Source: Rhodococcus maanshanensis NBRC 100610
GTDB lineage: Bacteria; Actinomycetota; Actinomycetes; Mycobacteriales; Mycobacteriaceae
Direction: 5' to 3'
DNA length: 57,487 nucleotides
NCBI RefSeq assembly: GCF_001894865.1
Contig: NZ_BCXA01000048.1
Coordinates: 1 to 57,487, forward strand
Shown here: positions 1 to 57,487 of the stretch, in pieces
Numbering within the stretch: the stretch's first letter is position 1
Layout of the letters: every line of letters begins with the position of its first letter
Made by a program: the position numbers and the translations under genes
The notes under the pieces: generated by a model
Databases searched by the model: none
Told to the model about the DNA's origin: nothing
Seen by the model: the letters and a program-made list of their open reading frames with translations, nothing else

Positions 1-1185
1 TCAGCGGCCTCGGTGCGCGGCCGCCAGCCTGCCGACCGCCTCGCCGAGGGTGGCCTCGTCGTTGGTGGTGAAGCACAACCGGGCGGTTCCCCGATGGTCA
101 CCGCCGACGGCGAAGGCCGATCCGGGCACGAACGCGACGCCGTGGTCGAGTGCGGCCGCCAGGAGCAGCCCGGTGTCGGTGCCGTCGCGGAACTCGAGCC
201 AGCAGAACATGCCGCCGCCGATCTCGGTTGCGGACACGGCGTCGCCGAACGCGCCGGCGACCGCCGCGGCGAGGGCCCCGGCACGGGCGCCGTAGACGCC
301 GCGGATCCGCTCCAGGTGCCCGGCCAGCCACGGCTCGTCGGCCAGCATGGTCGCCGCAATCTGCTGGGTGAGCGTTGATCCGCACAGGTCCGCGCCCTGC
401 TTGACCAACTCGACGGCCTCGCAGACGGCGCGGGGGCCTCGCAGCCACCCGACCCGCAGCGCGGGCGCCAGGATCTTCGACGCGCTCGAGAGCCGGATGA
501 CCAGGTCCGAGTGGTCCGCGACCGGGGCGGGCGGCGCGGCATCGAACCAGATCTCGCCGTACGGGTCGTCCTCGATCACCCAGAACCCGTACGCCTCGGC
601 GAGCGCCGCGAGATGGCGCCTGCGCGCGACGGACATCGTCGCGCTGCCGGGGTTGTGGAAGTTGCTCACCGTGTGCACCAGCGTTGGCCGTTCGCCCGCG
701 GTGAGGAGCTCCTCCAGGTGGTCGGTGCGCATCCCGTCCGCGTCGAGCGGCACCGTCAGGATCCTCGCCTCGGCGAGGCGGAACACCTGGAGGGCACCGG
801 TGTAGGCGGGTTCCTCGACGACGACCGTGGCGCCGGGATCGAGCAGCACCTGGGCGAGCAGGCTCAGTGCCTGCTGGGACCCATGCGTCACCACCACCTC
901 ACGCGGGTCCACCGCGCGCGACCCGGCCGCGGATTCCCGCGCGGCGATCACCTCACGCAGGCCGAACCAGCCAGCGGTCTCGGTGTACTGGACCGCGTCC
1001 GGACGCGCGAGCACCGCCTCGCTCGCCTCCCGGATCCGCGTCCGCGGGATGAGCTCGGGGTCGGGCAACCCACCGGCGAGGCTGACGATCTCGGGACGGG
1101 CGGTGATGGTGAGCAGGTCCCGGATCGCGGAGCTGCGCAGCCCGCCGATGCGGCGCGCGAATGACGGGTGTGGGGACAGGGACAC
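1..1185 (-). CDS. PLP-dependent class I/II aminotransferase
   Basis: A fold-type I aminotransferase of 394 aa, expected to move an amino group between an amino acid and a 2-oxo acid in the cytoplasm with pyridoxal phosphate. The N-terminal part carries SLAGGLPDPELIP (about residues 35-47), as in MocR-domain and LysN-type 2-aminoadipate aminotransferases. VIEDDPYGEIW (about 203-213) holds the Asp and Tyr that contact PLP, and SSASKILAPALRVGW contains the Schiff-base lysine K237. I chose the GTG at 1185 because GGAGG lies about 5 bases upstream and the protein then begins with SLSPHPSFARR. A longer open frame runs to 1296 but has no supporting ribosome site. There is no attached GntR DNA-binding domain. 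The substrate cannot be read from sequence. The gene lies downstream of lpdA on the same strand with an inverted repeat in the gap. Confidence 0.85.
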   Translation of the reverse strand: MSLSPHPSFARRIGGLRSSAIRDLLTITARPEIVSLAGGLPDPELIPRTRIREASEAVLARPDAVQYTETAGWFGLREVIAARESAAGSRAVDPREVVVTHGSQQALSLLAQVLLDPGATVVVEEPAYTGALQVFRLAEARILTVPLDADGMRTDHLEELLTAGERPTLVHTVSNFHNPGSATMSVARRRHLAALAEAYGFWVIEDDPYGEIWFDAAPPAPVADHSDLVIRLSSASKILAPALRVGWLRGPRAVCEAVELVKQGADLCGSTLTQQIAATMLADEPWLAGHLERIRGVYGARAGALAAAVAGAFGDAVSATEIGGGMFCWLEFRDGTDTGLLLAAALDHGVAFVPGSAFAVGGDHRGTARLCFTTNDEATLGEAVGRLAAAHRGR

Positions 1186-1315
1186 GAGACCTCCCGGGGC
1201 AGACGGGGAATGGACGAGGCAAAAAACACCTGGTCGTCCCGGGTCTGCGGGGCGGGAGGCGCCGAAGCGGGGGCCGATGGTCGCGGCCGGCACCATCGAC
1301 TATCACACAGGCGGG

Positions 1316-1349
1316 CCCACGATATGAACCCTGCGTTTCATATCGTGGG
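1316..1349. repeat. 13-bp perfect inverted repeat upstream of the aminotransferase gene
   Basis: CCCACGATATGAA (1316-1328) is the exact reverse complement of TTCATATCGTGGG (1337-1349), with an 8-base spacer. It lies between the 3' end of lpdA and the start of the aminotransferase gene. The AT-rich stem centre and the absence of a T-run make a simple terminator less likely. A regulator operator, IclR- or GntR-like in appearance, is the alternative. The function is inferred only. Confidence 0.6.
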
Positions 1350-1359
1350 ACCGGCAGCG

Positions 1360-2763
1360 TCAGTCGAGGTCGTCGTGGCGCATCAGCTGGCGGGCGGCCT
1401 CGGTGATGGACCCGGTCAGCGACGGGTACACCGAGAAGGTCTGCGCCAGATCGTTCACCGACAGGTTGTTCTGCACCGCGATGGCGATCGGCAGGATCAG
1501 CTCCGACGCGGTCGGGGCGACCACGACCCCGCCGATCACCACGCCGGTGGCCGGGCGGCAGAAGATCTTCACGAAACCGCGGCGCAGGCCCGACATCTTG
1601 GCCCGCGGATTGGTGTTGAGCGGGAGCATCACGGTGCGAGCAGGCACCTCGCCGTCGTCGATCGCGGCCTGGCTGACGCCGACGGTGGCGATCTCGGGAC
1701 GGGTGAACACCGCGGAGGCGACGGTCTTGAGCTTGATGGGGCTCACGCCCTCGCCGAGGGCGTGGTACATCGCGATCCGGCCCTGCATCGCCGCGACGGA
1801 GGCCAGCGGCAGCAGGCCGGTGCAGTCGCCCGCCGCGTAGATCCCCGACACCGACGTGCGCGAGACCCGGTCCACCCGCAGGTAACCGCCCTGGTCGAGC
1901 TCGATGCCGACCCGCTCGAGACCGAGACCGTTGGTGTTGGGGATCGAACCGACCGTCATCAGGGCGTGGCTGCCGGTCACCACCCGGCCGTCGGCCAGCG
2001 TCACCGCGATGCCGTCCTCGGTGCGCTCGACGGAGTCGGCGCGGGCGTGCTTGACCAGGGTCACACCGCGCTCGGACAGCGCTTCCTCGAGGACGAGGGC
2101 CGCGTCCGCGTCCTCGTGCGGCAGCACCCGGTCGCGACTGGAGACCATCGTCACCTTGACGCCCATCTCGGTGTAGGCGGAGACGAACTCGGCGCCGGTG
2201 ACGCCCGAACCGACCACAACCAGGTGCTCGGGCAGCGAATCGAGGTCGTAGAGCTGACGCCAGTTCAGGATGCGCTCGCCGTCCGGCTTGGCGGACGGCA
2301 GGATGCGGGGGCTCGCGCCGGTGGCGATCAGCACCACGTCGGCGTCGAGCACCCGCTCGCCTCCGCCGTGCAGGGTCGCCTTGACCTGGTGCGCCGCCAT
2401 GCCGAGCTCCTGGTCGATCAGCTCCCCGCGCCCGACGAGCAGCTCGACGCCGACGGTCTGGAGCCGGTCCCTGATGTCCGAGGACTGCGCCTGCGCGAGG
2501 CTCTTGACCCGGGAGTGGATCTGCGGCAACGAGATGGTGGCCTGGGACGGCTCGAGGCTGATGCCCAGGTCGGCGGCCCTGCGCATGTCCGTGCGCACGC
2601 CGGTCGAGGCGATGAACGTCTTCGACGGCACACAGTCCCACAACACGCACGCACCGCCGACCCCGTCGCAATCGATCAGCGAAACCGTCGCGCCGTGCTG
2701 GGCGGCGACGAGCGCCGCCTCATACCCGGCCGGTCCGCCGCCGATGATCACGATCCGGGTCAT
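1360..2763 (-). CDS. lpdA: LpdA-type NAD(P)H quinone/disulfide oxidoreductase
   Basis: A 467-aa FAD-dependent pyridine-nucleotide disulfide oxidoreductase, probable orthologue of M. tuberculosis LpdA (Rv3303c), a quinone reductase rather than a true lipoamide dehydrogenase. Residues 1-15 hold the FAD-binding GGGPAG motif. GGACVLWDCVPSK (about 36-48) provides a C-X4-C pair in the position of the redox disulfide. VVVGSGVTGAEF is the second Rossmann fold for NAD(P)H. The C-terminal YPSLTGSITEAA region lacks the His-Glu pair (HPT..E) of lipoamide dehydrogenases, because Tyr replaces His. This argues against dihydrolipoyl dehydrogenase activity. GGAGG sits just before the ATG. It is divergent from the gamma-glutamylcyclotransferase gene. 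Confidence 0.88.
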   Translation of the reverse strand: MTRIVIIGGGPAGYEAALVAAQHGATVSLIDCDGVGGACVLWDCVPSKTFIASTGVRTDMRRAADLGISLEPSQATISLPQIHSRVKSLAQAQSSDIRDRLQTVGVELLVGRGELIDQELGMAAHQVKATLHGGGERVLDADVVLIATGASPRILPSAKPDGERILNWRQLYDLDSLPEHLVVVGSGVTGAEFVSAYTEMGVKVTMVSSRDRVLPHEDADAALVLEEALSERGVTLVKHARADSVERTEDGIAVTLADGRVVTGSHALMTVGSIPNTNGLGLERVGIELDQGGYLRVDRVSRTSVSGIYAAGDCTGLLPLASVAAMQGRIAMYHALGEGVSPIKLKTVASAVFTRPEIATVGVSQAAIDDGEVPARTVMLPLNTNPRAKMSGLRRGFVKIFCRPATGVVIGGVVVAPTASELILPIAIAVQNNLSVNDLAQTFSVYPSLTGSITEAARQLMRHDDLD

Positions 2764-2914
2764 TCATCCTCCAGTTGTTCGGGAGCTGTTACGCAGTTGT
2801 CGGTGCATTCCACGCTATTGCACCGGCCCACTCCGACGCACGTCGACACCGGTTCCCTGCGGCGAACGTGTTCCGTTTTGCTGTGTGCGGTTCTGCAGTC
2901 GCCCCGCCACGGTT

Positions 2915-2920
2915 TAGGCT
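2915..2920 (+). promoter_or_regulatory. -10 box (TAGGCT) placed for a leaderless mRNA
   Basis: TAGGCT fits the actinobacterial TANNNT -10 pattern and is followed by six bases and then the GTG at 2927. No Shine-Dalgarno sequence is present. Transcription would begin at or next to the start codon, giving leaderless translation. This is inferred from spacing. Confidence 0.5.
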
Positions 2921-2926
2921 TTCGCC

Positions 2927-3400
2927 GTGCCGATCTACGCCGCTTACGGGTCCAACATGCATCCGGAGCAGATGCTCAAGCGCTGCCCGCACTCGCCGAT
3001 GGCGGGAACGGGCTGGCTGCACGGTTGGCGATTGACCTTCAGCGGCGGCGACATCGGCTGGGAAGGCGCGTTGGCCACCGTCGTCGAGGACCCCGACTCC
3101 AGCGTCTTCGTGGTGCTCTACGACGTCCCCGACGAGGACGAGGTGAGCCTGGACCGCTGGGAGGGCTCCGAGCTCGGCATCCACCGCAAGATCCGGCTCC
3201 GCGTCGACACCGACGGCGAACCGGTGCTGGCGTGGCTCTATGTCCTCGACGCCTACGAGGGCGGGCTGCCCTCCGCGCGCTACCTCGGCGTGATGGCCGA
3301 GGCCGCCGAGATCGCGGGAGCGCCCGCCGAGTACGTCCGCGACCTGCGGACCCGCAACAGCCGCAACGTTGGCCCTGGGACCCCCGGCTACCCCAGCTAG
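2927..3400 (+). CDS. Gamma-glutamylcyclotransferase family protein
   Basis: A small 157-aa protein with the gamma-glutamylcyclotransferase (GGCT/AIG2) fold. It begins IYAAYGSNMHPEQM, the substrate-binding loop of this family. An acidic central stretch and W-E-G in DRWEGSELGIHRK (about 72-84) sit where the family's catalytic glutamate is found. Such enzymes release 5-oxoproline from gamma-glutamyl compounds; the substrate here is unknown. The start is GTG without a ribosome site, preceded by a TANNNT box. The last bases form CTAG, in which this gene's TAG and the TAG of the convergent amidohydrolase overlap by four bases. Confidence 0.8.
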   Translation: MPIYAAYGSNMHPEQMLKRCPHSPMAGTGWLHGWRLTFSGGDIGWEGALATVVEDPDSSVFVVLYDVPDEDEVSLDRWEGSELGIHRKIRLRVDTDGEPVLAWLYVLDAYEGGLPSARYLGVMAEAAEIAGAPAEYVRDLRTRNSRNVGPGTPGYPS

Positions 3401-4560
3401 AGAACGCCTGCCGCGGCCAGCGGCAGGTTGGCCATCACCCGGACCCCGACCCCGAGCGCCCGCTCGTCCAGGTCGAAGGTCGGCTGATGGATGTCGAGCT
3501 GCGGCCCGACTCCCGACCACACCCCGAGGCGGGCCATGGCGCCGGGAACCTCCTCGAGGTACCACGAGAAGTCCTCGCCGCCGCCGGACTGCGGGGTGTC
3601 CGATCTCGCGTCCGGTCCGAGCATGGCGATCGCGCTCTCGAACATCCGGGTGGAGTCCTCGTCGTTCACCACCGGCGGCACGCCGCGCCGGTAGTTGAGC
3701 TGGTAGCGCACGCCCGTCGGCGCGAGCAGACCGTCCACGATCTCGTGGACCATCGGTTCGAGCAGCGCCCAGGTGTCGTGGTCGCCGGTCCGGACGGTGC
3801 CGACCAGCCTGCCGGACTGAGGGATCGCGTTCGGCGCCTGCCCCGCGGTGACCGCGCCCCACACCATCACCGTGCTGGTGCGCGGATCGATCCGCCTGCT
3901 CAGCATGCCCGGCAGTCCGGTGATGACCGTGCCGAGGGCGTACACCAGGTCGGTGGTCAGGTGCGGTCGGGACGTGTGCCCTCCGGGGGAATCGAGGATC
4001 AGTTCGACGGTGTCCGCCGCGGAGGTGATCGCACCGAGCCGGACGCCGACCCGGCCCGCCTCCAGCCGTGGGTCACAGTGCAGCGCAAAGATTCTCGACA
4101 CATCCTTGAGCGCTCCGGCGGCCACCGCATCCAGCGCGCCGCCCGGCATCACCTCCTCGGCGGGCTGGAAGATCAACCGCACCCCGACCGGTAGGTCCGG
4201 CGCCTGGGCGAGCGCAAGGCCCGCGCCGAGCAGGATGGTGGTGTGTGCGTCGTGGCCGCACGCGTGGGAGACCCCGGTGACCGTGGACGCGTATGGCGCT
4301 CCGGTTGCCTCCTGCAGCGGGAGCGCGTCCATGTCGGCCCGAAGCGCGACCCGCGGACCGTCCGGGCCGATGTCACAGGTCAAACCGGTTCCGCCGGGCA
4401 GGATCTCGGGTGCCAGCCCGGCCGCGATCAGCCGGGTCGCGACGAACTCGGTGGTGGCGTACTCGTGCCGGGCCAGCTCCGGGTGCGCATGGATGTGCCG
4501 CCGCCACGACGAGAGGTCGGCGGCGTGGTCGGCGACCCAGCGGTCGATCCACTCGGTCAT
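3397..4560 (-). CDS. amiA: M20-family amidohydrolase (AmiA type)
   Basis: A 387-aa metal-dependent amidohydrolase of peptidase family M20D, related to hippurate and N-acyl amino acid hydrolases and matching M. tuberculosis AmiA1 in context. Metal-binding features are in order: HIHAHPELARHEY near residue 23, HACGHDAHTT near 95-104, IFQPAEEVMPGG near 130, and GGGEDFSWYLEEVPG near the C-terminus. A dimerization lid lies in the middle. The ATG at 4560 overlaps the stop of the upstream amiB gene as ATGA, which indicates translational coupling. The 3' end overlaps the convergent cyclotransferase gene by 4 bases. The physiological substrate is unknown. Confidence 0.85.
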   Translation of the reverse strand: MTEWIDRWVADHAADLSSWRRHIHAHPELARHEYATTEFVATRLIAAGLAPEILPGGTGLTCDIGPDGPRVALRADMDALPLQEATGAPYASTVTGVSHACGHDAHTTILLGAGLALAQAPDLPVGVRLIFQPAEEVMPGGALDAVAAGALKDVSRIFALHCDPRLEAGRVGVRLGAITSAADTVELILDSPGGHTSRPHLTTDLVYALGTVITGLPGMLSRRIDPRTSTVMVWGAVTAGQAPNAIPQSGRLVGTVRTGDHDTWALLEPMVHEIVDGLLAPTGVRYQLNYRRGVPPVVNDEDSTRMFESAIAMLGPDARSDTPQSGGGEDFSWYLEEVPGAMARLGVWSGVGPQLDIHQPTFDLDERALGVGVRVMANLPLAAAGVL

Positions 4561-5732
4561 CGACTGCCCACCCCTCGTCGGTGTGCGCCCTCGAGCAGAC
4601 GCGCGCGCTGTTCGGGGTCGGTCGCCGCGCGGATCGCGGTGCCCGCCAGCGCCACCGCGCCGTCGGTGACCGCACGATCCGCGGACTCGGTCACGCACGC
4701 AGCGGCGAACGCCGGTTGATGGGTGGCCGCGCCGCCCGACTCGATCCCGATCACGGGGTGGATCCCCGGCAACACGTGCGTGACGTTGCCCATATCTGTG
4801 CTGCCCAAGGGACGCGATCCTTCCAATGCCGGGGCCAATGGACTGCGCCCCATCTCCACGATCAGTTCACGATAGGACCGGACCAGCCACGGATCGGGCC
4901 GCAACTCGGTGTAGTTCGGTGAGACGGTACGAATCTCGTGTGTGCACCCGGCCGCCAGCGCACCGGCCTCGAAGCAGGCCAGCGCCCGGTCCGTCAGGTC
5001 GGTGAGCGATTCCGAGGTCTGCGCCCTGAGGTAGTAGTGCATCTCGGTCCTGGCAGGCACGATGTTCGGCGCGATCCCACCGTCGCTGACGATCCCGTGC
5101 ATCTGCTGACCGGCGGACAGGTGCTGACGGAGCAGTCCGAGGCCCACCTGCGCGATGGTGGCCGCGTCGGCCGCATTGCGCCCGAGCTGCGGCGCGGCCG
5201 AGGCGTGCGCCTCGCGGCCGCTGAAGACAACGGCCAGATCGGCCATCGCGAGCGAGGCGACGCCCGCGATGTCCTCCGGGCCGGGGTGCACCATCATCGC
5301 CGCGCCGAGGCCGTCGAAGACACCGCGCTCGAGCATCAGCACCTTGCCGCCGCCGCTCTCCTCGGCAGGGGTGCCGAGCACCCGGACGGTGATACCGAGG
5401 CGATCCGCGAGCGGCGCGAGCGCGAGGCCCGCGCCGACCGCGGATGCCGCGATGATGTTGTGCCCGCAGGCATGTCCGATCTCCGGCAGCGCGTCGTACT
5501 CCGCGAGGATCCCGATGACCAGGTCGCCGCTGCCGTAGCTCGCGGAGAATGCCGTCGGCAGCTCGGCCACCGGCGACTCGACGTCAAAACCGCTCTGTGC
5601 GAGCAGTTCCGCGACCTTTGCGGCGCTGCGATGCTCCTCGAAAGCGAGCTCCGGCTCCGCGTGGATCGAATGCGACAGCGCGACGAGGTCGGACGCCGCT
5701 GCCGCGACCGTACCGACCACTTCCGAGTTCAC
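4557..5732 (-). CDS. amiB: M20-family amidohydrolase (AmiB type)
   Basis: A 391-aa second M20 amidohydrolase of the ACY1L2/AbgB-like group and the paralogous partner of AmiA in this operon. Metal-site motifs are [13 protein letters not shown] near residue 22, [12 protein letters not shown] near 91, and [11 protein letters not shown] near 120. [14 protein letters not shown] belongs to the dimerization domain, and [17 protein letters not shown] near 315 provides the late metal and substrate ligands. It probably cleaves N-acyl or aminoacyl amides in the cytoplasm. The ATG is at 5732 and the stop overlaps amiA by 4 bases. The order amiB-amiA, followed by punA/pmmB, mirrors the mycobacterial locus. 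Confidence 0.84.
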
Positions 5733-5784
5733 GGCTCCAGTATCTCATCCGTGTCGGGCGTCACCCGCCGCTCCGGCCCGAGGG

Positions 5785-6483
5785 CTACCCGAAGCTGAGG
5801 TTCGACGGATCCGTCGGCACGGCGAACGCCTCGAGGACCGGCCGGTGGATACCGGACTTGATCCCGGCGAGGTTCGGCCCGTGCAGCGCCGTCGCCGCCG
5901 CCGCCCGCGCCACCGCGGCGGCCAGCACGCCGTCGCCATCCGCCGTCTGGTTCACGATCCCGGCCGCGAGCGCGTCCGGTCCGCCGTACCGCCGGCTGGT
6001 CGTCATCGCCTCGACCGCGGTCTGGCGCGGCAGGGCGGTCGTCATCAGCGCGTTCATGCCGATGGTGAACGGCATGTTCAGTGCCGCCTCCGGCAGGCTG
6101 TAGAAGCCCCGGTCCGCGCGCATCACCCGCAGGTCCTGCGAGGTGGCGAGCATGGCGCCTGCCCCGAACGCGTGGCCCTGCACGGCCGCGACCGTGACCA
6201 TCGGGAAGGTCAGCAGCCGGGTGAACACGGTGTGCACCTGGTCCAGGTACCAGTGCGACTTGTCGAGGTTGCCGAACAGCCAATCGGTGTCGAGACCGTT
6301 GCTGTAGTACTTGCCGGTGGCGTAGGTGACCAGGGCAGCGGGACCCTCGTGGGCCTCGACCTCGTCCAGCTTCGCGTGGATCGCGGTGATCCAGTCCGGA
6401 TGGAAGCGGTTCTCGCTGTCCGTCTGACCCTCGTCACCGAGGTACAGGATGAATACGTCGCCGTCGCGCTCAAGAAATGGCAT
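5785..6483 (-). CDS. Enoyl-CoA hydratase/isomerase family protein
   Basis: A 232-aa crotonase-fold protein. It contains [13 protein letters not shown] (about 58-70) and [22 protein letters not shown] (starting near 99), the segments that build the CoA oxyanion hole. [15 protein letters not shown] follows. The classic hydratase glutamates are not both obvious, so an enoyl-CoA isomerase of the delta3-delta2 type is as likely as a hydratase. I took the ATG at 6483 because a TATTGT box lies 6 bases upstream, giving a leaderless start. The open frame extends far past this point without support. It is divergent from punA. Confidence 0.78.
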
Positions 6484-6489
6484 ATGGGC

Positions 6490-6495
6490 ACAATA
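6490..6495 (-). promoter_or_regulatory. -10 box (TATTGT) for a leaderless enoyl-CoA hydratase-like mRNA
   Basis: On the minus strand TATTGT fits TANNNT and is followed by GCCCAT and then the ATG at 6483, with no Shine-Dalgarno sequence. The spacing suits leaderless initiation. Inferred. Confidence 0.45.
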
Positions 6496-6501
6496 GCGGC
6501 C

Positions 6502-7314
6502 ATGGACGATTCCGATCTGGCCGCCGACCCGTTCGGCACCGCGGCGCGGGCCGCGAGTGAGCTCGCCGAACGCACCGGTGTGCCCGCCCACGACGTGGCG
6601 GTGGTGCTCGGCTCCGGGTGGCAGGCCGCGGCGGACGCGTTCGGTGCCCCGTCCGCCACGGTGCCGATGGCGGACCTGCCCGGCTTCGCCGCACCGTCCG
6701 CCTCCGGGCACGCCGGGCAGGTGCGCTCGGTGCGCGTCGGCGACACCAGGGTGCTGTTGCTGCTCGGTCGCACCCACGCCTACGAGGGGCACGACCTGAG
6801 CCGGGTGGTGCACCCGGTCCGGACCGCCTGCGCCGCGGGCGCGGGAACCGTGATCCTGACCAACGCGGCCGGCGGGATCCGGGAGGGCATGAGCGTCGGC
6901 ACCCCGGTCCTGATCTCCGACCATCTGAACCTGACGGCCAGGTCCCCGCTGGTGGGCGCCGAGTTCGTGAACATGGTGGACGCGTACTCCCCCGACCTGC
7001 GCGCGCTCGCCCGGCGGATCGACCCGACCCTGACCGAAGGCGTGTACGCGGGGCTGCCGGGACCGCACTACGAGACGCCTGCCGAGATCCGGATGCTGCG
7101 GGTGCTCGGCGCCGACCTGGTCGGGATGTCGACCGTGCACGAGGCGATCGCCGTCAGGGCGATCGGCGCACGGGTACTGGGGCTGTCGCTGGTGACCAAC
7201 CTGGCCGCAGGCATCACCGGCGAACCCCTCGACCACTCCGAGGTCCTCGCGGCCGGCTCCGCGTCGGCCGCCCGGATCGGCGAACTGCTCCGCGACCTGG
7301 TCGCCCGGCTGTGA
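6502..7314 (+). CDS. punA: Purine nucleoside phosphorylase
   Basis: A 270-aa trimeric-type purine nucleoside phosphorylase that splits purine nucleosides with phosphate to base and (deoxy)ribose 1-phosphate. Phosphate-binding VVLGSGW lies near residue 34, [11 protein letters not shown] near 91, and TNAAGG near 121. [13 protein letters not shown] near 189 holds the substrate Tyr and Glu, and [10 protein letters not shown] and VTNLAAG (Asn in the purine site) follow. An ATG 18 bases upstream is also possible, but the chosen start gives the usual length. The stop overlaps the GTG of pmmB (GTGA), so pentose 1-phosphate release and phosphomutase are translationally coupled. Confidence 0.92.
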
Positions 7315-8846
7315 CGGACGAGACGGTGCCGGGCCGGACGACGCCGGACGAGAACGTGACGCCGCTTACCTTCGGCACCGCCGGGCTGCGCGGGCCGCTG
7401 GGGCCGGGGCCCGGTGGGATGAACGTCGACACCGTCGTCCGGACCACCGCCGGGCTGGCGTCCTGGTTGCAGGCCCGCTGCCTCGGCGGGTCCACCGTGG
7501 TGGTCGGCCGTGACGCGCGGCACGGTTCGCGGGAGTTCGCCGACGCGACCGCAGAGGTGCTCGCGGCCGCCGGGTTCGACGTGGTGGTGCTGCCCCGACC
7601 GTTGCCGACGCCGGTGCTCGCGTTCGCCGTCCGCAGGCTCCGTGCCGCCGCGGGAGTCCAGATCACCGCCTCGCACAATCCCGCAACCGACAACGGCTAC
7701 AAGGTGTACACGGACGGTGGGGCACAGCTCATCGCGCCGGCCGACCGGGAGATCGAACACGCCATCGCGGCGGTCGGGCCCGCCAACGCGGTCCCCCGGG
7801 CCCCAGCCACGCCGACCGACGAGGCGCTGCTCACCGAGTACCTGGCGCGGGTGGCCGCACTCCCGCGAGGGAGCAACCGGGACCTGCGCATCGCGCTGAC
7901 GCCGCTGCACGGCGTCGGCGGGGACACCGCGATCGCGGCGCTGACCGCGGCGGGCTTCACCGATCTGCACACCGTGACGAGCCAATTCGATCCGGACCCC
8001 GACTTCCCCACCGTCCGGTTCCCCAATCCCGAGGAGGACGGCGCCACCGACGCCCTGCTCGAGCTCGCCGAGAGCGTCGGTGCCGACCTCGCGATCGCAC
8101 TCGACCCGGACGCGGACCGGTGTGCGGTCGGCGTCCCCGGCCCCGACGGGTGGCGGATGCTGCGCGGCGACGAGACCGGCGTCCTGCTCGGCGACCACGT
8201 GCTGTCCACCGCCGGACCCGATCCGCTCGTGGCGACCACGATCGTGTCCTCGCAGCTGCTCGCGAAGGTCGCGGCGGCCAGGGGCGCTCGGTTCGCCGAG
8301 ACCCTCACCGGCTTCAAGTGGCTGGTCCGGGCGGGCGCCGGCCTCGTCTATGCCTACGAGGAGGCGCTCGGGCATTGCGTGGACCCGGAGGTCGTCCGCG
8401 ACAAGGACGGGATCTCCGCGGCCGTGCTGATGGCCGATCTGGCGGCCGGGCTCAAGGCGCGGGGCCGGTCCGTGCTGGACGTCCTCGACGACTACGCGGT
8501 CGAGTTCGGGGTGCACGCGGGCGACCAGGTGTCGCGGCGGGTCGGACACCAGGGTGAGCTCGCGGACCTGATGGCCCGACTGCGCGCCGCGCTGCCCCGG
8601 TCCCTTGCCGGCGACGATGTCACCGCAGAGGACCTGCTGGCCCGTCGTGGCGCGCTGCGCACCGACGCGGTCGTGCTTCGCGGCGAACGCACCCGAATGG
8701 TGGTGCGGCCCTCCGGAACCGAGCCCAAGCTCAAGTGTTACCTCGAGGTCGTGGTGGACGTCGAGGACCGATCCGACCTGGACCGGGCGCGGGCGGAGGC
8801 GGCGACCCGACTGCGGGACCTACGCGACTACGCGCGCGAGCTGTGA
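7311..8846 (+). CDS. pmmB: Phosphomannomutase/phosphoglucomutase-type phosphohexomutase
   Basis: A 511-aa alpha-D-phosphohexomutase of the four-domain family. Domain 1 starts with [11 protein letters not shown] and contains the phosphoserine loop [16 protein letters not shown] (about 117-132). Domain 2 has the metal loop [11 protein letters not shown] near 265. Domain 3 has the sugar-specificity loop [11 protein letters not shown], and domain 4 the phosphate-binding [15 protein letters not shown] near the C-terminus. Placement directly after punA suggests it may interconvert pentose 1- and 5-phosphates in nucleoside salvage as well as hexose phosphates. GTG start within the punA stop. Confidence 0.9.
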
Positions 8847-8849
8847 CGC

Positions 8850-9479
8850 TCAGATCCAGCGCGGGCCGAACTGCCGGTCCCCCGCATCACCGAGGCCGGG
8901 GACGATGTAGGCGTCGTCGTTGAGTCCCTCGTCGATGCTCGCGGTGACCAACCGGACCGGGAATCCCGAGTCCTTCAGTGCGGTGACGCCCTCCGGGGCC
9001 GCGACCACGCACACCGCGGTGATGTCGACAGCTCCCCTGTCGACGAGGAGTTCGATGGTGCTCACCATCGAACCACCGGTGGCGAGCATCGGGTCGAGCA
9101 CGTACACCGGGATCCCGGACAGGTCGTCGGGCAACGATTCGAGGTACGGGACCGGCTGATGGGTCTGCTCGTCGCGAGCCATGCCGACGAAGCCGACCTG
9201 CGACTGCGGGATCAGCGAACTCGCCTGCTCGACCATGCCGAGCCCGGCACGCAGCACCGGCACCAGCAACGGCGGCGTTGCCAGCCGGACCCCGCGGGCG
9301 CGCGCGACCGGGGTCTGCACCTCGAACACCTCGATCTCGGCGTCGCGGATGGCCTCGTAGATGAGCATCTGGGTCAGCTCGCGCAACGCAGACCGGAAGG
9401 TCGGGTTGTCGGTCGCCGCGTCGCGCATCGTGGTCAACAGCGAGGCGGCGAGCGGGTGATCGACCACATGGGTGTCCAT
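8850..9479 (-). CDS. upp: Uracil phosphoribosyltransferase
   Basis: A 209-aa enzyme of pyrimidine salvage, making UMP from uracil and [17 protein letters not shown] near residue 79 is the substrate-proximal loop. [14 protein letters not shown] near 127 is the PRPP-binding motif, with Met in place of the more common D-P-M-L-A-T-G variants only in order. [18 protein letters not shown] near the C-terminus is the uracil-binding flexible loop. Full length for the family. The ATG at 9479 has no Shine-Dalgarno but has a TATTCT box 7 bases upstream. The gene is convergent with pmmB. Confidence 0.94.
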
Positions 9480-9486
9480 GGCGAAA

Positions 9487-9492
9487 AGAATA
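9487..9492 (-). promoter_or_regulatory. -10 box (TATTCT) for leaderless upp mRNA
   Basis: The minus-strand TATTCT hexamer fits TANNNT; seven bases follow before the ATG of upp. No ribosome-binding sequence is present. Leaderless start is inferred from the spacing. Confidence 0.5.
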
Positions 9493-9577
9493 TGCGGGGA
9501 ATTCGTGTCGATGGAACCGGAGCGGCGTCGGCGGCGTCCAACCTTGTGACGCACAGTTCTGACCCCGGGGGAACGAC

Positions 9578-9901
9578 ATGACTGAATTTTCGGCCGTGAC
9601 CGAGGGCATCCGCGCCTACGGCGCGACGGCCTCGTCGATGGCGGCGCAGGTCGAGACCGCCGCGCTCGGAACGGCGGCCGCCGGCCCCGTCCTGCTCGGC
9701 CCCGCCTTCGGGCTGATCGGCGGCGATTTCGTCGCCGCCTTCGCGGCAGCGCACGGCGGCCACGCGGCCGCGCTGACCGACCTCGCGCGGACACTCGGCA
9801 GCATGAGCGAGGCCGCACACGCGTCTGCCGCGGCGTACGACGCCGCGGACCTCGGCGCGGCCACCGGACTCAGCGCCACCGGCAACGGACTGGAGGCCTG
9901 A
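9578..9901 (+). CDS. EspC/DUF2580-like ESX-associated small protein
   Basis: A 107-aa Ala/Gly-rich, mainly helical protein without a Sec signal. Length, composition and position before an NlpC/P60 protein with an ESX-type N-terminus fit the EspC/DUF2580 group of type VII secretion associated proteins. No clear WXG motif is present. It starts at ATG 9578 and ends two bases before the next ATG, so it is the first gene of a four-gene run. The role as a co-secreted partner of the downstream hydrolase is an inference from context. Confidence 0.6.
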
Positions 9902-9903
9902 GC

Positions 9904-11121
9904 ATGATCGGGATCGATCTCCTCGCCCGCCCCATCATCGAACTCGTGGACACCTTCGGCACCGGCGTGATGCCGTCGGGCGGGCCTGCCGATGCCATGA
10001 AGATCGCCTCGATCGCGCTGGACTCCGCGTACGCCATCGGCAAACTCGGCATCGCCGAACTGGGCGGCGTGTGGACCGGCGTCGCGTCCGACGCCGCCGT
10101 GGCCAAGGCGGACCAGGCCCAGGCCCAGCAGGTTCAGCTCTCCGACAGGGGAACCGAGATCGCCGGTGTCCTCACGGCCGCCTCCCACGACGTGAACACC
10201 GGGATGGTCGAGCTCGAGGGCATCCTGCAGTCGTTCATCTCGGTCGCCGTCGCGGCGGGCCCAACGCTCACCACCCCGCCCGGCCAGATCATGATCATCG
10301 CCGCCGCGATCGATCACCTCTCCCGGGGGCTGACGGTGGTCGCCCGGGTCCGCGCCGAACTGACCGCGCACACCGCGAAGATGACGGCGCTGACCGTGCC
10401 CGAGCAGTCGACGGATCCCGCCGATCCCGGTGCCGCGCAGGCCTCGATCCGCCCAACGGCATCCGCGGGCGCAGGCACCACGCCCGCGTCCTCGCTGCAG
10501 CAGCGCGGCGACGCCTTCAGCGGCTTCGGCAACAGCTTCGGCAACGCCGCCTCGTCCGCGTCCGGCAACGGTTACTCCGGCTTCAGCGGCGCGATGGGCC
10601 AGACCGGACGCGGGCTCGGCGGCGGCAACCCGCTCGGGCGGGGCTCGGGCACCGCTCCCCCCGAGATCGGCAAGTCCCCCACCCGCCGGCGAACCGGCAG
10701 CAGCTCGGACTCGCTTGGCAGCAGCGAGGGGGTCGAGATCTTCCTGCCCGACGGCAGCACGGCGATGGCGCCGAACCGCGAGGCCGCGGACGCGGTCCGC
10801 AACGCGCTCAGCCAGCAGGGCGTGCCCTACGAGTGGGGTGGCACCACACCAGGACAGGGCCTGGACTGCTCCGGGCTCACCCAGTGGGCGTACGGCGAGG
10901 CAGGCGTGGAGATCCCCCGGCTCGCCCAGGAACAGAGCGTTGGCATCCCCGTGGGCCAGTCCGACCTGCAGCCCGGTGACCTCGCGGTCTGGGACGGCCA
11001 CGTCGCGATGGTGATCGGAAACGGTCAGATGGTCGAGGCAGGGGATCCGGTGCAGGTGAGCTCGGTCCGCACCGAGAACATCGGCATGGGCTTCCACGGC
11101 TTCTACAGGCCGACCGAATGA
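9904..11121 (+). CDS. NlpC/P60 peptidoglycan hydrolase with ESX-type N-terminal domain
   Basis: A 405-aa protein in three parts. Residues 1-165 are helical with GVWTG near 56-60, resembling WXG100/DUF2580 secretion domains. Residues 166-290 form a Gly/Ser/Pro-rich linker. Residues 293-405 are an NlpC/P60 cysteine peptidase domain. The catalytic residues are visible: C322 (GLDCSGLTQW), H366 (WDGHVAMVIG) and E378 (NGQMVEAGD), the same Cys-His-Glu triad as mycobacterial RipA. It should cut D-Glu-mDAP bonds in peptidoglycan after export. There is no Sec signal peptide, so a type VII route is likely but inferred. Its stop overlaps the next start (ATGA). Confidence 0.85.
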   Translation: MIGIDLLARPIIELVDTFGTGVMPSGGPADAMKIASIALDSAYAIGKLGIAELGGVWTGVASDAAVAKADQAQAQQVQLSDRGTEIAGVLTAASHDVNTGMVELEGILQSFISVAVAAGPTLTTPPGQIMIIAAAIDHLSRGLTVVARVRAELTAHTAKMTALTVPEQSTDPADPGAAQASIRPTASAGAGTTPASSLQQRGDAFSGFGNSFGNAASSASGNGYSGFSGAMGQTGRGLGGGNPLGRGSGTAPPEIGKSPTRRRTGSSSDSLGSSEGVEIFLPDGSTAMAPNREAADAVRNALSQQGVPYEWGGTTPGQGLDCSGLTQWAYGEAGVEIPRLAQEQSVGIPVGQSDLQPGDLAVWDGHVAMVIGNGQMVEAGDPVQVSSVRTENIGMGFHGFYRPTE

Positions 11122-11450
11122 GCGCCGACGAGGTCGCGGTGGCGACAGTGGCAAACCGCGCCGGAACCATCACCGTGCGCGCAACCGATCAGGGCCTGCC
11201 CCTGGCGATCCACATCGACCGGCGCGAACTCCGTTACGGCGGAACGCAACTGGCCGCCTTGATCCTCGAGGTCTGCACGCGCGCCGCGGCGGAGGCGAAG
11301 GTCCGCAGGCGCGCCGACCTGACCGAGCAGGGCGTGCCTGCCGAGGTGCTCGACGCGCTCGGCCTGCCGACCAGGAACGAGTTGGCCGCCCGCCACGATG
11401 TGGAGGACGAGGAAGACGCCGCCCCCACCAGTTGGATGCGGCAGCTGTGA
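11118..11450 (+). CDS. YbaB/EbfC-like small protein
   Basis: A 110-aa protein with a short beta-rich start, GTITVRATDQGLPLAIHID, followed by a long helix around LILEVCTRAAAEAKVRRRADL. This arrangement fits the YbaB/EbfC family that often accompanies ESX effector genes in actinobacteria. No specific function can be read. It overlaps the NlpC/P60 stop and the GTG of the next gene by 4 bases each, so all are translationally coupled. Confidence 0.6.
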   Translation: MSADEVAVATVANRAGTITVRATDQGLPLAIHIDRRELRYGGTQLAALILEVCTRAAAEAKVRRRADLTEQGVPAEVLDALGLPTRNELAARHDVEDEEDAAPTSWMRQL

Positions 11451-11758
11451 GCGTGAACAGCGGGCACGAGATGGACCTCGTCGTCGAACGTGCCATCGAC
11501 CGGGCCAACCACCTCGAGGACGCGCTGCACGACCTCACCCGGGCCAGGGCCCGGGTGACCCACGACTCGGGTCTGGTCAGCGTCCAGGTCGACGAGAACG
11601 GCGGGATGAGCGGCCTGTGGATCTCCGAGTCGATCGCCCATGTCGACTCCCGTGAACTGGCGGCGATGATCACCGCGACCGCGGCAAGGGCCGCCCAGAT
11701 GGTGGCCGACCGCCGGGAACAGATACTGGCGTCGCTCCAGGCCTCGTTCACCGACTAG
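11447..11758 (+). CDS. YbaB/EbfC DNA-binding family protein
   Basis: A 103-aa protein: N-terminal helix (EMDLVVERAIDRANHLEDAL), a beta hairpin (GLVSVQVDENGGMSGLWIS) and a C-terminal helix (SRELAAMITATAARAAQMVADRR). This is the YbaB/EbfC nucleoid-associated fold, which forms dimers. I chose the GTG at 11447, overlapping the preceding TGA as GTGA. A second YbaB-like protein next to the first suggests a heteromeric pair serving the ESX-linked hydrolase gene. Confidence 0.68.
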   Translation: MSVNSGHEMDLVVERAIDRANHLEDALHDLTRARARVTHDSGLVSVQVDENGGMSGLWISESIAHVDSRELAAMITATAARAAQMVADRREQILASLQASFTD

Positions 11759-11761
11759 GCT
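11756..11761 (+). promoter_or_regulatory. -10 box (TAGGCT) overlapping the upstream stop codon
   Basis: The TAG stop of the YbaB gene is the first half of TAGGCT (TANNNT), with 7 bases before the ATG at 11769 and no Shine-Dalgarno. This suggests the acidic protein gene has its own leaderless promoter. Confidence 0.45.
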
Positions 11762-11768
11762 GCCAGCC

Positions 11769-13037
11769 ATGGCAGGAGACATCGTCCCGATCCAGCTCGG
11801 TCTCACCGATGGTGACCTCGTCACGCTGTGGGCTCCCCGGTGGCGCGAGGGGGACGACGAGTGGGAGGCCTTCCTCGGCCACGACGAGGACCTGTACGCC
11901 TTCGAGTCGGTCGCCGAACTGGCCGCGTTCACCCGCACCAACTCGGACAACGACCTGGTCGAGCACCCGTCCTGGTCGACGTTGTCGGCCCTGGGTGCCT
12001 CGGAGCTGGAACCCGACGAGACGCACGTCTACGACCTGGTGGGGGTGCCCGAGCTCGCCGCGGGAGATCCGGACGCCCTCACCATCGCCGAACTCGAGGA
12101 GACCCTCGAGATGGTGCGCACGATCGGCGAGGTGTGCGAGCTCGAGACCGTCACCAAGTTCTTCGGCGGCCATCCCGTCCTCGGGGCGCTCTCCGGCGGG
12201 GAGAACGCCTTCGCCGGTCGCGAGGGCGAGGAGCTGTGGATCCAGATCGGCACCGCGGTCGCCGGTGGCTGGGACGATGTGCTCGACGCGATCGACGCGA
12301 TCGTCGCGACCCCCGAGGTCGACCAGGCCGCCGTCTCCGTCGCCGAAGCCGAAATCCTTGCCGCCGAAGAGAACATCGTCGACGCGGAGGACGCCGCTGA
12401 AGAGTCCGATGAGGACGACGAGCTCGAGTTCATGACGGTGGACCTCGACGACGACACCGTCGACCCGATCGCCCTTGCCGCGGAGGACGAGTCGTTCTGG
12501 GCATCCGTCGGCATCGACCCGATCAAGATCATCACCTCGGGCGCCGTGTACTACACGCTGCGGTGCTACCTCGACGACGAGCCGATCTTCCTCGGCAGGT
12601 CGGGCCGGATCCTGGTCTTCACCTCCGAGCGCGCGCTCGCCCGCTACCTGGCCGACAACCACGACCACGACCTCGCACAGGTGAGCACCTACACGGACGT
12701 GCAGACCGCCGCGGTCGACGGCGCGCTCGAGATCGAGGTCACCGACGAGAACGTCTACGTGTTGCCCGGCCTCGCGGACGATCTCGCGCAGGGACCCAAG
12801 TCGGTCGACGCCGACCAGCTCGATCTTGCGGTCGAACTGTTCACCGACGCAGCCGATTACGCAGATGACGAGTCCACCGAGCAGGCCCTCGCGGCCTCCA
12901 CCCCGCTCGGTTGGTACGTCTCGTACACGCTCAACCCCGACCCCAGCCGACTGGCGCCGAACCCGCCGTTCGACGCCGAGTCGGAGGCATGGCGGGCGCT
13001 CGAGCGCGAGTTCGAAGCGCGCCTGCGCGTCGAGTGA
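11769..13037 (+). CDS. Conserved acidic actinobacterial protein (Rv3311-like)
   Basis: A 422-aa strongly acidic protein of unknown function. Two related halves seem present: 1-180 (VTLWAPRWREGDDEWEAFLG ... YAFESVAELAAF) and 240-420 (TLRCYLDDEPIFLGRSGRIL ... VFTSERALARYL), each pairing a beta-rich strand set with a helix. They are joined by a Glu/Asp/Ala-rich, probably disordered linker at about 185-235. Size and place (between the upp region and add) match M. tuberculosis Rv3311. Some databases call relatives primosomal protein, but nothing in the sequence supports that. Probably cytoplasmic. Confidence 0.7.
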   Translation: MAGDIVPIQLGLTDGDLVTLWAPRWREGDDEWEAFLGHDEDLYAFESVAELAAFTRTNSDNDLVEHPSWSTLSALGASELEPDETHVYDLVGVPELAAGDPDALTIAELEETLEMVRTIGEVCELETVTKFFGGHPVLGALSGGENAFAGREGEELWIQIGTAVAGGWDDVLDAIDAIVATPEVDQAAVSVAEAEILAAEENIVDAEDAAEESDEDDELEFMTVDLDDDTVDPIALAAEDESFWASVGIDPIKIITSGAVYYTLRCYLDDEPIFLGRSGRILVFTSERALARYLADNHDHDLAQVSTYTDVQTAAVDGALEIEVTDENVYVLPGLADDLAQGPKSVDADQLDLAVELFTDAADYADDESTEQALAASTPLGWYVSYTLNPDPSRLAPNPPFDAESEAWRALEREFEARLRVE

Positions 13038-13043
13038 CCGGCG

Positions 13044-14135
13044 CTAGCCGATCAGCACCGCATAGCCGGGCTTGACCACCTCGTCGATCAGGCGCAGCCG
13101 ATCGGGGAACGGGATGAAGGCGGACTTCATCGCGTTGATCGTGAACCGCTCCAGGTCGCTCCAGCCGTAGCCGAACGTCGTGACCAGCTTCAGCATCTCC
13201 TCGCTCATGCTGGTCGCGCTCATCAGCCGGTTGTCGGTGTTCACCGTGACGCGGAAGCGCTCCCTCGCCAGCAGGTCGAACGGGTGCTTCTCCAGGCTCT
13301 CCACCGCACCGGTCTGCACATTCGAACTCGGGCACAGCTCCAACGGGATGCGCTTGTCCCGCACGTAGTTCGCGAGCCGGCCCAGGCTCGCGGTGCCGTC
13401 CGAGGCCACGGTGATGTCGTCGGTGATCCGCACCCCGTGGCCGAGCCGATCCGCGCCGCAGAACGCGATGGCCTCGTGGATGGACGGCAGCCCGAACGCC
13501 TCGCCCGCGTGGATGGTGAAGTGCGCGTTGCTCGTCCGCATGTACTCGAATGCGTCGAGATGCCTGCTCGGCGGGTGCCCGGCCTCGGCGCCCGCAATGT
13601 CGAACCCGACCACCCCGCGGTCCCGGAACCGCACGGCCAGTTCCGCGATCTCCCGCGACCTGGCGGCGTGCCGCATGGCGGTGAGCAGGCAGCCGATCCG
13701 GATCTCGCGTCCGAGTTCGCGGGCCGCGGCCACGCCCTCCTCGAACCCGAGCAGCGTGTGGTGCACCACCTCGTCGAGGCTCAGCCCCGCCTCCAGGTGC
13801 TGTTCAGGGGCGAACCTCACCTCGGCGTAGACCACCGAGTCCGCGGCCAGGTCCTCGGCGCACTCCCTGGCCACCCGGGCGAGTCCCTCCTGGGTCTGCA
13901 TCACCGCGACCGTGTGCTCGAAGGTCTCCAGATAGCGCACCAGGGAACCGCTGCCCGCGGCCTCGGCGAACCACTGGGCCAGCGAGTCGGCGTCGTCGGC
14001 GGGCAGGGCGTCGTAGCCGACCTGATGGGCCAGCTCGAGTACGGTGGCCGGCCGCAGTCCCCCGTCCAGGTGATCGTGCAGCAGTGCCTTGGGCGCGGTC
14101 CTGATGTGTGGGAGATCGAGCGGTGTCGGGCTCAT
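13044..14135 (-). CDS. add: Adenosine deaminase
   Basis: A 363-aa zinc amidohydrolase converting (deoxy)adenosine to (deoxy)inosine. Zinc ligands are in [12 protein letters not shown] (about residues 18-29), the His of [10 protein letters not shown] near 201, and Asp in [13 protein letters not shown] near 300. HAGE supplies the catalytic Glu and GHG near 230 the base-binding His. Full length. The ATG at 14135 overlaps the deoA stop (ATGA), so it is the third gene of the cdd-deoA-add operon. Convergent with the acidic-protein gene. Confidence 0.93.
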
Positions 14136-15433
14136 GCTCCGACGCTAGACCCGCTCAGGCCGATCCGCTCGAAGACCAGCGCCGTCGACGGCGGCGTGTC
14201 GCCGACGCCCCACGCGTCCGCCAACGCGGCCAGCGCCGGTTCGAACAGGCGCGGGGTGTCGCTGTACAGCGTGAACAGCGGCTGGCCCGCGGCGATCGTC
14301 TCGCCCGGTTTGGCGTGCCAGCGCACTCCGGCCCCGGCCTGCACGGCCTGGCCCTGACGCTCGCGGCCGGCGCCGAGCCGCCAGGCCGCGACACCGACGG
14401 CCATGGCGTCGAGCCGGGTCAGCACGCCGGACTCGGTCGCCCGCACGACCTCGTGATGGCGGGCGGCCGGCAGGGCTGCGCGTGGGTCCCCGCCCTGCGC
14501 GCGGACCATCGACCGCCAGCGATCCATCGCCCGCCCGTCGCGCAGCGCCCGCTCCGGGTCGATCCCGTCGATGCCAGCCGCCGCGAGCATCTCCCGCGCG
14601 AGCGTCAGCGTCAGTTCCACCACATCGGCTGGTCCGCCGCCCGCGAGCACCTCCAGTGACTCCGCCACCTCGAGGGCGTTGCCCGCGGTGTTGCCGAGCG
14701 GGCTGTCCATCGCGGTGAGCAGGGCGACCGTGCGGACCCCGGCGTCCGCTCCGAGATCGACCATCGTGGAGGCCAATTCGCGCGCGTCGTCGAGGTTCTT
14801 CATGAAGGCGCCGGAGCCGACCTTGACATCGAGCACCAGCGCACCGGTCCCCTCCGCGATCTTCTTGCTCATGATCGAGCTGGCGATCAGCGGGATGGAT
14901 TCGACGGTGCCGGTCACATCGCGCAGCGCGTAGAGCTTCCGGTCCGCGGGTGCCAGCCCGGAGCCTGCGGCGCACACCACCGCGCCGACCTCGGGGTCCG
15001 CCAGGATCGAGTGGATCTCCTCGGCCCCGAGGTCCGCTCGCCAGCCAGGAATCGACTCGAGCTTGTCGAGGGTGCCCCCGGTGTGGCCGAGGCCGCGCCC
15101 GGACAGTTGCGGGACCGCAGCGCCGCAGGCCGCGACCAACGGAGCCAGCGGGAGGGTGATCTTGTCGCCGACACCGCCGGTCGAGTGCTTGTCCACCGTC
15201 GGCCTGCGCAGGCGCGAGAAGTCCATCCGTCCGCCCGAGGCGACCATCGCATCGGTCCATGCGGCGGTTTCCGCCCTGGTGAGTCCGCGGAAGACGATCG
15301 CCATGGCCAACGCCGACATCTGCTCGTCTGCGACCTCGCCCCTGGTGTACGCGTCGATGACCCAGTGGATCTGCGCCGCGCTGAGCTCACCGCCGTCCCG
15401 CTTGGCTGTGATGATGGAAACGGGATCGGTCAT
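14132..15433 (-). CDS. deoA: Thymidine phosphorylase
   Basis: A 433-aa pyrimidine nucleoside phosphorylase, making base and deoxyribose 1-phosphate. The family signature [21 protein letters not shown] is clear around residues 108-128, and [11 protein letters not shown] near 81 binds phosphate. [25 protein letters not shown] near 165-190 contributes the pyrimidine-site Arg/Ser/Lys. The glycosyl-transferase helical domain is N-terminal. The start overlaps the cdd stop and the stop overlaps add. The pathway with cdd and pmmB/punA would feed deoxyribose phosphate into central metabolism. Confidence 0.94.
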
Positions 15434-15849
15434 GACCTCGACCCCCGGTCCTGTCGCACCCGGTCCAGGTCCTGCGGACCGAAAGCCGCAGGCAGGAGCT
15501 CCGCGAGCGGCACGGGCCCGCCGGGAGCGTCGACCAGGAGGCCGCCCCCGCCGTGCTCGAGCAGGAGCTGTCGGCAGCGCCCGCACGGCATCAGCGTCTG
15601 CCCACTGCCGTCCCGGCAGCTGAAGGCGACAAGGGCGCCGCCGCCCGAGGAGTGCAAGTTACTGACCAGTCCACATTCGGCGCACAGGCCCAGTCCGTAT
15701 GAGACATTTTCCACATTGCATCCGACGACAATTCGTCCATCGTCGACCAGCGCCGCCGCTCCCACCGGGAACCCGGAGTACGGCGCGTAGGCGGATCTCA
15801 TGGCGCGATCAGCATTGTCGCGCAACGTTTTCCAATCAATTTCGGCCAC
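15430..15849 (-). CDS. cdd: Cytidine deaminase
   Basis: A 139-aa tetrameric-type cytidine deaminase (cytidine to uridine). YAPYSGFPVGAA near residue 19 and CNVENVSYGLGLCAE near 44-58 carry the substrate Asn/Glu, the first zinc Cys and the catalytic Glu. MPCGRCRQLL near 87 gives the two further zinc cysteines. I selected the GTG at 15849, with AGGA 9 bases upstream, giving the usual family length. The open frame extends 38 codons further without a credible start. First gene of the cdd-deoA-add operon. Confidence 0.9.
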   Translation of the reverse strand: MAEIDWKTLRDNADRAMRSAYAPYSGFPVGAAALVDDGRIVVGCNVENVSYGLGLCAECGLVSNLHSSGGGALVAFSCRDGSGQTLMPCGRCRQLLLEHGGGGLLVDAPGGPVPLAELLPAAFGPQDLDRVRQDRGSRS

Positions 15850-15913
15850 GGTGAGCCATCCTGGCACGCCCACTGAATGGATGCAGAAGATCCCCGGAAC
15901 GGCCCCTGCGGCC

Positions 15914-15932
15914 ATTGGACAGGCAAACCTAA
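15914..15932. promoter_or_regulatory. Iron-box-like (DtxR/IdeR) site between cdd and sdhC
   Basis: The 19-mer ATTGGACAGGCAAACCTAA matches the DtxR/IdeR consensus TTAGGTTAGSCTAACCTAA at 14 of 19 positions by eye, with the right half nearly perfect. It lies about 190 bases before sdhC and 65 before cdd. Control of the Fe-S-rich succinate dehydrogenase by iron would make sense, but the site is unproven. Confidence 0.4.
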
Positions 15933-16117
15933 GAAGCTCGCCACCCCTTCGTACGAACCGCATCTCGAATTAGTTCCCCGATTGGACGGGGATTACAGTT
16001 CAGGAAGTCGGTTCAGGTACACGTCGCGCCAAGGCTGAAAACTCCAGGGTCGTCCCAGATGAAACAGCCAAACGGGGTGCGACACGTCCACCAAAGACGT
16101 TGGAGGCACAGCACTCG

Positions 16118-16522
16118 ATGAGTAGCACGACTGAAGCCGCTCCGGCGAAGGAGCGCACACGGTCGCTATACCGGGGCGACCCCGGCATGTGGTCCTGGGT
16201 TCTACACCGGATCACCGGAGTCGCGACATTCTTCTTTCTCTTCGTCCACGTTCTCGACACCGCACTGGTGCGAGTCAACCCGGACACCTACGACCGGGTC
16301 ATCGAGACCTACAAGAACCCGCTCGTCGGGCTCATGGAGCTCGCCCTGGTCGCGATGGTTCTGTACCACGCACTCAACGGCGTCCGCGTGATGCTCGTGG
16401 ACTTCTGGTCGAAGGGTCCGCAGTACCAGCGCCCGATGCTCTGGATCATCATCGCCATCTGGTTCGTCGTGATGATTCCCGGCGCCGGTCGCATCTTCTA
16501 CAACATGTTTGCGGGGCACTGA
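16118..16522 (+). CDS. sdhC: Succinate dehydrogenase cytochrome b556 subunit
   Basis: A 134-aa integral membrane subunit that anchors succinate dehydrogenase and binds heme b. SWVLHRITGVATFFFLFVHV (about 27-46) is the first membrane helix with the family Ser/His/Arg, followed by YHALNGVRVMLVDF and a third helix ending GAGRIFYNMF. ATG 16118 is preceded by GGAGG. It opens the operon sdhC-D-A-B with a 268-base upstream region shared with cdd. Confidence 0.92.
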   Translation: MSSTTEAAPAKERTRSLYRGDPGMWSWVLHRITGVATFFFLFVHVLDTALVRVNPDTYDRVIETYKNPLVGLMELALVAMVLYHALNGVRVMLVDFWSKGPQYQRPMLWIIIAIWFVVMIPGAGRIFYNMFAGH

Positions 16523-16523
16523 C

Positions 16524-16964
16524 ATGACTGAAGCCAAGACTCTCGGCACGTCCTACGACCGTCCCGCCAGCCTGGAGAACCCGCGCTCGCCGCGTCGCGC
16601 CGCGAAGAACAACTTCGAGCTCTACGCGTGGCTGTTCATGCGCCTGTCCGGACTCGCGCTGATCGTGCTGGTCCTGGGCCACCTGTTCATCATGCTGATG
16701 GTGGACAGCGGCGTGCACCGCATCAACTTCGCGTTCGTCGCGGGTCGCTGGTCCAGCCCGTTCTGGCAGTTCTGGGACCTCACCATGCTCTGGCTCGCCC
16801 AGCTGCACGGCGGCAACGGCCTGCGCACCGTGATCGCGGACTACTCGCGCAAGGACTCGACGCGCTTCTGGCTCAACACGCTTCTCGTGGTGTCGATGAT
16901 CCTGATCATGGGCCTGGGCACCTACGTCATCTTCACCTTCGACCCCAATATCGTCGCGAGCTAG
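16524..16964 (+). CDS. sdhD: Succinate dehydrogenase hydrophobic anchor subunit
   Basis: A 146-aa second membrane anchor with three predicted membrane helices: YAWLFMRLSGLALIVLVLGH near 34-53, the PFWQFWDLTMLWLAQLHGGNG segment near 80-100, and LNTLLVVSMILIMGLGTYVI near the C-terminus. His and Arg in the first helix and around LHGGNGLR are candidates for heme and quinone contact. It begins one base after the sdhC stop. Confidence 0.9.
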   Translation: MTEAKTLGTSYDRPASLENPRSPRRAAKNNFELYAWLFMRLSGLALIVLVLGHLFIMLMVDSGVHRINFAFVAGRWSSPFWQFWDLTMLWLAQLHGGNGLRTVIADYSRKDSTRFWLNTLLVVSMILIMGLGTYVIFTFDPNIVAS

Positions 16965-16979
16965 GGGAGCAGAAACTTC

Positions 16980-18731
16980 ATGCAGGAACATCGTTATGAC
17001 GTGGTCATCGTCGGTGCCGGCGGCGCCGGCATGCGCGCCGCCATCGAGGCCGGCCCTCGGGTGCGCACCGCGGTCCTGACCAAGCTCTACCCCACCCGTA
17101 GCCACACCGGTGCGGCCCAGGGCGGCATGTGCGCCGCGCTGGCGAACGTGGAGGAAGACAACTGGGAGTGGCACACCTTCGACACCGTCAAGGGCGGCGA
17201 CTACCTCGCCGACCAGGACGCGGTCGAGATCATGGCCAAGGAAGCCATCGACGCGGTCCTCGACCTCGAGAAGATGGGTCTGCCGTTCAACCGGACCCCC
17301 GAGGGCAAGATCGACCAGCGCCGCTTCGGTGGGCACACCCGTGACCACGGCAAGGCGCCCGTGCGCCGTGCGTGTTACGCCGCGGACCGCACCGGCCACA
17401 TGATCCTGCAGACGCTCTACCAGAACTGCGTCAAGCACGACGTCGAGTTCTTCAACGAGTTCTACGCGCTCGACATCGCGCTCACCGAGACCGAGGACGG
17501 CCCCGTCGCGACGGGTGTCATCGCCTACGAGCTCTCCACCGGCGAGATCCACGTCTTCCATGCCAAGTCCATCGTGTTCGCCACCGGCGGCTCGGGACGC
17601 ATGTACAAGACCACCTCCAACGCCCACACCCTCACCGGTGACGGCATGGGCATCATCTTCCGCAAGGGCCTGCCCCTGGAGGACATGGAGTTCCACCAGT
17701 TCCATCCGACAGGCCTCGCGGGCCTGGGCATCCTGATCTCGGAGGCCGTCCGAGGCGAGGGCGGCATCCTCCGCAACGCGGACGGTGAGCGCTTCATGGA
17801 GCGCTACGCCCCCACCATCAAGGACCTCGCGCCCCGCGACATCGTGGCCCGTTCGATGGTGCTCGAGGTGCTCGAGGGCCGCGGCGCGGGCCCGAACAAG
17901 GACTACGTCTACATCGACGTGACCCACCTCGGCGAGGAGGTGCTCGAGGAGAAGCTCCCCGACATCACCGAGTTCGCCCGCACCTACCTCGGCGTGGACC
18001 CGGTCACCGAGCTGGTGCCCGTGTACCCGACCTGCCACTACGTGATGGGCGGCATCCCCACCAAGATCCGCGGTGAGGTGCTGCGCAACAACGAGGACAT
18101 CGTTCCCGGCCTGTACGCCGCCGGCGAGTGCGCCTGCGTCTCCGTGCACGGCGCGAACCGTCTCGGCACCAACTCGCTGCTCGACATCAACGTGTTCGGC
18201 CGTCGCGCCGGCATCGCGGCCGCCGAGCACGCCGAGAACACCGACTTCGTTGAGCTGCCGGAGAACCCGGCGAAGATGGTCGAGGAGTGGCTCGCGGTCA
18301 TCCTGTCCGACCACGGCACCGAGCGGGTCGCGGACATCCGCACCGAGCTGCAGCAGACCATGGACAACAACGCGTCCGTGTTCCGCACCGAGACCACGCT
18401 GAGCAACGCGCTCAAGGACGTCCGCGCCCTCAAGGAGCGGTACAACCACATCACCGTGCAGGACAAGGGCAAGCGCTACAACAGCGACCTGCTCGAGGCC
18501 GTCGAGCTCGGCTTCCTGCTGGAGATGGCGGAGGTGACCGTCGTCGGCGCGCTCAACCGCAAGGAGTCCCGCGGCGGCCACGCGCGCGAGGACTACCCGG
18601 ACCGCAACGACGCCGAGTACATGCAGCACACCATGGCCTACAAGGAAGGCGACGGTCTGCTCTCCGACATCCGTCTCGACTACAAGCCGGTAGTCATGAC
18701 CCGCTACGAGCCGATGGAGCGTAAGTACTGA
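16980..18731 (+). CDS. sdhA: Succinate dehydrogenase flavoprotein subunit
   Basis: A 583-aa FAD subunit that oxidizes succinate to fumarate. VVIVGAGGAGMRAAIEAG is the FAD Rossmann motif. RSHTGAAQGGMCAAL (about 40-54) carries the His that binds FAD covalently. HTRDHGKAPVRRACYAADRTGH and the HPTGL block are in the active site. CHYVMGGI and GANRLGTNSLLDINVFGRRAG near 390-410 close the flavin site. GGGGAG lies before the ATG. Stop and the sdhB start overlap by one base. Confidence 0.96.
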   Translation: MQEHRYDVVIVGAGGAGMRAAIEAGPRVRTAVLTKLYPTRSHTGAAQGGMCAALANVEEDNWEWHTFDTVKGGDYLADQDAVEIMAKEAIDAVLDLEKMGLPFNRTPEGKIDQRRFGGHTRDHGKAPVRRACYAADRTGHMILQTLYQNCVKHDVEFFNEFYALDIALTETEDGPVATGVIAYELSTGEIHVFHAKSIVFATGGSGRMYKTTSNAHTLTGDGMGIIFRKGLPLEDMEFHQFHPTGLAGLGILISEAVRGEGGILRNADGERFMERYAPTIKDLAPRDIVARSMVLEVLEGRGAGPNKDYVYIDVTHLGEEVLEEKLPDITEFARTYLGVDPVTELVPVYPTCHYVMGGIPTKIRGEVLRNNEDIVPGLYAAGECACVSVHGANRLGTNSLLDINVFGRRAGIAAAEHAENTDFVELPENPAKMVEEWLAVILSDHGTERVADIRTELQQTMDNNASVFRTETTLSNALKDVRALKERYNHITVQDKGKRYNSDLLEAVELGFLLEMAEVTVVGALNRKESRGGHAREDYPDRNDAEYMQHTMAYKEGDGLLSDIRLDYKPVVMTRYEPMERKY

Positions 18732-19507
18732 TGTCCGCACCCGTTGTAGACAAGGACGCCCCCGCGCTGCCGCCCGTTCCCGAGGGCGCCGTGATGGTGA
18801 CCCTCAAGATCGCCCGCTTCAACCCCGAGGACGGCGAGGGCCAGCACTGGGACAGCTTCCAGGTCCCGACCCTGCCCACCGACCGCCTGCTGAACCTGCT
18901 GCTCTACGTGAAGGGCTACCTGGACGGCACGCTGACGTTCCGTCGCTCCTGCGCGCACGGCGTCTGCGGTTCCGATGCCATGCGCATCAACGGCGTGAAC
19001 CGGCTCGCCTGCAAGGTCCTGATGCGCGACATGCTGCCGAAGGACCCCAGCAAGACCCTCACCATCACGGTCGAGCCCATCAAGGGCCTGCCGGTGGAGA
19101 AGGACCTGCTGGTGGACATGGAGCCCTTCTTCGACGCGTTCCGCGCCGTGAAGCCGTTCCTCATGACCTCCGGCAACGAGCCGACCCGCGAGCGCATCCA
19201 GTCGCAGGCCGACCGCGCGCGCTTCGATGACACCACCAAGTGCATCCTCTGCGCGTGCTGCACCACCTCGTGCCCGGTCTACTGGAGCGACGGCAGCTAC
19301 TTCGGCCCCGCCGCGATCGTGAACGCGCACCGGTTCATCTTCGACAGCCGCGACGAGGGTGCCTCGGAGCGTCTGGACATCCTGAACGACAAGGATGGCG
19401 TGTGGCGCTGCCGCACCACCTTCAACTGCACCGACGCGTGCCCCCGCGGCATCCAGGTGACGAAGGCGATCCAGGAAGTCAAGCGCGCACTGCTGTTCGC
19501 ACGCTGA
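18731..19507 (+). CDS. sdhB: Succinate dehydrogenase iron-sulfur subunit
   Basis: A 258-aa subunit carrying three Fe-S clusters that pass electrons to quinone. The 2Fe-2S cysteines are in RRSCAHGVCGSDAMRING and NRLACK (about 73-97). The 4Fe-4S motif is CILCACCTTSCPVYW near 171-185. The 3Fe-4S/4Fe-4S ligands are in RTTFNCTDACPRGIQV near 226-241. Last gene of the operon, followed by a strong hairpin terminator. Confidence 0.96.
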   Translation: MSAPVVDKDAPALPPVPEGAVMVTLKIARFNPEDGEGQHWDSFQVPTLPTDRLLNLLLYVKGYLDGTLTFRRSCAHGVCGSDAMRINGVNRLACKVLMRDMLPKDPSKTLTITVEPIKGLPVEKDLLVDMEPFFDAFRAVKPFLMTSGNEPTRERIQSQADRARFDDTTKCILCACCTTSCPVYWSDGSYFGPAAIVNAHRFIFDSRDEGASERLDILNDKDGVWRCRTTFNCTDACPRGIQVTKAIQEVKRALLFAR

Positions 19508-19523
19508 GCAATTCAGACGCTTG

Positions 19524-19560
19524 AGGCGCGGTTCCCGGCAACGGGAACCGCGCCTTTTGT
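19524..19560 (+). terminator. Rho-independent terminator of sdhCDAB
   Basis: A 14-bp perfect stem (AGGCGCGGTTCCCG with its complement), a GCAA tetraloop and a following T-rich tail, starting 16 bases after the sdhB stop. Confidence 0.88.
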
Positions 19561-20675
19561 CATTCCCTCCCCCGGTCCGGTCGGGCGACGAGGGCGCCGC
19601 CGCCGCCCGGGTCCACCCGGGTCCCGAAGTCGCGACCGAGCCCGTCGAGGACCCCGCGTAGCCATCGGGTGTCGGCGGCCGAGGCACGGCGCAGCCGCAT
19701 CCGCCGCGATTGCATCGGCACGATCCGGAGCTCGCGCAACTCGTGCGAGCGCGCATCGAGGGTGACCAGGTACAGCGGCCTTAGGTCGTCGCGGAACCGC
19801 TCGTATCCGCCGATGCCCTCGTAATCGTTGATCAGGTCGCCGCAGCCGTACAGGATCGGCCTGCCCCGGTAGATCTCGACGGGGCGCGGATGGTGCGACG
19901 AATGACCGTGCACGATGTCGACGCCGCCGTCGACGAGCCGGTGCGCGAACCGGACCTGCGCCCCTGGCACGCCGAATCCCCAGTTCGACCCCCAGTGGAC
20001 GGACGCCACCAGGAGGTCACCTTCGCGGCGTGCCCGCAGCATCCGTTTGACCACGGCATCGGCGCCGCTGGTCGACATGTCCGCGAGCAGCGCCAGACCG
20101 GGTCGGCCGCCCCTTGCCGCGTCCCGGGGCGAGACACCGGACGACTCCGCGCCCATGGACCAGATCAGCGCGCGGCCCGCGGTGGTGTGCACCGCCACCG
20201 GGGCCCACGCCTGCCGGGCGGTGCGGCCCGCGCCCGCGTGCCGGACACCCGCGCGGCGGAGCGTGCGCAGGGTTTCCTCGAGACCGCGGATGCCGAAGTC
20301 CAGGATGTGGTTGTTCGCCAGGACGCAGACATCGATGTCGGCGGCGGTGAGCACGCCTACATTCGACGGGTGCATCCGGTAGTTGATCCCCTTGGGCGCG
20401 TAGTCGTCTGATGTGGTGACGGCGGTCTCCAGGTTGATCACCCGAAGGTCCGGCTCGGATTCGTCGAGCACCATCAGCGCCTCGCCCCATGGCCAGTCCC
20501 AGTCGACAGGCGCGGCGATCTTGCCGTTCACGCGCTCGGCCAGGGTGACGTACTCGCGTGCGTCGCTCGCGCAGCGCTCCCGCAGCGCGGGCGAGCCGGG
20601 ACACGGCAGGATCTGGTCCACTCCCCTGCCGGTCATCACGTCCCCGGAGAGGAACAGCGTGATCGTCTCGGCCAT
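19560..20675 (-). CDS. CapA-family metallophosphatase-like protein
   Basis: A 371-aa CapA/PGA_cap domain protein, related to enzymes linked with poly-gamma-glutamate synthesis and with calcineurin-like folds. Motifs in order are LFLSGDVMTGRGVDQ near 6-20, INLETAVTTSDDYAPKG near 86, VLANNHILDFG near 120, VHWGSNWGFGVPG near 225 and DIVHGHSSHHPRPVEIYRG near 250. No Sec signal or capB/capC genes are visible, so poly-glutamate synthesis is not supported. A GTG 30 bases upstream (20705) is an alternative start. Tail-to-tail with sdhB. Confidence 0.8.
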   Translation of the reverse strand: MAETITLFLSGDVMTGRGVDQILPCPGSPALRERCASDAREYVTLAERVNGKIAAPVDWDWPWGEALMVLDESEPDLRVINLETAVTTSDDYAPKGINYRMHPSNVGVLTAADIDVCVLANNHILDFGIRGLEETLRTLRRAGVRHAGAGRTARQAWAPVAVHTTAGRALIWSMGAESSGVSPRDAARGGRPGLALLADMSTSGADAVVKRMLRARREGDLLVASVHWGSNWGFGVPGAQVRFAHRLVDGGVDIVHGHSSHHPRPVEIYRGRPILYGCGDLINDYEGIGGYERFRDDLRPLYLVTLDARSHELRELRIVPMQSRRMRLRRASAADTRWLRGVLDGLGRDFGTRVDPGGGGALVARPDRGRE

Positions 20676-20728
20676 TCGTCCATCACCCAGATCCACGGTA
20701 GTCACCCCAGGACCACCGCGCGCGGCGC

Positions 20729-21466
20729 CTACCGGTCGACCACCGTCATGTCGAAGTGGTACATGGTCGCGCGGTAGACGTGGCTGCCGAATTCGACCAC
20801 CCGGCCCTCGTCGTCGAAGGCGGTCCGGTTCATCGTCAACAACGGCGCCCTGACCTTCTCGCCGAGCAGCGCGGCCTCGGCCCGGTCGGCGGCCTTGGCC
20901 CCGATTCGTTGCCGCGCGAGGCGGATGTGCACCCCGCGCGTGCGCAGCGACTGGTACAACCCGTGCGTCTCCAGTTCCTCGGGGCCGGGCGCGAGGACCG
21001 CGGGCAGATGGTTGGTCATCAGCGCGAGCGGCTCGCCGTTGCTCAGCCGCAGCCGGCGGATGGTCGCGACCTCTTCCTCGCCGAGCAGGTTCAGCTCCCG
21101 CGCGAGGTCGCCGGTCGGCGCGCCGACCCGGTACTCGAGCAGCGTGGTGGTCGGGTTCTGACCTGCCTTGGCGAGATCGTCGAAGAGGCTGGTCAGCTCG
21201 ATCGGCCGGTGTACCGGCCCCTGCACCACCTGGGTTCCGACGCCGCGCTTGCGCACCAGCAGACCCTTGTCGACCAGTTCCGCGATGGCGCGCCTGGCGG
21301 TTGGCCTGGACAGGTTCAGCCGCTTGGCCAGGTCGAGCTCGTTCTCGAAGCGGTCCCCGGGCCCCAGGTCGCCGCCCAGGATGGCGCCCTCGATCGCCTG
21401 TGCCAACTGGAAGTACAGCGGTACCGGACTCGACCGGTCGAGTTCAACGGCAAGCGGTGCAGCCAC
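20729..21466 (-). CDS. iolR: GntR/HutC-family regulator, probable IolR
   Basis: A 245-aa transcription factor: N-terminal winged helix (PLYFQLAQAIEGAILGGDL ... LAKRLNLSRPTARRAIAEL, about 17-70) and a C-terminal UTRA effector-binding domain (VATIRRLRLSNGEPLALM ... RTAFDDEGRVVEFG). Divergence from iolCBDEG and an IolR-like motif in the shared intergenic region point to control of myo-inositol catabolism; GntR-type IolR of Corynebacterium glutamicum is the precedent. The ligand is not known. GTG start with GGAG upstream. Confidence 0.78.
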   Translation of the reverse strand: MAAPLAVELDRSSPVPLYFQLAQAIEGAILGGDLGPGDRFENELDLAKRLNLSRPTARRAIAELVDKGLLVRKRGVGTQVVQGPVHRPIELTSLFDDLAKAGQNPTTTLLEYRVGAPTGDLARELNLLGEEEVATIRRLRLSNGEPLALMTNHLPAVLAPGPEELETHGLYQSLRTRGVHIRLARQRIGAKAADRAEAALLGEKVRAPLLTMNRTAFDDEGRVVEFGSHVYRATMYHFDMTVVDR

Positions 21467-21560
21467 TCTCGGCTCCGATCATCGACGGCGACCGCGCCCG
21501 TGCGGCCGCCGAAAAGGCAGGCTGAGGCGAAGATTAACACCAGTTGACCGAAAGTTAGAA

Positions 21561-21581
21561 TGTTAGGACAAACGGTTGACA
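21561..21581. promoter_or_regulatory. IolR-like operator adjoining a TTGACA -35 element
   Basis: The minus strand of 21561-21570 reads TGTCCTAACA, which fits KGWCHTRACA, the C. glutamicum IolR motif as I remember it. A second CTAAC copy lies nine bases away. TTGACA at 21576-21581 with a CAGAGT hexamer 18 bases further could be the iolC promoter. Assignment is tentative. Confidence 0.45.
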
Positions 21582-21646
21582 TTCCCCCGCGGAGTGGCGC
21601 AGAGTTTGCATCAGAGATCAGTCTCCATCAACGTCGGGAGTCCCTC

Positions 21647-22624
21647 TTGGCAAACACGGGAAATCGACTGTTCGACGTGCTCGCCATCGGGCGATGCGGC
21701 GTCGACCTCTACCCGATGCAGACCGGTGTCGGCCTCGAGGACGCCCAGCTCTTCGGCAAGTTCCTCGGCGGCAGCGCGGCAAACGTGGCCGTCGCTGCTG
21801 CCCGCCTGGGCCTGCGCAGCGCCCTGATCTCCGGCGTCGGCAACGACCCGTTCGGCACGTTCGTGCGCGCCGAACTCGCCCGCCTCGGCGTCGACAACCG
21901 GTACGTCCGCACGGATCAGGAGTACCCGACGCCGATCACGTTCTGCGAGATCTTCCCGCCCGACCGGTTCCCGCTGTACTTCTACCGCCGCCCCGCCGCA
22001 CCGGATCTGCAGCTGCGCGCGGACGAGATCGACACCGCGACCGTCCGGTCCGCGGCGCTGTACTGGTCAACGCTGACCGGTCTGTCCGAACAGCCAAGCC
22101 GCGATGCTCATTTCGCCGCGTGGCTGGCGCGCGGCCGCGCGCGGCACACGGTGCTCGACCTCGACTACCGGCCGATGTTCTGGGATTCCCCCGCGGCGGC
22201 CACCGCCGTCGCCCAGCGGGCGCTGCACCAGGTCAGCGTGGCGGTGGGAAATCTCGAGGAGTGCGAGATCGCGGTCGGCGAGAGCGATCCACGCAGGGCG
22301 GCCGATGCGCTGCTCGACATGGGCGTCGAACTCGCGGTCGTCAAGCGTGGACCGGCTGGCGTGCTCGCCAGGACCAGGGACGAGACGGTGACCGTGCCGC
22401 CCGTCACAGTCGAGGTTGTCAACGGGCTCGGCGCAGGCGACGGCTTCGGCGGCAGCCTCTGCCATGGCCTGCTCGCGGGCTGGCCTCTCGAGAAGGCGCT
22501 GCGCCACGCCAATGCCGCGGGCGCCATCGTCGCCTCACGCCTGGAGTGCTCCACCGCGATGCCGACGGCGGACGAGGTCGCGGCGCTCGCCGAGCAGTCC
22601 GCCGTGGGGGCCGTCGATGCCTGA
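21647..22624 (+). CDS. iolC: 5-dehydro-2-deoxygluconokinase
   Basis: A 325-aa PfkB/ribokinase-family kinase that phosphorylates 5-dehydro-2-deoxygluconate in inositol catabolism. FDVLAIGRCGVDLYP opens the fold. GGSAANVAVAAARLG (about 42-56) is the PfkB signature region, and VVNGLGAGDGFGGSL near 260-274 holds the catalytic Asp and anion hole. I chose TTG 21647 because GGGAG ends 6 bases before it; upstream in-frame starts lack this. The stop overlaps iolB by 8 bases. Confidence 0.88.
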   Translation: MANTGNRLFDVLAIGRCGVDLYPMQTGVGLEDAQLFGKFLGGSAANVAVAAARLGLRSALISGVGNDPFGTFVRAELARLGVDNRYVRTDQEYPTPITFCEIFPPDRFPLYFYRRPAAPDLQLRADEIDTATVRSAALYWSTLTGLSEQPSRDAHFAAWLARGRARHTVLDLDYRPMFWDSPAAATAVAQRALHQVSVAVGNLEECEIAVGESDPRRAADALLDMGVELAVVKRGPAGVLARTRDETVTVPPVTVEVVNGLGAGDGFGGSLCHGLLAGWPLEKALRHANAAGAIVASRLECSTAMPTADEVAALAEQSAVGAVDA

Positions 22625-23510
22625 CGCGAACCACCTCCCCGCGGGCACCGCCGCCGACGGCCCGTTCGCGCTGGCCATCACCCCGCAGTCGGCGGGCTGG
22701 AGCGCGTCGAGCCTGTGGGTCCTCGAGCTGCCGCCTGGCGGTCGGGTCGACCTCGAGTCCGGCGACGACGAGATCATCGTGCTCCCGCTGTCCGGGGCCG
22801 CAACTGTGGGGTGCGATGGCCGCGAGATCGGCCTCGCCGGTCGGCGATCGGTGTTCGACGGACCGAGCGATTTCGGCTACGTCGGGCGGGGACGCGCCTT
22901 CGCCGTGGGCAGCGTGGACGGCGGCCGCTTCGCCCTGTGCGGCGCGCGGGCGGCAACCGAACTCCCGTTCCGCCACGTCCCGGCCGCCGCGGTCCCGATC
23001 GAGCTGCGCGGCGCGGGACACTGCAGTCGTCAGGTGCACAACTTCGCGATGGCCGACACCTTCGACGCCGATTCGATCCTGGCCTGCGAGGTGATCACCC
23101 CGGCGGGCAACTGGTCCTCGTACCCCAGCCACAAGCACGACGAGGAGACCGCGCACGAGTCCGCGCTCGAGGAGATCTACTACTTCGAGTTCGGTGAGAC
23201 CGGCGCGCGGTCGGTGGATCTGGACCGTCGCGGGTTCGGGTTCCACCGGGTGTACGGCACCCAAGAGCGACCGATCGACGTGCTGGCCGAGGTGCGCACC
23301 GGGGACGCCGTGCTGGTTCCGCACGGGTACCACGGGCCGTCCGTGGCCGCACCCGGCTACGACATGTACTTCCTGAACGTGATGTCCGGGACCGGCACTG
23401 GGCGGTCCTGGCGGATCGTCGACGATCCAGCCCACGCCTGGATCAGGCAGACCTGGCGAAGCCAGGACATGGACCCCCGACTGCCCCTCCCCCGGACCAC
23501 AGGAGTGTGA
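22617..23510 (+). CDS. iolB: 5-deoxy-glucuronate isomerase
   Basis: A 297-aa bicupin isomerase converting 5-deoxy-glucuronate to 5-dehydro-2-deoxygluconate. The metal-binding cupin motif is SSYPSHKHDEETAHESALEE (about 164-183), followed by IYYFEF. A second histidine occurs in VLVPHGYHGPSVAAPGYDMY near 240. Starts inside the end of iolC and ends four bases into iolD's upstream GTGA, so it is fully embedded in the operon. Confidence 0.9.
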   Translation: MPDANHLPAGTAADGPFALAITPQSAGWSASSLWVLELPPGGRVDLESGDDEIIVLPLSGAATVGCDGREIGLAGRRSVFDGPSDFGYVGRGRAFAVGSVDGGRFALCGARAATELPFRHVPAAAVPIELRGAGHCSRQVHNFAMADTFDADSILACEVITPAGNWSSYPSHKHDEETAHESALEEIYYFEFGETGARSVDLDRRGFGFHRVYGTQERPIDVLAEVRTGDAVLVPHGYHGPSVAAPGYDMYFLNVMSGTGTGRSWRIVDDPAHAWIRQTWRSQDMDPRLPLPRTTGV

Positions 23511-23512
23511 GC

Positions 23513-25465
23513 GTGGCACAGCGACAGGAAGTACCGAACACCGAAGCGACGGTGCGGCTCTCCGTCGCGCAGGCCGCCGTGCGGTTCCTGGCGAACCAGT
23601 TCACCGAGCGCGACGGCGACCGCACCCGGCTGTTCGCGGGCTGTCTCGGGATCTTCGGCCACGGCAACGTCGCAGGCCTCGGGCAGGCACTGCTCGAGGC
23701 CGAGCTCGAGGACCCGAGTCTGATGCCGTACGTGCTCGGGCGCAACGAACAAGCGATGGTGCACACCGCCGCCGCGTACGCCAGGGCTCGGGGCCGGCTA
23801 AAGACCTGGGCGGTGACGACGAGCGTCGGACCGGGCGCGACGAACATGATCACAGGCGCCGCGCTCGCCACCATCAACCACCTGCCGGTGCTGCTGTTGC
23901 CCGCCGACACCTTCGCCACCCGGGTCGGTGCCCCCGTCCTGCAGGAGCTGGAGTTGCCCTCCAGCGGCGACGTCACGGTGAACGACGCCTTCCGGCCGGT
24001 GTCGCGGTACTTCGACCGGGTGTGGCGGCCCGAGCAGCTGCCCGCCGCCCTGCTCGGCGCGATGCGGGTGCTCACCGATCCGGTCGAGACCGGCGCGGTG
24101 ACCGTGGCGATCCCCCAAGACGTGCAGACCCAAGCGCACGACTGGCCGGAATCGCTCTTCGCGGAGCGGATCTGGCATGTGGGACGCCCGCTGCCGCAGC
24201 GCGCCGCCCTCGAGCGCGCGATCGAGGTGGTCCGTGCGGCGCGCCGACCCCTCGTCGTCGCGGGTGGCGGCGTCCTCTACTCGGGCGCGTCCGAGTCGCT
24301 GGCCCGGTTCGCCGAGCTCACCGGGATCCCGGTGGCGGTGACCCAGTCCGGCAAGGGCTCGCTCGCGTCGGACCACCCGCAGTCCGTCGGCGCGGTCGGC
24401 GCCACCGGGACCACCGCCGCGAACGAGCTCGCCGCCGCGGCCGACGTGGTCATCGGGATCGGCACCCGGTACACCGATTTCACCACCGCCTCCCGGTCCG
24501 CGTTCGCCGATCCGGGCGTGCGGTTCGTCAACATCAACGTCGCCTCCTCGGACGCCGCCAAGCAGTCCGGGGTGAGCGTGATCGCGGATGCCAGGGAGGC
24601 GCTCGACGCCCTCACCGCAGAACTGCACGATCACCGGGTGCCGCAGGAATACCGGATGCGGGCAACCGAATTGGTGCGGATCTGGGACGCCGCCGTGGAC
24701 TCCGCATACCGGTCGGCGGGCGCGAGACTCACCCAGACCGAGGTGATCGGGCTGGTGAACACGCTCTCGGACCCGACGGACGTGGTCGTGTGCGCGGCGG
24801 GCTCGCTCCCCGGCGACCTGCACAAGCTGTGGCGGGTCCGCGACCGCGCGGGCTACCACGTCGAGTACGGCTACTCCTGCATGGGATACGAGGTGGCGGG
24901 CGGTCTCGGCGTCGCGATGGCCTGCCCCGGGCGCGATGTGTTCGTGATGGTCGGCGACGGTTCCTATCTGATGATGGCAACCGAGCTGGTCACGGCGGTC
25001 CAGGAAGGGATCAAGGTGATCGTCGTGTTGGTCGACAACCACGGATTCGCCTCGATCGGGTCGCTCTCGGAATCGGTTGGCTCGCAGCGCTTCGGCACCC
25101 GATATCGGTACCGGTCGCCGGACGGCCGTCTCGGCGGCGGCCCGCTGCCGGTCGACCTCGCCGCGAACGCCGCCAGTCTCGGCGTCGACGTCATCTCGGC
25201 CCGCACCGCGAGCGAGTTCACCGACGCCGTCAAGGCCGCCAAGGCGAGCGCGCGCAGCACGGTGCTGTACGTCGAGACGGACCCGCTGGTCTCCGCGCCG
25301 GACAGCGGGTCCTGGTGGGATGTACCGGTTTCCGAGGTCTCGGCCCTGCCGTCCACCCGACAGGCCCGCGAGGGGTACGAAACCCGCAAGCGGGCCCAAC
25401 GGCACCACCTGCGCCCGTCCGAGAGCGCAGAGCCGCACCGCGCGGTCGGAGAGGAGCCACGATGA
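23513..25465 (+). CDS. iolD: 3D-(3,5/4)-trihydroxycyclohexane-1,2-dione hydrolase (ThDP-dependent)
   Basis: A 650-aa thiamine-diphosphate enzyme that opens the inositol ring after dehydration. The cofactor-activating Glu is in VLGRNEQAMVHTAAAYARA near 77. The pyrophosphate-Mg motif runs from GDGSYLMMATELV near 483 to VVLVDNHGFASIGSL near 508. AGGAG at 23501 fits GTG 23513 (7-base spacer) better than the GTG at 23507, which is only one base away, so I used 23513. Ends overlapping iolE (ATGA). Confidence 0.92.
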   Translation: MAQRQEVPNTEATVRLSVAQAAVRFLANQFTERDGDRTRLFAGCLGIFGHGNVAGLGQALLEAELEDPSLMPYVLGRNEQAMVHTAAAYARARGRLKTWAVTTSVGPGATNMITGAALATINHLPVLLLPADTFATRVGAPVLQELELPSSGDVTVNDAFRPVSRYFDRVWRPEQLPAALLGAMRVLTDPVETGAVTVAIPQDVQTQAHDWPESLFAERIWHVGRPLPQRAALERAIEVVRAARRPLVVAGGGVLYSGASESLARFAELTGIPVAVTQSGKGSLASDHPQSVGAVGATGTTAANELAAAADVVIGIGTRYTDFTTASRSAFADPGVRFVNINVASSDAAKQSGVSVIADAREALDALTAELHDHRVPQEYRMRATELVRIWDAAVDSAYRSAGARLTQTEVIGLVNTLSDPTDVVVCAAGSLPGDLHKLWRVRDRAGYHVEYGYSCMGYEVAGGLGVAMACPGRDVFVMVGDGSYLMMATELVTAVQEGIKVIVVLVDNHGFASIGSLSESVGSQRFGTRYRYRSPDGRLGGGPLPVDLAANAASLGVDVISARTASEFTDAVKAAKASARSTVLYVETDPLVSAPDSGSWWDVPVSEVSALPSTRQAREGYETRKRAQRHHLRPSESAEPHRAVGEEPR

Positions 25466-26367
25466 GCGTGATCCACGTCGGATCGGCGCCCGTCTCCTGG
25501 GGGGTGTGGTTCGGCACGGACCCACGACAGGTGCCGTACGGCCGGTTCCTCGACGAGGTGTCCGCGGCCGGCTACCGGTGGATCGAGCTGGGCCCCTTCG
25601 GGTATCTGCCCACCGACCCGCAGCGCCTCCGCGACGAGCTCGGCGCCCGCGATCTCCGGCTTTCCGCCGGCACCGTCTTCGAGCGCCTGCACCAACCCGG
25701 CTCATGGGATGCGGTGTGGGAGGACGTCAGCCGGGTGGCCGAGTTGACGGCAGGGGCGGGCGGCCGCCAGGTGGTGGTGATACCCGAGATGTGGCGCGAT
25801 CCCGCAACCGGGACCGTCCGGGAGGACAGCCGTCTCAGCCAGGAGCAGTGGCGCGCCAAGACGTCCGGGATCGACCGGCTCGGCCGGGCGATGTTCGAGG
25901 AGTTCGGGGTGGCGCTGCGCTATCACCCGCATGCCGACAGTCACGTCGGCAGACAGGACGAGGTGGTCCGGCTGCTCGAGGACACCGATCCGACTTACGT
26001 GAACCTGTGCCTGGACACCGGCCACATCAGCTATTGCGGCGGCGACAACCTCGCGATCATCGGCGACCATCCGGACCGCATCGGCTACCTGCATCTCAAG
26101 CAGGTCGATCCGGCCATCGTCGCCAAGGCCGAGGAGCAGGACCTGACGTTCGGTGAGGCCGTCATGCTCGGGGTGATGGTCGAACCGCCGCGCGGTGTCC
26201 CCGAGCTGCCCCCGCTGCTCGCCGCGCTGGACGAGCTCGACGTCGACCTGTTCGCGATCGTCGAGCAGGACCTGTATCCGTGTTCGGGCGACGTGCCACT
26301 ACCCATCGCCGCACGCACCCAGAAGTACCTGTCGGGATGCGGTATCCCGGCTCTCCGGTTCGACTGA
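25462..26367 (+). CDS. iolE: myo-Inosose-2 dehydratase
   Basis: A 301-aa TIM-barrel metal enzyme removing water from scyllo-inosose. It starts with VGSAPVSWGVWFGTDP, typical of IolE, and includes YRWIELGPFGYLP near 31. YHPHADSHVGRQDE near 155, NLCLDTGHISYCGGDN near 182 and GYLHLKQVDP near 210 supply metal ligands. GAGGAG precedes the ATG; four-base overlap with iolD. Confidence 0.92.
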   Translation: MSVIHVGSAPVSWGVWFGTDPRQVPYGRFLDEVSAAGYRWIELGPFGYLPTDPQRLRDELGARDLRLSAGTVFERLHQPGSWDAVWEDVSRVAELTAGAGGRQVVVIPEMWRDPATGTVREDSRLSQEQWRAKTSGIDRLGRAMFEEFGVALRYHPHADSHVGRQDEVVRLLEDTDPTYVNLCLDTGHISYCGGDNLAIIGDHPDRIGYLHLKQVDPAIVAKAEEQDLTFGEAVMLGVMVEPPRGVPELPPLLAALDELDVDLFAIVEQDLYPCSGDVPLPIAARTQKYLSGCGIPALRFD

Positions 26368-26383
26368 TCACGAGGAGCACACC

Positions 26384-27451
26384 ATGTCTGATACTCGGGA
26401 CCTGCGCGTGGCCGTGCTGGGCGTCGGCGTCATGGGTGCCGATCACGTCGACCGGATCAACAGGCGGATCAGCGGCGCGCGGGTCACGGTGATCAGCGAC
26501 GCCTCCGCGGAACGGGCCGCGGAGGTCGGGGCGAGCGCATCGGATGCGCAACTGGTGACCGATCCGTTCGAGGCGATCGCCGTCGAGGACGTGGACGCGG
26601 TCCTGCTCGCCACGCCGAGCGCGGCGCACGCCGAGCAGGCACTCGCCTGCGTGAACGCGGGCAAGCCGGTGCTCTGCGAGAAGCCGTTGGCCACCGATGC
26701 CGAGGGTGCACTCGAGATCGCCAGGCGGGAAGCGGAACTCGGTCGGCGGCTCGTGCAGGTCGGGTTCATGCGCCGCTTCGACCACGAGCACGAGCGGCTC
26801 AAGTCGCTGATCGATGCCGGCGAGCTCGGCCAGCCCCTCGTGATGCATTGCGTGCACCGGAACCCGGCGGTGCCGCCGCGGTGCGACAGCGCGACGGTGA
26901 TCTGGAACTCGGTGGTGCACGAGATCGACGCGACGCGGTACCTGCTCGGCGAGGAGATCATGGCGATCACCGTGCTGCGACCGACGCCGAGCTCCCATGC
27001 GGCGGAAGGACTTCAGGATCCGCAGCTGGTGATCCTCGAAACCGAGACCGGTCGGATGGTGGACATCGAGGTCTTCGTCACGAGCGGCGTCGGCTACGAG
27101 GTCCGGACCGAGGTCGTCGGTGAGCGGGGCAGCGCGATGATCGGCCTCGACGTCGGGCTGGTGCGGCGGACCGACCCCGGCAGGTGGGGCGGTCAGATCA
27201 CTCCCGGCTTCCTGGAGCGGTTCGGTCAGGCCTACGACAGCGAGGTCCAGCGCTGGGTGGACGCCGTCCGGGCAGGCGGCGGATCCGGCGACTGCGTCGA
27301 CGGCCCCGGCGCCTGGGACGGGTATGCCGCCGCCGCGGTGTGTGCGGCCGGGATCCGGTCGCTGGAGACCTGGGACCGGATCGAGGTGGACATGGTGCCC
27401 CGCTCGACCGTCGACGCGTCAGCGAGGGTCGAGCCCGAGCAGTCCGAGTAG
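26384..27451 (+). CDS. iolG: Gfo/Idh/MocA oxidoreductase, probable inositol 2-dehydrogenase
   Basis: A 355-aa NAD(P)-dependent dehydrogenase. Residues 8-20 hold the Rossmann GVGVMGADH motif, LCEKPLATD near 98 is the family EKP motif, and VVHEIDATRYLLGEE near 175 carries the catalytic His. Position at the end of the iol operon argues for oxidation of myo-inositol or an isomer to inosose. GAGGAG with 6-base spacing sets the start. The final 33 bases overlap the convergent gene. Confidence 0.85.
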   Translation: MSDTRDLRVAVLGVGVMGADHVDRINRRISGARVTVISDASAERAAEVGASASDAQLVTDPFEAIAVEDVDAVLLATPSAAHAEQALACVNAGKPVLCEKPLATDAEGALEIARREAELGRRLVQVGFMRRFDHEHERLKSLIDAGELGQPLVMHCVHRNPAVPPRCDSATVIWNSVVHEIDATRYLLGEEIMAITVLRPTPSSHAAEGLQDPQLVILETETGRMVDIEVFVTSGVGYEVRTEVVGERGSAMIGLDVGLVRRTDPGRWGGQITPGFLERFGQAYDSEVQRWVDAVRAGGGSGDCVDGPGAWDGYAAAAVCAAGIRSLETWDRIEVDMVPRSTVDASARVEPEQSE

Positions 27452-28015
27452 TCGGTCCTGGAGCGGGGCATCGTCGGGGACGGTCACTTCCGGCCCGTAC
27501 ACCTCGATCCCAGGGCCGAACGCGCCCGGCGTCCGGCACTTCTCCATCAGGTCGGCCGGGATCGCCAGGGCGCTCGACCAGAGCCGGGCGACGTCCCCGG
27601 GATCCATCGCATCGTCCTGACCGGTCGCGCGGGCGAGGTCCCATCCGTGCAGCACCAGATCATCGCTCAGGACCTCGTCGATCTGCTGCTCGACCGACAT
27701 CTGTCCGGTCGGGGTGTCGCACTCGGTTTCGGCCAGCTCCGGGGAGTCGAGGACCGCCTGGACATCGACGCGGGCCGCCAGGAAGGCCGCGAGCGGATCG
27801 TCACCGACCGAGGGCGCCGGGCTGAGGTCGCGGTGGACCGGTCGCAGCATGGCCGCGTGCATGGCGACGATGTGCGCCACCACGTCACGGGCCGTCCAGG
27901 CCGCGCACGGGGACTGCTCGGACCACTGCCCAGGTCGAACGGCGGCGATCTTCTGCTCAAAGGCCTCCGCACGGCGGCGGTAGCGATCGGCGATCTGGTT
28001 CATGGCGGCGGTCAC
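27419..28015 (-). CDS. TIGR03086-type DinB-like metal-binding protein
   Basis: A 198-aa protein of the DinB/mycothiol maleylpyruvate isomerase-like fold. WTARDVVAHIVAMH near 40-53 and DDLVLHGWDLARATGQ near 120-135 provide the histidines of the expected metal site. Such proteins often use mycothiol as co-substrate, but the reaction is unknown. GTG 28015 overlaps the XRE gene stop (GTGA). The 3' end overlaps iolG by 33 bases on the opposite strand. Confidence 0.75.
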   Translation of the reverse strand: MTAAMNQIADRYRRRAEAFEQKIAAVRPGQWSEQSPCAAWTARDVVAHIVAMHAAMLRPVHRDLSPAPSVGDDPLAAFLAARVDVQAVLDSPELAETECDTPTGQMSVEQQIDEVLSDDLVLHGWDLARATGQDDAMDPGDVARLWSSALAIPADLMEKCRTPGAFGPGIEVYGPEVTVPDDAPLQDRLLGLLGLDPR

Positions 28016-28254
28016 GCTGTCTCGGCGCCCGACCCCAGCCGGGGAAAAGGTTCGGTGGAGAACACGACCTCCACCGACACCTCGAAGTACGCCGCGATCC
28101 GCAGCGCCAGGTGCAGGCTGGGACTGTATTCACCGCGTTCGAGGTAGCCAACGGTCTGATAGTGAACCCCGAGCGCCTCGGCCAGCTCCCGCCGCGAGAT
28201 GCCCCGCTCGGCACGGAGCATCGCGATGCGGTTGTAGATGACCTCAGAAGGCAC
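28012..28254 (-). CDS. XRE-family transcriptional regulator (short)
   Basis: An 80-aa one-domain helix-turn-helix protein. RIAMLRAERGISRRELAEAL ... HYQTVGYLERGEYSPSL is the Cro/C1 helix-turn-helix, as in the small YozG/YgzD-like regulators often encoded next to ABC exporters. It overlaps the permease end by 11 bases and the DinB-like start by 4, so it belongs to the four-gene operon and may regulate its promoter. Confidence 0.85.
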   Translation of the reverse strand: MPSEVIYNRIAMLRAERGISRRELAEALGVHYQTVGYLERGEYSPSLHLALRIAAYFEVSVEVVFSTEPFPRLGSGAETA

Positions 28255-29086
28255 GCTGCATCGCCTTTTCCCGCCGCGCGGCCATGCTCGATCCCGATTC
28301 GTGACGTGCCATGCGTCGCAACACTACCGGCGCGATCAGCAGGCCCGCGACCGCCCAAACGCCCAGCACCGCCGCGGTCTCGAGGTGCCGCCAGGACTGG
28401 TCGATCTCGATCGCGACCGCTTCGTCGGGCAGCAACGCCGAACGCATACCGAGGCCGAGCCAGTACATGGGGAACGCCTGGCCGACAGCTTGCAGCCAGC
28501 CCGGCAGCGCGGTGATCGGGTAGAAGATGCCCGAGATTGCGATCAACCCCATCAACGGCATCGTCAGCAGGAAGGCCGACCGCGTGTCGAGCACACTGCC
28601 CAGGATCGCGCCGACCGGCAGCACGGCCAGCAGACCCAGCGCCACCACCCACACGAAGGTCGCCACCGCGCCCGAACCGGACAGCGACGAGCCGCCAATG
28701 ATCGCCATGCCGACACCGAGCACGATGAACACCTGCACGATCACCGATCCGGCGGTGGCCACGATCTTGCCGACGAAGTAACCGACCATGCCCTTCGGCA
28801 CCGCCTTGGCGCGCAACAGGGTGCCGTCCTCTCGGTCCAGCACGAGCACGTTGAGCAGCGCGTACATGCCGTTGAACGCGATGATGCTGCCGAGCAGACC
28901 CGGCACGGCCAGCTCGGCGACGGACAGCCCGCTGTCCCCGTACATCCGGTTGCGCAGCAGGAACAGCACGCCGAGCGCGATGGCAGGAGTGAGGAACTGG
29001 CCGATCAGGTCGGGGCCGTTGGTGTACAGCTGCCGCAGCTCGATTCCGCCGCGGGCGAGACCGGCACGGGTGGCAGTGGCGCTCAT
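28244..29086 (-). CDS. ABC-2 type transporter permease
   Basis: A 280-aa integral membrane permease with about six hydrophobic segments, e.g. LIGQFLTPAIALGVLFLL near 27, LLGSIIAFNGMYALLNVLVL near 64, VIVQVFIVLGVGMAIIGG near 115 and AVLGVWAVAGLLIAPVVL near 245. LDREDGTLLRAKAVPKGMVGYFVGK is the conserved cytoplasmic loop of ABC-2 exporters. ATG 29086 overlaps the ATPase stop (ATGA). The substrate is unknown; drugs or lipids are common for the family. Confidence 0.85.
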   Translation of the reverse strand: MSATATRAGLARGGIELRQLYTNGPDLIGQFLTPAIALGVLFLLRNRMYGDSGLSVAELAVPGLLGSIIAFNGMYALLNVLVLDREDGTLLRAKAVPKGMVGYFVGKIVATAGSVIVQVFIVLGVGMAIIGGSSLSGSGAVATFVWVVALGLLAVLPVGAILGSVLDTRSAFLLTMPLMGLIAISGIFYPITALPGWLQAVGQAFPMYWLGLGMRSALLPDEAVAIEIDQSWRHLETAAVLGVWAVAGLLIAPVVLRRMARHESGSSMAARREKAMQRAF

Positions 29087-30012
29087 CGGGTGACCTCCGC
29101 GAGGGTGTGGACGGGCTCGGTCGCTTCGCCGGACTCGGCGCGCCGGACCAGGGTCATGTAGGTGTCTTCCAGCGAGGCGCGGCGCACCTCGAGGTCGCCG
29201 ATGCTCTCGCCGTGCTGCTTGAAAAGCTCGTGCACGAACTTGGTCGACTCGGTGGTGGTGTGGACGAAACGCTGACCGTCCTCGGTCCAGCTCACCTGGG
29301 CCTCGCCCGCGATCGACCGGGCCAGCTCGTCGGGCGAGCCGTCGGCGATGATCCGGCCGCCTGCCAGGATCAGGATCCGGTCGGCCAGGATCTCGGCCTC
29401 GTCGAGATCGTGCGTGGTCAGCAGGACGGTGGTGTCCTCGAGGTCGGCGAGCCGGTGCACCAGATCGTGGAAGTCGCGCCGTGCGGCCGGGTCGAAGCCC
29501 GCGGTCGGCTCGTCCATGAACAGCACCTCGGGCCTGCCGACGACACCGATCGCCACATCCAGCCTGCGCCGTTGGCCACCCGACAGCGAGGAGATCTTGG
29601 CCTCGGCCTGCTCGGTGAGGCCGACAAGCGCGATGAGTTCGTCGGTGTCCCATGGCCGTTGGACCCGAGCGGTGGAATAGGGGCGGTAGTACGCGCCGAG
29701 ATGGGCGAGCAGCTCCCGCACCCGCCACTTCGCGTGGTCGCGCCAGGATTGCAGGACGACGCCGATCTTGGCGCGCCAGTGTTCGTCGCCGTGTTCCGGG
29801 TCGACACCGAGGACGGCGACGCGCCCCGCCGAGCGTCCGCGGAAGCCCTCCAGGATCTCGATGGTGGTGGTCTTGCCCGCCCCGTTGGGGCCGAGCATGA
29901 CCAATACCTCACCGCGCCGCGCCTGGAATGTCACGTCACGCAGAACCTCAGTGGTGTCGTACTGCATGCGCAGCGTGTCGACATCGAGAACAACCCCATT
30001 GTCCGAAGCCAT
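29083..30012 (-). CDS. ABC transporter ATP-binding protein
   Basis: A 309-aa ATPase of the DrrA/CcmA type that powers the adjacent permease. The Walker A motif is LGPNGAGKTTTIEIL near 40, the signature SSLSGGQRRRLDVAIG near 140, and Walker B LFMDEPTAGFDP near 164, followed by the TTHDLDEAE switch. The C-terminal 70 residues are an accessory domain. GGGAGGG lies 4 bases before the ATG. First gene of the operon. Confidence 0.92.
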   Translation of the reverse strand: MASDNGVVLDVDTLRMQYDTTEVLRDVTFQARRGEVLVMLGPNGAGKTTTIEILEGFRGRSAGRVAVLGVDPEHGDEHWRAKIGVVLQSWRDHAKWRVRELLAHLGAYYRPYSTARVQRPWDTDELIALVGLTEQAEAKISSLSGGQRRRLDVAIGVVGRPEVLFMDEPTAGFDPAARRDFHDLVHRLADLEDTTVLLTTHDLDEAEILADRILILAGGRIIADGSPDELARSIAGEAQVSWTEDGQRFVHTTTESTKFVHELFKQHGESIGDLEVRRASLEDTYMTLVRRAESGEATEPVHTLAEVTR

Positions 30013-30040
30013 GAACCCTCCCAATCATCAGCCTTCGATG

Positions 30041-30061
30041 ATTTGTAGCATACCTACTACA
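30041..30061 (-). promoter_or_regulatory. Extended -10 promoter overlapped by TGTAG-N8-CTACA inverted repeat
   Basis: The minus strand reads TGCTACAAAT (30050-30041), an extended -10 element about 30 bases before the ABC ATPase ATG. It is overlapped by TGTAG (30044-30048) and CTACA (30057-30061), an inverted repeat that could bind a regulator such as the XRE protein of this operon. The link is an inference. Confidence 0.38.
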
Positions 30062-30131
30062 TATTGAGGCAGCAATACTTCACCGGCACTTCTTCGGGCT
30101 GAGCCGGCGAGACCGCGAATCTCGGGTCCGG

Positions 30132-30446
30132 CTAGGAGATCTCGTCGCGGAGCGAGCGCTCCCGCGCCTGCTTCGCACGCTCGACGAAGGCGGTGAAGGC
30201 CGGGATCTGCGCGGCAGGCACCGTGAACGGCAACACCTGGAACGGCACGCTCACCCCCGTGGTCTTGAGCTCCACCTTCCAGTCGGCGCCCGAGGGGACG
30301 ACGTGTACCTCCAGGAGCTCCGCGTGCACGAAGAAGATCCCCGGCGCGAATCTGGGTGTCGCGATGGTGACGATGTCGCCGTCGAGCGTCAGCAGAATGT
30401 CCCCGTCGATGCGCACCCGGTGCCGGTTCGTGGTCATGGCGCTCAT
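30132..30446 (-). CDS. Conserved hypothetical protein (104 aa)
   Basis: A 104-aa protein, largely beta-stranded (RVRIDGDILLTLDGDIVTIATPRF ... VHVVPSGADWKVELKTTG) with a C-terminal helix (IPAFTAFVERAKQARERS). I do not recognise the family. There is no signal peptide or membrane segment. GAGG lies upstream of the ATG. It is divergent from dacB. Confidence 0.6.
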   Translation of the reverse strand: MSAMTTNRHRVRIDGDILLTLDGDIVTIATPRFAPGIFFVHAELLEVHVVPSGADWKVELKTTGVSVPFQVLPFTVPAAQIPAFTAFVERAKQARERSLRDEIS

Positions 30447-30550
30447 TCGAGCACGACCTCGACCGGAACGGCCGGTCTCGACCCGATTCGGTCACGGGCC
30501 GGTGCGGAGACTTGGACCCCGGGCACCGGGTCGAATACCCTGCCTCCTCG

Positions 30551-31843
30551 ATGAACGCGCCCGCACGAGCCCTGACCGCACTGGCCGCCGTCGCCTCGAT
30601 CGCCCTGGTCGGCGCGCCGGCGGTTGCGCAGCCCGCCCCCGCTCCTCCGGACTCGAGCACGACCACCACCACGCCGTTCACCACCCCGAACACCGACAAC
30701 TGCCCGCAGCGCAATTCCCCGCCGCAGGCCATCGACCTCTCCGAGGTGCCCGCGCCAGGACAGACCGCGCCCGCCGCGCTGCCCGTTCCCGCCCGGCCGA
30801 TCGGCGGCGCCCGCCTCGGCGAGTGCGGCGCCGTAGCCCCCGACGGCGCACCCGGCCTGCCCGCCGAGATCTCCGCGACCGGGTGGGTGCTCGCCGACCT
30901 CGACTCGGGCGCCGTGATCGCGGCCAAGGATCCGCACGGCCGCTACCGCCCCGCGAGCACCATCAAGGTGCTCCTCGCGATCCTCGCCCTGCGCGAACTC
31001 GACCTCGACACCACCATCACCGCCACCGCCGACGACGCGAACGCCGAGGGCAGCGCGGTCGGCCTCGGCAAGGACGGCCGGTACACCAATCGCCAGCTCA
31101 TGCAGGGCCTGGTGATGGCGTCGGGCAACGACGCCGCACACGCACTCGCCGCGCAGCTCGGCGGCGACGAGCGCACCGTCGAGAAGATGAACGAACTGGC
31201 CCGCTCGCTCGGCGCCCTGGACACCCGCACCGCCACCCCGTCCGGACTGGACGGGCCCGGAATGTCCAGCTCCGCCTACGATCTCGCGGTCATCTTCCGT
31301 GAGGCCATGCGGGACAAGACCTTCGCCGATTTCATCCACACCGAGTCGGTACCGTTCCCGGGATTCCCGAAGGACCCCACCGACCCGGAGGACAAGGACC
31401 ACCCCGGGTTCATCCTCGCCAACGACAACAAGCTGCTCTACAACTACGACGGCGCGATCGGGGGCAAGACCGGGTACACCGACGACGCCAGGCAGACCTT
31501 CGTCGGTGCCGCCGAGCGCAACGGCCGAACGCTCGTGGTGACCCTGATGGCGGCCGACGTCAAGCCGATCCGCCCGTGGGAGCAGGCCGCCCGACTCCTC
31601 GACTACGGTTTCGCGCTCCCGGCGTCGGAATCTGTCGGCACCCTGGCCGACTCGGCCGAGGCGCAGACTGCGGCGCCGGTGACACTGGCCGCACCACCCA
31701 CGGGGCCGGTCGGCGGTCCGACCGCCGCGGCCGCGCCCTCCGACTCCACTTCCGGGGTGTCGAGAACTGCTGTCGCGGTGGTCGGTTCGGCGATCGTCGG
31801 CATGCTGCTCGTGGCGGCCGCGCGGCTCCGACGGCGCCGCTGA
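30551..31843 (+). CDS. dacB: Serine-type D-Ala-D-Ala carboxypeptidase (PBP5/6 class)
   Basis: A 430-aa exported penicillin-binding protein trimming peptidoglycan stem peptides. A signal peptide (ALTALAAVASIALVGAPAVAQP) is followed by a Pro/Thr-rich spacer. The catalytic S-X-X-K is RPASTIKVLL near 133, S-X-N is MASGNDAAH near 188 and K-T-G is GGKTGYTDDARQ near 310. A C-terminal hydrophobic helix with an Arg tail (VVGSAIVGMLLVAAARLRRRR) anchors it outside the membrane. A TACCCT box lies nine bases before the ATG. Confidence 0.92.
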   Translation: MNAPARALTALAAVASIALVGAPAVAQPAPAPPDSSTTTTTPFTTPNTDNCPQRNSPPQAIDLSEVPAPGQTAPAALPVPARPIGGARLGECGAVAPDGAPGLPAEISATGWVLADLDSGAVIAAKDPHGRYRPASTIKVLLAILALRELDLDTTITATADDANAEGSAVGLGKDGRYTNRQLMQGLVMASGNDAAHALAAQLGGDERTVEKMNELARSLGALDTRTATPSGLDGPGMSSSAYDLAVIFREAMRDKTFADFIHTESVPFPGFPKDPTDPEDKDHPGFILANDNKLLYNYDGAIGGKTGYTDDARQTFVGAAERNGRTLVVTLMAADVKPIRPWEQAARLLDYGFALPASESVGTLADSAEAQTAAPVTLAAPPTGPVGGPTAAAAPSDSTSGVSRTAVAVVGSAIVGMLLVAAARLRRRR

Positions 31844-31860
31844 CCGGCCGGCACCGAACG

Positions 31861-32889
31861 TCAGTCGCGGTGCCTGCGCCTGCGTATCAATCCGCCGAGT
31901 CCGACCGCCGCCGCCGCGCCCACCCCGACCAATGCGAGGGCCTCGGACATCGTCGGCCCCCTCGCCGGCGCCTCCTTCACCTCGATGATCGCCGGATCAG
32001 GCGGCGGCACAAACGCCTTCACCTCGTTCTCGTGCGCCGTCGCCGCCCACGCCGTGGAGAAGAGCACCAACCGCGCGGTGAAGTAGATGAACACCAGGAG
32101 GCCGATGATCGGGCCGAAGGTGGAGCCTGCCGGCCCGTTGGTGACCGCCCTCAGGTAGATCACGCCCAGCCGCTTGAAGACCTCGAACCCGACCGCAGCG
32201 AACAGCGCCGCCTTCGCCGCGCTGCGGAGGGTGATCGGCTCGCGGGGCAACCGGGCGATGACCCAGACGAACAGTGCCCACGTCGCCACCACGGCGAGCA
32301 CGCTCGACAGGAGTCGCACCAGGGTCCCGACCCAGCCGATGTCGTCGATGCCGAGCCATTCCAGGACCCGCCCTGTGGTGCTGCCCTCGCCGATCATGGA
32401 CAGACCCACCGAAACGACCAGGGCGAGTAGCAGACCCACCAGCTTCGCGAGATCCTTCAGCTTGGTGCGCAGGAACCCCGAGCTCGGATGGCGCTGGTCC
32501 CACATCGCGCTGAGCGCCTCGCGCAGGTTCGCCATCCAACCGAGGCCCGAGTACGCGGCGACGATCAGACCGATGACACCCACCGTGGTTCGCGCGGCAA
32601 TCGCGGCATCGATCAGCTGGTTGATCTGGTCACCCAGGTTGCCCGGCATCGCCTTGCTGACCGCCTCGTGAATCGAGGTGAGCAGCTCGGGATGTCCGAC
32701 CAGGATGAAACCGGTGGCCGCGAAGGCGACCATCAACAGCGGGAACAGCGCGAACACGCTGAAATAGGTGATGCCGGCCGCGAAGTAGTCGCCCTTCTGC
32801 GCCTGGTACCGCCCGCCCGCCCGGATCAGGTGATCAAGCCACGGCCGTGCCGCACGTAGACGCTCGAGAAGCGCTTTGACGTCCGGCAC
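31861..32889 (-). CDS. YihY/BrkB-family membrane protein
   Basis: A 342-aa protein with about six membrane helices (YFSVFALFPLLMVAFAATGF near 42, VGVIGLIVAAYSGLGWM near 102, LVGLLLALVVSVGLSMIG near 140, and others) and a positively charged C-terminus. This fits the YihY/virulence factor BrkB family, once misnamed ribonuclease BN. The function is unknown. It follows trpS by 6 bases on the same strand, as in M. tuberculosis (Rv3336c-Rv3335c). Confidence 0.85.
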   Translation of the reverse strand: MPDVKALLERLRAARPWLDHLIRAGGRYQAQKGDYFAAGITYFSVFALFPLLMVAFAATGFILVGHPELLTSIHEAVSKAMPGNLGDQINQLIDAAIAARTTVGVIGLIVAAYSGLGWMANLREALSAMWDQRHPSSGFLRTKLKDLAKLVGLLLALVVSVGLSMIGEGSTTGRVLEWLGIDDIGWVGTLVRLLSSVLAVVATWALFVWVIARLPREPITLRSAAKAALFAAVGFEVFKRLGVIYLRAVTNGPAGSTFGPIIGLLVFIYFTARLVLFSTAWAATAHENEVKAFVPPPDPAIIEVKEAPARGPTMSEALALVGVGAAAAVGLGGLIRRRRHRD

Positions 32890-32895
32890 CGCGGA

Positions 32896-34026
<1,131 letters not shown>

Positions 34027-34506
34027 TCAGGGCTCCACCCATGCGAGCTCCCCGCCCGCCGACGTCCAGCGTCGGGCCAACGCGCTCGCCGACGGCCGAT
34101 CTGCCTGCAGGATGACCCGCAGCAGGCCGTCGGTCCTGTCCCTCGCGCCGTCCTCGACGGCGTCGACGAACCAGCCCAGCTCCCCCGGCTCGTCGACCAG
34201 TAGCTCCCCCGCGTCGCGGACCATCAGCACCAGTCCAGGCGACTCGCCCAACCAGTCGTCGGCGTCACGCAGGCACTCGTCGAAGGCGTCCTTGTTGGCG
34301 CCGAAGTAGTACGGGAACTGCAGGGCCGCGGCGAACTCGTCGAACAGGGCGTCGGTCGTCCGCATCTTCGCGGCGCGCACCACCCGCACCGTGTAACCAC
34401 GCTCGGACAGCGCGTACGCGAGGGTGTCGCCGACCGGCGCGGATCCGGTCAGCATGCCTGCCACCGGACCGGTTCGTTCGGTGATGAATCCGTCCACCGT
34501 TGTCAT
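34027..34506 (-). CDS. Barstar-family ribonuclease inhibitor
   Basis: A 159-aa cytoplasmic protein with the barstar core: helix-strand RGYTVRVVRAAKMRTTDALFDEFAAALQFPYYFGANKDAF (about 36-75), where FPYYFGANKDAFDECLRD is the family hallmark. It would block the active site of the barnase-like enzyme encoded just upstream; the start overlaps that gene's stop by one base. Confidence 0.88.
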   Translation of the reverse strand: MTTVDGFITERTGPVAGMLTGSAPVGDTLAYALSERGYTVRVVRAAKMRTTDALFDEFAAALQFPYYFGANKDAFDECLRDADDWLGESPGLVLMVRDAGELLVDEPGELGWFVDAVEDGARDRTDGLLRVILQADRPSASALARRWTSAGGELAWVEP

Positions 34507-34916
34507 CAGCGCATCCTCACAAACGTCGTGTAGTGATCACCGGTGTACCAGGCCGAACCGTCACTACCGGTGACGATGCGCTGCGCGTCCCTCGGTTTTC
34601 CGCGCTGCTTCGGGTTCACGTCCCACTCGCGATAGCTGACGGGGCGACCCGAGGCGTCCGCGGTCGGTAGCTGCCGCTCCCTGTTACCGAAGCGTTCGCC
34701 GCCCTTGGTACCCGGAGCCCCTGCCGAGTCCGGCCAGGTGCCGTCGTCGATCGCCCGCAGGGTCGCCACGGCTGCCGCGGGGACACCGGGTGGCGCGTCG
34801 GAGCCGGGCGCGTCGCCGCCGCGCGTCAGCAGCAACCCCGCCACGACGGCGACGAGCACCAGGACGGCCGCCGCGATGACGCTGCGGGACCGTGCGGACA
34901 GCGATCTAGTGGACAT
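34506..34916 (-). CDS. Barnase-like ribonuclease with N-terminal membrane anchor or signal
   Basis: A 136-aa guanyl-type ribonuclease. Residues 12-31 are hydrophobic (signal or anchor). The catalytic domain ends in the exact barnase pattern: E97 in SYREWDVN, R113 in AQRIVTGSDG, H128 in YTGDHYTTFVRMR, equivalent to barnase Glu73, Arg87 and His102. It should be exported and active outside the cell, with barstar protecting the cytoplasm. It overlaps the end of the MMPL gene by 11 bases and barstar by 1. Confidence 0.88.
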   Translation of the reverse strand: MSTRSLSARSRSVIAAAVLVLVAVVAGLLLTRGGDAPGSDAPPGVPAAAVATLRAIDDGTWPDSAGAPGTKGGERFGNRERQLPTADASGRPVSYREWDVNPKQRGKPRDAQRIVTGSDGSAWYTGDHYTTFVRMR

Positions 34917-37023
34917 TGACCCGCTCCCTCAGCCGGACCATCGACGGCGGCGCCCACCAGTTGGCCTCGCCCATCAGCTTCACCAGCGCGGGCACCAGCA
35001 GCATCCGGACCACGGTGGCGTCGATGATCAGCGCGACGATCATCCCGACCCCGATGAATCGCATGACGGACAGGTCGGAAAGGGTGAACGCGCCGGTCAC
35101 CAGGATCAACAGGGTCGCGGCCGCGGTGACCACCCGCCCGGTCTTGGCCGCGCCGATGCGCACGGCCTCCTCGGTGCTTGCGCCGTCCCGCCTGGCCTCG
35201 ACCATCCGCGAGATCAGGAACACCTCGTAGTCGGTGGAGAGGCCGAACACCATCGCGATGATCAGCACGACCATCCCCGAGATCAACGGGCCAGGGGTGA
35301 CGTTCAGCAACCCCGTCAGGTGCCCGTCGTAGAAGATCCAGGTGAGGATGCCGAAGGTCGCGCCAAGGCTCAGCGCGGCCATCAGCACCGCCTTGATCGG
35401 CAGCACGATCGACCCGAACGCGAAGAACATCAGCACCAGCGTCGCGATCACCATCACCGCGATCATCACCGGCAGATAGTGCAGGACCGAGTTCACGCTG
35501 TCGACGGACAACGCGGTGATCCCGCCCAGGAGCAATTCGGTGCCTGCGGGCGCCTCGATCCCGTCGAGCCTGCGGACGGTGTCGACCGCGGCGACCGACC
35601 GGTCCGGGTCCTCGAGCACCGCGCGGATCGCGACCATGCCGTCGGCGGTGCCGAGGGTGATCGCCTGCTGGACGCCATCGGTCGCGCCGACCGCCCTGCT
35701 CACCTCGGCGACCGCGGCGTCGCCGGGCGGTGCACCGTCCTCGCCGCGCACCACGACGGTGGCGCCGCTGCTCGCGATCGGGAACTGCGCGGTGAGCTGT
35801 TCCACCGTCGTGCGCGTCTCGTTGCCCGGCGGCAGCGCGGTGTGGTCCACATCGCCGAACCGAGTCCCCAAGAGCGGCAAGGTCAACAGCAGCAGCCCGG
35901 CCACGATGGTGACGGCGATGACGACCGGCCTGCGCATCACGGCGGTCGCGAGTGCGCCCCAGAAGCGTTGCGCTCGAGCCTCACCCCGCTCGAATGCCCC
36001 GCGGCGCCAGGTCAGCGCGTCGATCCGCGGGCCGAGGACGGCGAGCAGCGCGGGCAGCGCCGTCAACGAGAGCGCCGCGGCAAGCGCGACCGCGGCCATC
36101 GCGCCGAACCCGAGCGACTTGAGCATCTGCTGCGGGAACACCAGGGTGCCCGCGAACGCGCACAGCAGCAGCACCGCGGAGAACGCGACAGTACGGCCCG
36201 CGGAGGCCATCGTCCGGGTGACCGCCTCGTCGGTGTCCGCCCCTGCGGCGAGCTCCTCGCGGTACCGGCTCACGATGAAGAGTCCGTAGTCGATCGCCAT
36301 GCCGAGCCCGAGCAGCGAGGCGATGTTCACCGAAAACACGCTGACCTCGAGGAACATCGACAACAGGCGCAGCGCGGCCAGCGCGCCGAGCATCGAGAGC
36401 GCGCCGATCGCGACCGGGATCGCCGCTCCGACCAGCCCGCCGAAGACCAGCACCAGCACCAGCAGGGTGACCGGCAGCGAGACCATCTCCGCGACCACCA
36501 GGTCGCGCTTGGATTCCTTGTTGACCTCGTCCGCGATCGCGCTGAACCCGGACAGCTCGGTGGACACCCCCGGCACGGTCAGCTGCGGTTCGAGTTCCGT
36601 GAACGACGCGATCCGCTCGCTCTCGCTCCCCTCCACGAAAACCACTGCCAGCGCCGTGGATCCGTCGCCACTGCGCAACAACGACCGGATCGGGCCCGTC
36701 GCGCCCCAGTAGTCCTCGATGGGCTCGGCGAGCAGGCCCCGATCGACCTCCGCGAGGCGAGCCGAGACCGCGGGCCCGATGTCGTCGACGGTCTTGCCGT
36801 CGGGGGCACGGTAGATCGCGATGATGTCCGGGCTGCGGATCCCGAAATGCTCGGCCAGCAGCTCGTCGACGAGCGCGGCTTCGCTGGACGGATCGATGTC
36901 ACCGCCCTGGCTGAGCCGGTCCAGCACACCGGACCCCCACAGCCCCCCGAGGAGCATGGCGCCGACCACGACCGTCAGCACGGCCCAACGGCGCCCCAGC
37001 ACGAACATTGTCCACCGCGTCAC
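34906..37023 (-). CDS. MMPL/RND-family transporter
   Basis: A 705-aa membrane protein with the duplicated RND layout: an N-terminal helix, a large extracytoplasmic loop (about 35-170), a five-helix block containing LLGLGMAIDYGLFIVSRYREEL near 230, a second loop, and a five-helix block with VFGLSTDYEVFLISRMVEARRDG near 590. This GLGxDY signature marks proton-driven lipid or siderophore-lipid exporters of actinobacteria (MmpL). The substrate is unknown. First gene of a three-gene operon with the RNase and barstar. Confidence 0.9.
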   Translation of the reverse strand: MTRWTMFVLGRRWAVLTVVVGAMLLGGLWGSGVLDRLSQGGDIDPSSEAALVDELLAEHFGIRSPDIIAIYRAPDGKTVDDIGPAVSARLAEVDRGLLAEPIEDYWGATGPIRSLLRSGDGSTALAVVFVEGSESERIASFTELEPQLTVPGVSTELSGFSAIADEVNKESKRDLVVAEMVSLPVTLLVLVLVFGGLVGAAIPVAIGALSMLGALAALRLLSMFLEVSVFSVNIASLLGLGMAIDYGLFIVSRYREELAAGADTDEAVTRTMASAGRTVAFSAVLLLCAFAGTLVFPQQMLKSLGFGAMAAVALAAALSLTALPALLAVLGPRIDALTWRRGAFERGEARAQRFWGALATAVMRRPVVIAVTIVAGLLLLTLPLLGTRFGDVDHTALPPGNETRTTVEQLTAQFPIASSGATVVVRGEDGAPPGDAAVAEVSRAVGATDGVQQAITLGTADGMVAIRAVLEDPDRSVAAVDTVRRLDGIEAPAGTELLLGGITALSVDSVNSVLHYLPVMIAVMVIATLVLMFFAFGSIVLPIKAVLMAALSLGATFGILTWIFYDGHLTGLLNVTPGPLISGMVVLIIAMVFGLSTDYEVFLISRMVEARRDGASTEEAVRIGAAKTGRVVTAAATLLILVTGAFTLSDLSVMRFIGVGMIVALIIDATVVRMLLVPALVKLMGEANWWAPPSMVRLRERVNVH

Positions 37024-37046
37024 GGTGGAAGACTAGCGGTATCTGA

Positions 37047-37856
37047 CTAGCGATACTGGACGGTGACGGGTGCGTGGTCCGACCACCGCAGGTCGTAGGA
37101 CGCGGCCCGCTCGACGACGGCCTGCTTCGCCCGCTCAGCGAGCACGGGCGTGGAGACCTGGTAGTCGATCCGCCAGCCCGAGTCGTTGTCGAATGCCTTG
37201 CCGCGGTAGGACCACCAGGTGTAGGGCCCCTCCAGGTCCGGGTGCAGCCGGCGCATCACGTCGACCCAGCCGAGCTCGCCGAACACCGAACCCATCCACT
37301 CACGCTCGTTCGGCAGGAAGCCGGAGTTCTTCTTGTTCCCCTTGTGGTTCTTCAGGTCCAGCTCGGTGTGCGCGATGTTCCAGTCGCCGCACACCACCAC
37401 GTGCCGGTCCGCCCGCTCGGCCGCCGCTGCGGTCGCGGCCAGATACGGCCCGAAGGATCCGAGGAACCGTTCCTTCTCCGCCTGCCGCTCGGTCTCCACC
37501 TCGCCGGACGGGAGGTACAGGCTGGCGACCGTGAGGTCGTCGAAGTCCGCCTCGATGTACCGCCCGGCCTCCGCGAACTCCTCGTCCCCGTGCCCGATGC
37601 GGACCGCGTCCGCAGGCCTGCGCGAGAGAATCGCCACCCCGTTGCGACCCTTGGCCGACGGCTGCGCGGAGGCCAGGTGCCAGCCCGCCTCGAGCGCGGC
37701 GGCCAGGGTCGTGGTCAGCTGCTTGTCGTCGGCGCGGGTCTCCTGCAGGCAGATGACGTCCGCCTCGGTGGCCTCGATCCACTCCAGCATGCCTTTCTTG
37801 GCTGCGGCGCGGATCCCGTTGACGTTGACGGTGGTGATGATGTGCGGCACGCCCAC
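37047..37856 (-). CDS. xthA: Exodeoxyribonuclease III (AP endonuclease)
   Basis: A 269-aa endonuclease/exonuclease/phosphatase-fold DNA repair enzyme. NVNGIRAAAKKGMLEWIE near 11, DVICLQETRAD near 34 (metal Glu), VVCGDWNIAHTELDLKN near 153 (catalytic Asp/Asn), and the C-terminal WRIDYQVST and SDHAPVTV (catalytic His) are all visible. It cleaves at abasic sites and trims 3' ends. GTG start. Confidence 0.93.
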   Translation of the reverse strand: MGVPHIITTVNVNGIRAAAKKGMLEWIEATEADVICLQETRADDKQLTTTLAAALEAGWHLASAQPSAKGRNGVAILSRRPADAVRIGHGDEEFAEAGRYIEADFDDLTVASLYLPSGEVETERQAEKERFLGSFGPYLAATAAAAERADRHVVVCGDWNIAHTELDLKNHKGNKKNSGFLPNEREWMGSVFGELGWVDVMRRLHPDLEGPYTWWSYRGKAFDNDSGWRIDYQVSTPVLAERAKQAVVERAASYDLRWSDHAPVTVQYR

Positions 37857-37896
37857 ACGCTAGCGATCCGACGGTGAAATAGCGATGCGCGGCCAG

Positions 37897-37902
37897 TACG
37901 CT
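37897..37902 (+). promoter_or_regulatory. -10 box (TACGCT) for a leaderless mRNA
   Basis: TACGCT fits TANNNT and is followed by six bases and then the ATG at 37909. No Shine-Dalgarno is seen. Leaderless initiation is inferred. Confidence 0.45.
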
Positions 37903-37908
37903 GCGTTC

Positions 37909-38445
37909 ATGGTCGCAGCGGCGTCGCCGGTCAAGCGACGGAACCCCGCACTCATCGTCGTGGCCGCGATCGGGATGTTCCTGGTGACCATCGCGGGCCT
38001 CGCCGCCTACTTCCTCTGGCCGAGAGGCGATCGCCTCGGCGAGATGGATCTCCGCGCAGCGTCACCCACCCTCGCCGTCGACCTCGCGGCGGGCGACGAA
38101 CTGAACTTCCGCCTGGACGTGACGGTGGGCACGGCCGGCGGCTACCCGAACAGCTCGAGCGGTCGGAGCAACGCCGTGCACGACGAACTCGAGGCTTCGA
38201 AGCTCACCGTCACCCTTTCTCGGGTCGACGGCCCCGGCGACTCCACCACGTGCGGCGCCTACGACGGCAAGGCCACAACGGGTTCGAGCAGTTCCAGCGA
38301 AGTCGAGAGCTCTGGGCTCCCGCTCCGCTGCACCCTTGTGGCCGAGACGCCCGGTCGACACACGCTCACGGCTCGCGTCGAATGGGTGCCCGAGGACGTC
38401 CGCGAGGCCACGCTCGAGGTGCGGCGAGTCCGATCGGGGGATTGA
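37909..38445 (+). CDS. Hypothetical membrane-anchored protein
   Basis: A 178-aa protein with one hydrophobic segment near the N-terminus (ALIVVAAIGMFLVTIAGLAAYFLW, about 14-37) and an extracytoplasmic beta-rich domain carrying two cysteines (TTCGAYDGK and PLRCTLVAE), likely a disulfide. No family is recognised. It is convergent with lstD-like and divergent from xthA. Confidence 0.6.
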   Translation: MVAAASPVKRRNPALIVVAAIGMFLVTIAGLAAYFLWPRGDRLGEMDLRAASPTLAVDLAAGDELNFRLDVTVGTAGGYPNSSSGRSNAVHDELEASKLTVTLSRVDGPGDSTTCGAYDGKATTGSSSSSEVESSGLPLRCTLVAETPGRHTLTARVEWVPEDVREATLEVRRVRSGD

Positions 38446-38491
38446 ACGGCCCCGCCCTGCCGTCCACACGCTCGGTTCACGGACGGAGCGC

Positions 38492-39532
38492 TCAGCGCAG
38501 CGGCCGCGCCAGCTCCGCGAGGCCGCCCTGCTCGTCCACCCAGGCCTTGAAGGCGGCCAGCCCCTCGTCCCGGCCCACCATCGGCAGGTAGCCGAGATCG
38601 CGCCTGGCCGCGCCGGTGTCGAAGGTCGCGCTGCGCGTCATCAGCGCGATCACGTACCGCGACAGCGGCGGCGACCAGCGCTTCGCGACGTAGGGCACCC
38701 GCCAGATCTGCTCCGCGACCGCCACAACAGCGGCCAGTACCCGGGGGTCGGGTCTACGGCTCGGCGGGGCGAACCCGAACATCCGCGACACCACCCCGAC
38801 GAACTCCCACACGTTCGTGGTCTCGGCGTCGGCGATGTAATACGGCCTGCCCCCGACCTGGTCCGAGCTCGCGGCCCGCACGCACGCGTCGACGATGTTG
38901 TCGACGTGGCAGAGCGAGGCGTACACGTCCTTGCCGCCGGAGATGTCCGGCAGGGAGCCCTCGGACGCCTTCGCGAGCAGCCGGACGATCGGACCGGACC
39001 GGTCGCCCGCACCCCAGATCGCCCGTGGCCGTAGCGCACAGGTGATCAGGTCGGTGCCGTTCGCCTCCAGCACGAGCCGCTCGGCGGCGGCCTTGGTCTC
39101 CGAGTACAGGTTGAGGTACCTGCTCGGGTACGGGATCGTTTCGTCGACGTCGATCTGGTCGCCGCCGTCGTACTCCATCAACGCGCTCGGGCTGGAGATG
39201 AACACGAAGCGCGACACCCCGTTTCGGCGGGACGCCTCCAGCAGGTCCGCGGTCGCTCGCACGTTCTCGTCCCAGAACTGTTCGCGGACACCGCGTTCGT
39301 CCACCCTTGCGGCGCTGTGGAACACCACGTCCACTCCCCGCGTCGCCTCGACGAGGGAGTCACGGTCGGTGAGGTCGCCGTAGACGAGCGTCAACTTCGA
39401 GGTGTCGCCGAGATCGGTGAGGTTGCTGCTGCGGCGCACCAGCACGGAGACGTCCATCTCGCCGTCCCCGACCAGTCGACGGGCGAGCGCGCCACCGAGG
39501 AATCCGCTCGCACCGGTCACCAGTGCCCTCAC
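38492..39532 (-). CDS. lstD: 3-beta-HSD/OleD-like reductase of the beta-lactone operon
   Basis: A 346-aa NAD(P)-dependent short-chain reductase of the extended 3-beta-hydroxysteroid dehydrogenase/OleD type. The Rossmann motif is VTGASGFLGG near 5-14, and the catalytic pair is Y143 and K147 (NLYSETKAAAERL) with SSPSA near 113. In the lipstatin and olefin pathways this enzyme reduces the 2-alkyl-3-keto acid to the 3-hydroxy acid before lactone closure. GTG 39532 lies in the end of the upstream small gene (overlap 4). Last gene of the operon. Confidence 0.82.
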   Translation of the reverse strand: MRALVTGASGFLGGALARRLVGDGEMDVSVLVRRSSNLTDLGDTSKLTLVYGDLTDRDSLVEATRGVDVVFHSAARVDERGVREQFWDENVRATADLLEASRRNGVSRFVFISSPSALMEYDGGDQIDVDETIPYPSRYLNLYSETKAAAERLVLEANGTDLITCALRPRAIWGAGDRSGPIVRLLAKASEGSLPDISGGKDVYASLCHVDNIVDACVRAASSDQVGGRPYYIADAETTNVWEFVGVVSRMFGFAPPSRRPDPRVLAAVVAVAEQIWRVPYVAKRWSPPLSRYVIALMTRSATFDTGAARRDLGYLPMVGRDEGLAAFKAWVDEQGGLAELARPLR

Positions 39533-39780
39533 TGGGTCCGCCACCAGGTCGCACCGAGCAGCATCGTCATCGCGGCGATCTTCACATCCGAATGCCCCCG
39601 TGCGCGGCCTTCCTTCAGCGCGACCGGAATCTGGGCGGCGTGCGCGCCGACGCTGAGCACCACGTCGATCCACCACAGCGCCCGCGCGACACGGTTGCCG
39701 GAGGGCCGGATGAGCCCGGCCACCAGGTAGATCCATCCCAGTACCGGGATGGCACGCAGCAGCATGACCTTCGTACTCAT
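39529..39780 (-). CDS. Small membrane protein within the beta-lactone operon (DUF1145-like)
   Basis: An 83-aa protein with two or three hydrophobic stretches: AIPVLGWIYLVAGLIRPSG near 9 and ALWWIDVVLSVGAHAAQIPVAL near 33, then KIAAMTMLLGATWW. The arrangement resembles DUF1145/YhhL small membrane proteins, but this is from memory. It overlaps lstC by 4 bases upstream and lstD by 4 downstream, so it is tightly coupled to the pathway. It has no counterpart in the lipstatin lstA-F set as I remember it. Confidence 0.7.
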   Translation of the reverse strand: MSTKVMLLRAIPVLGWIYLVAGLIRPSGNRVARALWWIDVVLSVGAHAAQIPVALKEGRARGHSDVKIAAMTMLLGATWWRTQ

Positions 39781-41471
39781 CGTTCCGCCTTCGCCAGTTG
39801 CGATGCCGCCCACACCGTCAGTTTCTCGCGCCCGATCTTCGCGTTGTGCCGGATGTCGACCGGGAAACCGGGATGGAAGAGGAAGTCGTGGATCCGCTCC
39901 GTGGTGTGGGCCTGCGCTCCGAGCTCGCGCAGTTCCTGCTCGATCCGGGCCCGTTCGCTCTTGCGGACCCCCGGCATCAGCTCGACGCAGAGCACCGGGC
40001 GGGTGTCGGACTCGCCTCGCACGCCGACCAGCGCGGTCCGGAACACCTCGGGAACGGTGTTGAAGATCTGCTCGCACTGGACGGTGAACAGTTCGCCCTC
40101 CGCGGTGCGGATCCGCTGACTCTTGCGCCCGCAGAACCAGATCCGGCCGCCTTCGTCGATCCAGCCCAGGTCGCCGGTCCGGTGCCAGATCCGGTCGCCG
40201 TCCCTGATCTTGCCGAGCGCGTTCGCCTCCTCCGGCCAGGCGTAGCTGGTGCTCACATTCGGCCCGGCCACCACGATCTCGCCGATCCCGCCCGCGGCCG
40301 CCTCGTCGGACCTGGTCGGTATCGGGTCGTCGGTGATGCCGACGACCCTCGCCTCGAGGCCGAGCGCCGGTCGTCCGATACACGTTCCCGCCCCGGCGTG
40401 GGCGCGGGCGACGAACTCGCCGAGCAGCTCGCGCGATTCGATCGCGGACATCGGCAGCGCCTCCGTCGACCCGTATCCGGCGGTCACCTCGGCCTCGGGG
40501 GGCAGGATGGTGCGCAGCGCCGCGATGGCGTGGTCCGGTACCGGCGCACCGCCGGAGAAGATGGACCGCACGGACGGCAGCCGCACGTCGTGCGCCTGCG
40601 CGTGCCGCACCAGCGGCACCAGCACGGCGGGCGAGGCGAACATCGTCCGGATGTCGAACCGGTGGATCGCGTCGACCACGTGCGCGGGATCCGTCGAGCC
40701 CACCTCCCCCGGCACGATCGGCGGCAGCACGCAGCGGGAGCCGAGCATCAGGTCGAGCACCCCGAAGATCGGCAGCGTGATCAGGGATGTCTCAGGCGGC
40801 ACCCGCTTGCGGGCGTCGTCGACCTGGTCCAGCATCGCGGCGAGATTGCCATGGGTGAGATTGACGGCCTTGGCCGGTCCGGTACTGCCGGTGGTGAAGG
40901 CGATCATCATCACCTCGTCGGCAGGCGCCTCCTGACTCTCGACCACCGGCCGGTCCGGCGTCCGGCCCCAGGCACGAAGGGAGTGGCCGCCCCACAGCTT
41001 GCGCCCGACGGTGACCTTGACGCCGACCGTCGCGAACGACGAACGGAACACCAGCCGCAGCAGGTGCGCCTTCGAGATGCCGATGAAGGCCTGCGGGGAA
41101 ACGGATTTCAGGCAGGTGAGCATCGGACGCAGACCCATGCCCGGATCGATCACGACGGGCACCGCCGCCACCTTCAGCAAGCCGATCATGATGGCGTAGA
41201 ACTCGGGCCCCGGGGTGACCAGCAGCAGTGTCCGCACCCCGCGCCGGATCCCGATCGCCTCGAACCGCTGGGCGAGCAGATCGGACCAGTCGTCGAGCTC
41301 CCGATAGGTCAGCCGCCCGTACGTCGGGACTCCCGCCTCGCCCTTACCGTCCGGATGGATCACCGCCTCCAGATCCGGATGCGCCCGCGCCATCGCCCTG
41401 ATCCGTTCGACCGATCCGCAGTGCGCCGAGGGACGGGCTGGCACCGCAGTCGTGATCGTCGCCCTGCTCAC
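39777..41471 (-). CDS. lstC: OleC/LstC-like beta-lactone synthetase (adenylate-forming)
   Basis: A 564-aa ANL-superfamily enzyme. The ATP loop is FTTGSTGPAKAVNLTHG near 192-208, GYGSTEALP near 327 and TGDLGWIDEGG near 430 are adenylation motifs. The C-terminal FLFHPGFPVDIRHNAKIGREKL block (two adjacent stretches) is typical of OleC, which converts 2-alkyl-3-hydroxy acids to beta-lactones rather than CoA thioesters. With no OleB gene nearby the lactone should be kept. ATG overlaps the lstB stop. Confidence 0.85.
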   Translation of the reverse strand: MSRATITTAVPARPSAHCGSVERIRAMARAHPDLEAVIHPDGKGEAGVPTYGRLTYRELDDWSDLLAQRFEAIGIRRGVRTLLLVTPGPEFYAIMIGLLKVAAVPVVIDPGMGLRPMLTCLKSVSPQAFIGISKAHLLRLVFRSSFATVGVKVTVGRKLWGGHSLRAWGRTPDRPVVESQEAPADEVMMIAFTTGSTGPAKAVNLTHGNLAAMLDQVDDARKRVPPETSLITLPIFGVLDLMLGSRCVLPPIVPGEVGSTDPAHVVDAIHRFDIRTMFASPAVLVPLVRHAQAHDVRLPSVRSIFSGGAPVPDHAIAALRTILPPEAEVTAGYGSTEALPMSAIESRELLGEFVARAHAGAGTCIGRPALGLEARVVGITDDPIPTRSDEAAAGGIGEIVVAGPNVSTSYAWPEEANALGKIRDGDRIWHRTGDLGWIDEGGRIWFCGRKSQRIRTAEGELFTVQCEQIFNTVPEVFRTALVGVRGESDTRPVLCVELMPGVRKSERARIEQELRELGAQAHTTERIHDFLFHPGFPVDIRHNAKIGREKLTVWAASQLAKAER

Positions 41472-42370
41472 GCCGCCGGTGCCAGCCGGTACACGGTGGC
41501 GGCAGCGCTCGGTCCTGCGCCCGCGGCCACGAACAGCACGGTGTCGTAGCCGGCCAGGATCGCCTCGTCGACCTGGTGATACGCGGCCGTCAGCGCGGCG
41601 GTGTGCGCGTCGCCCTCCACCGCACCGCTACCGATCACCGCCTCCGGAGCGATGCCGAGCCGCGCGGCCAGCGCGGCCGGGAACCCCGGGGTCGGCCGCG
41701 AGCTGATCAGGGCGGCCCGAGACAGGTCCAGCCCGCCCTCGTGCGCTCCGATCGCCTTGCCCGCCGCGACACCCGCAACCTCGAGCAGACGCTCCTCGAA
41801 TCCGTCCTCGCGCTCCACGGTCACGAGCGAGCGGCCGTGTACGCCCATCTCCGCGGTGTTGGCGAACCCCCTCGTCGCCGGGGTCCCGTCCAGCTCCGCC
41901 ACGTGGACGGGACCGAATCCCGATGGGGTGTCGGTCTTCTCGAGGAGCATCGCCGCCCCCGCCGTGACGAACGGGAAGTCCGCGGCGGGCCTGCGTCGCT
42001 GGAGCGAGGGGTGCGTGTCCCCGGAGACGACGAGAACGTACTGCGCACTGTCGGTTTCGAGCAGGGCGGTGGCCACCTGTACCGCGTTGAGCACACCACA
42101 GGCCCCGTTCATCAGGTCGAACGAGAACGACCTGTTCGAGCCCTCCGGATACTCGAGGCCGATTCCCGCCTCCCGCTGGATCAGCGCCGCGATGGCGGGC
42201 TCGAACAGGTTCGAGTCGCGGTAGACGCCGGTGTTGATGAGCACGTCCACCTGCTCGGGCTCGACGCCTGCACTGCGCATGGCGCCGCGCGCCGCGCGAG
42301 CCGAATGCTCGATCGCGCTCGTCGTCGCCGTGGCCACGCTCATCCCGGTTGACTTGATCGAGATACCCAT
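41468..42370 (-). CDS. lstB: OleA/LstB-like ketosynthase, degenerate partner subunit
   Basis: A 300-aa thiolase-fold protein of the KAS III/OleA type. E57 (SNLFEPAIAAL) corresponds to the Glu that OleA donates across the dimer. The nucleophile region reads FDLMNGACGVLNA, with the Cys displaced by one position relative to the partner's SNACAG. The His and Asn of the triad are absent (LISSRPTPGF and GSGAVEGDAHTA). It should therefore act as a non-catalytic partner of LstA that helps bind or deprotonate the second acyl chain. GGAGG lies 10 bases before the ATG. Confidence 0.78.
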   Translation of the reverse strand: MGISIKSTGMSVATATTSAIEHSARAARGAMRSAGVEPEQVDVLINTGVYRDSNLFEPAIAALIQREAGIGLEYPEGSNRSFSFDLMNGACGVLNAVQVATALLETDSAQYVLVVSGDTHPSLQRRRPAADFPFVTAGAAMLLEKTDTPSGFGPVHVAELDGTPATRGFANTAEMGVHGRSLVTVEREDGFEERLLEVAGVAAGKAIGAHEGGLDLSRAALISSRPTPGFPAALAARLGIAPEAVIGSGAVEGDAHTAALTAAYHQVDEAILAGYDTVLFVAAGAGPSAAATVYRLAPAA

Positions 42371-42375
42371 GTTGC

Positions 42376-43425
42376 TCAGACCTCCAGGGACGTGATCGTG
42401 GCGGACACGTAGCCGGTGACGATGCCGGATGCCGCAGGAACCATCAGGATCTTCGACCCCTTCGGGACCGCCTTGTCCTTCAGGTGGTCGTGCAGCACGA
42501 TGAAATGCGAAGTGCTGGAAGTATTGCCGTACTTCTCCACCACGTTGAGCGCAGGCGGCATCGGGGTGCCGAACTCCTTCTCGCCGAGCGCGTTCATGTA
42601 GACCACGGCCGAGGCGCCGAACTGATGGTGGATGACGAAATCGAACTCCTCGTCGGCGAAGGTCTGGCCGCGGGCCGCCAGGAACTCCCGCTGCGCGTTC
42701 GTCCACAGCAGGAACCGTGATTCGTTGTGCATCTTGCGGTTGTCGGTGTACAGCGCGATGCCAGGCGACTGGTCACTCGGCATGCCCATGCACAGGTCGG
42801 AGTACTCCGACGCCGTCATCAGCTCGATGTAGTCGATCTTGTCGGCGTCGTCGACGGATCGGTCCATGATCACGGCCGCACCCGAATCACCAACGGACAG
42901 CGAGGCGAACTGCAGGTCGTACTTCTCCGAGATCTCCCGCACCGCGGTCTCCGAGATCGGCGTGATGTGCTCGCCGCTCACGACCATCCCGTTGCGGACC
43001 GCACCGGAGCGGATCATCCGGTCGAGCACGTAGACGCCACTGAGCATCCCCGCGCACGCGTTGGACAGATCGAAATGGATGGCGCCCTCGGTGCCGAGCT
43101 CCTTACCGAGCATCGAAGCGAAGGACGGCTCCAGGTACATGAAGTCCCTGTCCTTGCTCCGCGAGATCGAGGTCGAGATGATCACATCGAGATCGCCCGC
43201 CTCGTAGCTCGAGCGGGACAGCGCATCACGGGCGGCGTTGCACGCCAGCGTGAACGAATCCTCGTAGTTGTCCGCGCTCGAGTCGTACACCCGGCGGTCC
43301 ACCACCCCGGTGATCGCCTCGAGATCGAAACTCGGCGGCACCGCGAGCTTGGCGAGCAGGTCCTTCGTGCTGAGCACCGCGGACGGGAGGTACGCGCCTA
43401 TCGATTCGAACCTCGACTTGGTCAT
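42376..43425 (-). CDS. lstA: OleA/LstA-like Claisen condensation ketosynthase
   Basis: A 349-aa KAS III-type enzyme expected to join two fatty acyl thioesters head to head. The intact triad is C124 (DLSNACAGML), H267 (VIHHQFGAS) and N301 (KYGNTSSTSHF). E99 (MYLEPSFASM) matches the cross-dimer Glu of OleA. The ATG has AGAGGA upstream. The order lstA then lstB on the mRNA and the 5-base gap fit 1:1 heterodimer production. It is preceded by 61 bases without a gene after lstF. Confidence 0.85.
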   Translation of the reverse strand: MTKSRFESIGAYLPSAVLSTKDLLAKLAVPPSFDLEAITGVVDRRVYDSSADNYEDSFTLACNAARDALSRSSYEAGDLDVIISTSISRSKDRDFMYLEPSFASMLGKELGTEGAIHFDLSNACAGMLSGVYVLDRMIRSGAVRNGMVVSGEHITPISETAVREISEKYDLQFASLSVGDSGAAVIMDRSVDDADKIDYIELMTASEYSDLCMGMPSDQSPGIALYTDNRKMHNESRFLLWTNAQREFLAARGQTFADEEFDFVIHHQFGASAVVYMNALGEKEFGTPMPPALNVVEKYGNTSSTSHFIVLHDHLKDKAVPKGSKILMVPAASGIVTGYVSATITSLEV

Positions 43426-43486
43426 CTTGGATCCTCTTGGGAGTCGGTAGATCTGGCTGGTGGTTCGGCATTGTCTGGTTGGAGCT

Positions 43487-44203
43487 TCACATCAGTCCGG
43501 CGGCCTCGAGATCCGGCGCTGCGCCGCCTGCCGCCACGGCCGCGATCGCCGGGTAGCGAGGAGCGAAGACCCCGAGCGCGGTCGCCCGCTCGAAGTTCGC
43601 GTTGCCGCGATGCCCCCGCAGCTCCCGGATGCTCGCCGCACCGTAGTAGCCGCCGGGCACAACGGCCGCGGGCGGTCCGGACGGTTCCGGCCCGGTCATC
43701 ACCGCGTGCAGGCTCCGCTCGAACAGCTCGTGGCAGGCCCGCAATCCGTTCATCATGACATCCTGGAAGCGATCGTCGGGCGCGATCGCGAACCGCTCGA
43801 CATCGACCACCGCTCCGGTGTCGATGCCCGAGTCGACCCGGTGCAGCGTCGCCGCGTACTCGTCGCGCCCCTGGAGGATCGCGTGCACGATCGCGGCGGC
43901 GGGCAGCCCACGGAACTCCGGCAGCGGGCCGTTGTGGATGTTGTAGATCCGCAGGTCCGAGTCCACGAACGCGGGCCCGAAGATCATCGGGTTGTTGATC
44001 GACCACACCACCGAGTCGGTGCAGGCATCGGCGACCGTTGCGACCTCCGCATCGAGGTCCGTGGTCTCCAGGTGCGCGAGTGCCTCGAGTCCCGCGGGCG
44101 CCGCGTCGCCGGGCCCGGTGCACACCAGGTCAACCGTGAAATCCGATGCGGACGCGAATCGCGCGGCGCGCCAAAGCAATGCGCCGCTTCCCACCAGGAT
44201 CAC
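43487..44203 (-). CDS. lstF: LstF-like formyltransferase
   Basis: A 238-aa formyl_trans_N-fold protein. YNIHNGPLPEFRGLP near 87-101 gives catalytic N88 and H90, and RVDSGIDTGAVV near 122-133 gives D128, the same Asn-His-Asp set as methionyl-tRNA formyltransferase. There is no tRNA-binding C-terminal domain, fitting a small-molecule formyltransferase that uses 10-formyl-tetrahydrofolate. In lipstatin the leucine amine is formylated. GTG overlaps the NRPS stop (GTGA). Confidence 0.82.
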   Translation of the reverse strand: MILVGSGALLWRAARFASASDFTVDLVCTGPGDAAPAGLEALAHLETTDLDAEVATVADACTDSVVWSINNPMIFGPAFVDSDLRIYNIHNGPLPEFRGLPAAAIVHAILQGRDEYAATLHRVDSGIDTGAVVDVERFAIAPDDRFQDVMMNGLRACHELFERSLHAVMTGPEPSGPPAAVVPGGYYGAASIRELRGHRGNANFERATALGVFAPRYPAIAAVAAGGAAPDLEAAGLM

Positions 44204-47200
44204 CCGAGCTCTCCCGTCCTCTTCGCATGGACTGCGGCGGCGCATACCCTGCCGAGGGTGAGCTGGTGCACCAACTCCTCGAGCTCGGCGACGAACGCGG
44301 CTTCGCCCGCGCGTCCGACCACCGTGCGCGAGACCTGCGAGAGCATCTCCACCGACGCCAGCGAGTCCCCACCGAGGGCGAAGAAATCCGAATCGGCGCG
44401 CAGGGTGCTCACCTCGACCACGAGGACCTTCGCCCAGATAGCGGCGATCTGGTCCTCCGTCCGCCGGTCGGACTCCGCCGATCCCGGATCGTTCGCCGTG
44501 TCGATCCCCCGCTCCTGGACGTCCGCCTCGGCGGCGCTCAGTGCCGCGCTGTCGAGCTTTCCGTTGGCGGTCAGGGGAATCTCGTCGACGATGTGGATCT
44601 CGGCCGGGATCATGTACGCGGGCACCTTCTGCGCCAGGAAGTCCCGGAGTTGCTGCGCCATCTGGTCGCACCCTTGGCTCCGCTCCTGTCCCTGCGGCGC
44701 ACCCGTCTCGGCGGCGCGCACCACGTAGGCGGCCAGGACGTTGTCGCCGCGCTCCGCGCGCCGCACCGCCGCCACCGCGGCCCTGCCGACCAGGGGATGC
44801 TGTTCGATGGCGGCCTGCACCTCGCCGGGCTCCACGCGATTGCCCCTGATCTTCACCTGACTGTCGACGCGACCGGCGAACTCGAGTGCACCGTCGGGAC
44901 GTCGGCGGGCGAGATCACCTGTCCGGTAGCACCGTCCGCCCGTTGACAGGGTGACGAAGCGTTCGGCGGTGACGTCAGGGCGGTTCAGGTATCCGCGGGC
45001 CACCTGCGGGCCGCCGAAGTACAGCTCACCGATCTCGCCGTCGGGCACCGGCAGGCGATCCGGGTCGAGCAGATGGACCGTGGTGTCTGCGGCCGGGCCA
45101 CCGATCGGTACCGGCTGGGGTGCGGCCGAGGGCTCGTCGTCGAGTACGAGAGCGGTACAGACGATCGACATCTCCGCGGGCCCGTAGCTGTTGAGCAGCC
45201 GGCAATCCGGGCCGAACAGCTCGCGGGCACGCGCGGCCAGCGGCCCGTGCAGCGCCTCACCACCGATGCTGACCGCTCGCATCCCCACCGGCCGCAGATC
45301 CAGCCGGACCATCACCTCGAGCAGGCTCGGCGTCACCATCATCGTGTTCACCGTGGGACCCTCGAGCATCTCGGACAAGACCAGGTGATTGATCTCCTCC
45401 GGAACCAGGACCACCGCACCGCCGCTGAGCAGCGGGAGCAGCAGCGCCGCGCACGCCATGTCCGCCGCCTGCGTGTGATAGTGCGCGTAGCGGGTCTCGG
45501 GCCCGAGCCGGTACCAGTCGGTGGCCGAGCGCATCAGGTTCACGATGCCCCGATGTTCGACCTGGACGCCCTTGGGCCGTCCGGTCGAACCCGAGGTGTA
45601 GGTGACGTAGACCAGGTCGTCGGGGGTGGCGAGGTCCGGCGCCTTGTCGGCGCCGGAATGCGGCAGGTCGTCGACCACCAGGACATCGGTGTCGCCGAGC
45701 GCGGCTCGTCCCTTCGACGCCCGCTCCGTCACGCAGTGGCGCACACCGGAATCCGCGAGAATCCCCAGAATCCGCTCGTCCGGGTGCTTGGGGTCGAGCG
45801 CGAGAAAAGCCGCGCCCGCCTTGAGGATTCCCAGATATCCCACCACCGCGTCGAGCGACCGCCGAGCCAGCACCGCGACGACGTCACCGCGACGGACCCC
45901 ACGGCCGCGTAGTTCCGCGGCCACCACGTCGGCACGAGCGTCGAGTTCCGCATAGCTGAGCTGACCGTCGTGCCCGATCGCCGCCACCGCGTCCGGGGCG
46001 GCCAGGACCAGGTCGCCGAAGATGCTCGTCACCGTTCGCCCCTGCCCTGGCCCCCGCGACGCGATCGGCCGCGGCTGCGCCTGCGCTCCGAGTGCTGCGG
46101 CGATATCGTCCAGCAGTCGCTCGAGAAGAGACGCGATCCCCGCACCGTTGCGGCAGGAGACCACGAGTTCGGTTCGTCCGCGGGCCTCCAGCACCGCGAT
46201 CGAGAGCGGCACCATGCCCGTGTGGACCGGCAGGCCCCACACCTCGGTGGCCGCGAATCCGGGGAAGCTCAACTCGTCGAGATCGACTGTCCCCGTGTGG
46301 GACACGATCGCCGACACCAGATTTCCCCCGGTACGGGCGCCGATGGACATGCCGGCGCGCAGGATGGCCCGCGCCATCCACACCGGCATCTGCTGCAGCC
46401 CACCATTGTTCATCTCACCGAGCTCTCGGGACTCCACCATCCCGCGCAGCAGTTGGGCATGGATGCGCGACCACCCGTCCCCTGGCGTCGCGTCGAGGAA
46501 CAGCGGTAGCGCCAGGTTGGCCGTCGACCGCAGGTCCTTGTCGTGCCGTCGCAGGTCCACGGGGACCATGATCCGGGTCTTGCCCCCGACCGCAGCCGTG
46601 ATCAGCTCGGCGATCCGGGCGACCACGGCGGGCGAGGTTCCCTCCACGGTGCGCCTGCGCCAGAGGAAGTCCGACTCGCCGGGGGCCGGGCGGGCCCGCC
46701 CGAACGGCGAACGCGCGGTGGGGAGCAGCGTGGTCGGCTTGCCGTCGATCCCGAGCGACTCGACGAGGCTGTGGTCGGCAATCGCGTCCCGCGCTCCGAT
46801 CGTCCGTTCGCCACGCAGCAGGCGGAACACCTCGGCCGCCCAGAGAGCCAGGCCTTTCCCATCCATCACGCCATGAAAAGCCCTCAGCACCAGCGTGTTC
46901 CGCTCACTTCCCAGCAACAGGACCTCGCAGGTGGGTCCACGCTCCGGATCGAGCGGACGGCTCAGCATCGGATGGTCGTCGAGCGGGGCATCCACCAACG
47001 AGTGCTCCGCGGCCACCACCACCGGGGGCGCGATGCCGCGGTCCACCCAGCGCTCGCCACGCCGGACGAGCCGGGCACCGGGGCAGGATTCGGACGCGCC
47101 TGCCACTGCCACCGCGAGGTCCCGCTCGTCGATCGAGCCCGTCCCCTGGATCACCAACTGGATGGCGAACGGCGGGGCCAACGTCTGCATCGCCAGATAC

Positions 47201-47253
47201 AGACGTTCGGTTGGTGAGATCGGTCGTTCGAAAAGGGGCACAACGGAAGACAA
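44200..47253 (-). CDS. lstE: NRPS with condensation-like, adenylation and carrier domains (LstE-like)
   Basis: A 1017-aa single module. Residues 1-395 are a condensation/acyltransferase-type domain with HGVMDG (127-132) for the HxxxDG motif. Residues 405-900 are an adenylation domain: A3 TYTSGSTGRPKG near 551, A5 NSYGPAE near 688, A7 YRTGD near 776, A10 LTANGK near 894. Residues 930-1000 are a carrier domain with S964 (FFALGGDSL). There is no thioesterase. Hand alignment to GrsA gives pocket residues D-M-A-M-S-G-S-I-V-K, Asp235 kept, so an alpha-amino acid is likely; I cannot name it. The C domain would esterify the aminoacyl group to the lactone's hydroxyl. TTG 47253 is chosen because AGGAG lies 5 bases upstream. 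Confidence 0.85.
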   Translation of the reverse strand: MSSVVPLFERPISPTERLYLAMQTLAPPFAIQLVIQGTGSIDERDLAVAVAGASESCPGARLVRRGERWVDRGIAPPVVVAAEHSLVDAPLDDHPMLSRPLDPERGPTCEVLLLGSERNTLVLRAFHGVMDGKGLALWAAEVFRLLRGERTIGARDAIADHSLVESLGIDGKPTTLLPTARSPFGRARPAPGESDFLWRRRTVEGTSPAVVARIAELITAAVGGKTRIMVPVDLRRHDKDLRSTANLALPLFLDATPGDGWSRIHAQLLRGMVESRELGEMNNGGLQQMPVWMARAILRAGMSIGARTGGNLVSAIVSHTGTVDLDELSFPGFAATEVWGLPVHTGMVPLSIAVLEARGRTELVVSCRNGAGIASLLERLLDDIAAALGAQAQPRPIASRGPGQGRTVTSIFGDLVLAAPDAVAAIGHDGQLSYAELDARADVVAAELRGRGVRRGDVVAVLARRSLDAVVGYLGILKAGAAFLALDPKHPDERILGILADSGVRHCVTERASKGRAALGDTDVLVVDDLPHSGADKAPDLATPDDLVYVTYTSGSTGRPKGVQVEHRGIVNLMRSATDWYRLGPETRYAHYHTQAADMACAALLLPLLSGGAVVLVPEEINHLVLSEMLEGPTVNTMMVTPSLLEVMVRLDLRPVGMRAVSIGGEALHGPLAARARELFGPDCRLLNSYGPAEMSIVCTALVLDDEPSAAPQPVPIGGPAADTTVHLLDPDRLPVPDGEIGELYFGGPQVARGYLNRPDVTAERFVTLSTGGRCYRTGDLARRRPDGALEFAGRVDSQVKIRGNRVEPGEVQAAIEQHPLVGRAAVAAVRRAERGDNVLAAYVVRAAETGAPQGQERSQGCDQMAQQLRDFLAQKVPAYMIPAEIHIVDEIPLTANGKLDSAALSAAEADVQERGIDTANDPGSAESDRRTEDQIAAIWAKVLVVEVSTLRADSDFFALGGDSLASVEMLSQVSRTVVGRAGEAAFVAELEELVHQLTLGRVCAAAVHAKRTGELG

Positions 47254-47281
47254 CGTCGCTCCTAGCCAGGGGGGTGCCGGA

Positions 47282-47287
47282 ATAGTA
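47282..47287 (-). promoter_or_regulatory. Candidate -10 element (TACTAT) of the beta-lactone operon
   Basis: The minus strand carries TACTAT about 28 bases before the TTG start, in the only gap between the icd terminator and the operon. No good -35 hexamer is visible, so the promoter may need an activator. Weak evidence. Confidence 0.3.
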
Positions 47288-47340
47288 TCGGTTCGACGGA
47301 GACTCTGCATGAGGTTGCCAGAGTCGGCCCCCGACAAACG

Positions 47341-47380
47341 AAAAGTGGGACCCGCCCCGACCTGGGGCTGGTCCCACTTT
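47341..47380 (-). terminator. Hairpin terminator after icd
   Basis: AAAGTGGGACC (47342-47352) pairs with GGTCCCACTTT (47370-47380); GCCCC/GGGGC forms an inner stem. On the minus strand it is followed by TTTTCGTTTGT, so it fits as the icd terminator, insulating the beta-lactone operon from icd. Confidence 0.8.
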
Positions 47381-47398
47381 CCGGCTGTGCGCCCTCCG

Positions 47399-48616
47399 TT
47401 ACCGGGTGGCCTTCTGCATGTTCTCATCGAGCGCACCGAGGAACTCCTCGGTGGTGAGGTAGCCCTGGTCGCCACCGACGAGCAACGCCAGGTCCTTGGT
47501 CATCTGACCACCCTCGACGGTCTTGATGACGACGTCCTCGAGCTGCTGCGCGAACGCGATCACCTCGGGGGTGTTGTCCAGCTTGCCGCGGTGCTCGAGA
47601 CCCCGGGTCCACGCGAAGATGGAGGCGATGGGGTTGGTCGAGGTGGGCTTGCCCTGCTGGTGCTGGCGGTAGTGCCGGGTGACGGTGCCGTGCGCGGCCT
47701 CCGCCTCACAGGTCCTTCCGTCCGGCGTCAGCAGCACCGACGTCATCAGGCCGAGCGAGCCGAAGCCCTGCGCGACGGTGTCCGACTGGACGTCGCCGTC
47801 GTAGTTCTTGCACGCCCAGACGTAGCCGCCCTCCCACTTGAGCGCGGAGGCGACCATGTCGTCGATGAGGCGGTGCTCGTAGGTCAGGCCCGCGGCGTCG
47901 AACTCGGACTTGAACTCGGTCTCGTAGACGTTCTGGAAGATGTCCTTGAACGCGCCGTCGTAGGCCTTGAGGATGGTGTTCTTCGTGGAGAGGTACACCG
48001 GGTAGTTCTGCTGCAGGCCGTAGTTGAGCGAGGCCCGCGCGAAGTCCTCGATGGACTTGGTGAAGTTGTACTGCCCCTGGACGATGCCGCCGCCCTCGGG
48101 GAAGTTCACCAGCTCGTGCTCGATCGGCTCGCTGCCGTCCTCGGGCGTGTAGGTGATCATCACCTTGCCGGGACCGGGGACCTTGAAGTCGGTGGCGCGG
48201 TACTGGTCGCCGAACGCGTGACGGCCGATGATGATCGGCTTGGTCCAGCCCGGAACCAGTCGCGGGACGTTCGAGATGATGATCGGCGCGCGGAAGATCG
48301 TGCCGCCGAGGATGTTGCGGATGGTGCCGTTGGGCGACCGCCACATCTTCTTGAGGCCGAACTCCTCGACGCGGGCCTCGTCCGGCGTGATAGTGGCGCA
48401 CTTGACGCCGACGCCGTGCTTCTTGATCGCGTTCGCGGCGTCGATCGTGACCTGGTCATCGGTCTTGTCGCGGTACTCGATACCGAGGTCGTAGTACTCG
48501 AGATTCACATCCAGGTACGGATGGATCAGTTTGTCCTTGATGAACTGCCAGATAATGCGGGTCATCTCATCGCCGTCGAGTTCGACGACGGTGCCTTCAA
48601 CCTTGATCTTGGACAT
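47399..48616 (-). CDS. icd: NADP-dependent isocitrate dehydrogenase (dimeric type)
   Basis: A 405-aa TCA-cycle enzyme making 2-oxoglutarate and [24 protein letters not shown] opens the eukaryote-like Icd1 class. [19 protein letters not shown] near 96-114 carries the isocitrate Ser/Asn/Arg residues, [18 protein letters not shown] near 270-287 the metal Asp, and [19 protein letters not shown] near 307-325 the NADP site. GGAGG precedes the ATG. Corresponds to M. tuberculosis Icd1 (Rv3339c). Confidence 0.96.
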
Positions 48617-48936
48617 GTGGTATTCGCGTCCTCCTAGGAAGTTTCCCCTGGTCACACGGCTCGGGCCCCGCTTTGTGAGCGAGACCACGAACGACTCAAT
48701 CAGTAATCTATACAACCCGTGCGAACCGGGTCGATCCGCACCAAACAAGACGAGCGTACTGCTAACCGACTCGGACGCAACCGCTGGCCCGGCCTCGGCG
48801 AACCTACCGATCGGTAGCTTTGCGCAGCTCAGCGTGGATTCCGGCCGTGACCTCGGCGCCGATTCCGCCGAACCCTGGCCAACCCGGTTCCGACGGAGTG
48901 TGATGAGTGGGCGGACGTCATCGAGGGGAGATCGAG
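48617..48936. promoter_or_regulatory. Divergent icd/hutU intergenic region with 14-bp palindrome
   Basis: 320 bases without a convincing gene. It contains the perfect palindrome CTACCGATCGGTAG at 48804-48817, typical of TetR-family operators, about 120 bases before hutU and 190 before icd. On the icd strand a TATAGA element lies near 48708-48713. No TetR gene is in the window, so the regulator is unknown. Confidence 0.5.
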
Positions 48937-50607
48937 ATGACCGAACGTGCCGACTCCGGGCCGCGACCGGTCCGCGCCCCGCGCGGCAACACCCTGACGT
49001 GCCGGGGGTGGCAGCAGGAGGGCGCCCTCCGGATGCTGATGAACAATCTGGACCCGGAAGTCGCCGAGCGTCCCGACGACCTCGTCGTCTACGGCGGCAC
49101 CGGCCGCGCCGCCCGCAACTGGGCGGCGTACGACGCGATCGTGCGCACGCTGCGGACACTGGCCGACGACGAGACGCTACTGGTGCAGTCGGGCAAGCCG
49201 GTCGGGGTGCTGCGCACCAACGAATGGGCACCGCGGGTCCTGATCGCCAACTCCAATCTGGTCGGCGACTGGGCGAACTGGGAGGAGTTCCGCCGGCTCG
49301 AGGCGCTCGGGTTGATCATGTACGGCCAGATGACCGCGGGCTCCTGGATCTACATCGGCAGCCAGGGCATCCTGCAGGGCACCTACGAGACATTCGGCGC
49401 GGTCGCCCGCAAGAGGTTCGGCGGCTCGCTGGCGGGGACGATCACCCTGACCGCGGGGCTGGGCGGCATGGGCGGGGCCCAGCCGCTGGCGGTGACCATG
49501 AACGGCGGAGTCGCGATCTGTGTCGAGTGCGACCCGGACCGGATCAATCGCCGCATCGCGCATCACTACCTCGACACGAAGACCGAGAGTGTCGAGTCGG
49601 CGCTGGAGATGGCCGTGCTCGCCCGACACGAGGGCCGCCCGCTGTCGATCGGGCTGCTCGGCAACGCGGCCGAGGTGGTGCCGCAGCTGCTCGCGATGAA
49701 CGCGCCGATCAACGTCGTCACCGATCAGACGTCCGCGCACGACCCGCTGAGCTATCTGCCGATCGGCGTCGCGGTCGAGGACTGGCACCGGATGGCCGCG
49801 AAGGACCCCGACTGGTTCACGACCGAGGCCAGGGCGTCGATGGCCGCCCACGTCGCGGCGATGGTCGGATTCAAGGACGCGGGCGCCGAGGTCTTCGACT
49901 ACGGCAACTCGATCCGCGACGAGGCCAGGCGCGGCGGCTGTGACCGGGCGTTCGATTTCCCCGGCTTCGTGCCCGCGTACATCCGCCCGCTGTTCGAGGA
50001 GGGCCGTGGCCCGTTCCGCTGGGCCGCGCTGTCCGGTGACCCCGCCGACATCGCGGCCACCGACCGGGCGGTCGTCGACCTGTTCCCTGACGACGAACAC
50101 CTGCGTCGCTGGATCACGCTGGCGGGCGAGAAGGTCCGGTTCGAGGGACTGCCCGCGCGCATCTGCTGGCTCGGCTACGGCGAACGCCACCGGGCCGGGC
50201 TGAGGTTCAACGAGATGGTCGCGTCCGGCGAGGTGTCCGCGCCGCTGGCCATCGGCCGCGACCACCTCGACGCAGGCTCGGTCGCGTCCCCGTACCGGGA
50301 GACCGAGTCGATGGCCGACGGCTCGGACGCCATCGCCGACTGGCCGCTGCTCAACGCGCTGGTCAACACGGCATCCGGGGCGTCGTGGGTATCCATCCAC
50401 CAGGGCGGGGGCGTCGGCATGGGCCGATCCGTCCACGCCGGCCAGGTGTGCATCGCCGACGGCACCGAACTGGCCGCGCGCAAGCTCGAGCGGGTGCTCA
50501 CCAACGACCCCGCCACCGGCGTCATCCGGCACGTCGACGCCGGCTACCACCGCGCGGCCGAGGTGGCGGCCGCCCGCGGCCTGCGCGTCCCGATGTGGGA
50601 GGGCTAG
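48937..50607 (+). CDS. hutU: Urocanate hydratase
   Basis: A 556-aa NAD-dependent urocanase, second step of histidine breakdown, converting urocanate to imidazolonepropionate. It shows [18 protein letters not shown] near 128, [21 protein letters not shown] near 170-190 (NAD-binding), [12 protein letters not shown] near 265, DYGNSIRD near 320 and [15 protein letters not shown] near 487. Full length. GGGGAG lies six bases before the ATG. It opens hutU-hutI-hutG. Confidence 0.96.
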
Positions 50608-50611
50608 CACC

Positions 50612-51793
50612 GTGGGCATCAGCCCCTGGGTGGTCATCGACAACATCGGCACCCTGGTCACCAACGACCCGGAGGCGGGCGCGGGCAGGCTCGGGCTCAT
50701 CCGCGATGCCGCCGTTGTGCTGGGTGACGGAATCATCCAGTGGGTCGGCGCGCGTGCCCACATCCCACAGGGCAGCGCGGACGCCACCGTTGACCTCGGT
50801 GGCCGGGCGGCGCTGCCCGGGTTCGTCGACAGCCACGCGCATCTCGTCTTCGGCGGCGAACGGGCCGAGGAGTTCGCGGCCAGGATGGCGGGCACCGCAT
50901 ACGCCGCGGGCGGCATCCGCACCACCGTCGAGGCGACCCGCCGCGCGACGGACGCGGAGCTGAGCGCGAACGCCGCGCGACTGGTTGCCGAGTCCGTCCG
51001 CTCGGGCACCACGACGATCGAATGCAAGTCGGGATACGGGCAGTCGGTCGTCGACGAGCTGCGGAGCCTCGAGGTGGCTGCGGAGGTCACGCCTGAGACG
51101 ACGCTGCTGGCCGCACACCTGACCCCGCCCGAATTCGCAGGCGACACCGATGCGTACGTGCGGATGGTGTGTGCGGAGATGGTCCCGGCGTGCGCGCCGA
51201 ACGCCAGGTGGATCGACGTGTTCTGCGAGACGGGGGCATTCGACGAACACCAGTCGCGAGCGGTCCTCGAGGCGGGCATCGCCGCCGGACTCACGGCGCG
51301 GGTGCACGGCAACCAACTCGGCCCCGGCCCTGGGGTCCGGCTCGCCGCCGAACTGGGCGCAGCCTCGGTCGATCACGTCAACTTCGTGACCGGCGAGGAC
51401 GTCGAGGCGCTGGCGTCGGGCGAGACGGTCGCGACGCTGCTTCCCTGCGCCGACTTCTCCACCCGCAACCGGTATCCCGATGCCAGGGCCCTGCTCGATG
51501 CCGGTGTCACCGTCGCACTGGCCGCGGACTGCAACCCGGGCACGAGCTACACGACGAGCATTCCGCTGTGCATCGCACTGGCGGTCCGCGAGATGCACAT
51601 GAGCCCCGACGAGGCCGTGTGGGCAGCGACGGCCGGTGGCGCGGCGGCGCTGCGGCGCAGCGACATCGGGCACATCCGGATCGGGGCCCGAGCCGACCTG
51701 ATCGCACTGGACGCGCCCTCGCACCTGCACCTGGCGTACCGGCCGGGTGTGCCGCTGGTTCATGAGGTGTGGAAGGACGGGAATCGACAATGA
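50612..51793 (+). CDS. hutI: Imidazolonepropionase
   Basis: A 393-aa metal amidohydrolase producing formiminoglutamate. Metal and substrate residues are in [14 protein letters not shown] near 71-84, ECKSGYG near 136, RVHGNQLG near 230, DHVNF near 252 and [10 protein letters not shown] near 302. GTG start four bases after the hutU stop; overlaps hutG by 4 (ATGA). Confidence 0.95.
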
Positions 51794-52746
51794 CGAAGGT
51801 GGACCTCATTCCCGGCGCCTGGTCGGGACGCGACGACGGCTCCGGGCCCGCGCACCTGCGCTGGCATTCGGCGATGTCCGCTTTCCACGCCGACATCGAG
51901 CCAGGGGCAACCGTTCTGGTCGGTTTCCGCAGCGACGAGGGCGTCCGTCGGAACAAGGGACGACCGGGGGCGGCGAGGGGTCCGACCGCCCTGCGTCACG
52001 CGCTCGCGTCGATGGCACTCGCCACGCCGATCCGGGTGTTCGACGCGGGCGATGTGGCGGTCGCAGTCGGTCATCTCGAGGACGGCCAACGGCGACTCGG
52101 TGACGTGGTGGCCGGGCTGCTCGACGCCGGCCATTTCGTCGCGGTGCTCGGCGGTGGGCACGAGGTGGCCTACGGAAGCTATCTCGGACTGTCGAACTCC
52201 GCGGCGGGCACATCCGGCGCACGACTCGGGGTGCTGAACCTGGATGCGCACTTCGATCTTCGCGACGATCCCGCGCCGAGTTCGGGGACCCCCTTCCTGC
52301 AGATGGCCGACGCCGAGACGGAACGGGGGCGCCTGCTGAACTACGCGGTACTCGGCATCGCGCAGCCGAGCAACACCGCGGCGCTGTTCGCGCGCGCCGT
52401 ATCACTCGGGGTGCCATACCTCCTCGACGACGACTGCGGCGCGGCGAACCTGCCCGCGGTCGAGTCGTTCGTCGACGAGTTCCTCAGGACGGCGGACCTG
52501 GTGCACCTGACCATCGACCTCGACGTCCTGCCCGCGTCCGTCGCACCCGGTGTCAGCGCTCCAGCGGCGTTCGGGGTGCCGCTCGAAGTGGTCCAACGGG
52601 TGTGCGACATCGTCGCGCGCAGCGGCAAGCTCGCGCTGCTCGACGTCGCGGAGCTCAATCCGAAGCTCGACTTCGACAACCGGACCGCGCGGACCGCGGC
52701 GAGGCTGATCCACCGCGTCGTCACCTGGCGGGCGCCGGTCGGGTGA
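51790..52746 (+). CDS. hutG: Formimidoylglutamase (arginase family)
   Basis: A 318-aa manganese ureohydrolase that yields glutamate and formamide from formiminoglutamate. Manganese ligands occur in [12 protein letters not shown] near 119, [10 protein letters not shown] near 147 and [17 protein letters not shown] near 238. [15 protein letters not shown] near 50 is typical of HutG. Translationally coupled to hutI. Confidence 0.92.
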
Positions 52747-52852
52747 GCCCCGGACCATGTCTCCCAGCAGTCTCATCTAATCGGCCGGCTGTTCATATCG
52801 CTACGATCGGCGGCGCATGCAATTGCCTGCGGGTTGGAATGATGGAGGCTTC

Positions 52853-54012
52853 ATGGGACTGTTCGGTTGGCGGACACGGGCTTTGTCCGCAGCGGTCGCA
52901 ACGGCGGGTGCCCTGCTGGTATCGCCGGGAATCCCGGCGCAGGCGGCCGCCCCAGGAACACTCATCGCGACCACCGCGCAGCCCAACGGTTTCCGCGGCC
53001 TGTCGAACGGCACCAGTATTGACTACTGGACCACACGGTCCAATGGCGAAATGGTCAAGGCCAGCGGCGCTCTGTTCCTTCCCGACGGCCCTGCCCCCGC
53101 GGGCGGCTGGCCGATCATGGCGTACGACCACGGCACCTCCGGCCTGGGCCCCGGCTGCGGCGGCCAGACAAGCACCGACAAGGTGAGCAGGCCGCGCGAA
53201 GACGAGATCCTCCAGCACTTCGTTTCCAAGGGCTTCGCCGTAGCCGCCCCCGACTACCTCGGGCTGGGTCGCTTCGACACCGGCCCACACCCATACCTCG
53301 AATTGCGCACCGAGGCGACCACCACCATCGATCTGGTGAAGGCCGCCCGCGAAGCCCGTTCCGAGCTGTCGCGCACCTGGGCGCTGACCGGCCTGTCGCA
53401 GGGCGGTCACTCGGCGCTCGGCGCGGCGCACCTGCAGGCGAGCTCCGCCGCCGACCTCGACTTCCGCGGCACCATCGCCGTCGACCCGGCCTCCGATGTG
53501 GAGAAGGTGGTACCGCTACTCGGCCCCGACGTGCCCGAGATCCCGGTGGAGTCGGCATTGGCATAAACAGCTTCGTCGTCAGCATCCTCGCCGGGTTGCG
53601 CGAGACCAACTCCGGCCTCGACGTGAACAGCTACTTGACACCGCGCGGCCAGGAGATCCTGGACACCGCCGGAAGCCAGTGCCTGCCGAAGATCATGCAC
53701 GACGTGAACGGCGTGCCGATGGGCGAGATGTTGGCCCGCCCACTGGGCGACGCCGCATTCCGCGACGCCATCGCCGACTACATGACGATTCCGACCAGTG
53801 GCTACGACGCACCGATCCTGTTGCTGCTCAATGCCACCGACGTCACCGTGCCGTCCCCGCTGCACGCCACGTTGGCTGCGCAGTTCGCAGCAAATGGTGT
53901 GGACCACCGATCGGTGGTCGGCACGGGTAAGCACTGCGAACTGAATCCTCAGATGTGGGCTGCCATCGACGCCTTCATCGTGCAGATGCTCGCTACGCCG
54001 ACCACACGCTGA
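52853..54012 (+). pseudogene. Frameshifted secreted lipase/alpha-beta hydrolase
   Basis: A secreted serine hydrolase split by a one-base frameshift. The first frame (52853-53566) has GGAGG, a signal peptide (LSAAVATAGALLVSPGIPAQA), YDHGTSGLGPGCGGQT and the nucleophile motif TGLSQGGHSALGAA, then stops with TAA at 53564-53566. The next frame carries on at about 53548 (GVGIGINSFVVSILAGLRETN) and runs to 54012, with Asp in LLNATDVTVP and His in GTGKHCELN completing the triad. A lost G near 53545-53550 would explain it. It could also be a sequencing error or programmed slip, but there is no slippery heptamer. A TACGAT box lies at 52802-52807. About 385 aa if intact. Confidence 0.8.
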
Positions 54013-54043
54013 CGTCCGGACCGGCCGCTCTGACCCCGGCCAC

Positions 54044-55033
54044 CTAGTCGATGTCAGATCTTCGCTCCGACCACTTGGCCATCCAGCTCGCGTTCTCCGC
54101 CGAGATCGCGCCCTCGCAGTCATCCACGAAGGCCTTCCACGCGGCCGGGTCGGTGGGTGATCCGCTTGTCCGCCAATCGTTCACGCGCTTGCGCAGTCGA
54201 CCCGCACAGGCGGAGTAACTCATGGCGAGGTAGTCGTATCTGGTGCCGGCTCGATGGGCCGCGACCGCTCCCCCGAGCGTGGTCAGGACGGCAACCCACG
54301 GTGCGACGCTGGATGACTGTTGACCGCCCGCGGCTGCACCGACATCGCCCGCGAGAACCGTGACGACGGCGGCGACGCTCGCGGTGGCCACGCTCAACCC
54401 GAGCGCCAACCGTCGGAGGCGTCGGGCCCGGACCGCATACTCGCGAGCCCGGGGGCGGTAGTACTCGGTGATCTGGCCCTGCACCCGATCCCGGACATAG
54501 TCCTCCGGCGTCATGGGGCCGGGAACCGGCGAGTTGCGGGCATCCACATCGTCGTCGTCGATCTCGTCGACGTAGGCCGACAGGTCCTCGACGGCCTGCT
54601 CGATCTCGGCGACCTCCTCCCGCAGTCGCGCCGGTGCACCCGCGCCGTCGAAAGGGGCCGCCCCGGCCCGAAACCTCATCACCAGTTGTTTGATGCCCTC
54701 CGAGGCGGCGCGGGCCCTGGTCCATCGACGGACCGCGTCGGGCGTGAGCAGGCCGCCCGCGACGACGGTCGCGGCGGCCAGGCACACCGCACCGAGGGCC
54801 GCCACCGAGACCCTGGCCGCGTCTGCCGTCCTGAGGAAGGTCGCGGTCAGCGTCGCCGCGATCGCGCCCGCGCCGCTGAGGTAGAACGCTGTCGCGCGGG
54901 CGATGTCGAGACGCTTCTTGAGGCGGTCGGCCACGAGGGACCAGCGAACGCGGGTCGCCCAGAGCGAGGCGATCAACTCTTCCACTTGGTCTGTGCGTTC
55001 ACCCGCGGTCGGCCCCACCGGGGACCCAGCCAT
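54044..55033 (-). CDS. DUF4231/SLATT-like membrane protein, tandem two-helix modules
   Basis: A 329-aa protein with two similar halves, each a long helix followed by a pair of membrane helices. The first pair is ATAFYLSGAGAIAATLTATFL and VSVAALGAVCLAAATVVAGGLL near 40-90; the second is LALGLSVATASVAAVVTVLAG and APWVAVLTTLGGAVAAHRAG near 210-260. A Glu/Asp-rich coiled segment (EVAEIEQAVEDLSAYVDEIDDDDVD) separates them. This matches DUF4231, related to SLATT domains found in nucleotide-signalling conflict systems. No SMODS or SLOG partner is nearby. ATG 55033 has GAGG upstream. Confidence 0.65.
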   Translation of the reverse strand: MAGSPVGPTAGERTDQVEELIASLWATRVRWSLVADRLKKRLDIARATAFYLSGAGAIAATLTATFLRTADAARVSVAALGAVCLAAATVVAGGLLTPDAVRRWTRARAASEGIKQLVMRFRAGAAPFDGAGAPARLREEVAEIEQAVEDLSAYVDEIDDDDVDARNSPVPGPMTPEDYVRDRVQGQITEYYRPRAREYAVRARRLRRLALGLSVATASVAAVVTVLAGDVGAAAGGQQSSSVAPWVAVLTTLGGAVAAHRAGTRYDYLAMSYSACAGRLRKRVNDWRTSGSPTDPAAWKAFVDDCEGAISAENASWMAKWSERRSDID

Positions 55034-55138
55034 GACGACCACCTCGTTCACAACGACAGTCGGGTTCGCCCGCATACCAATCCTGGGCTCTGCACGCCGC
55101 GCGGGTCACGAGTAGTCGACTACCCGATCCCGGTCGGC

Positions 55139-56686
55139 TCAGGCCAGCTGCCCGACCACCGTCTCGGCGCTGCTGAGCAGTGCACCCGAGGCCGCCAACT
55201 CGACCGCGGCCCCGATCTCGGGCGCCACGAACCGATCGGTCCCTGGACCCTCGACGTACTGACGAAGGGTGTCGCGCACCGCGGCCGTCGCCGGTGACGG
55301 TGCGAGCGGGGCCCGAAGGTCCAGGCCGCGGGCGGCCGTGAGCGCCTCGATCGCGAGCACCCGGGTCAGCCCGTCGATCGACCGTCGGAGCTTGCGTGCG
55401 GCCGACCAGCCCATGGACACGTGGTCCTCCTGCATCGCCGAGGAGGGGATCGAGTCGACGCTCGCGGGCGCGGCGAGCCGCTTGAGCTCGGAGACGATCG
55501 CGGCCTGGGTGTACTGGGCGATCATGTGCCCGCTGTCCACGCCCGGGTCGCCTGCCAGGAACGGTGGCAGCCCGTGGTTGCGCGCGGTGTCGAGGAAGCG
55601 GTCGGTTCGGCGCTCGCTCATGCTCGCGAGGTCGGCGACGACGATCGCGAGGAAGTCGAGCACATACGCCACCGGCGCGCCGTGGAAGTTGCCGTTGGAC
55701 TCGACCCGGCCGTCGAGGGTCACCACCGGGTTGTCGATGGCGCTCGCCAGCTCGCACGCCGCGACCCGTTCGGCGTGGGCGAGCGTGTCGCGGGCGGCGC
55801 CCGCGACCTGCGGCGCGCACCGCAGCGAGTAGGCGTCCTGCACCACCGTGCAGTCGGGGGTGGCGTGGCTGGCGACGATCTCCGAGCCTGCCAGCAGCCG
55901 GACCATGTTCGCTGCCGCGATGGCCTGACCGGGCTGCGGGCGCAGCGCCTGCAGGTCGGCGGCGAACACCTTGTCCGTGCCGAGCAACCCCTCGACGCTC
56001 ATCGCCGCGGTGATGTCGGCCAGCGGCAACAACCGGTGCAGGTCGTCGCAGGCGAGCAGCAGCATGCCGAGCATGCCGTCGGTGCCGTTGATGAGGGCGA
56101 GGCCCTCCTTCTCCTCGAGGACCAGCGGCCAGATCCCGGCCGCGGCCAGCGCGTCGGCAGCAGGCAGCTGCTGGCCTGCGGCGTCTCGGACCAGGCCCTC
56201 CCCTGTCACCGCGAGCGCGATGTGCGCGAGCGGCGCGAGGTCGCCCGAGCAGCCGAGGCTGCCGAATTCGGGAACCACGGGCGTGATCCCCGCCGACAGC
56301 AGCGCGGCATAGGCATGCGCCACGTCGGGCCTGGCCCCGGTCCGGCCGGTCGTCAGCGTCGCCAGGCGCAGCAGCATCATCGCGCGGACCACTTCGCGTT
56401 CGACCTCGGGGCCGGTCCCCGCCGCATGGGAGCGGATGAGGCTGCGCTGCAGCTGGGCGCGCAGCTCCGGCGGGATGTGCCGGGTGGCCAGCGCACCGAA
56501 ACCGGTGGAAACGCCGTACACCGGACCGAAGTCCCGCGCGAGCGCCTCGATGTGCGCCCTGGTTGCCGCCATGGCCGACACCGCCTGATCCGACAGCAAC
56601 ACCGGGGCGCCGAATCGGGCGACATGCAGCACCTGGTCGGGCGTCAGGGGGCCGACGCCGACCACGACCGATCCTGGATTCTCCAC
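55139..56686 (-). CDS. hutH: Histidine ammonia-lyase
   Basis: A 515-aa MIO-dependent lyase that removes ammonia from histidine to give urocanate. YGVSTGFG near 58-65 has the catalytic Tyr, and GSLGCSGDLAPLAH near 142-155 contains the MIO-forming C146-S147-G148, a Cys-Ser-Gly variant of Ala-Ser-Gly used by some actinobacterial enzymes. QDAYSLRCAPQV near 290 and ESNGNFHGAPV near 337 follow. GGAGG lies 8 bases before the GTG. It is separated from hutUIG by the lipase and DUF4231 genes and lies opposite. Confidence 0.95.
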   Translation of the reverse strand: MENPGSVVVGVGPLTPDQVLHVARFGAPVLLSDQAVSAMAATRAHIEALARDFGPVYGVSTGFGALATRHIPPELRAQLQRSLIRSHAAGTGPEVEREVVRAMMLLRLATLTTGRTGARPDVAHAYAALLSAGITPVVPEFGSLGCSGDLAPLAHIALAVTGEGLVRDAAGQQLPAADALAAAGIWPLVLEEKEGLALINGTDGMLGMLLLACDDLHRLLPLADITAAMSVEGLLGTDKVFAADLQALRPQPGQAIAAANMVRLLAGSEIVASHATPDCTVVQDAYSLRCAPQVAGAARDTLAHAERVAACELASAIDNPVVTLDGRVESNGNFHGAPVAYVLDFLAIVVADLASMSERRTDRFLDTARNHGLPPFLAGDPGVDSGHMIAQYTQAAIVSELKRLAAPASVDSIPSSAMQEDHVSMGWSAARKLRRSIDGLTRVLAIEALTAARGLDLRAPLAPSPATAAVRDTLRQYVEGPGTDRFVAPEIGAAVELAASGALLSSAETVVGQLA

Positions 56687-56763
56687 TGCGGGCTCCTCCG
56701 TCGGGAAGCGAGCTGCTGCTCACATCCTCCCGCCGAATCGGGCGCGGCGCGAGGAAATCGCCG

Positions 56764-57487
56764 TCAGGACGGTTGATGCACGGGTTCCGGCTCCGATTCC
56801 GGCTGCGGACGGACGAAGCGGAAGTAGGCGAGGGCGAGCAGTGCCAGCCACACCGCGCCGACGATCAGAGCCACCCTGGTGTCGGCATCGAAGGCGAGCA
56901 CCGCGATCACGAACACCAGGAAGCCGATCGCGATCAGCTGCCCGTACGGCCAGAACGGCACCGGGAACTTCAACGCCGCGGCCTCGGCCGGATCCATCCG
57001 CTGCCGGGACCGGTAATGCGAGAGCAGGATCATCAGCCACACGAAGATCGTCGCGAAGGTCGCGATGGACGCGATGACCAGGAACACCTTGTCCGGGATC
57101 AGGTAGTTCAGGAGCGCGCCGACCAGCAGCGTGACCGTCATGATGACCACCGTCATCCACGGCACCCCGTTGCGGGAGACCTTCCCCATCACCGCGGGCG
57201 CCTGACCGCGCTGGGCCATACCGAACATCATCCGGCCCGCGCCGAAGATGTCGCTGTTGATCGCCGACAACGCCGCGGTGATCACCACGATGTTCAACAC
57301 CGTCGCCGCCGGTCCGATGCCGAGACCCTGGAAGATCTGCACGAACGGACTGCCCTCGGACCCGATCGACTGCCACGGATTGATCGCCATGATCACCGCC
57401 AGGGTCAGCACGTAGAACAAGATGATGCGCACCGGGACGGTGTTGATCGCCCGCGGAATGGTGCGCTCCGGGTCCTCCGCCTCACCC
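56764..57487 (-). CDS. Amino-acid permease (APC/AAT family), C-terminal part only
   Basis: The window ends inside this gene; the open frame continues to 57487 with [20 protein letters not shown], the conserved AAT-family loop, so about 240 C-terminal residues are present. Hydrophobic segments include [38 protein letters not shown] and [33 protein letters not shown] marks proline/aromatic/histidine-type permeases. Position 77 bases upstream of hutH on the same strand suggests histidine or urocanate-related uptake, an inference. Confidence 0.85.

Follow-up and report, generated by a model that had tools for sequence, protein, structure and literature searches.

The question raised by this locus is whether a cluster of seven genes in Rhodococcus maanshanensis NBRC 100610 encodes a pathway of the type that yields lipstatin, the source of orlistat, and how it relates to the clusters of other actinomycetes. 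The cluster lies in a 57,487-nucleotide stretch of DNA, hereafter the window, which belongs to a 5.67-Mb assembly of 96 contigs. An initial annotation of the window had described a seven-gene minus-strand operon of lipstatin type in a Nocardiaceae chromosome, and both parts of this description are borne out here: the genes occupy exactly the stated positions, 38492–47253, and are intact, with all frames open and no internal stops, and the lst-type activities were all identified by homology, along with the conserved catalytic residues. The nearest named relative, R. oryzae NEAU-CX67, has the same seven genes in the identical order, E-F-A-B-C-M-D, at the same site, and its proteins are 91–99% identical, indicating that the arrangement is not due to chance.

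The genes are tightly packed. Four of the six junctions (E/F, B/C, C/M and M/D) are overlaps of 4 bases and the gap between A and B is 5 bases, so that the earlier description of junctions that overlap by 4 bases or lie a few bases apart holds for five of the six; F and A are separated by 61 bases. The operon is flanked by icd upstream and by xth and then an MmpL transporter gene downstream. Between icd and the operon is a hairpin ending in TTTT (-47 kcal/mol, z -5.2), and none of 200 shuffled sequences was equally stable. A pattern scan over positions 37700–47800 did not list this hairpin and found no sigma-70-like promoter. A plus-strand open reading frame of 186 aa (37885–38445) is present between D and xth; it has no match in R. 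oryzae, in which about 30 bases separate D from xth.

Table 1. Features of the operon region in the window, and sets of related loci referred to in the text
Feature	Position	Strand	Details
E, LstE-like NRPS module C-A-T	44200-47253	-	1017 aa; TTG start, AGGAG just upstream
E, condensation (C) domain	about 46066-47238	-	HGVMDG motif
E, adenylation (A) domain	44986-45999	-	
E, carrier (T) domain	about 44323-44454	-	
F, LstF-like N-formyltransferase	43487-44203	-	238 aa; Pfam Formyl_trans_N 7e-11
A, LstA-like KAS-III, catalytic subunit	42376-43425	-	349 aa; C124, H267, N301
B, LstB-like KAS-III, partner subunit	41468-42370	-	300 aa; E57; start set at 42370
C, OleC/LstC-like beta-lactone synthetase	39777-41471	-	564 aa; NCBIfam
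M, helical, probably membrane-associated protein linked to LstB	39529-39780	-	83 aa
D, OleD/LstD-like 2-alkyl-3-oxoalkanoate reductase	38492-39532	-	346 aa; NCBIfam oxyalk_red_OleD
MmpL transporter of the lst-linked group, probable exporter (xth lies between it and the operon)	34906-37023	-	Pfam MMPL
Probable terminator between icd and the operon: hairpin with T-run	47325-47395	-	Folding versus shuffles
Canonical full Rhodococcus operons			R. tukisamuensis, R. triatomae BKS 15-14, R. sp. RD6.2, R. spongiicola, R. xishaensis, R. qingshengii IEGM 1359, Rhodococcus MAG (L024)
Nocardia loci with a lone condensation domain			L025-L032, L035, L038-L040, L042-L045, L047-L052, L054-L057, L065, L090

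A and B form an adjacent KAS-III pair in which a Cys/His/Asn triad lies in A and a glutamate in B, as in the lst operon of Streptomyces toxytricini. According to PMC12141560, C128, H271 and N305 are essential in LstA and E60 in LstB; the residues of the operon proteins stand at a constant offset from these, 4 for A and 3 for B. The cysteine is present in all 79 rows of the alignment of A homologues and the histidine and asparagine in 78 each (one gap each), and the glutamate is found in 78 of the 79 rows for B, again with one gap. The two subunits share 23.1% identity over 281 positions, and 23% is reported for LstA and LstB. F possesses the N-x-H...D residues N88, H90, D124 and D128, conserved in 23 of 23 rows, and matches sugar N-formyltransferases in the PDB (8e-11), and Y143 and K147 of D are conserved in all 73 rows. 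The condensation domain of E is supported at the level of the fold. NRPS genes are abundant elsewhere in the host genome: giant NRPS frames, the longest of about 9,000 codons, are numerous on contigs C3, C5, C16, C25, C31, C36 and C41, and the genome has 122 AMP-binding matches in all.

The operon thus combines OleC- and OleD-type genes with a C-A-T NRPS module and a formyltransferase, the gene kinds that also make up the S. toxytricini operon. The nocardiolactone pathway (nltABCD; see also PMC7413640) shares A, B, C and D and has no counterpart of M, E or F, all of which are present here, so that the operon is not a four-gene cluster free of NRPS and formyltransferase. The chemistry of the OleA-, OleC- and OleD-type enzymes is also shared with oleABCD; unlike the latter, the operon has two KAS-III subunits, an NRPS and a formyltransferase, and, as the initial annotation had stated, it has no oleB, since no alpha/beta-hydrolase was found in a search of the operon's genes.

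What was observed directly is which genes are present, that their frames are intact, that catalytic residues are conserved, which folds are predicted and which genes occur together; the reactions, the product and the parts played by M and MmpL are all inferred from this, as follows. The reading that we consider likely is a lipstatin-type operon in which A, B, C and D supply the lactone route, E and F the decoration, M the anchoring and MmpL the export. A and B would pair as a heterodimeric ketosynthase for the head-to-head joining of two fatty acyl-CoAs with no loss of CO2, and in such an LstAB-type synthase, Cys, His and Asn would come from A and Glu from B. The resulting alpha-branched beta-keto acid would be reduced by D, and the beta-hydroxy acid would be adenylated by C and then closed to the beta-lactone. 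E would select an amino acid and charge its carrier domain with it, and the condensation domain of E would then esterify the amino acid to a hydroxyl on one chain; F would formylate the amino group with formyl-tetrahydrofolate. M may hold the ketosynthase at the membrane, and MmpL may export the product. The predicted product is a long-chain beta-lactone that bears an N-formyl-aminoacyl ester group and would inhibit serine hydrolases.

The operon was compared with 78 named loci, a sample obtained from one genome scan with two peptide patterns. Both E and F are present in 22 of these loci, in Rhodococcus, Streptomyces and Kitasatospora, and F follows E in 21 of the 22. Full sets with E and F are present in eight other Rhodococcus records, one of which is a MAG, and Nocardia clusters have been labelled lipstatin-type: in PMC7413640, six clusters of a Nocardia survey first received this label from antiSMASH. 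The operon therefore does not stand alone in its lineage, for which the initial annotation had known of no described example. A described Rhodococcus lst operon was not found in the literature searched, which included the available texts of PMC5550956, PMC6941271, PMC11705897 and PMC7916644. In these texts, a keyword search of the Rhodococcus cluster survey PMC5550956 gave no match, PMC6941271 lists a betalactone cluster for R. rhodochrous, and PMC11705897 lists a betalactone cluster with 0% similarity in a table that is seemingly of its Rhodococcus, both with no gene detail.

Seven Rhodococcus records (one MAG; Table 1) have the canonical order, A-B-C-M-D-E-F, which also occurs in Streptomyces and Kitasatospora. 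The canonical Rhodococcus operons share all seven genes and a related adenylation pocket code with the operon of R. maanshanensis and differ in having MmpL directly after F. Compared with the lst operons of the Streptomyces relatives, the operon has E-F in front, another pocket and an MmpL nearby; against those Streptomyces and Kitasatospora loci that possess E and F, it shows identities of 56–60% for A, 37–44% for E and 42–49% for F. A quick tree built from A, B, C and D (67 rows) places R. maanshanensis, R. oryzae and R. spelaei together on a branch next to the other Rhodococcus and the Nocardia loci. R. spelaei C9-5 has its operon at the icd-xth site in the order E-A-B-C-M-D, with F missing, and retains an MFS gene of full length (412 aa) between icd and E. 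A single MFS gene occupies the icd-xth interval in R. tukisamuensis, R. triatomae and RD6.2, whose lst operons are located elsewhere. Since R. spelaei has the MFS gene followed by the operon, the operon was probably inserted beside the MFS gene, which was probably lost later in the line of R. maanshanensis and R. oryzae. The order E-F-A-B-C-M-D and the icd-xth site are derived and common to R. oryzae. These features, together with the MmpL gene past xth, the linkage of M to LstB and the different pocket, add to what the initial annotation contained.

The small protein M had been described as a membrane protein. The helical character is supported by a confident model (pLDDT 94.8), but the hydropathy is only moderate (best 19-residue mean 1.63), so that membrane attachment is no more than likely. 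M belongs to no Pfam family (the best over 50 members was E 0.018, in one member) and matches no fold in the PDB (best Foldseek E 5.9), and the available lipstatin section of PMC12141560 makes no mention of a small protein like it. M is present in 63 of the 78 LstB loci; the 15 without it include nine A-B-C-D loci and four in which A and B are accompanied by a distant ligase. A draw of 401 genomes from the family yielded 89 with LstB (E up to 1e-30) and 52 with M; all of the latter have LstB, and in all 52 the M gene lies 30–2272 bases downstream of an LstB gene on the same strand, within 160 bases in ten of them. Among 394 genomes drawn from the class, M was found in five, all with LstB, two of which were new relative to the family draw (M 1,725 and 1,767 bases after LstB). 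In the two draws together, M lies within 2.3 kb downstream of LstB in 54 of 54 M-bearing genomes, although the profile was built from lst loci and remote relatives elsewhere could have been missed.

M also accompanies LstB in a second kind of LstAB cluster. Three of the ten cases with M within 160 bases of LstB were read gene by gene. Two loci (L108:6176-11612 and L109:4574-10102) have the order A-B-M-D-glycosyltransferase-AMP ligase, and a third (L107:5281-10255) has A-B-M-glycosyltransferase-AMP ligase, with no D; by Pfam, the glycosyltransferases belong to family 2, and the AMP ligases are 25–27% identical to C. Four other loci (L061, L063, L066 and L067) resemble these clusters and have no M. 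Because M accompanies LstB even where C is replaced, we read it as a probable partner of the LstAB synthase.

The MmpL encoded near the operon is 54–60% identical to the MmpLs that follow lst operons in Rhodococcus and Nocardia and 97% identical to that of R. oryzae. MmpL is directly downstream in all seven canonical full Rhodococcus loci and in all 28 Nocardia loci with a lone condensation domain; R. spelaei has no lst-linked MmpL, and no MmpL was present in the stretches fetched for two relatives with full sets (L111 and L112). In a first tree of 50 rows, the operon-side MmpL joined the lst-linked group with weak support (84/53). In a second tree of 29 chosen rows, to which paralogues of six genomes were added, all 18 lst-linked MmpLs, the operon-side one included, fell on one side of a branch supported at 93/89 and recovered in 96% of 200 bootstrap trees. 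As a member of this lst-linked group, MmpL is the likely exporter of the product.

The alternative that survives best, although we consider it unlikely, is that MmpL and M are mere neighbours of the operon with no role in the pathway. MmpL stands one gene away across xth, the host genome encodes several MmpL paralogues, one of them 57% identical, and LstB often occurs without M (37 of the 89 LstB-bearing family genomes). However, the 57% paralogue belongs to a separate group that is present in all six genomes of the genus (support 100/99), although a constraint placing the operon-side and R. oryzae MmpLs with this paralogue was rejected only at the borderline (p-AU 0.053); M, for its part, is beside LstB in all 54 genomes in which it was detected.

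We give little weight to the possibility that A-D make a plain dialkyl beta-lactone of the nocardiolactone or olefin type while E and F serve another product or are dying. Clusters that would fit such a pathway exist: nine Nocardia loci consist of A-B-C-D alone, which fits the nltABCD (nocardiolactone) type. In addition, 28 of the 78 loci are Nocardia A-B-C-M-D followed by a lone condensation domain and then MmpL (Table 1). The lone-domain protein, of about 395 aa, has HGVMDG in 28 of 28 loci and is accompanied by no adenylation or carrier domain and no F; these loci nevertheless share A, B, C, M, D, the HGVMDG domain and MmpL with R. maanshanensis. In four of the 28, the B or C matches are in pieces, and four further loci at contig ends or broken (L034, L058 and L094, listed as having the C domain only, and L074, at a contig end) were left out of the count. 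Like these Nocardia loci, R. spelaei lacks F. Against a plain lactone, E and F of R. maanshanensis are intact, overlap by 4 bases and lie inside the operon, both genes accompany A-B-C-D in 22 of the 78 loci in three genera, and the nine A-B-C-D loci form a separate branch of the tree in which M is missing from all nine.

The adenylation pocket bears on the nature of the decoration, which in lipstatin is an N-formyl-leucyl ester. With the nine positions placed by hand on motifs, the code of E is DMAMSGSIV, which is common to R. oryzae and R. spelaei and matches no nameable specificity; the seven other Rhodococcus have DMAL(I/V)GS(I/V)(V/A). Streptomyces and its allies have DI(F/I)ALG.., DLM(G/S)QG.. 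or DLTK(V/I)GEIG, and DMAMSGSIV is unlike every Streptomyces or Kitasatospora code read. A text search of the literature for the codes gave no match. Because the pocket differs from those of all these relatives, the amino acid on the Rhodococcus product is probably another one than theirs, as far as the sequence permits this to be predicted. DLTK(V/I)GEIG is an Asn-like code. Two Streptomyces loci with this Asn-like code have a GNAT acetyltransferase in the position of F (L068:17178-17804 and L073:17451-18128), and an esterastin-like N-acetyl-asparaginyl product would need an acetyltransferase; the two loci are, from their sequences, candidate esterastin-type clusters. This pairing suggests that the pocket can be read in this way and that a different amino acid is used in Rhodococcus, although the match between code and GNAT is not strict, since a third locus (L083) has the same Asn-like code and yet carries F.

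Still less probable is that the lactone is esterified and the final product not formylated, or that F acts on another amine. R. spelaei keeps its NRPS (L023:5868-8846), with the same pocket code, and has no formyltransferase of the F group, and in the two Streptomyces loci the GNAT gene takes the position of F. These points are countered by the intact catalytic residues of F in all aligned rows and by its position after E in nearly all loci that have both. A general role of F as an NRPS formylase of the family was rejected as well: among 61 genomes, the sole strong match outside the genus (G015, 40%) lies in an NRPS locus that has no A, B or D.

The comparison of C and D with the Ole models came out differently for the two proteins. 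The best NCBIfam model for D is oxyalk_red_OleD (203.5 bits, cut-off 580). The top model for C is that of a broad family, PRK09274 'fatty acid CoA ligase family protein' (607.9 bits, above the cut-off of 478), followed by olefin beta-lactone synthetase models in second place (499.5 bits, E 1e-149, cut-off 900) and third place (409 bits); all olefin models score below their equivalog cut-offs for both proteins. The least likely of the alternatives, that the pathway yields no lactone, C being an acyl-CoA or acyl-AMP ligase, agrees with this top model and with the PDB matches listed for C, which are CoA ligases and adenylation domains with none named OleC, but it sits poorly with the scores of the two synthetase models, far above those of other ligases, and with the placement of C next to A, B and D, an order shared with the Streptomyces relatives.

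Operons of this type are numerous in the family; the present one is intact, has a derived gene order and position, and comes with a probable exporter and an additional conserved protein. Rhodococcus and Nocardia hold relatives of the lipstatin cluster with other pockets, other gene orders, another transporter and a small conserved protein. If LstAB needs M, M would be a missing component for reconstitution of the pathway, and MmpL offers a testable route of export in mycolate bacteria. More tentatively, mycolic-acid bacteria may run an eight-gene lipstatin pathway in which M, an undescribed small membrane protein that never occurs here without LstB, serves LstAB and transport of the lactone across the mycomembrane falls to an MmpL dedicated to it. 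The acyl decoration would then have diverged into at least three chemistries: a formylated aminoacyl group with a new amino acid in Rhodococcus, a group that lacks the formyl in R. spelaei and, in Nocardia, an acyl group transferred by the lone condensation domain. The lactone might act on the mycolate or lipid hydrolases of the producer itself or of its neighbours.

Viral contigs gave six pattern matches, none of which is an LstB relative. One contig labelled as a Myxococcales MAG (L098) carries homologues of the NRPS, A, B and M together with a distant C, which may reflect either transfer or a mislabelled bin.
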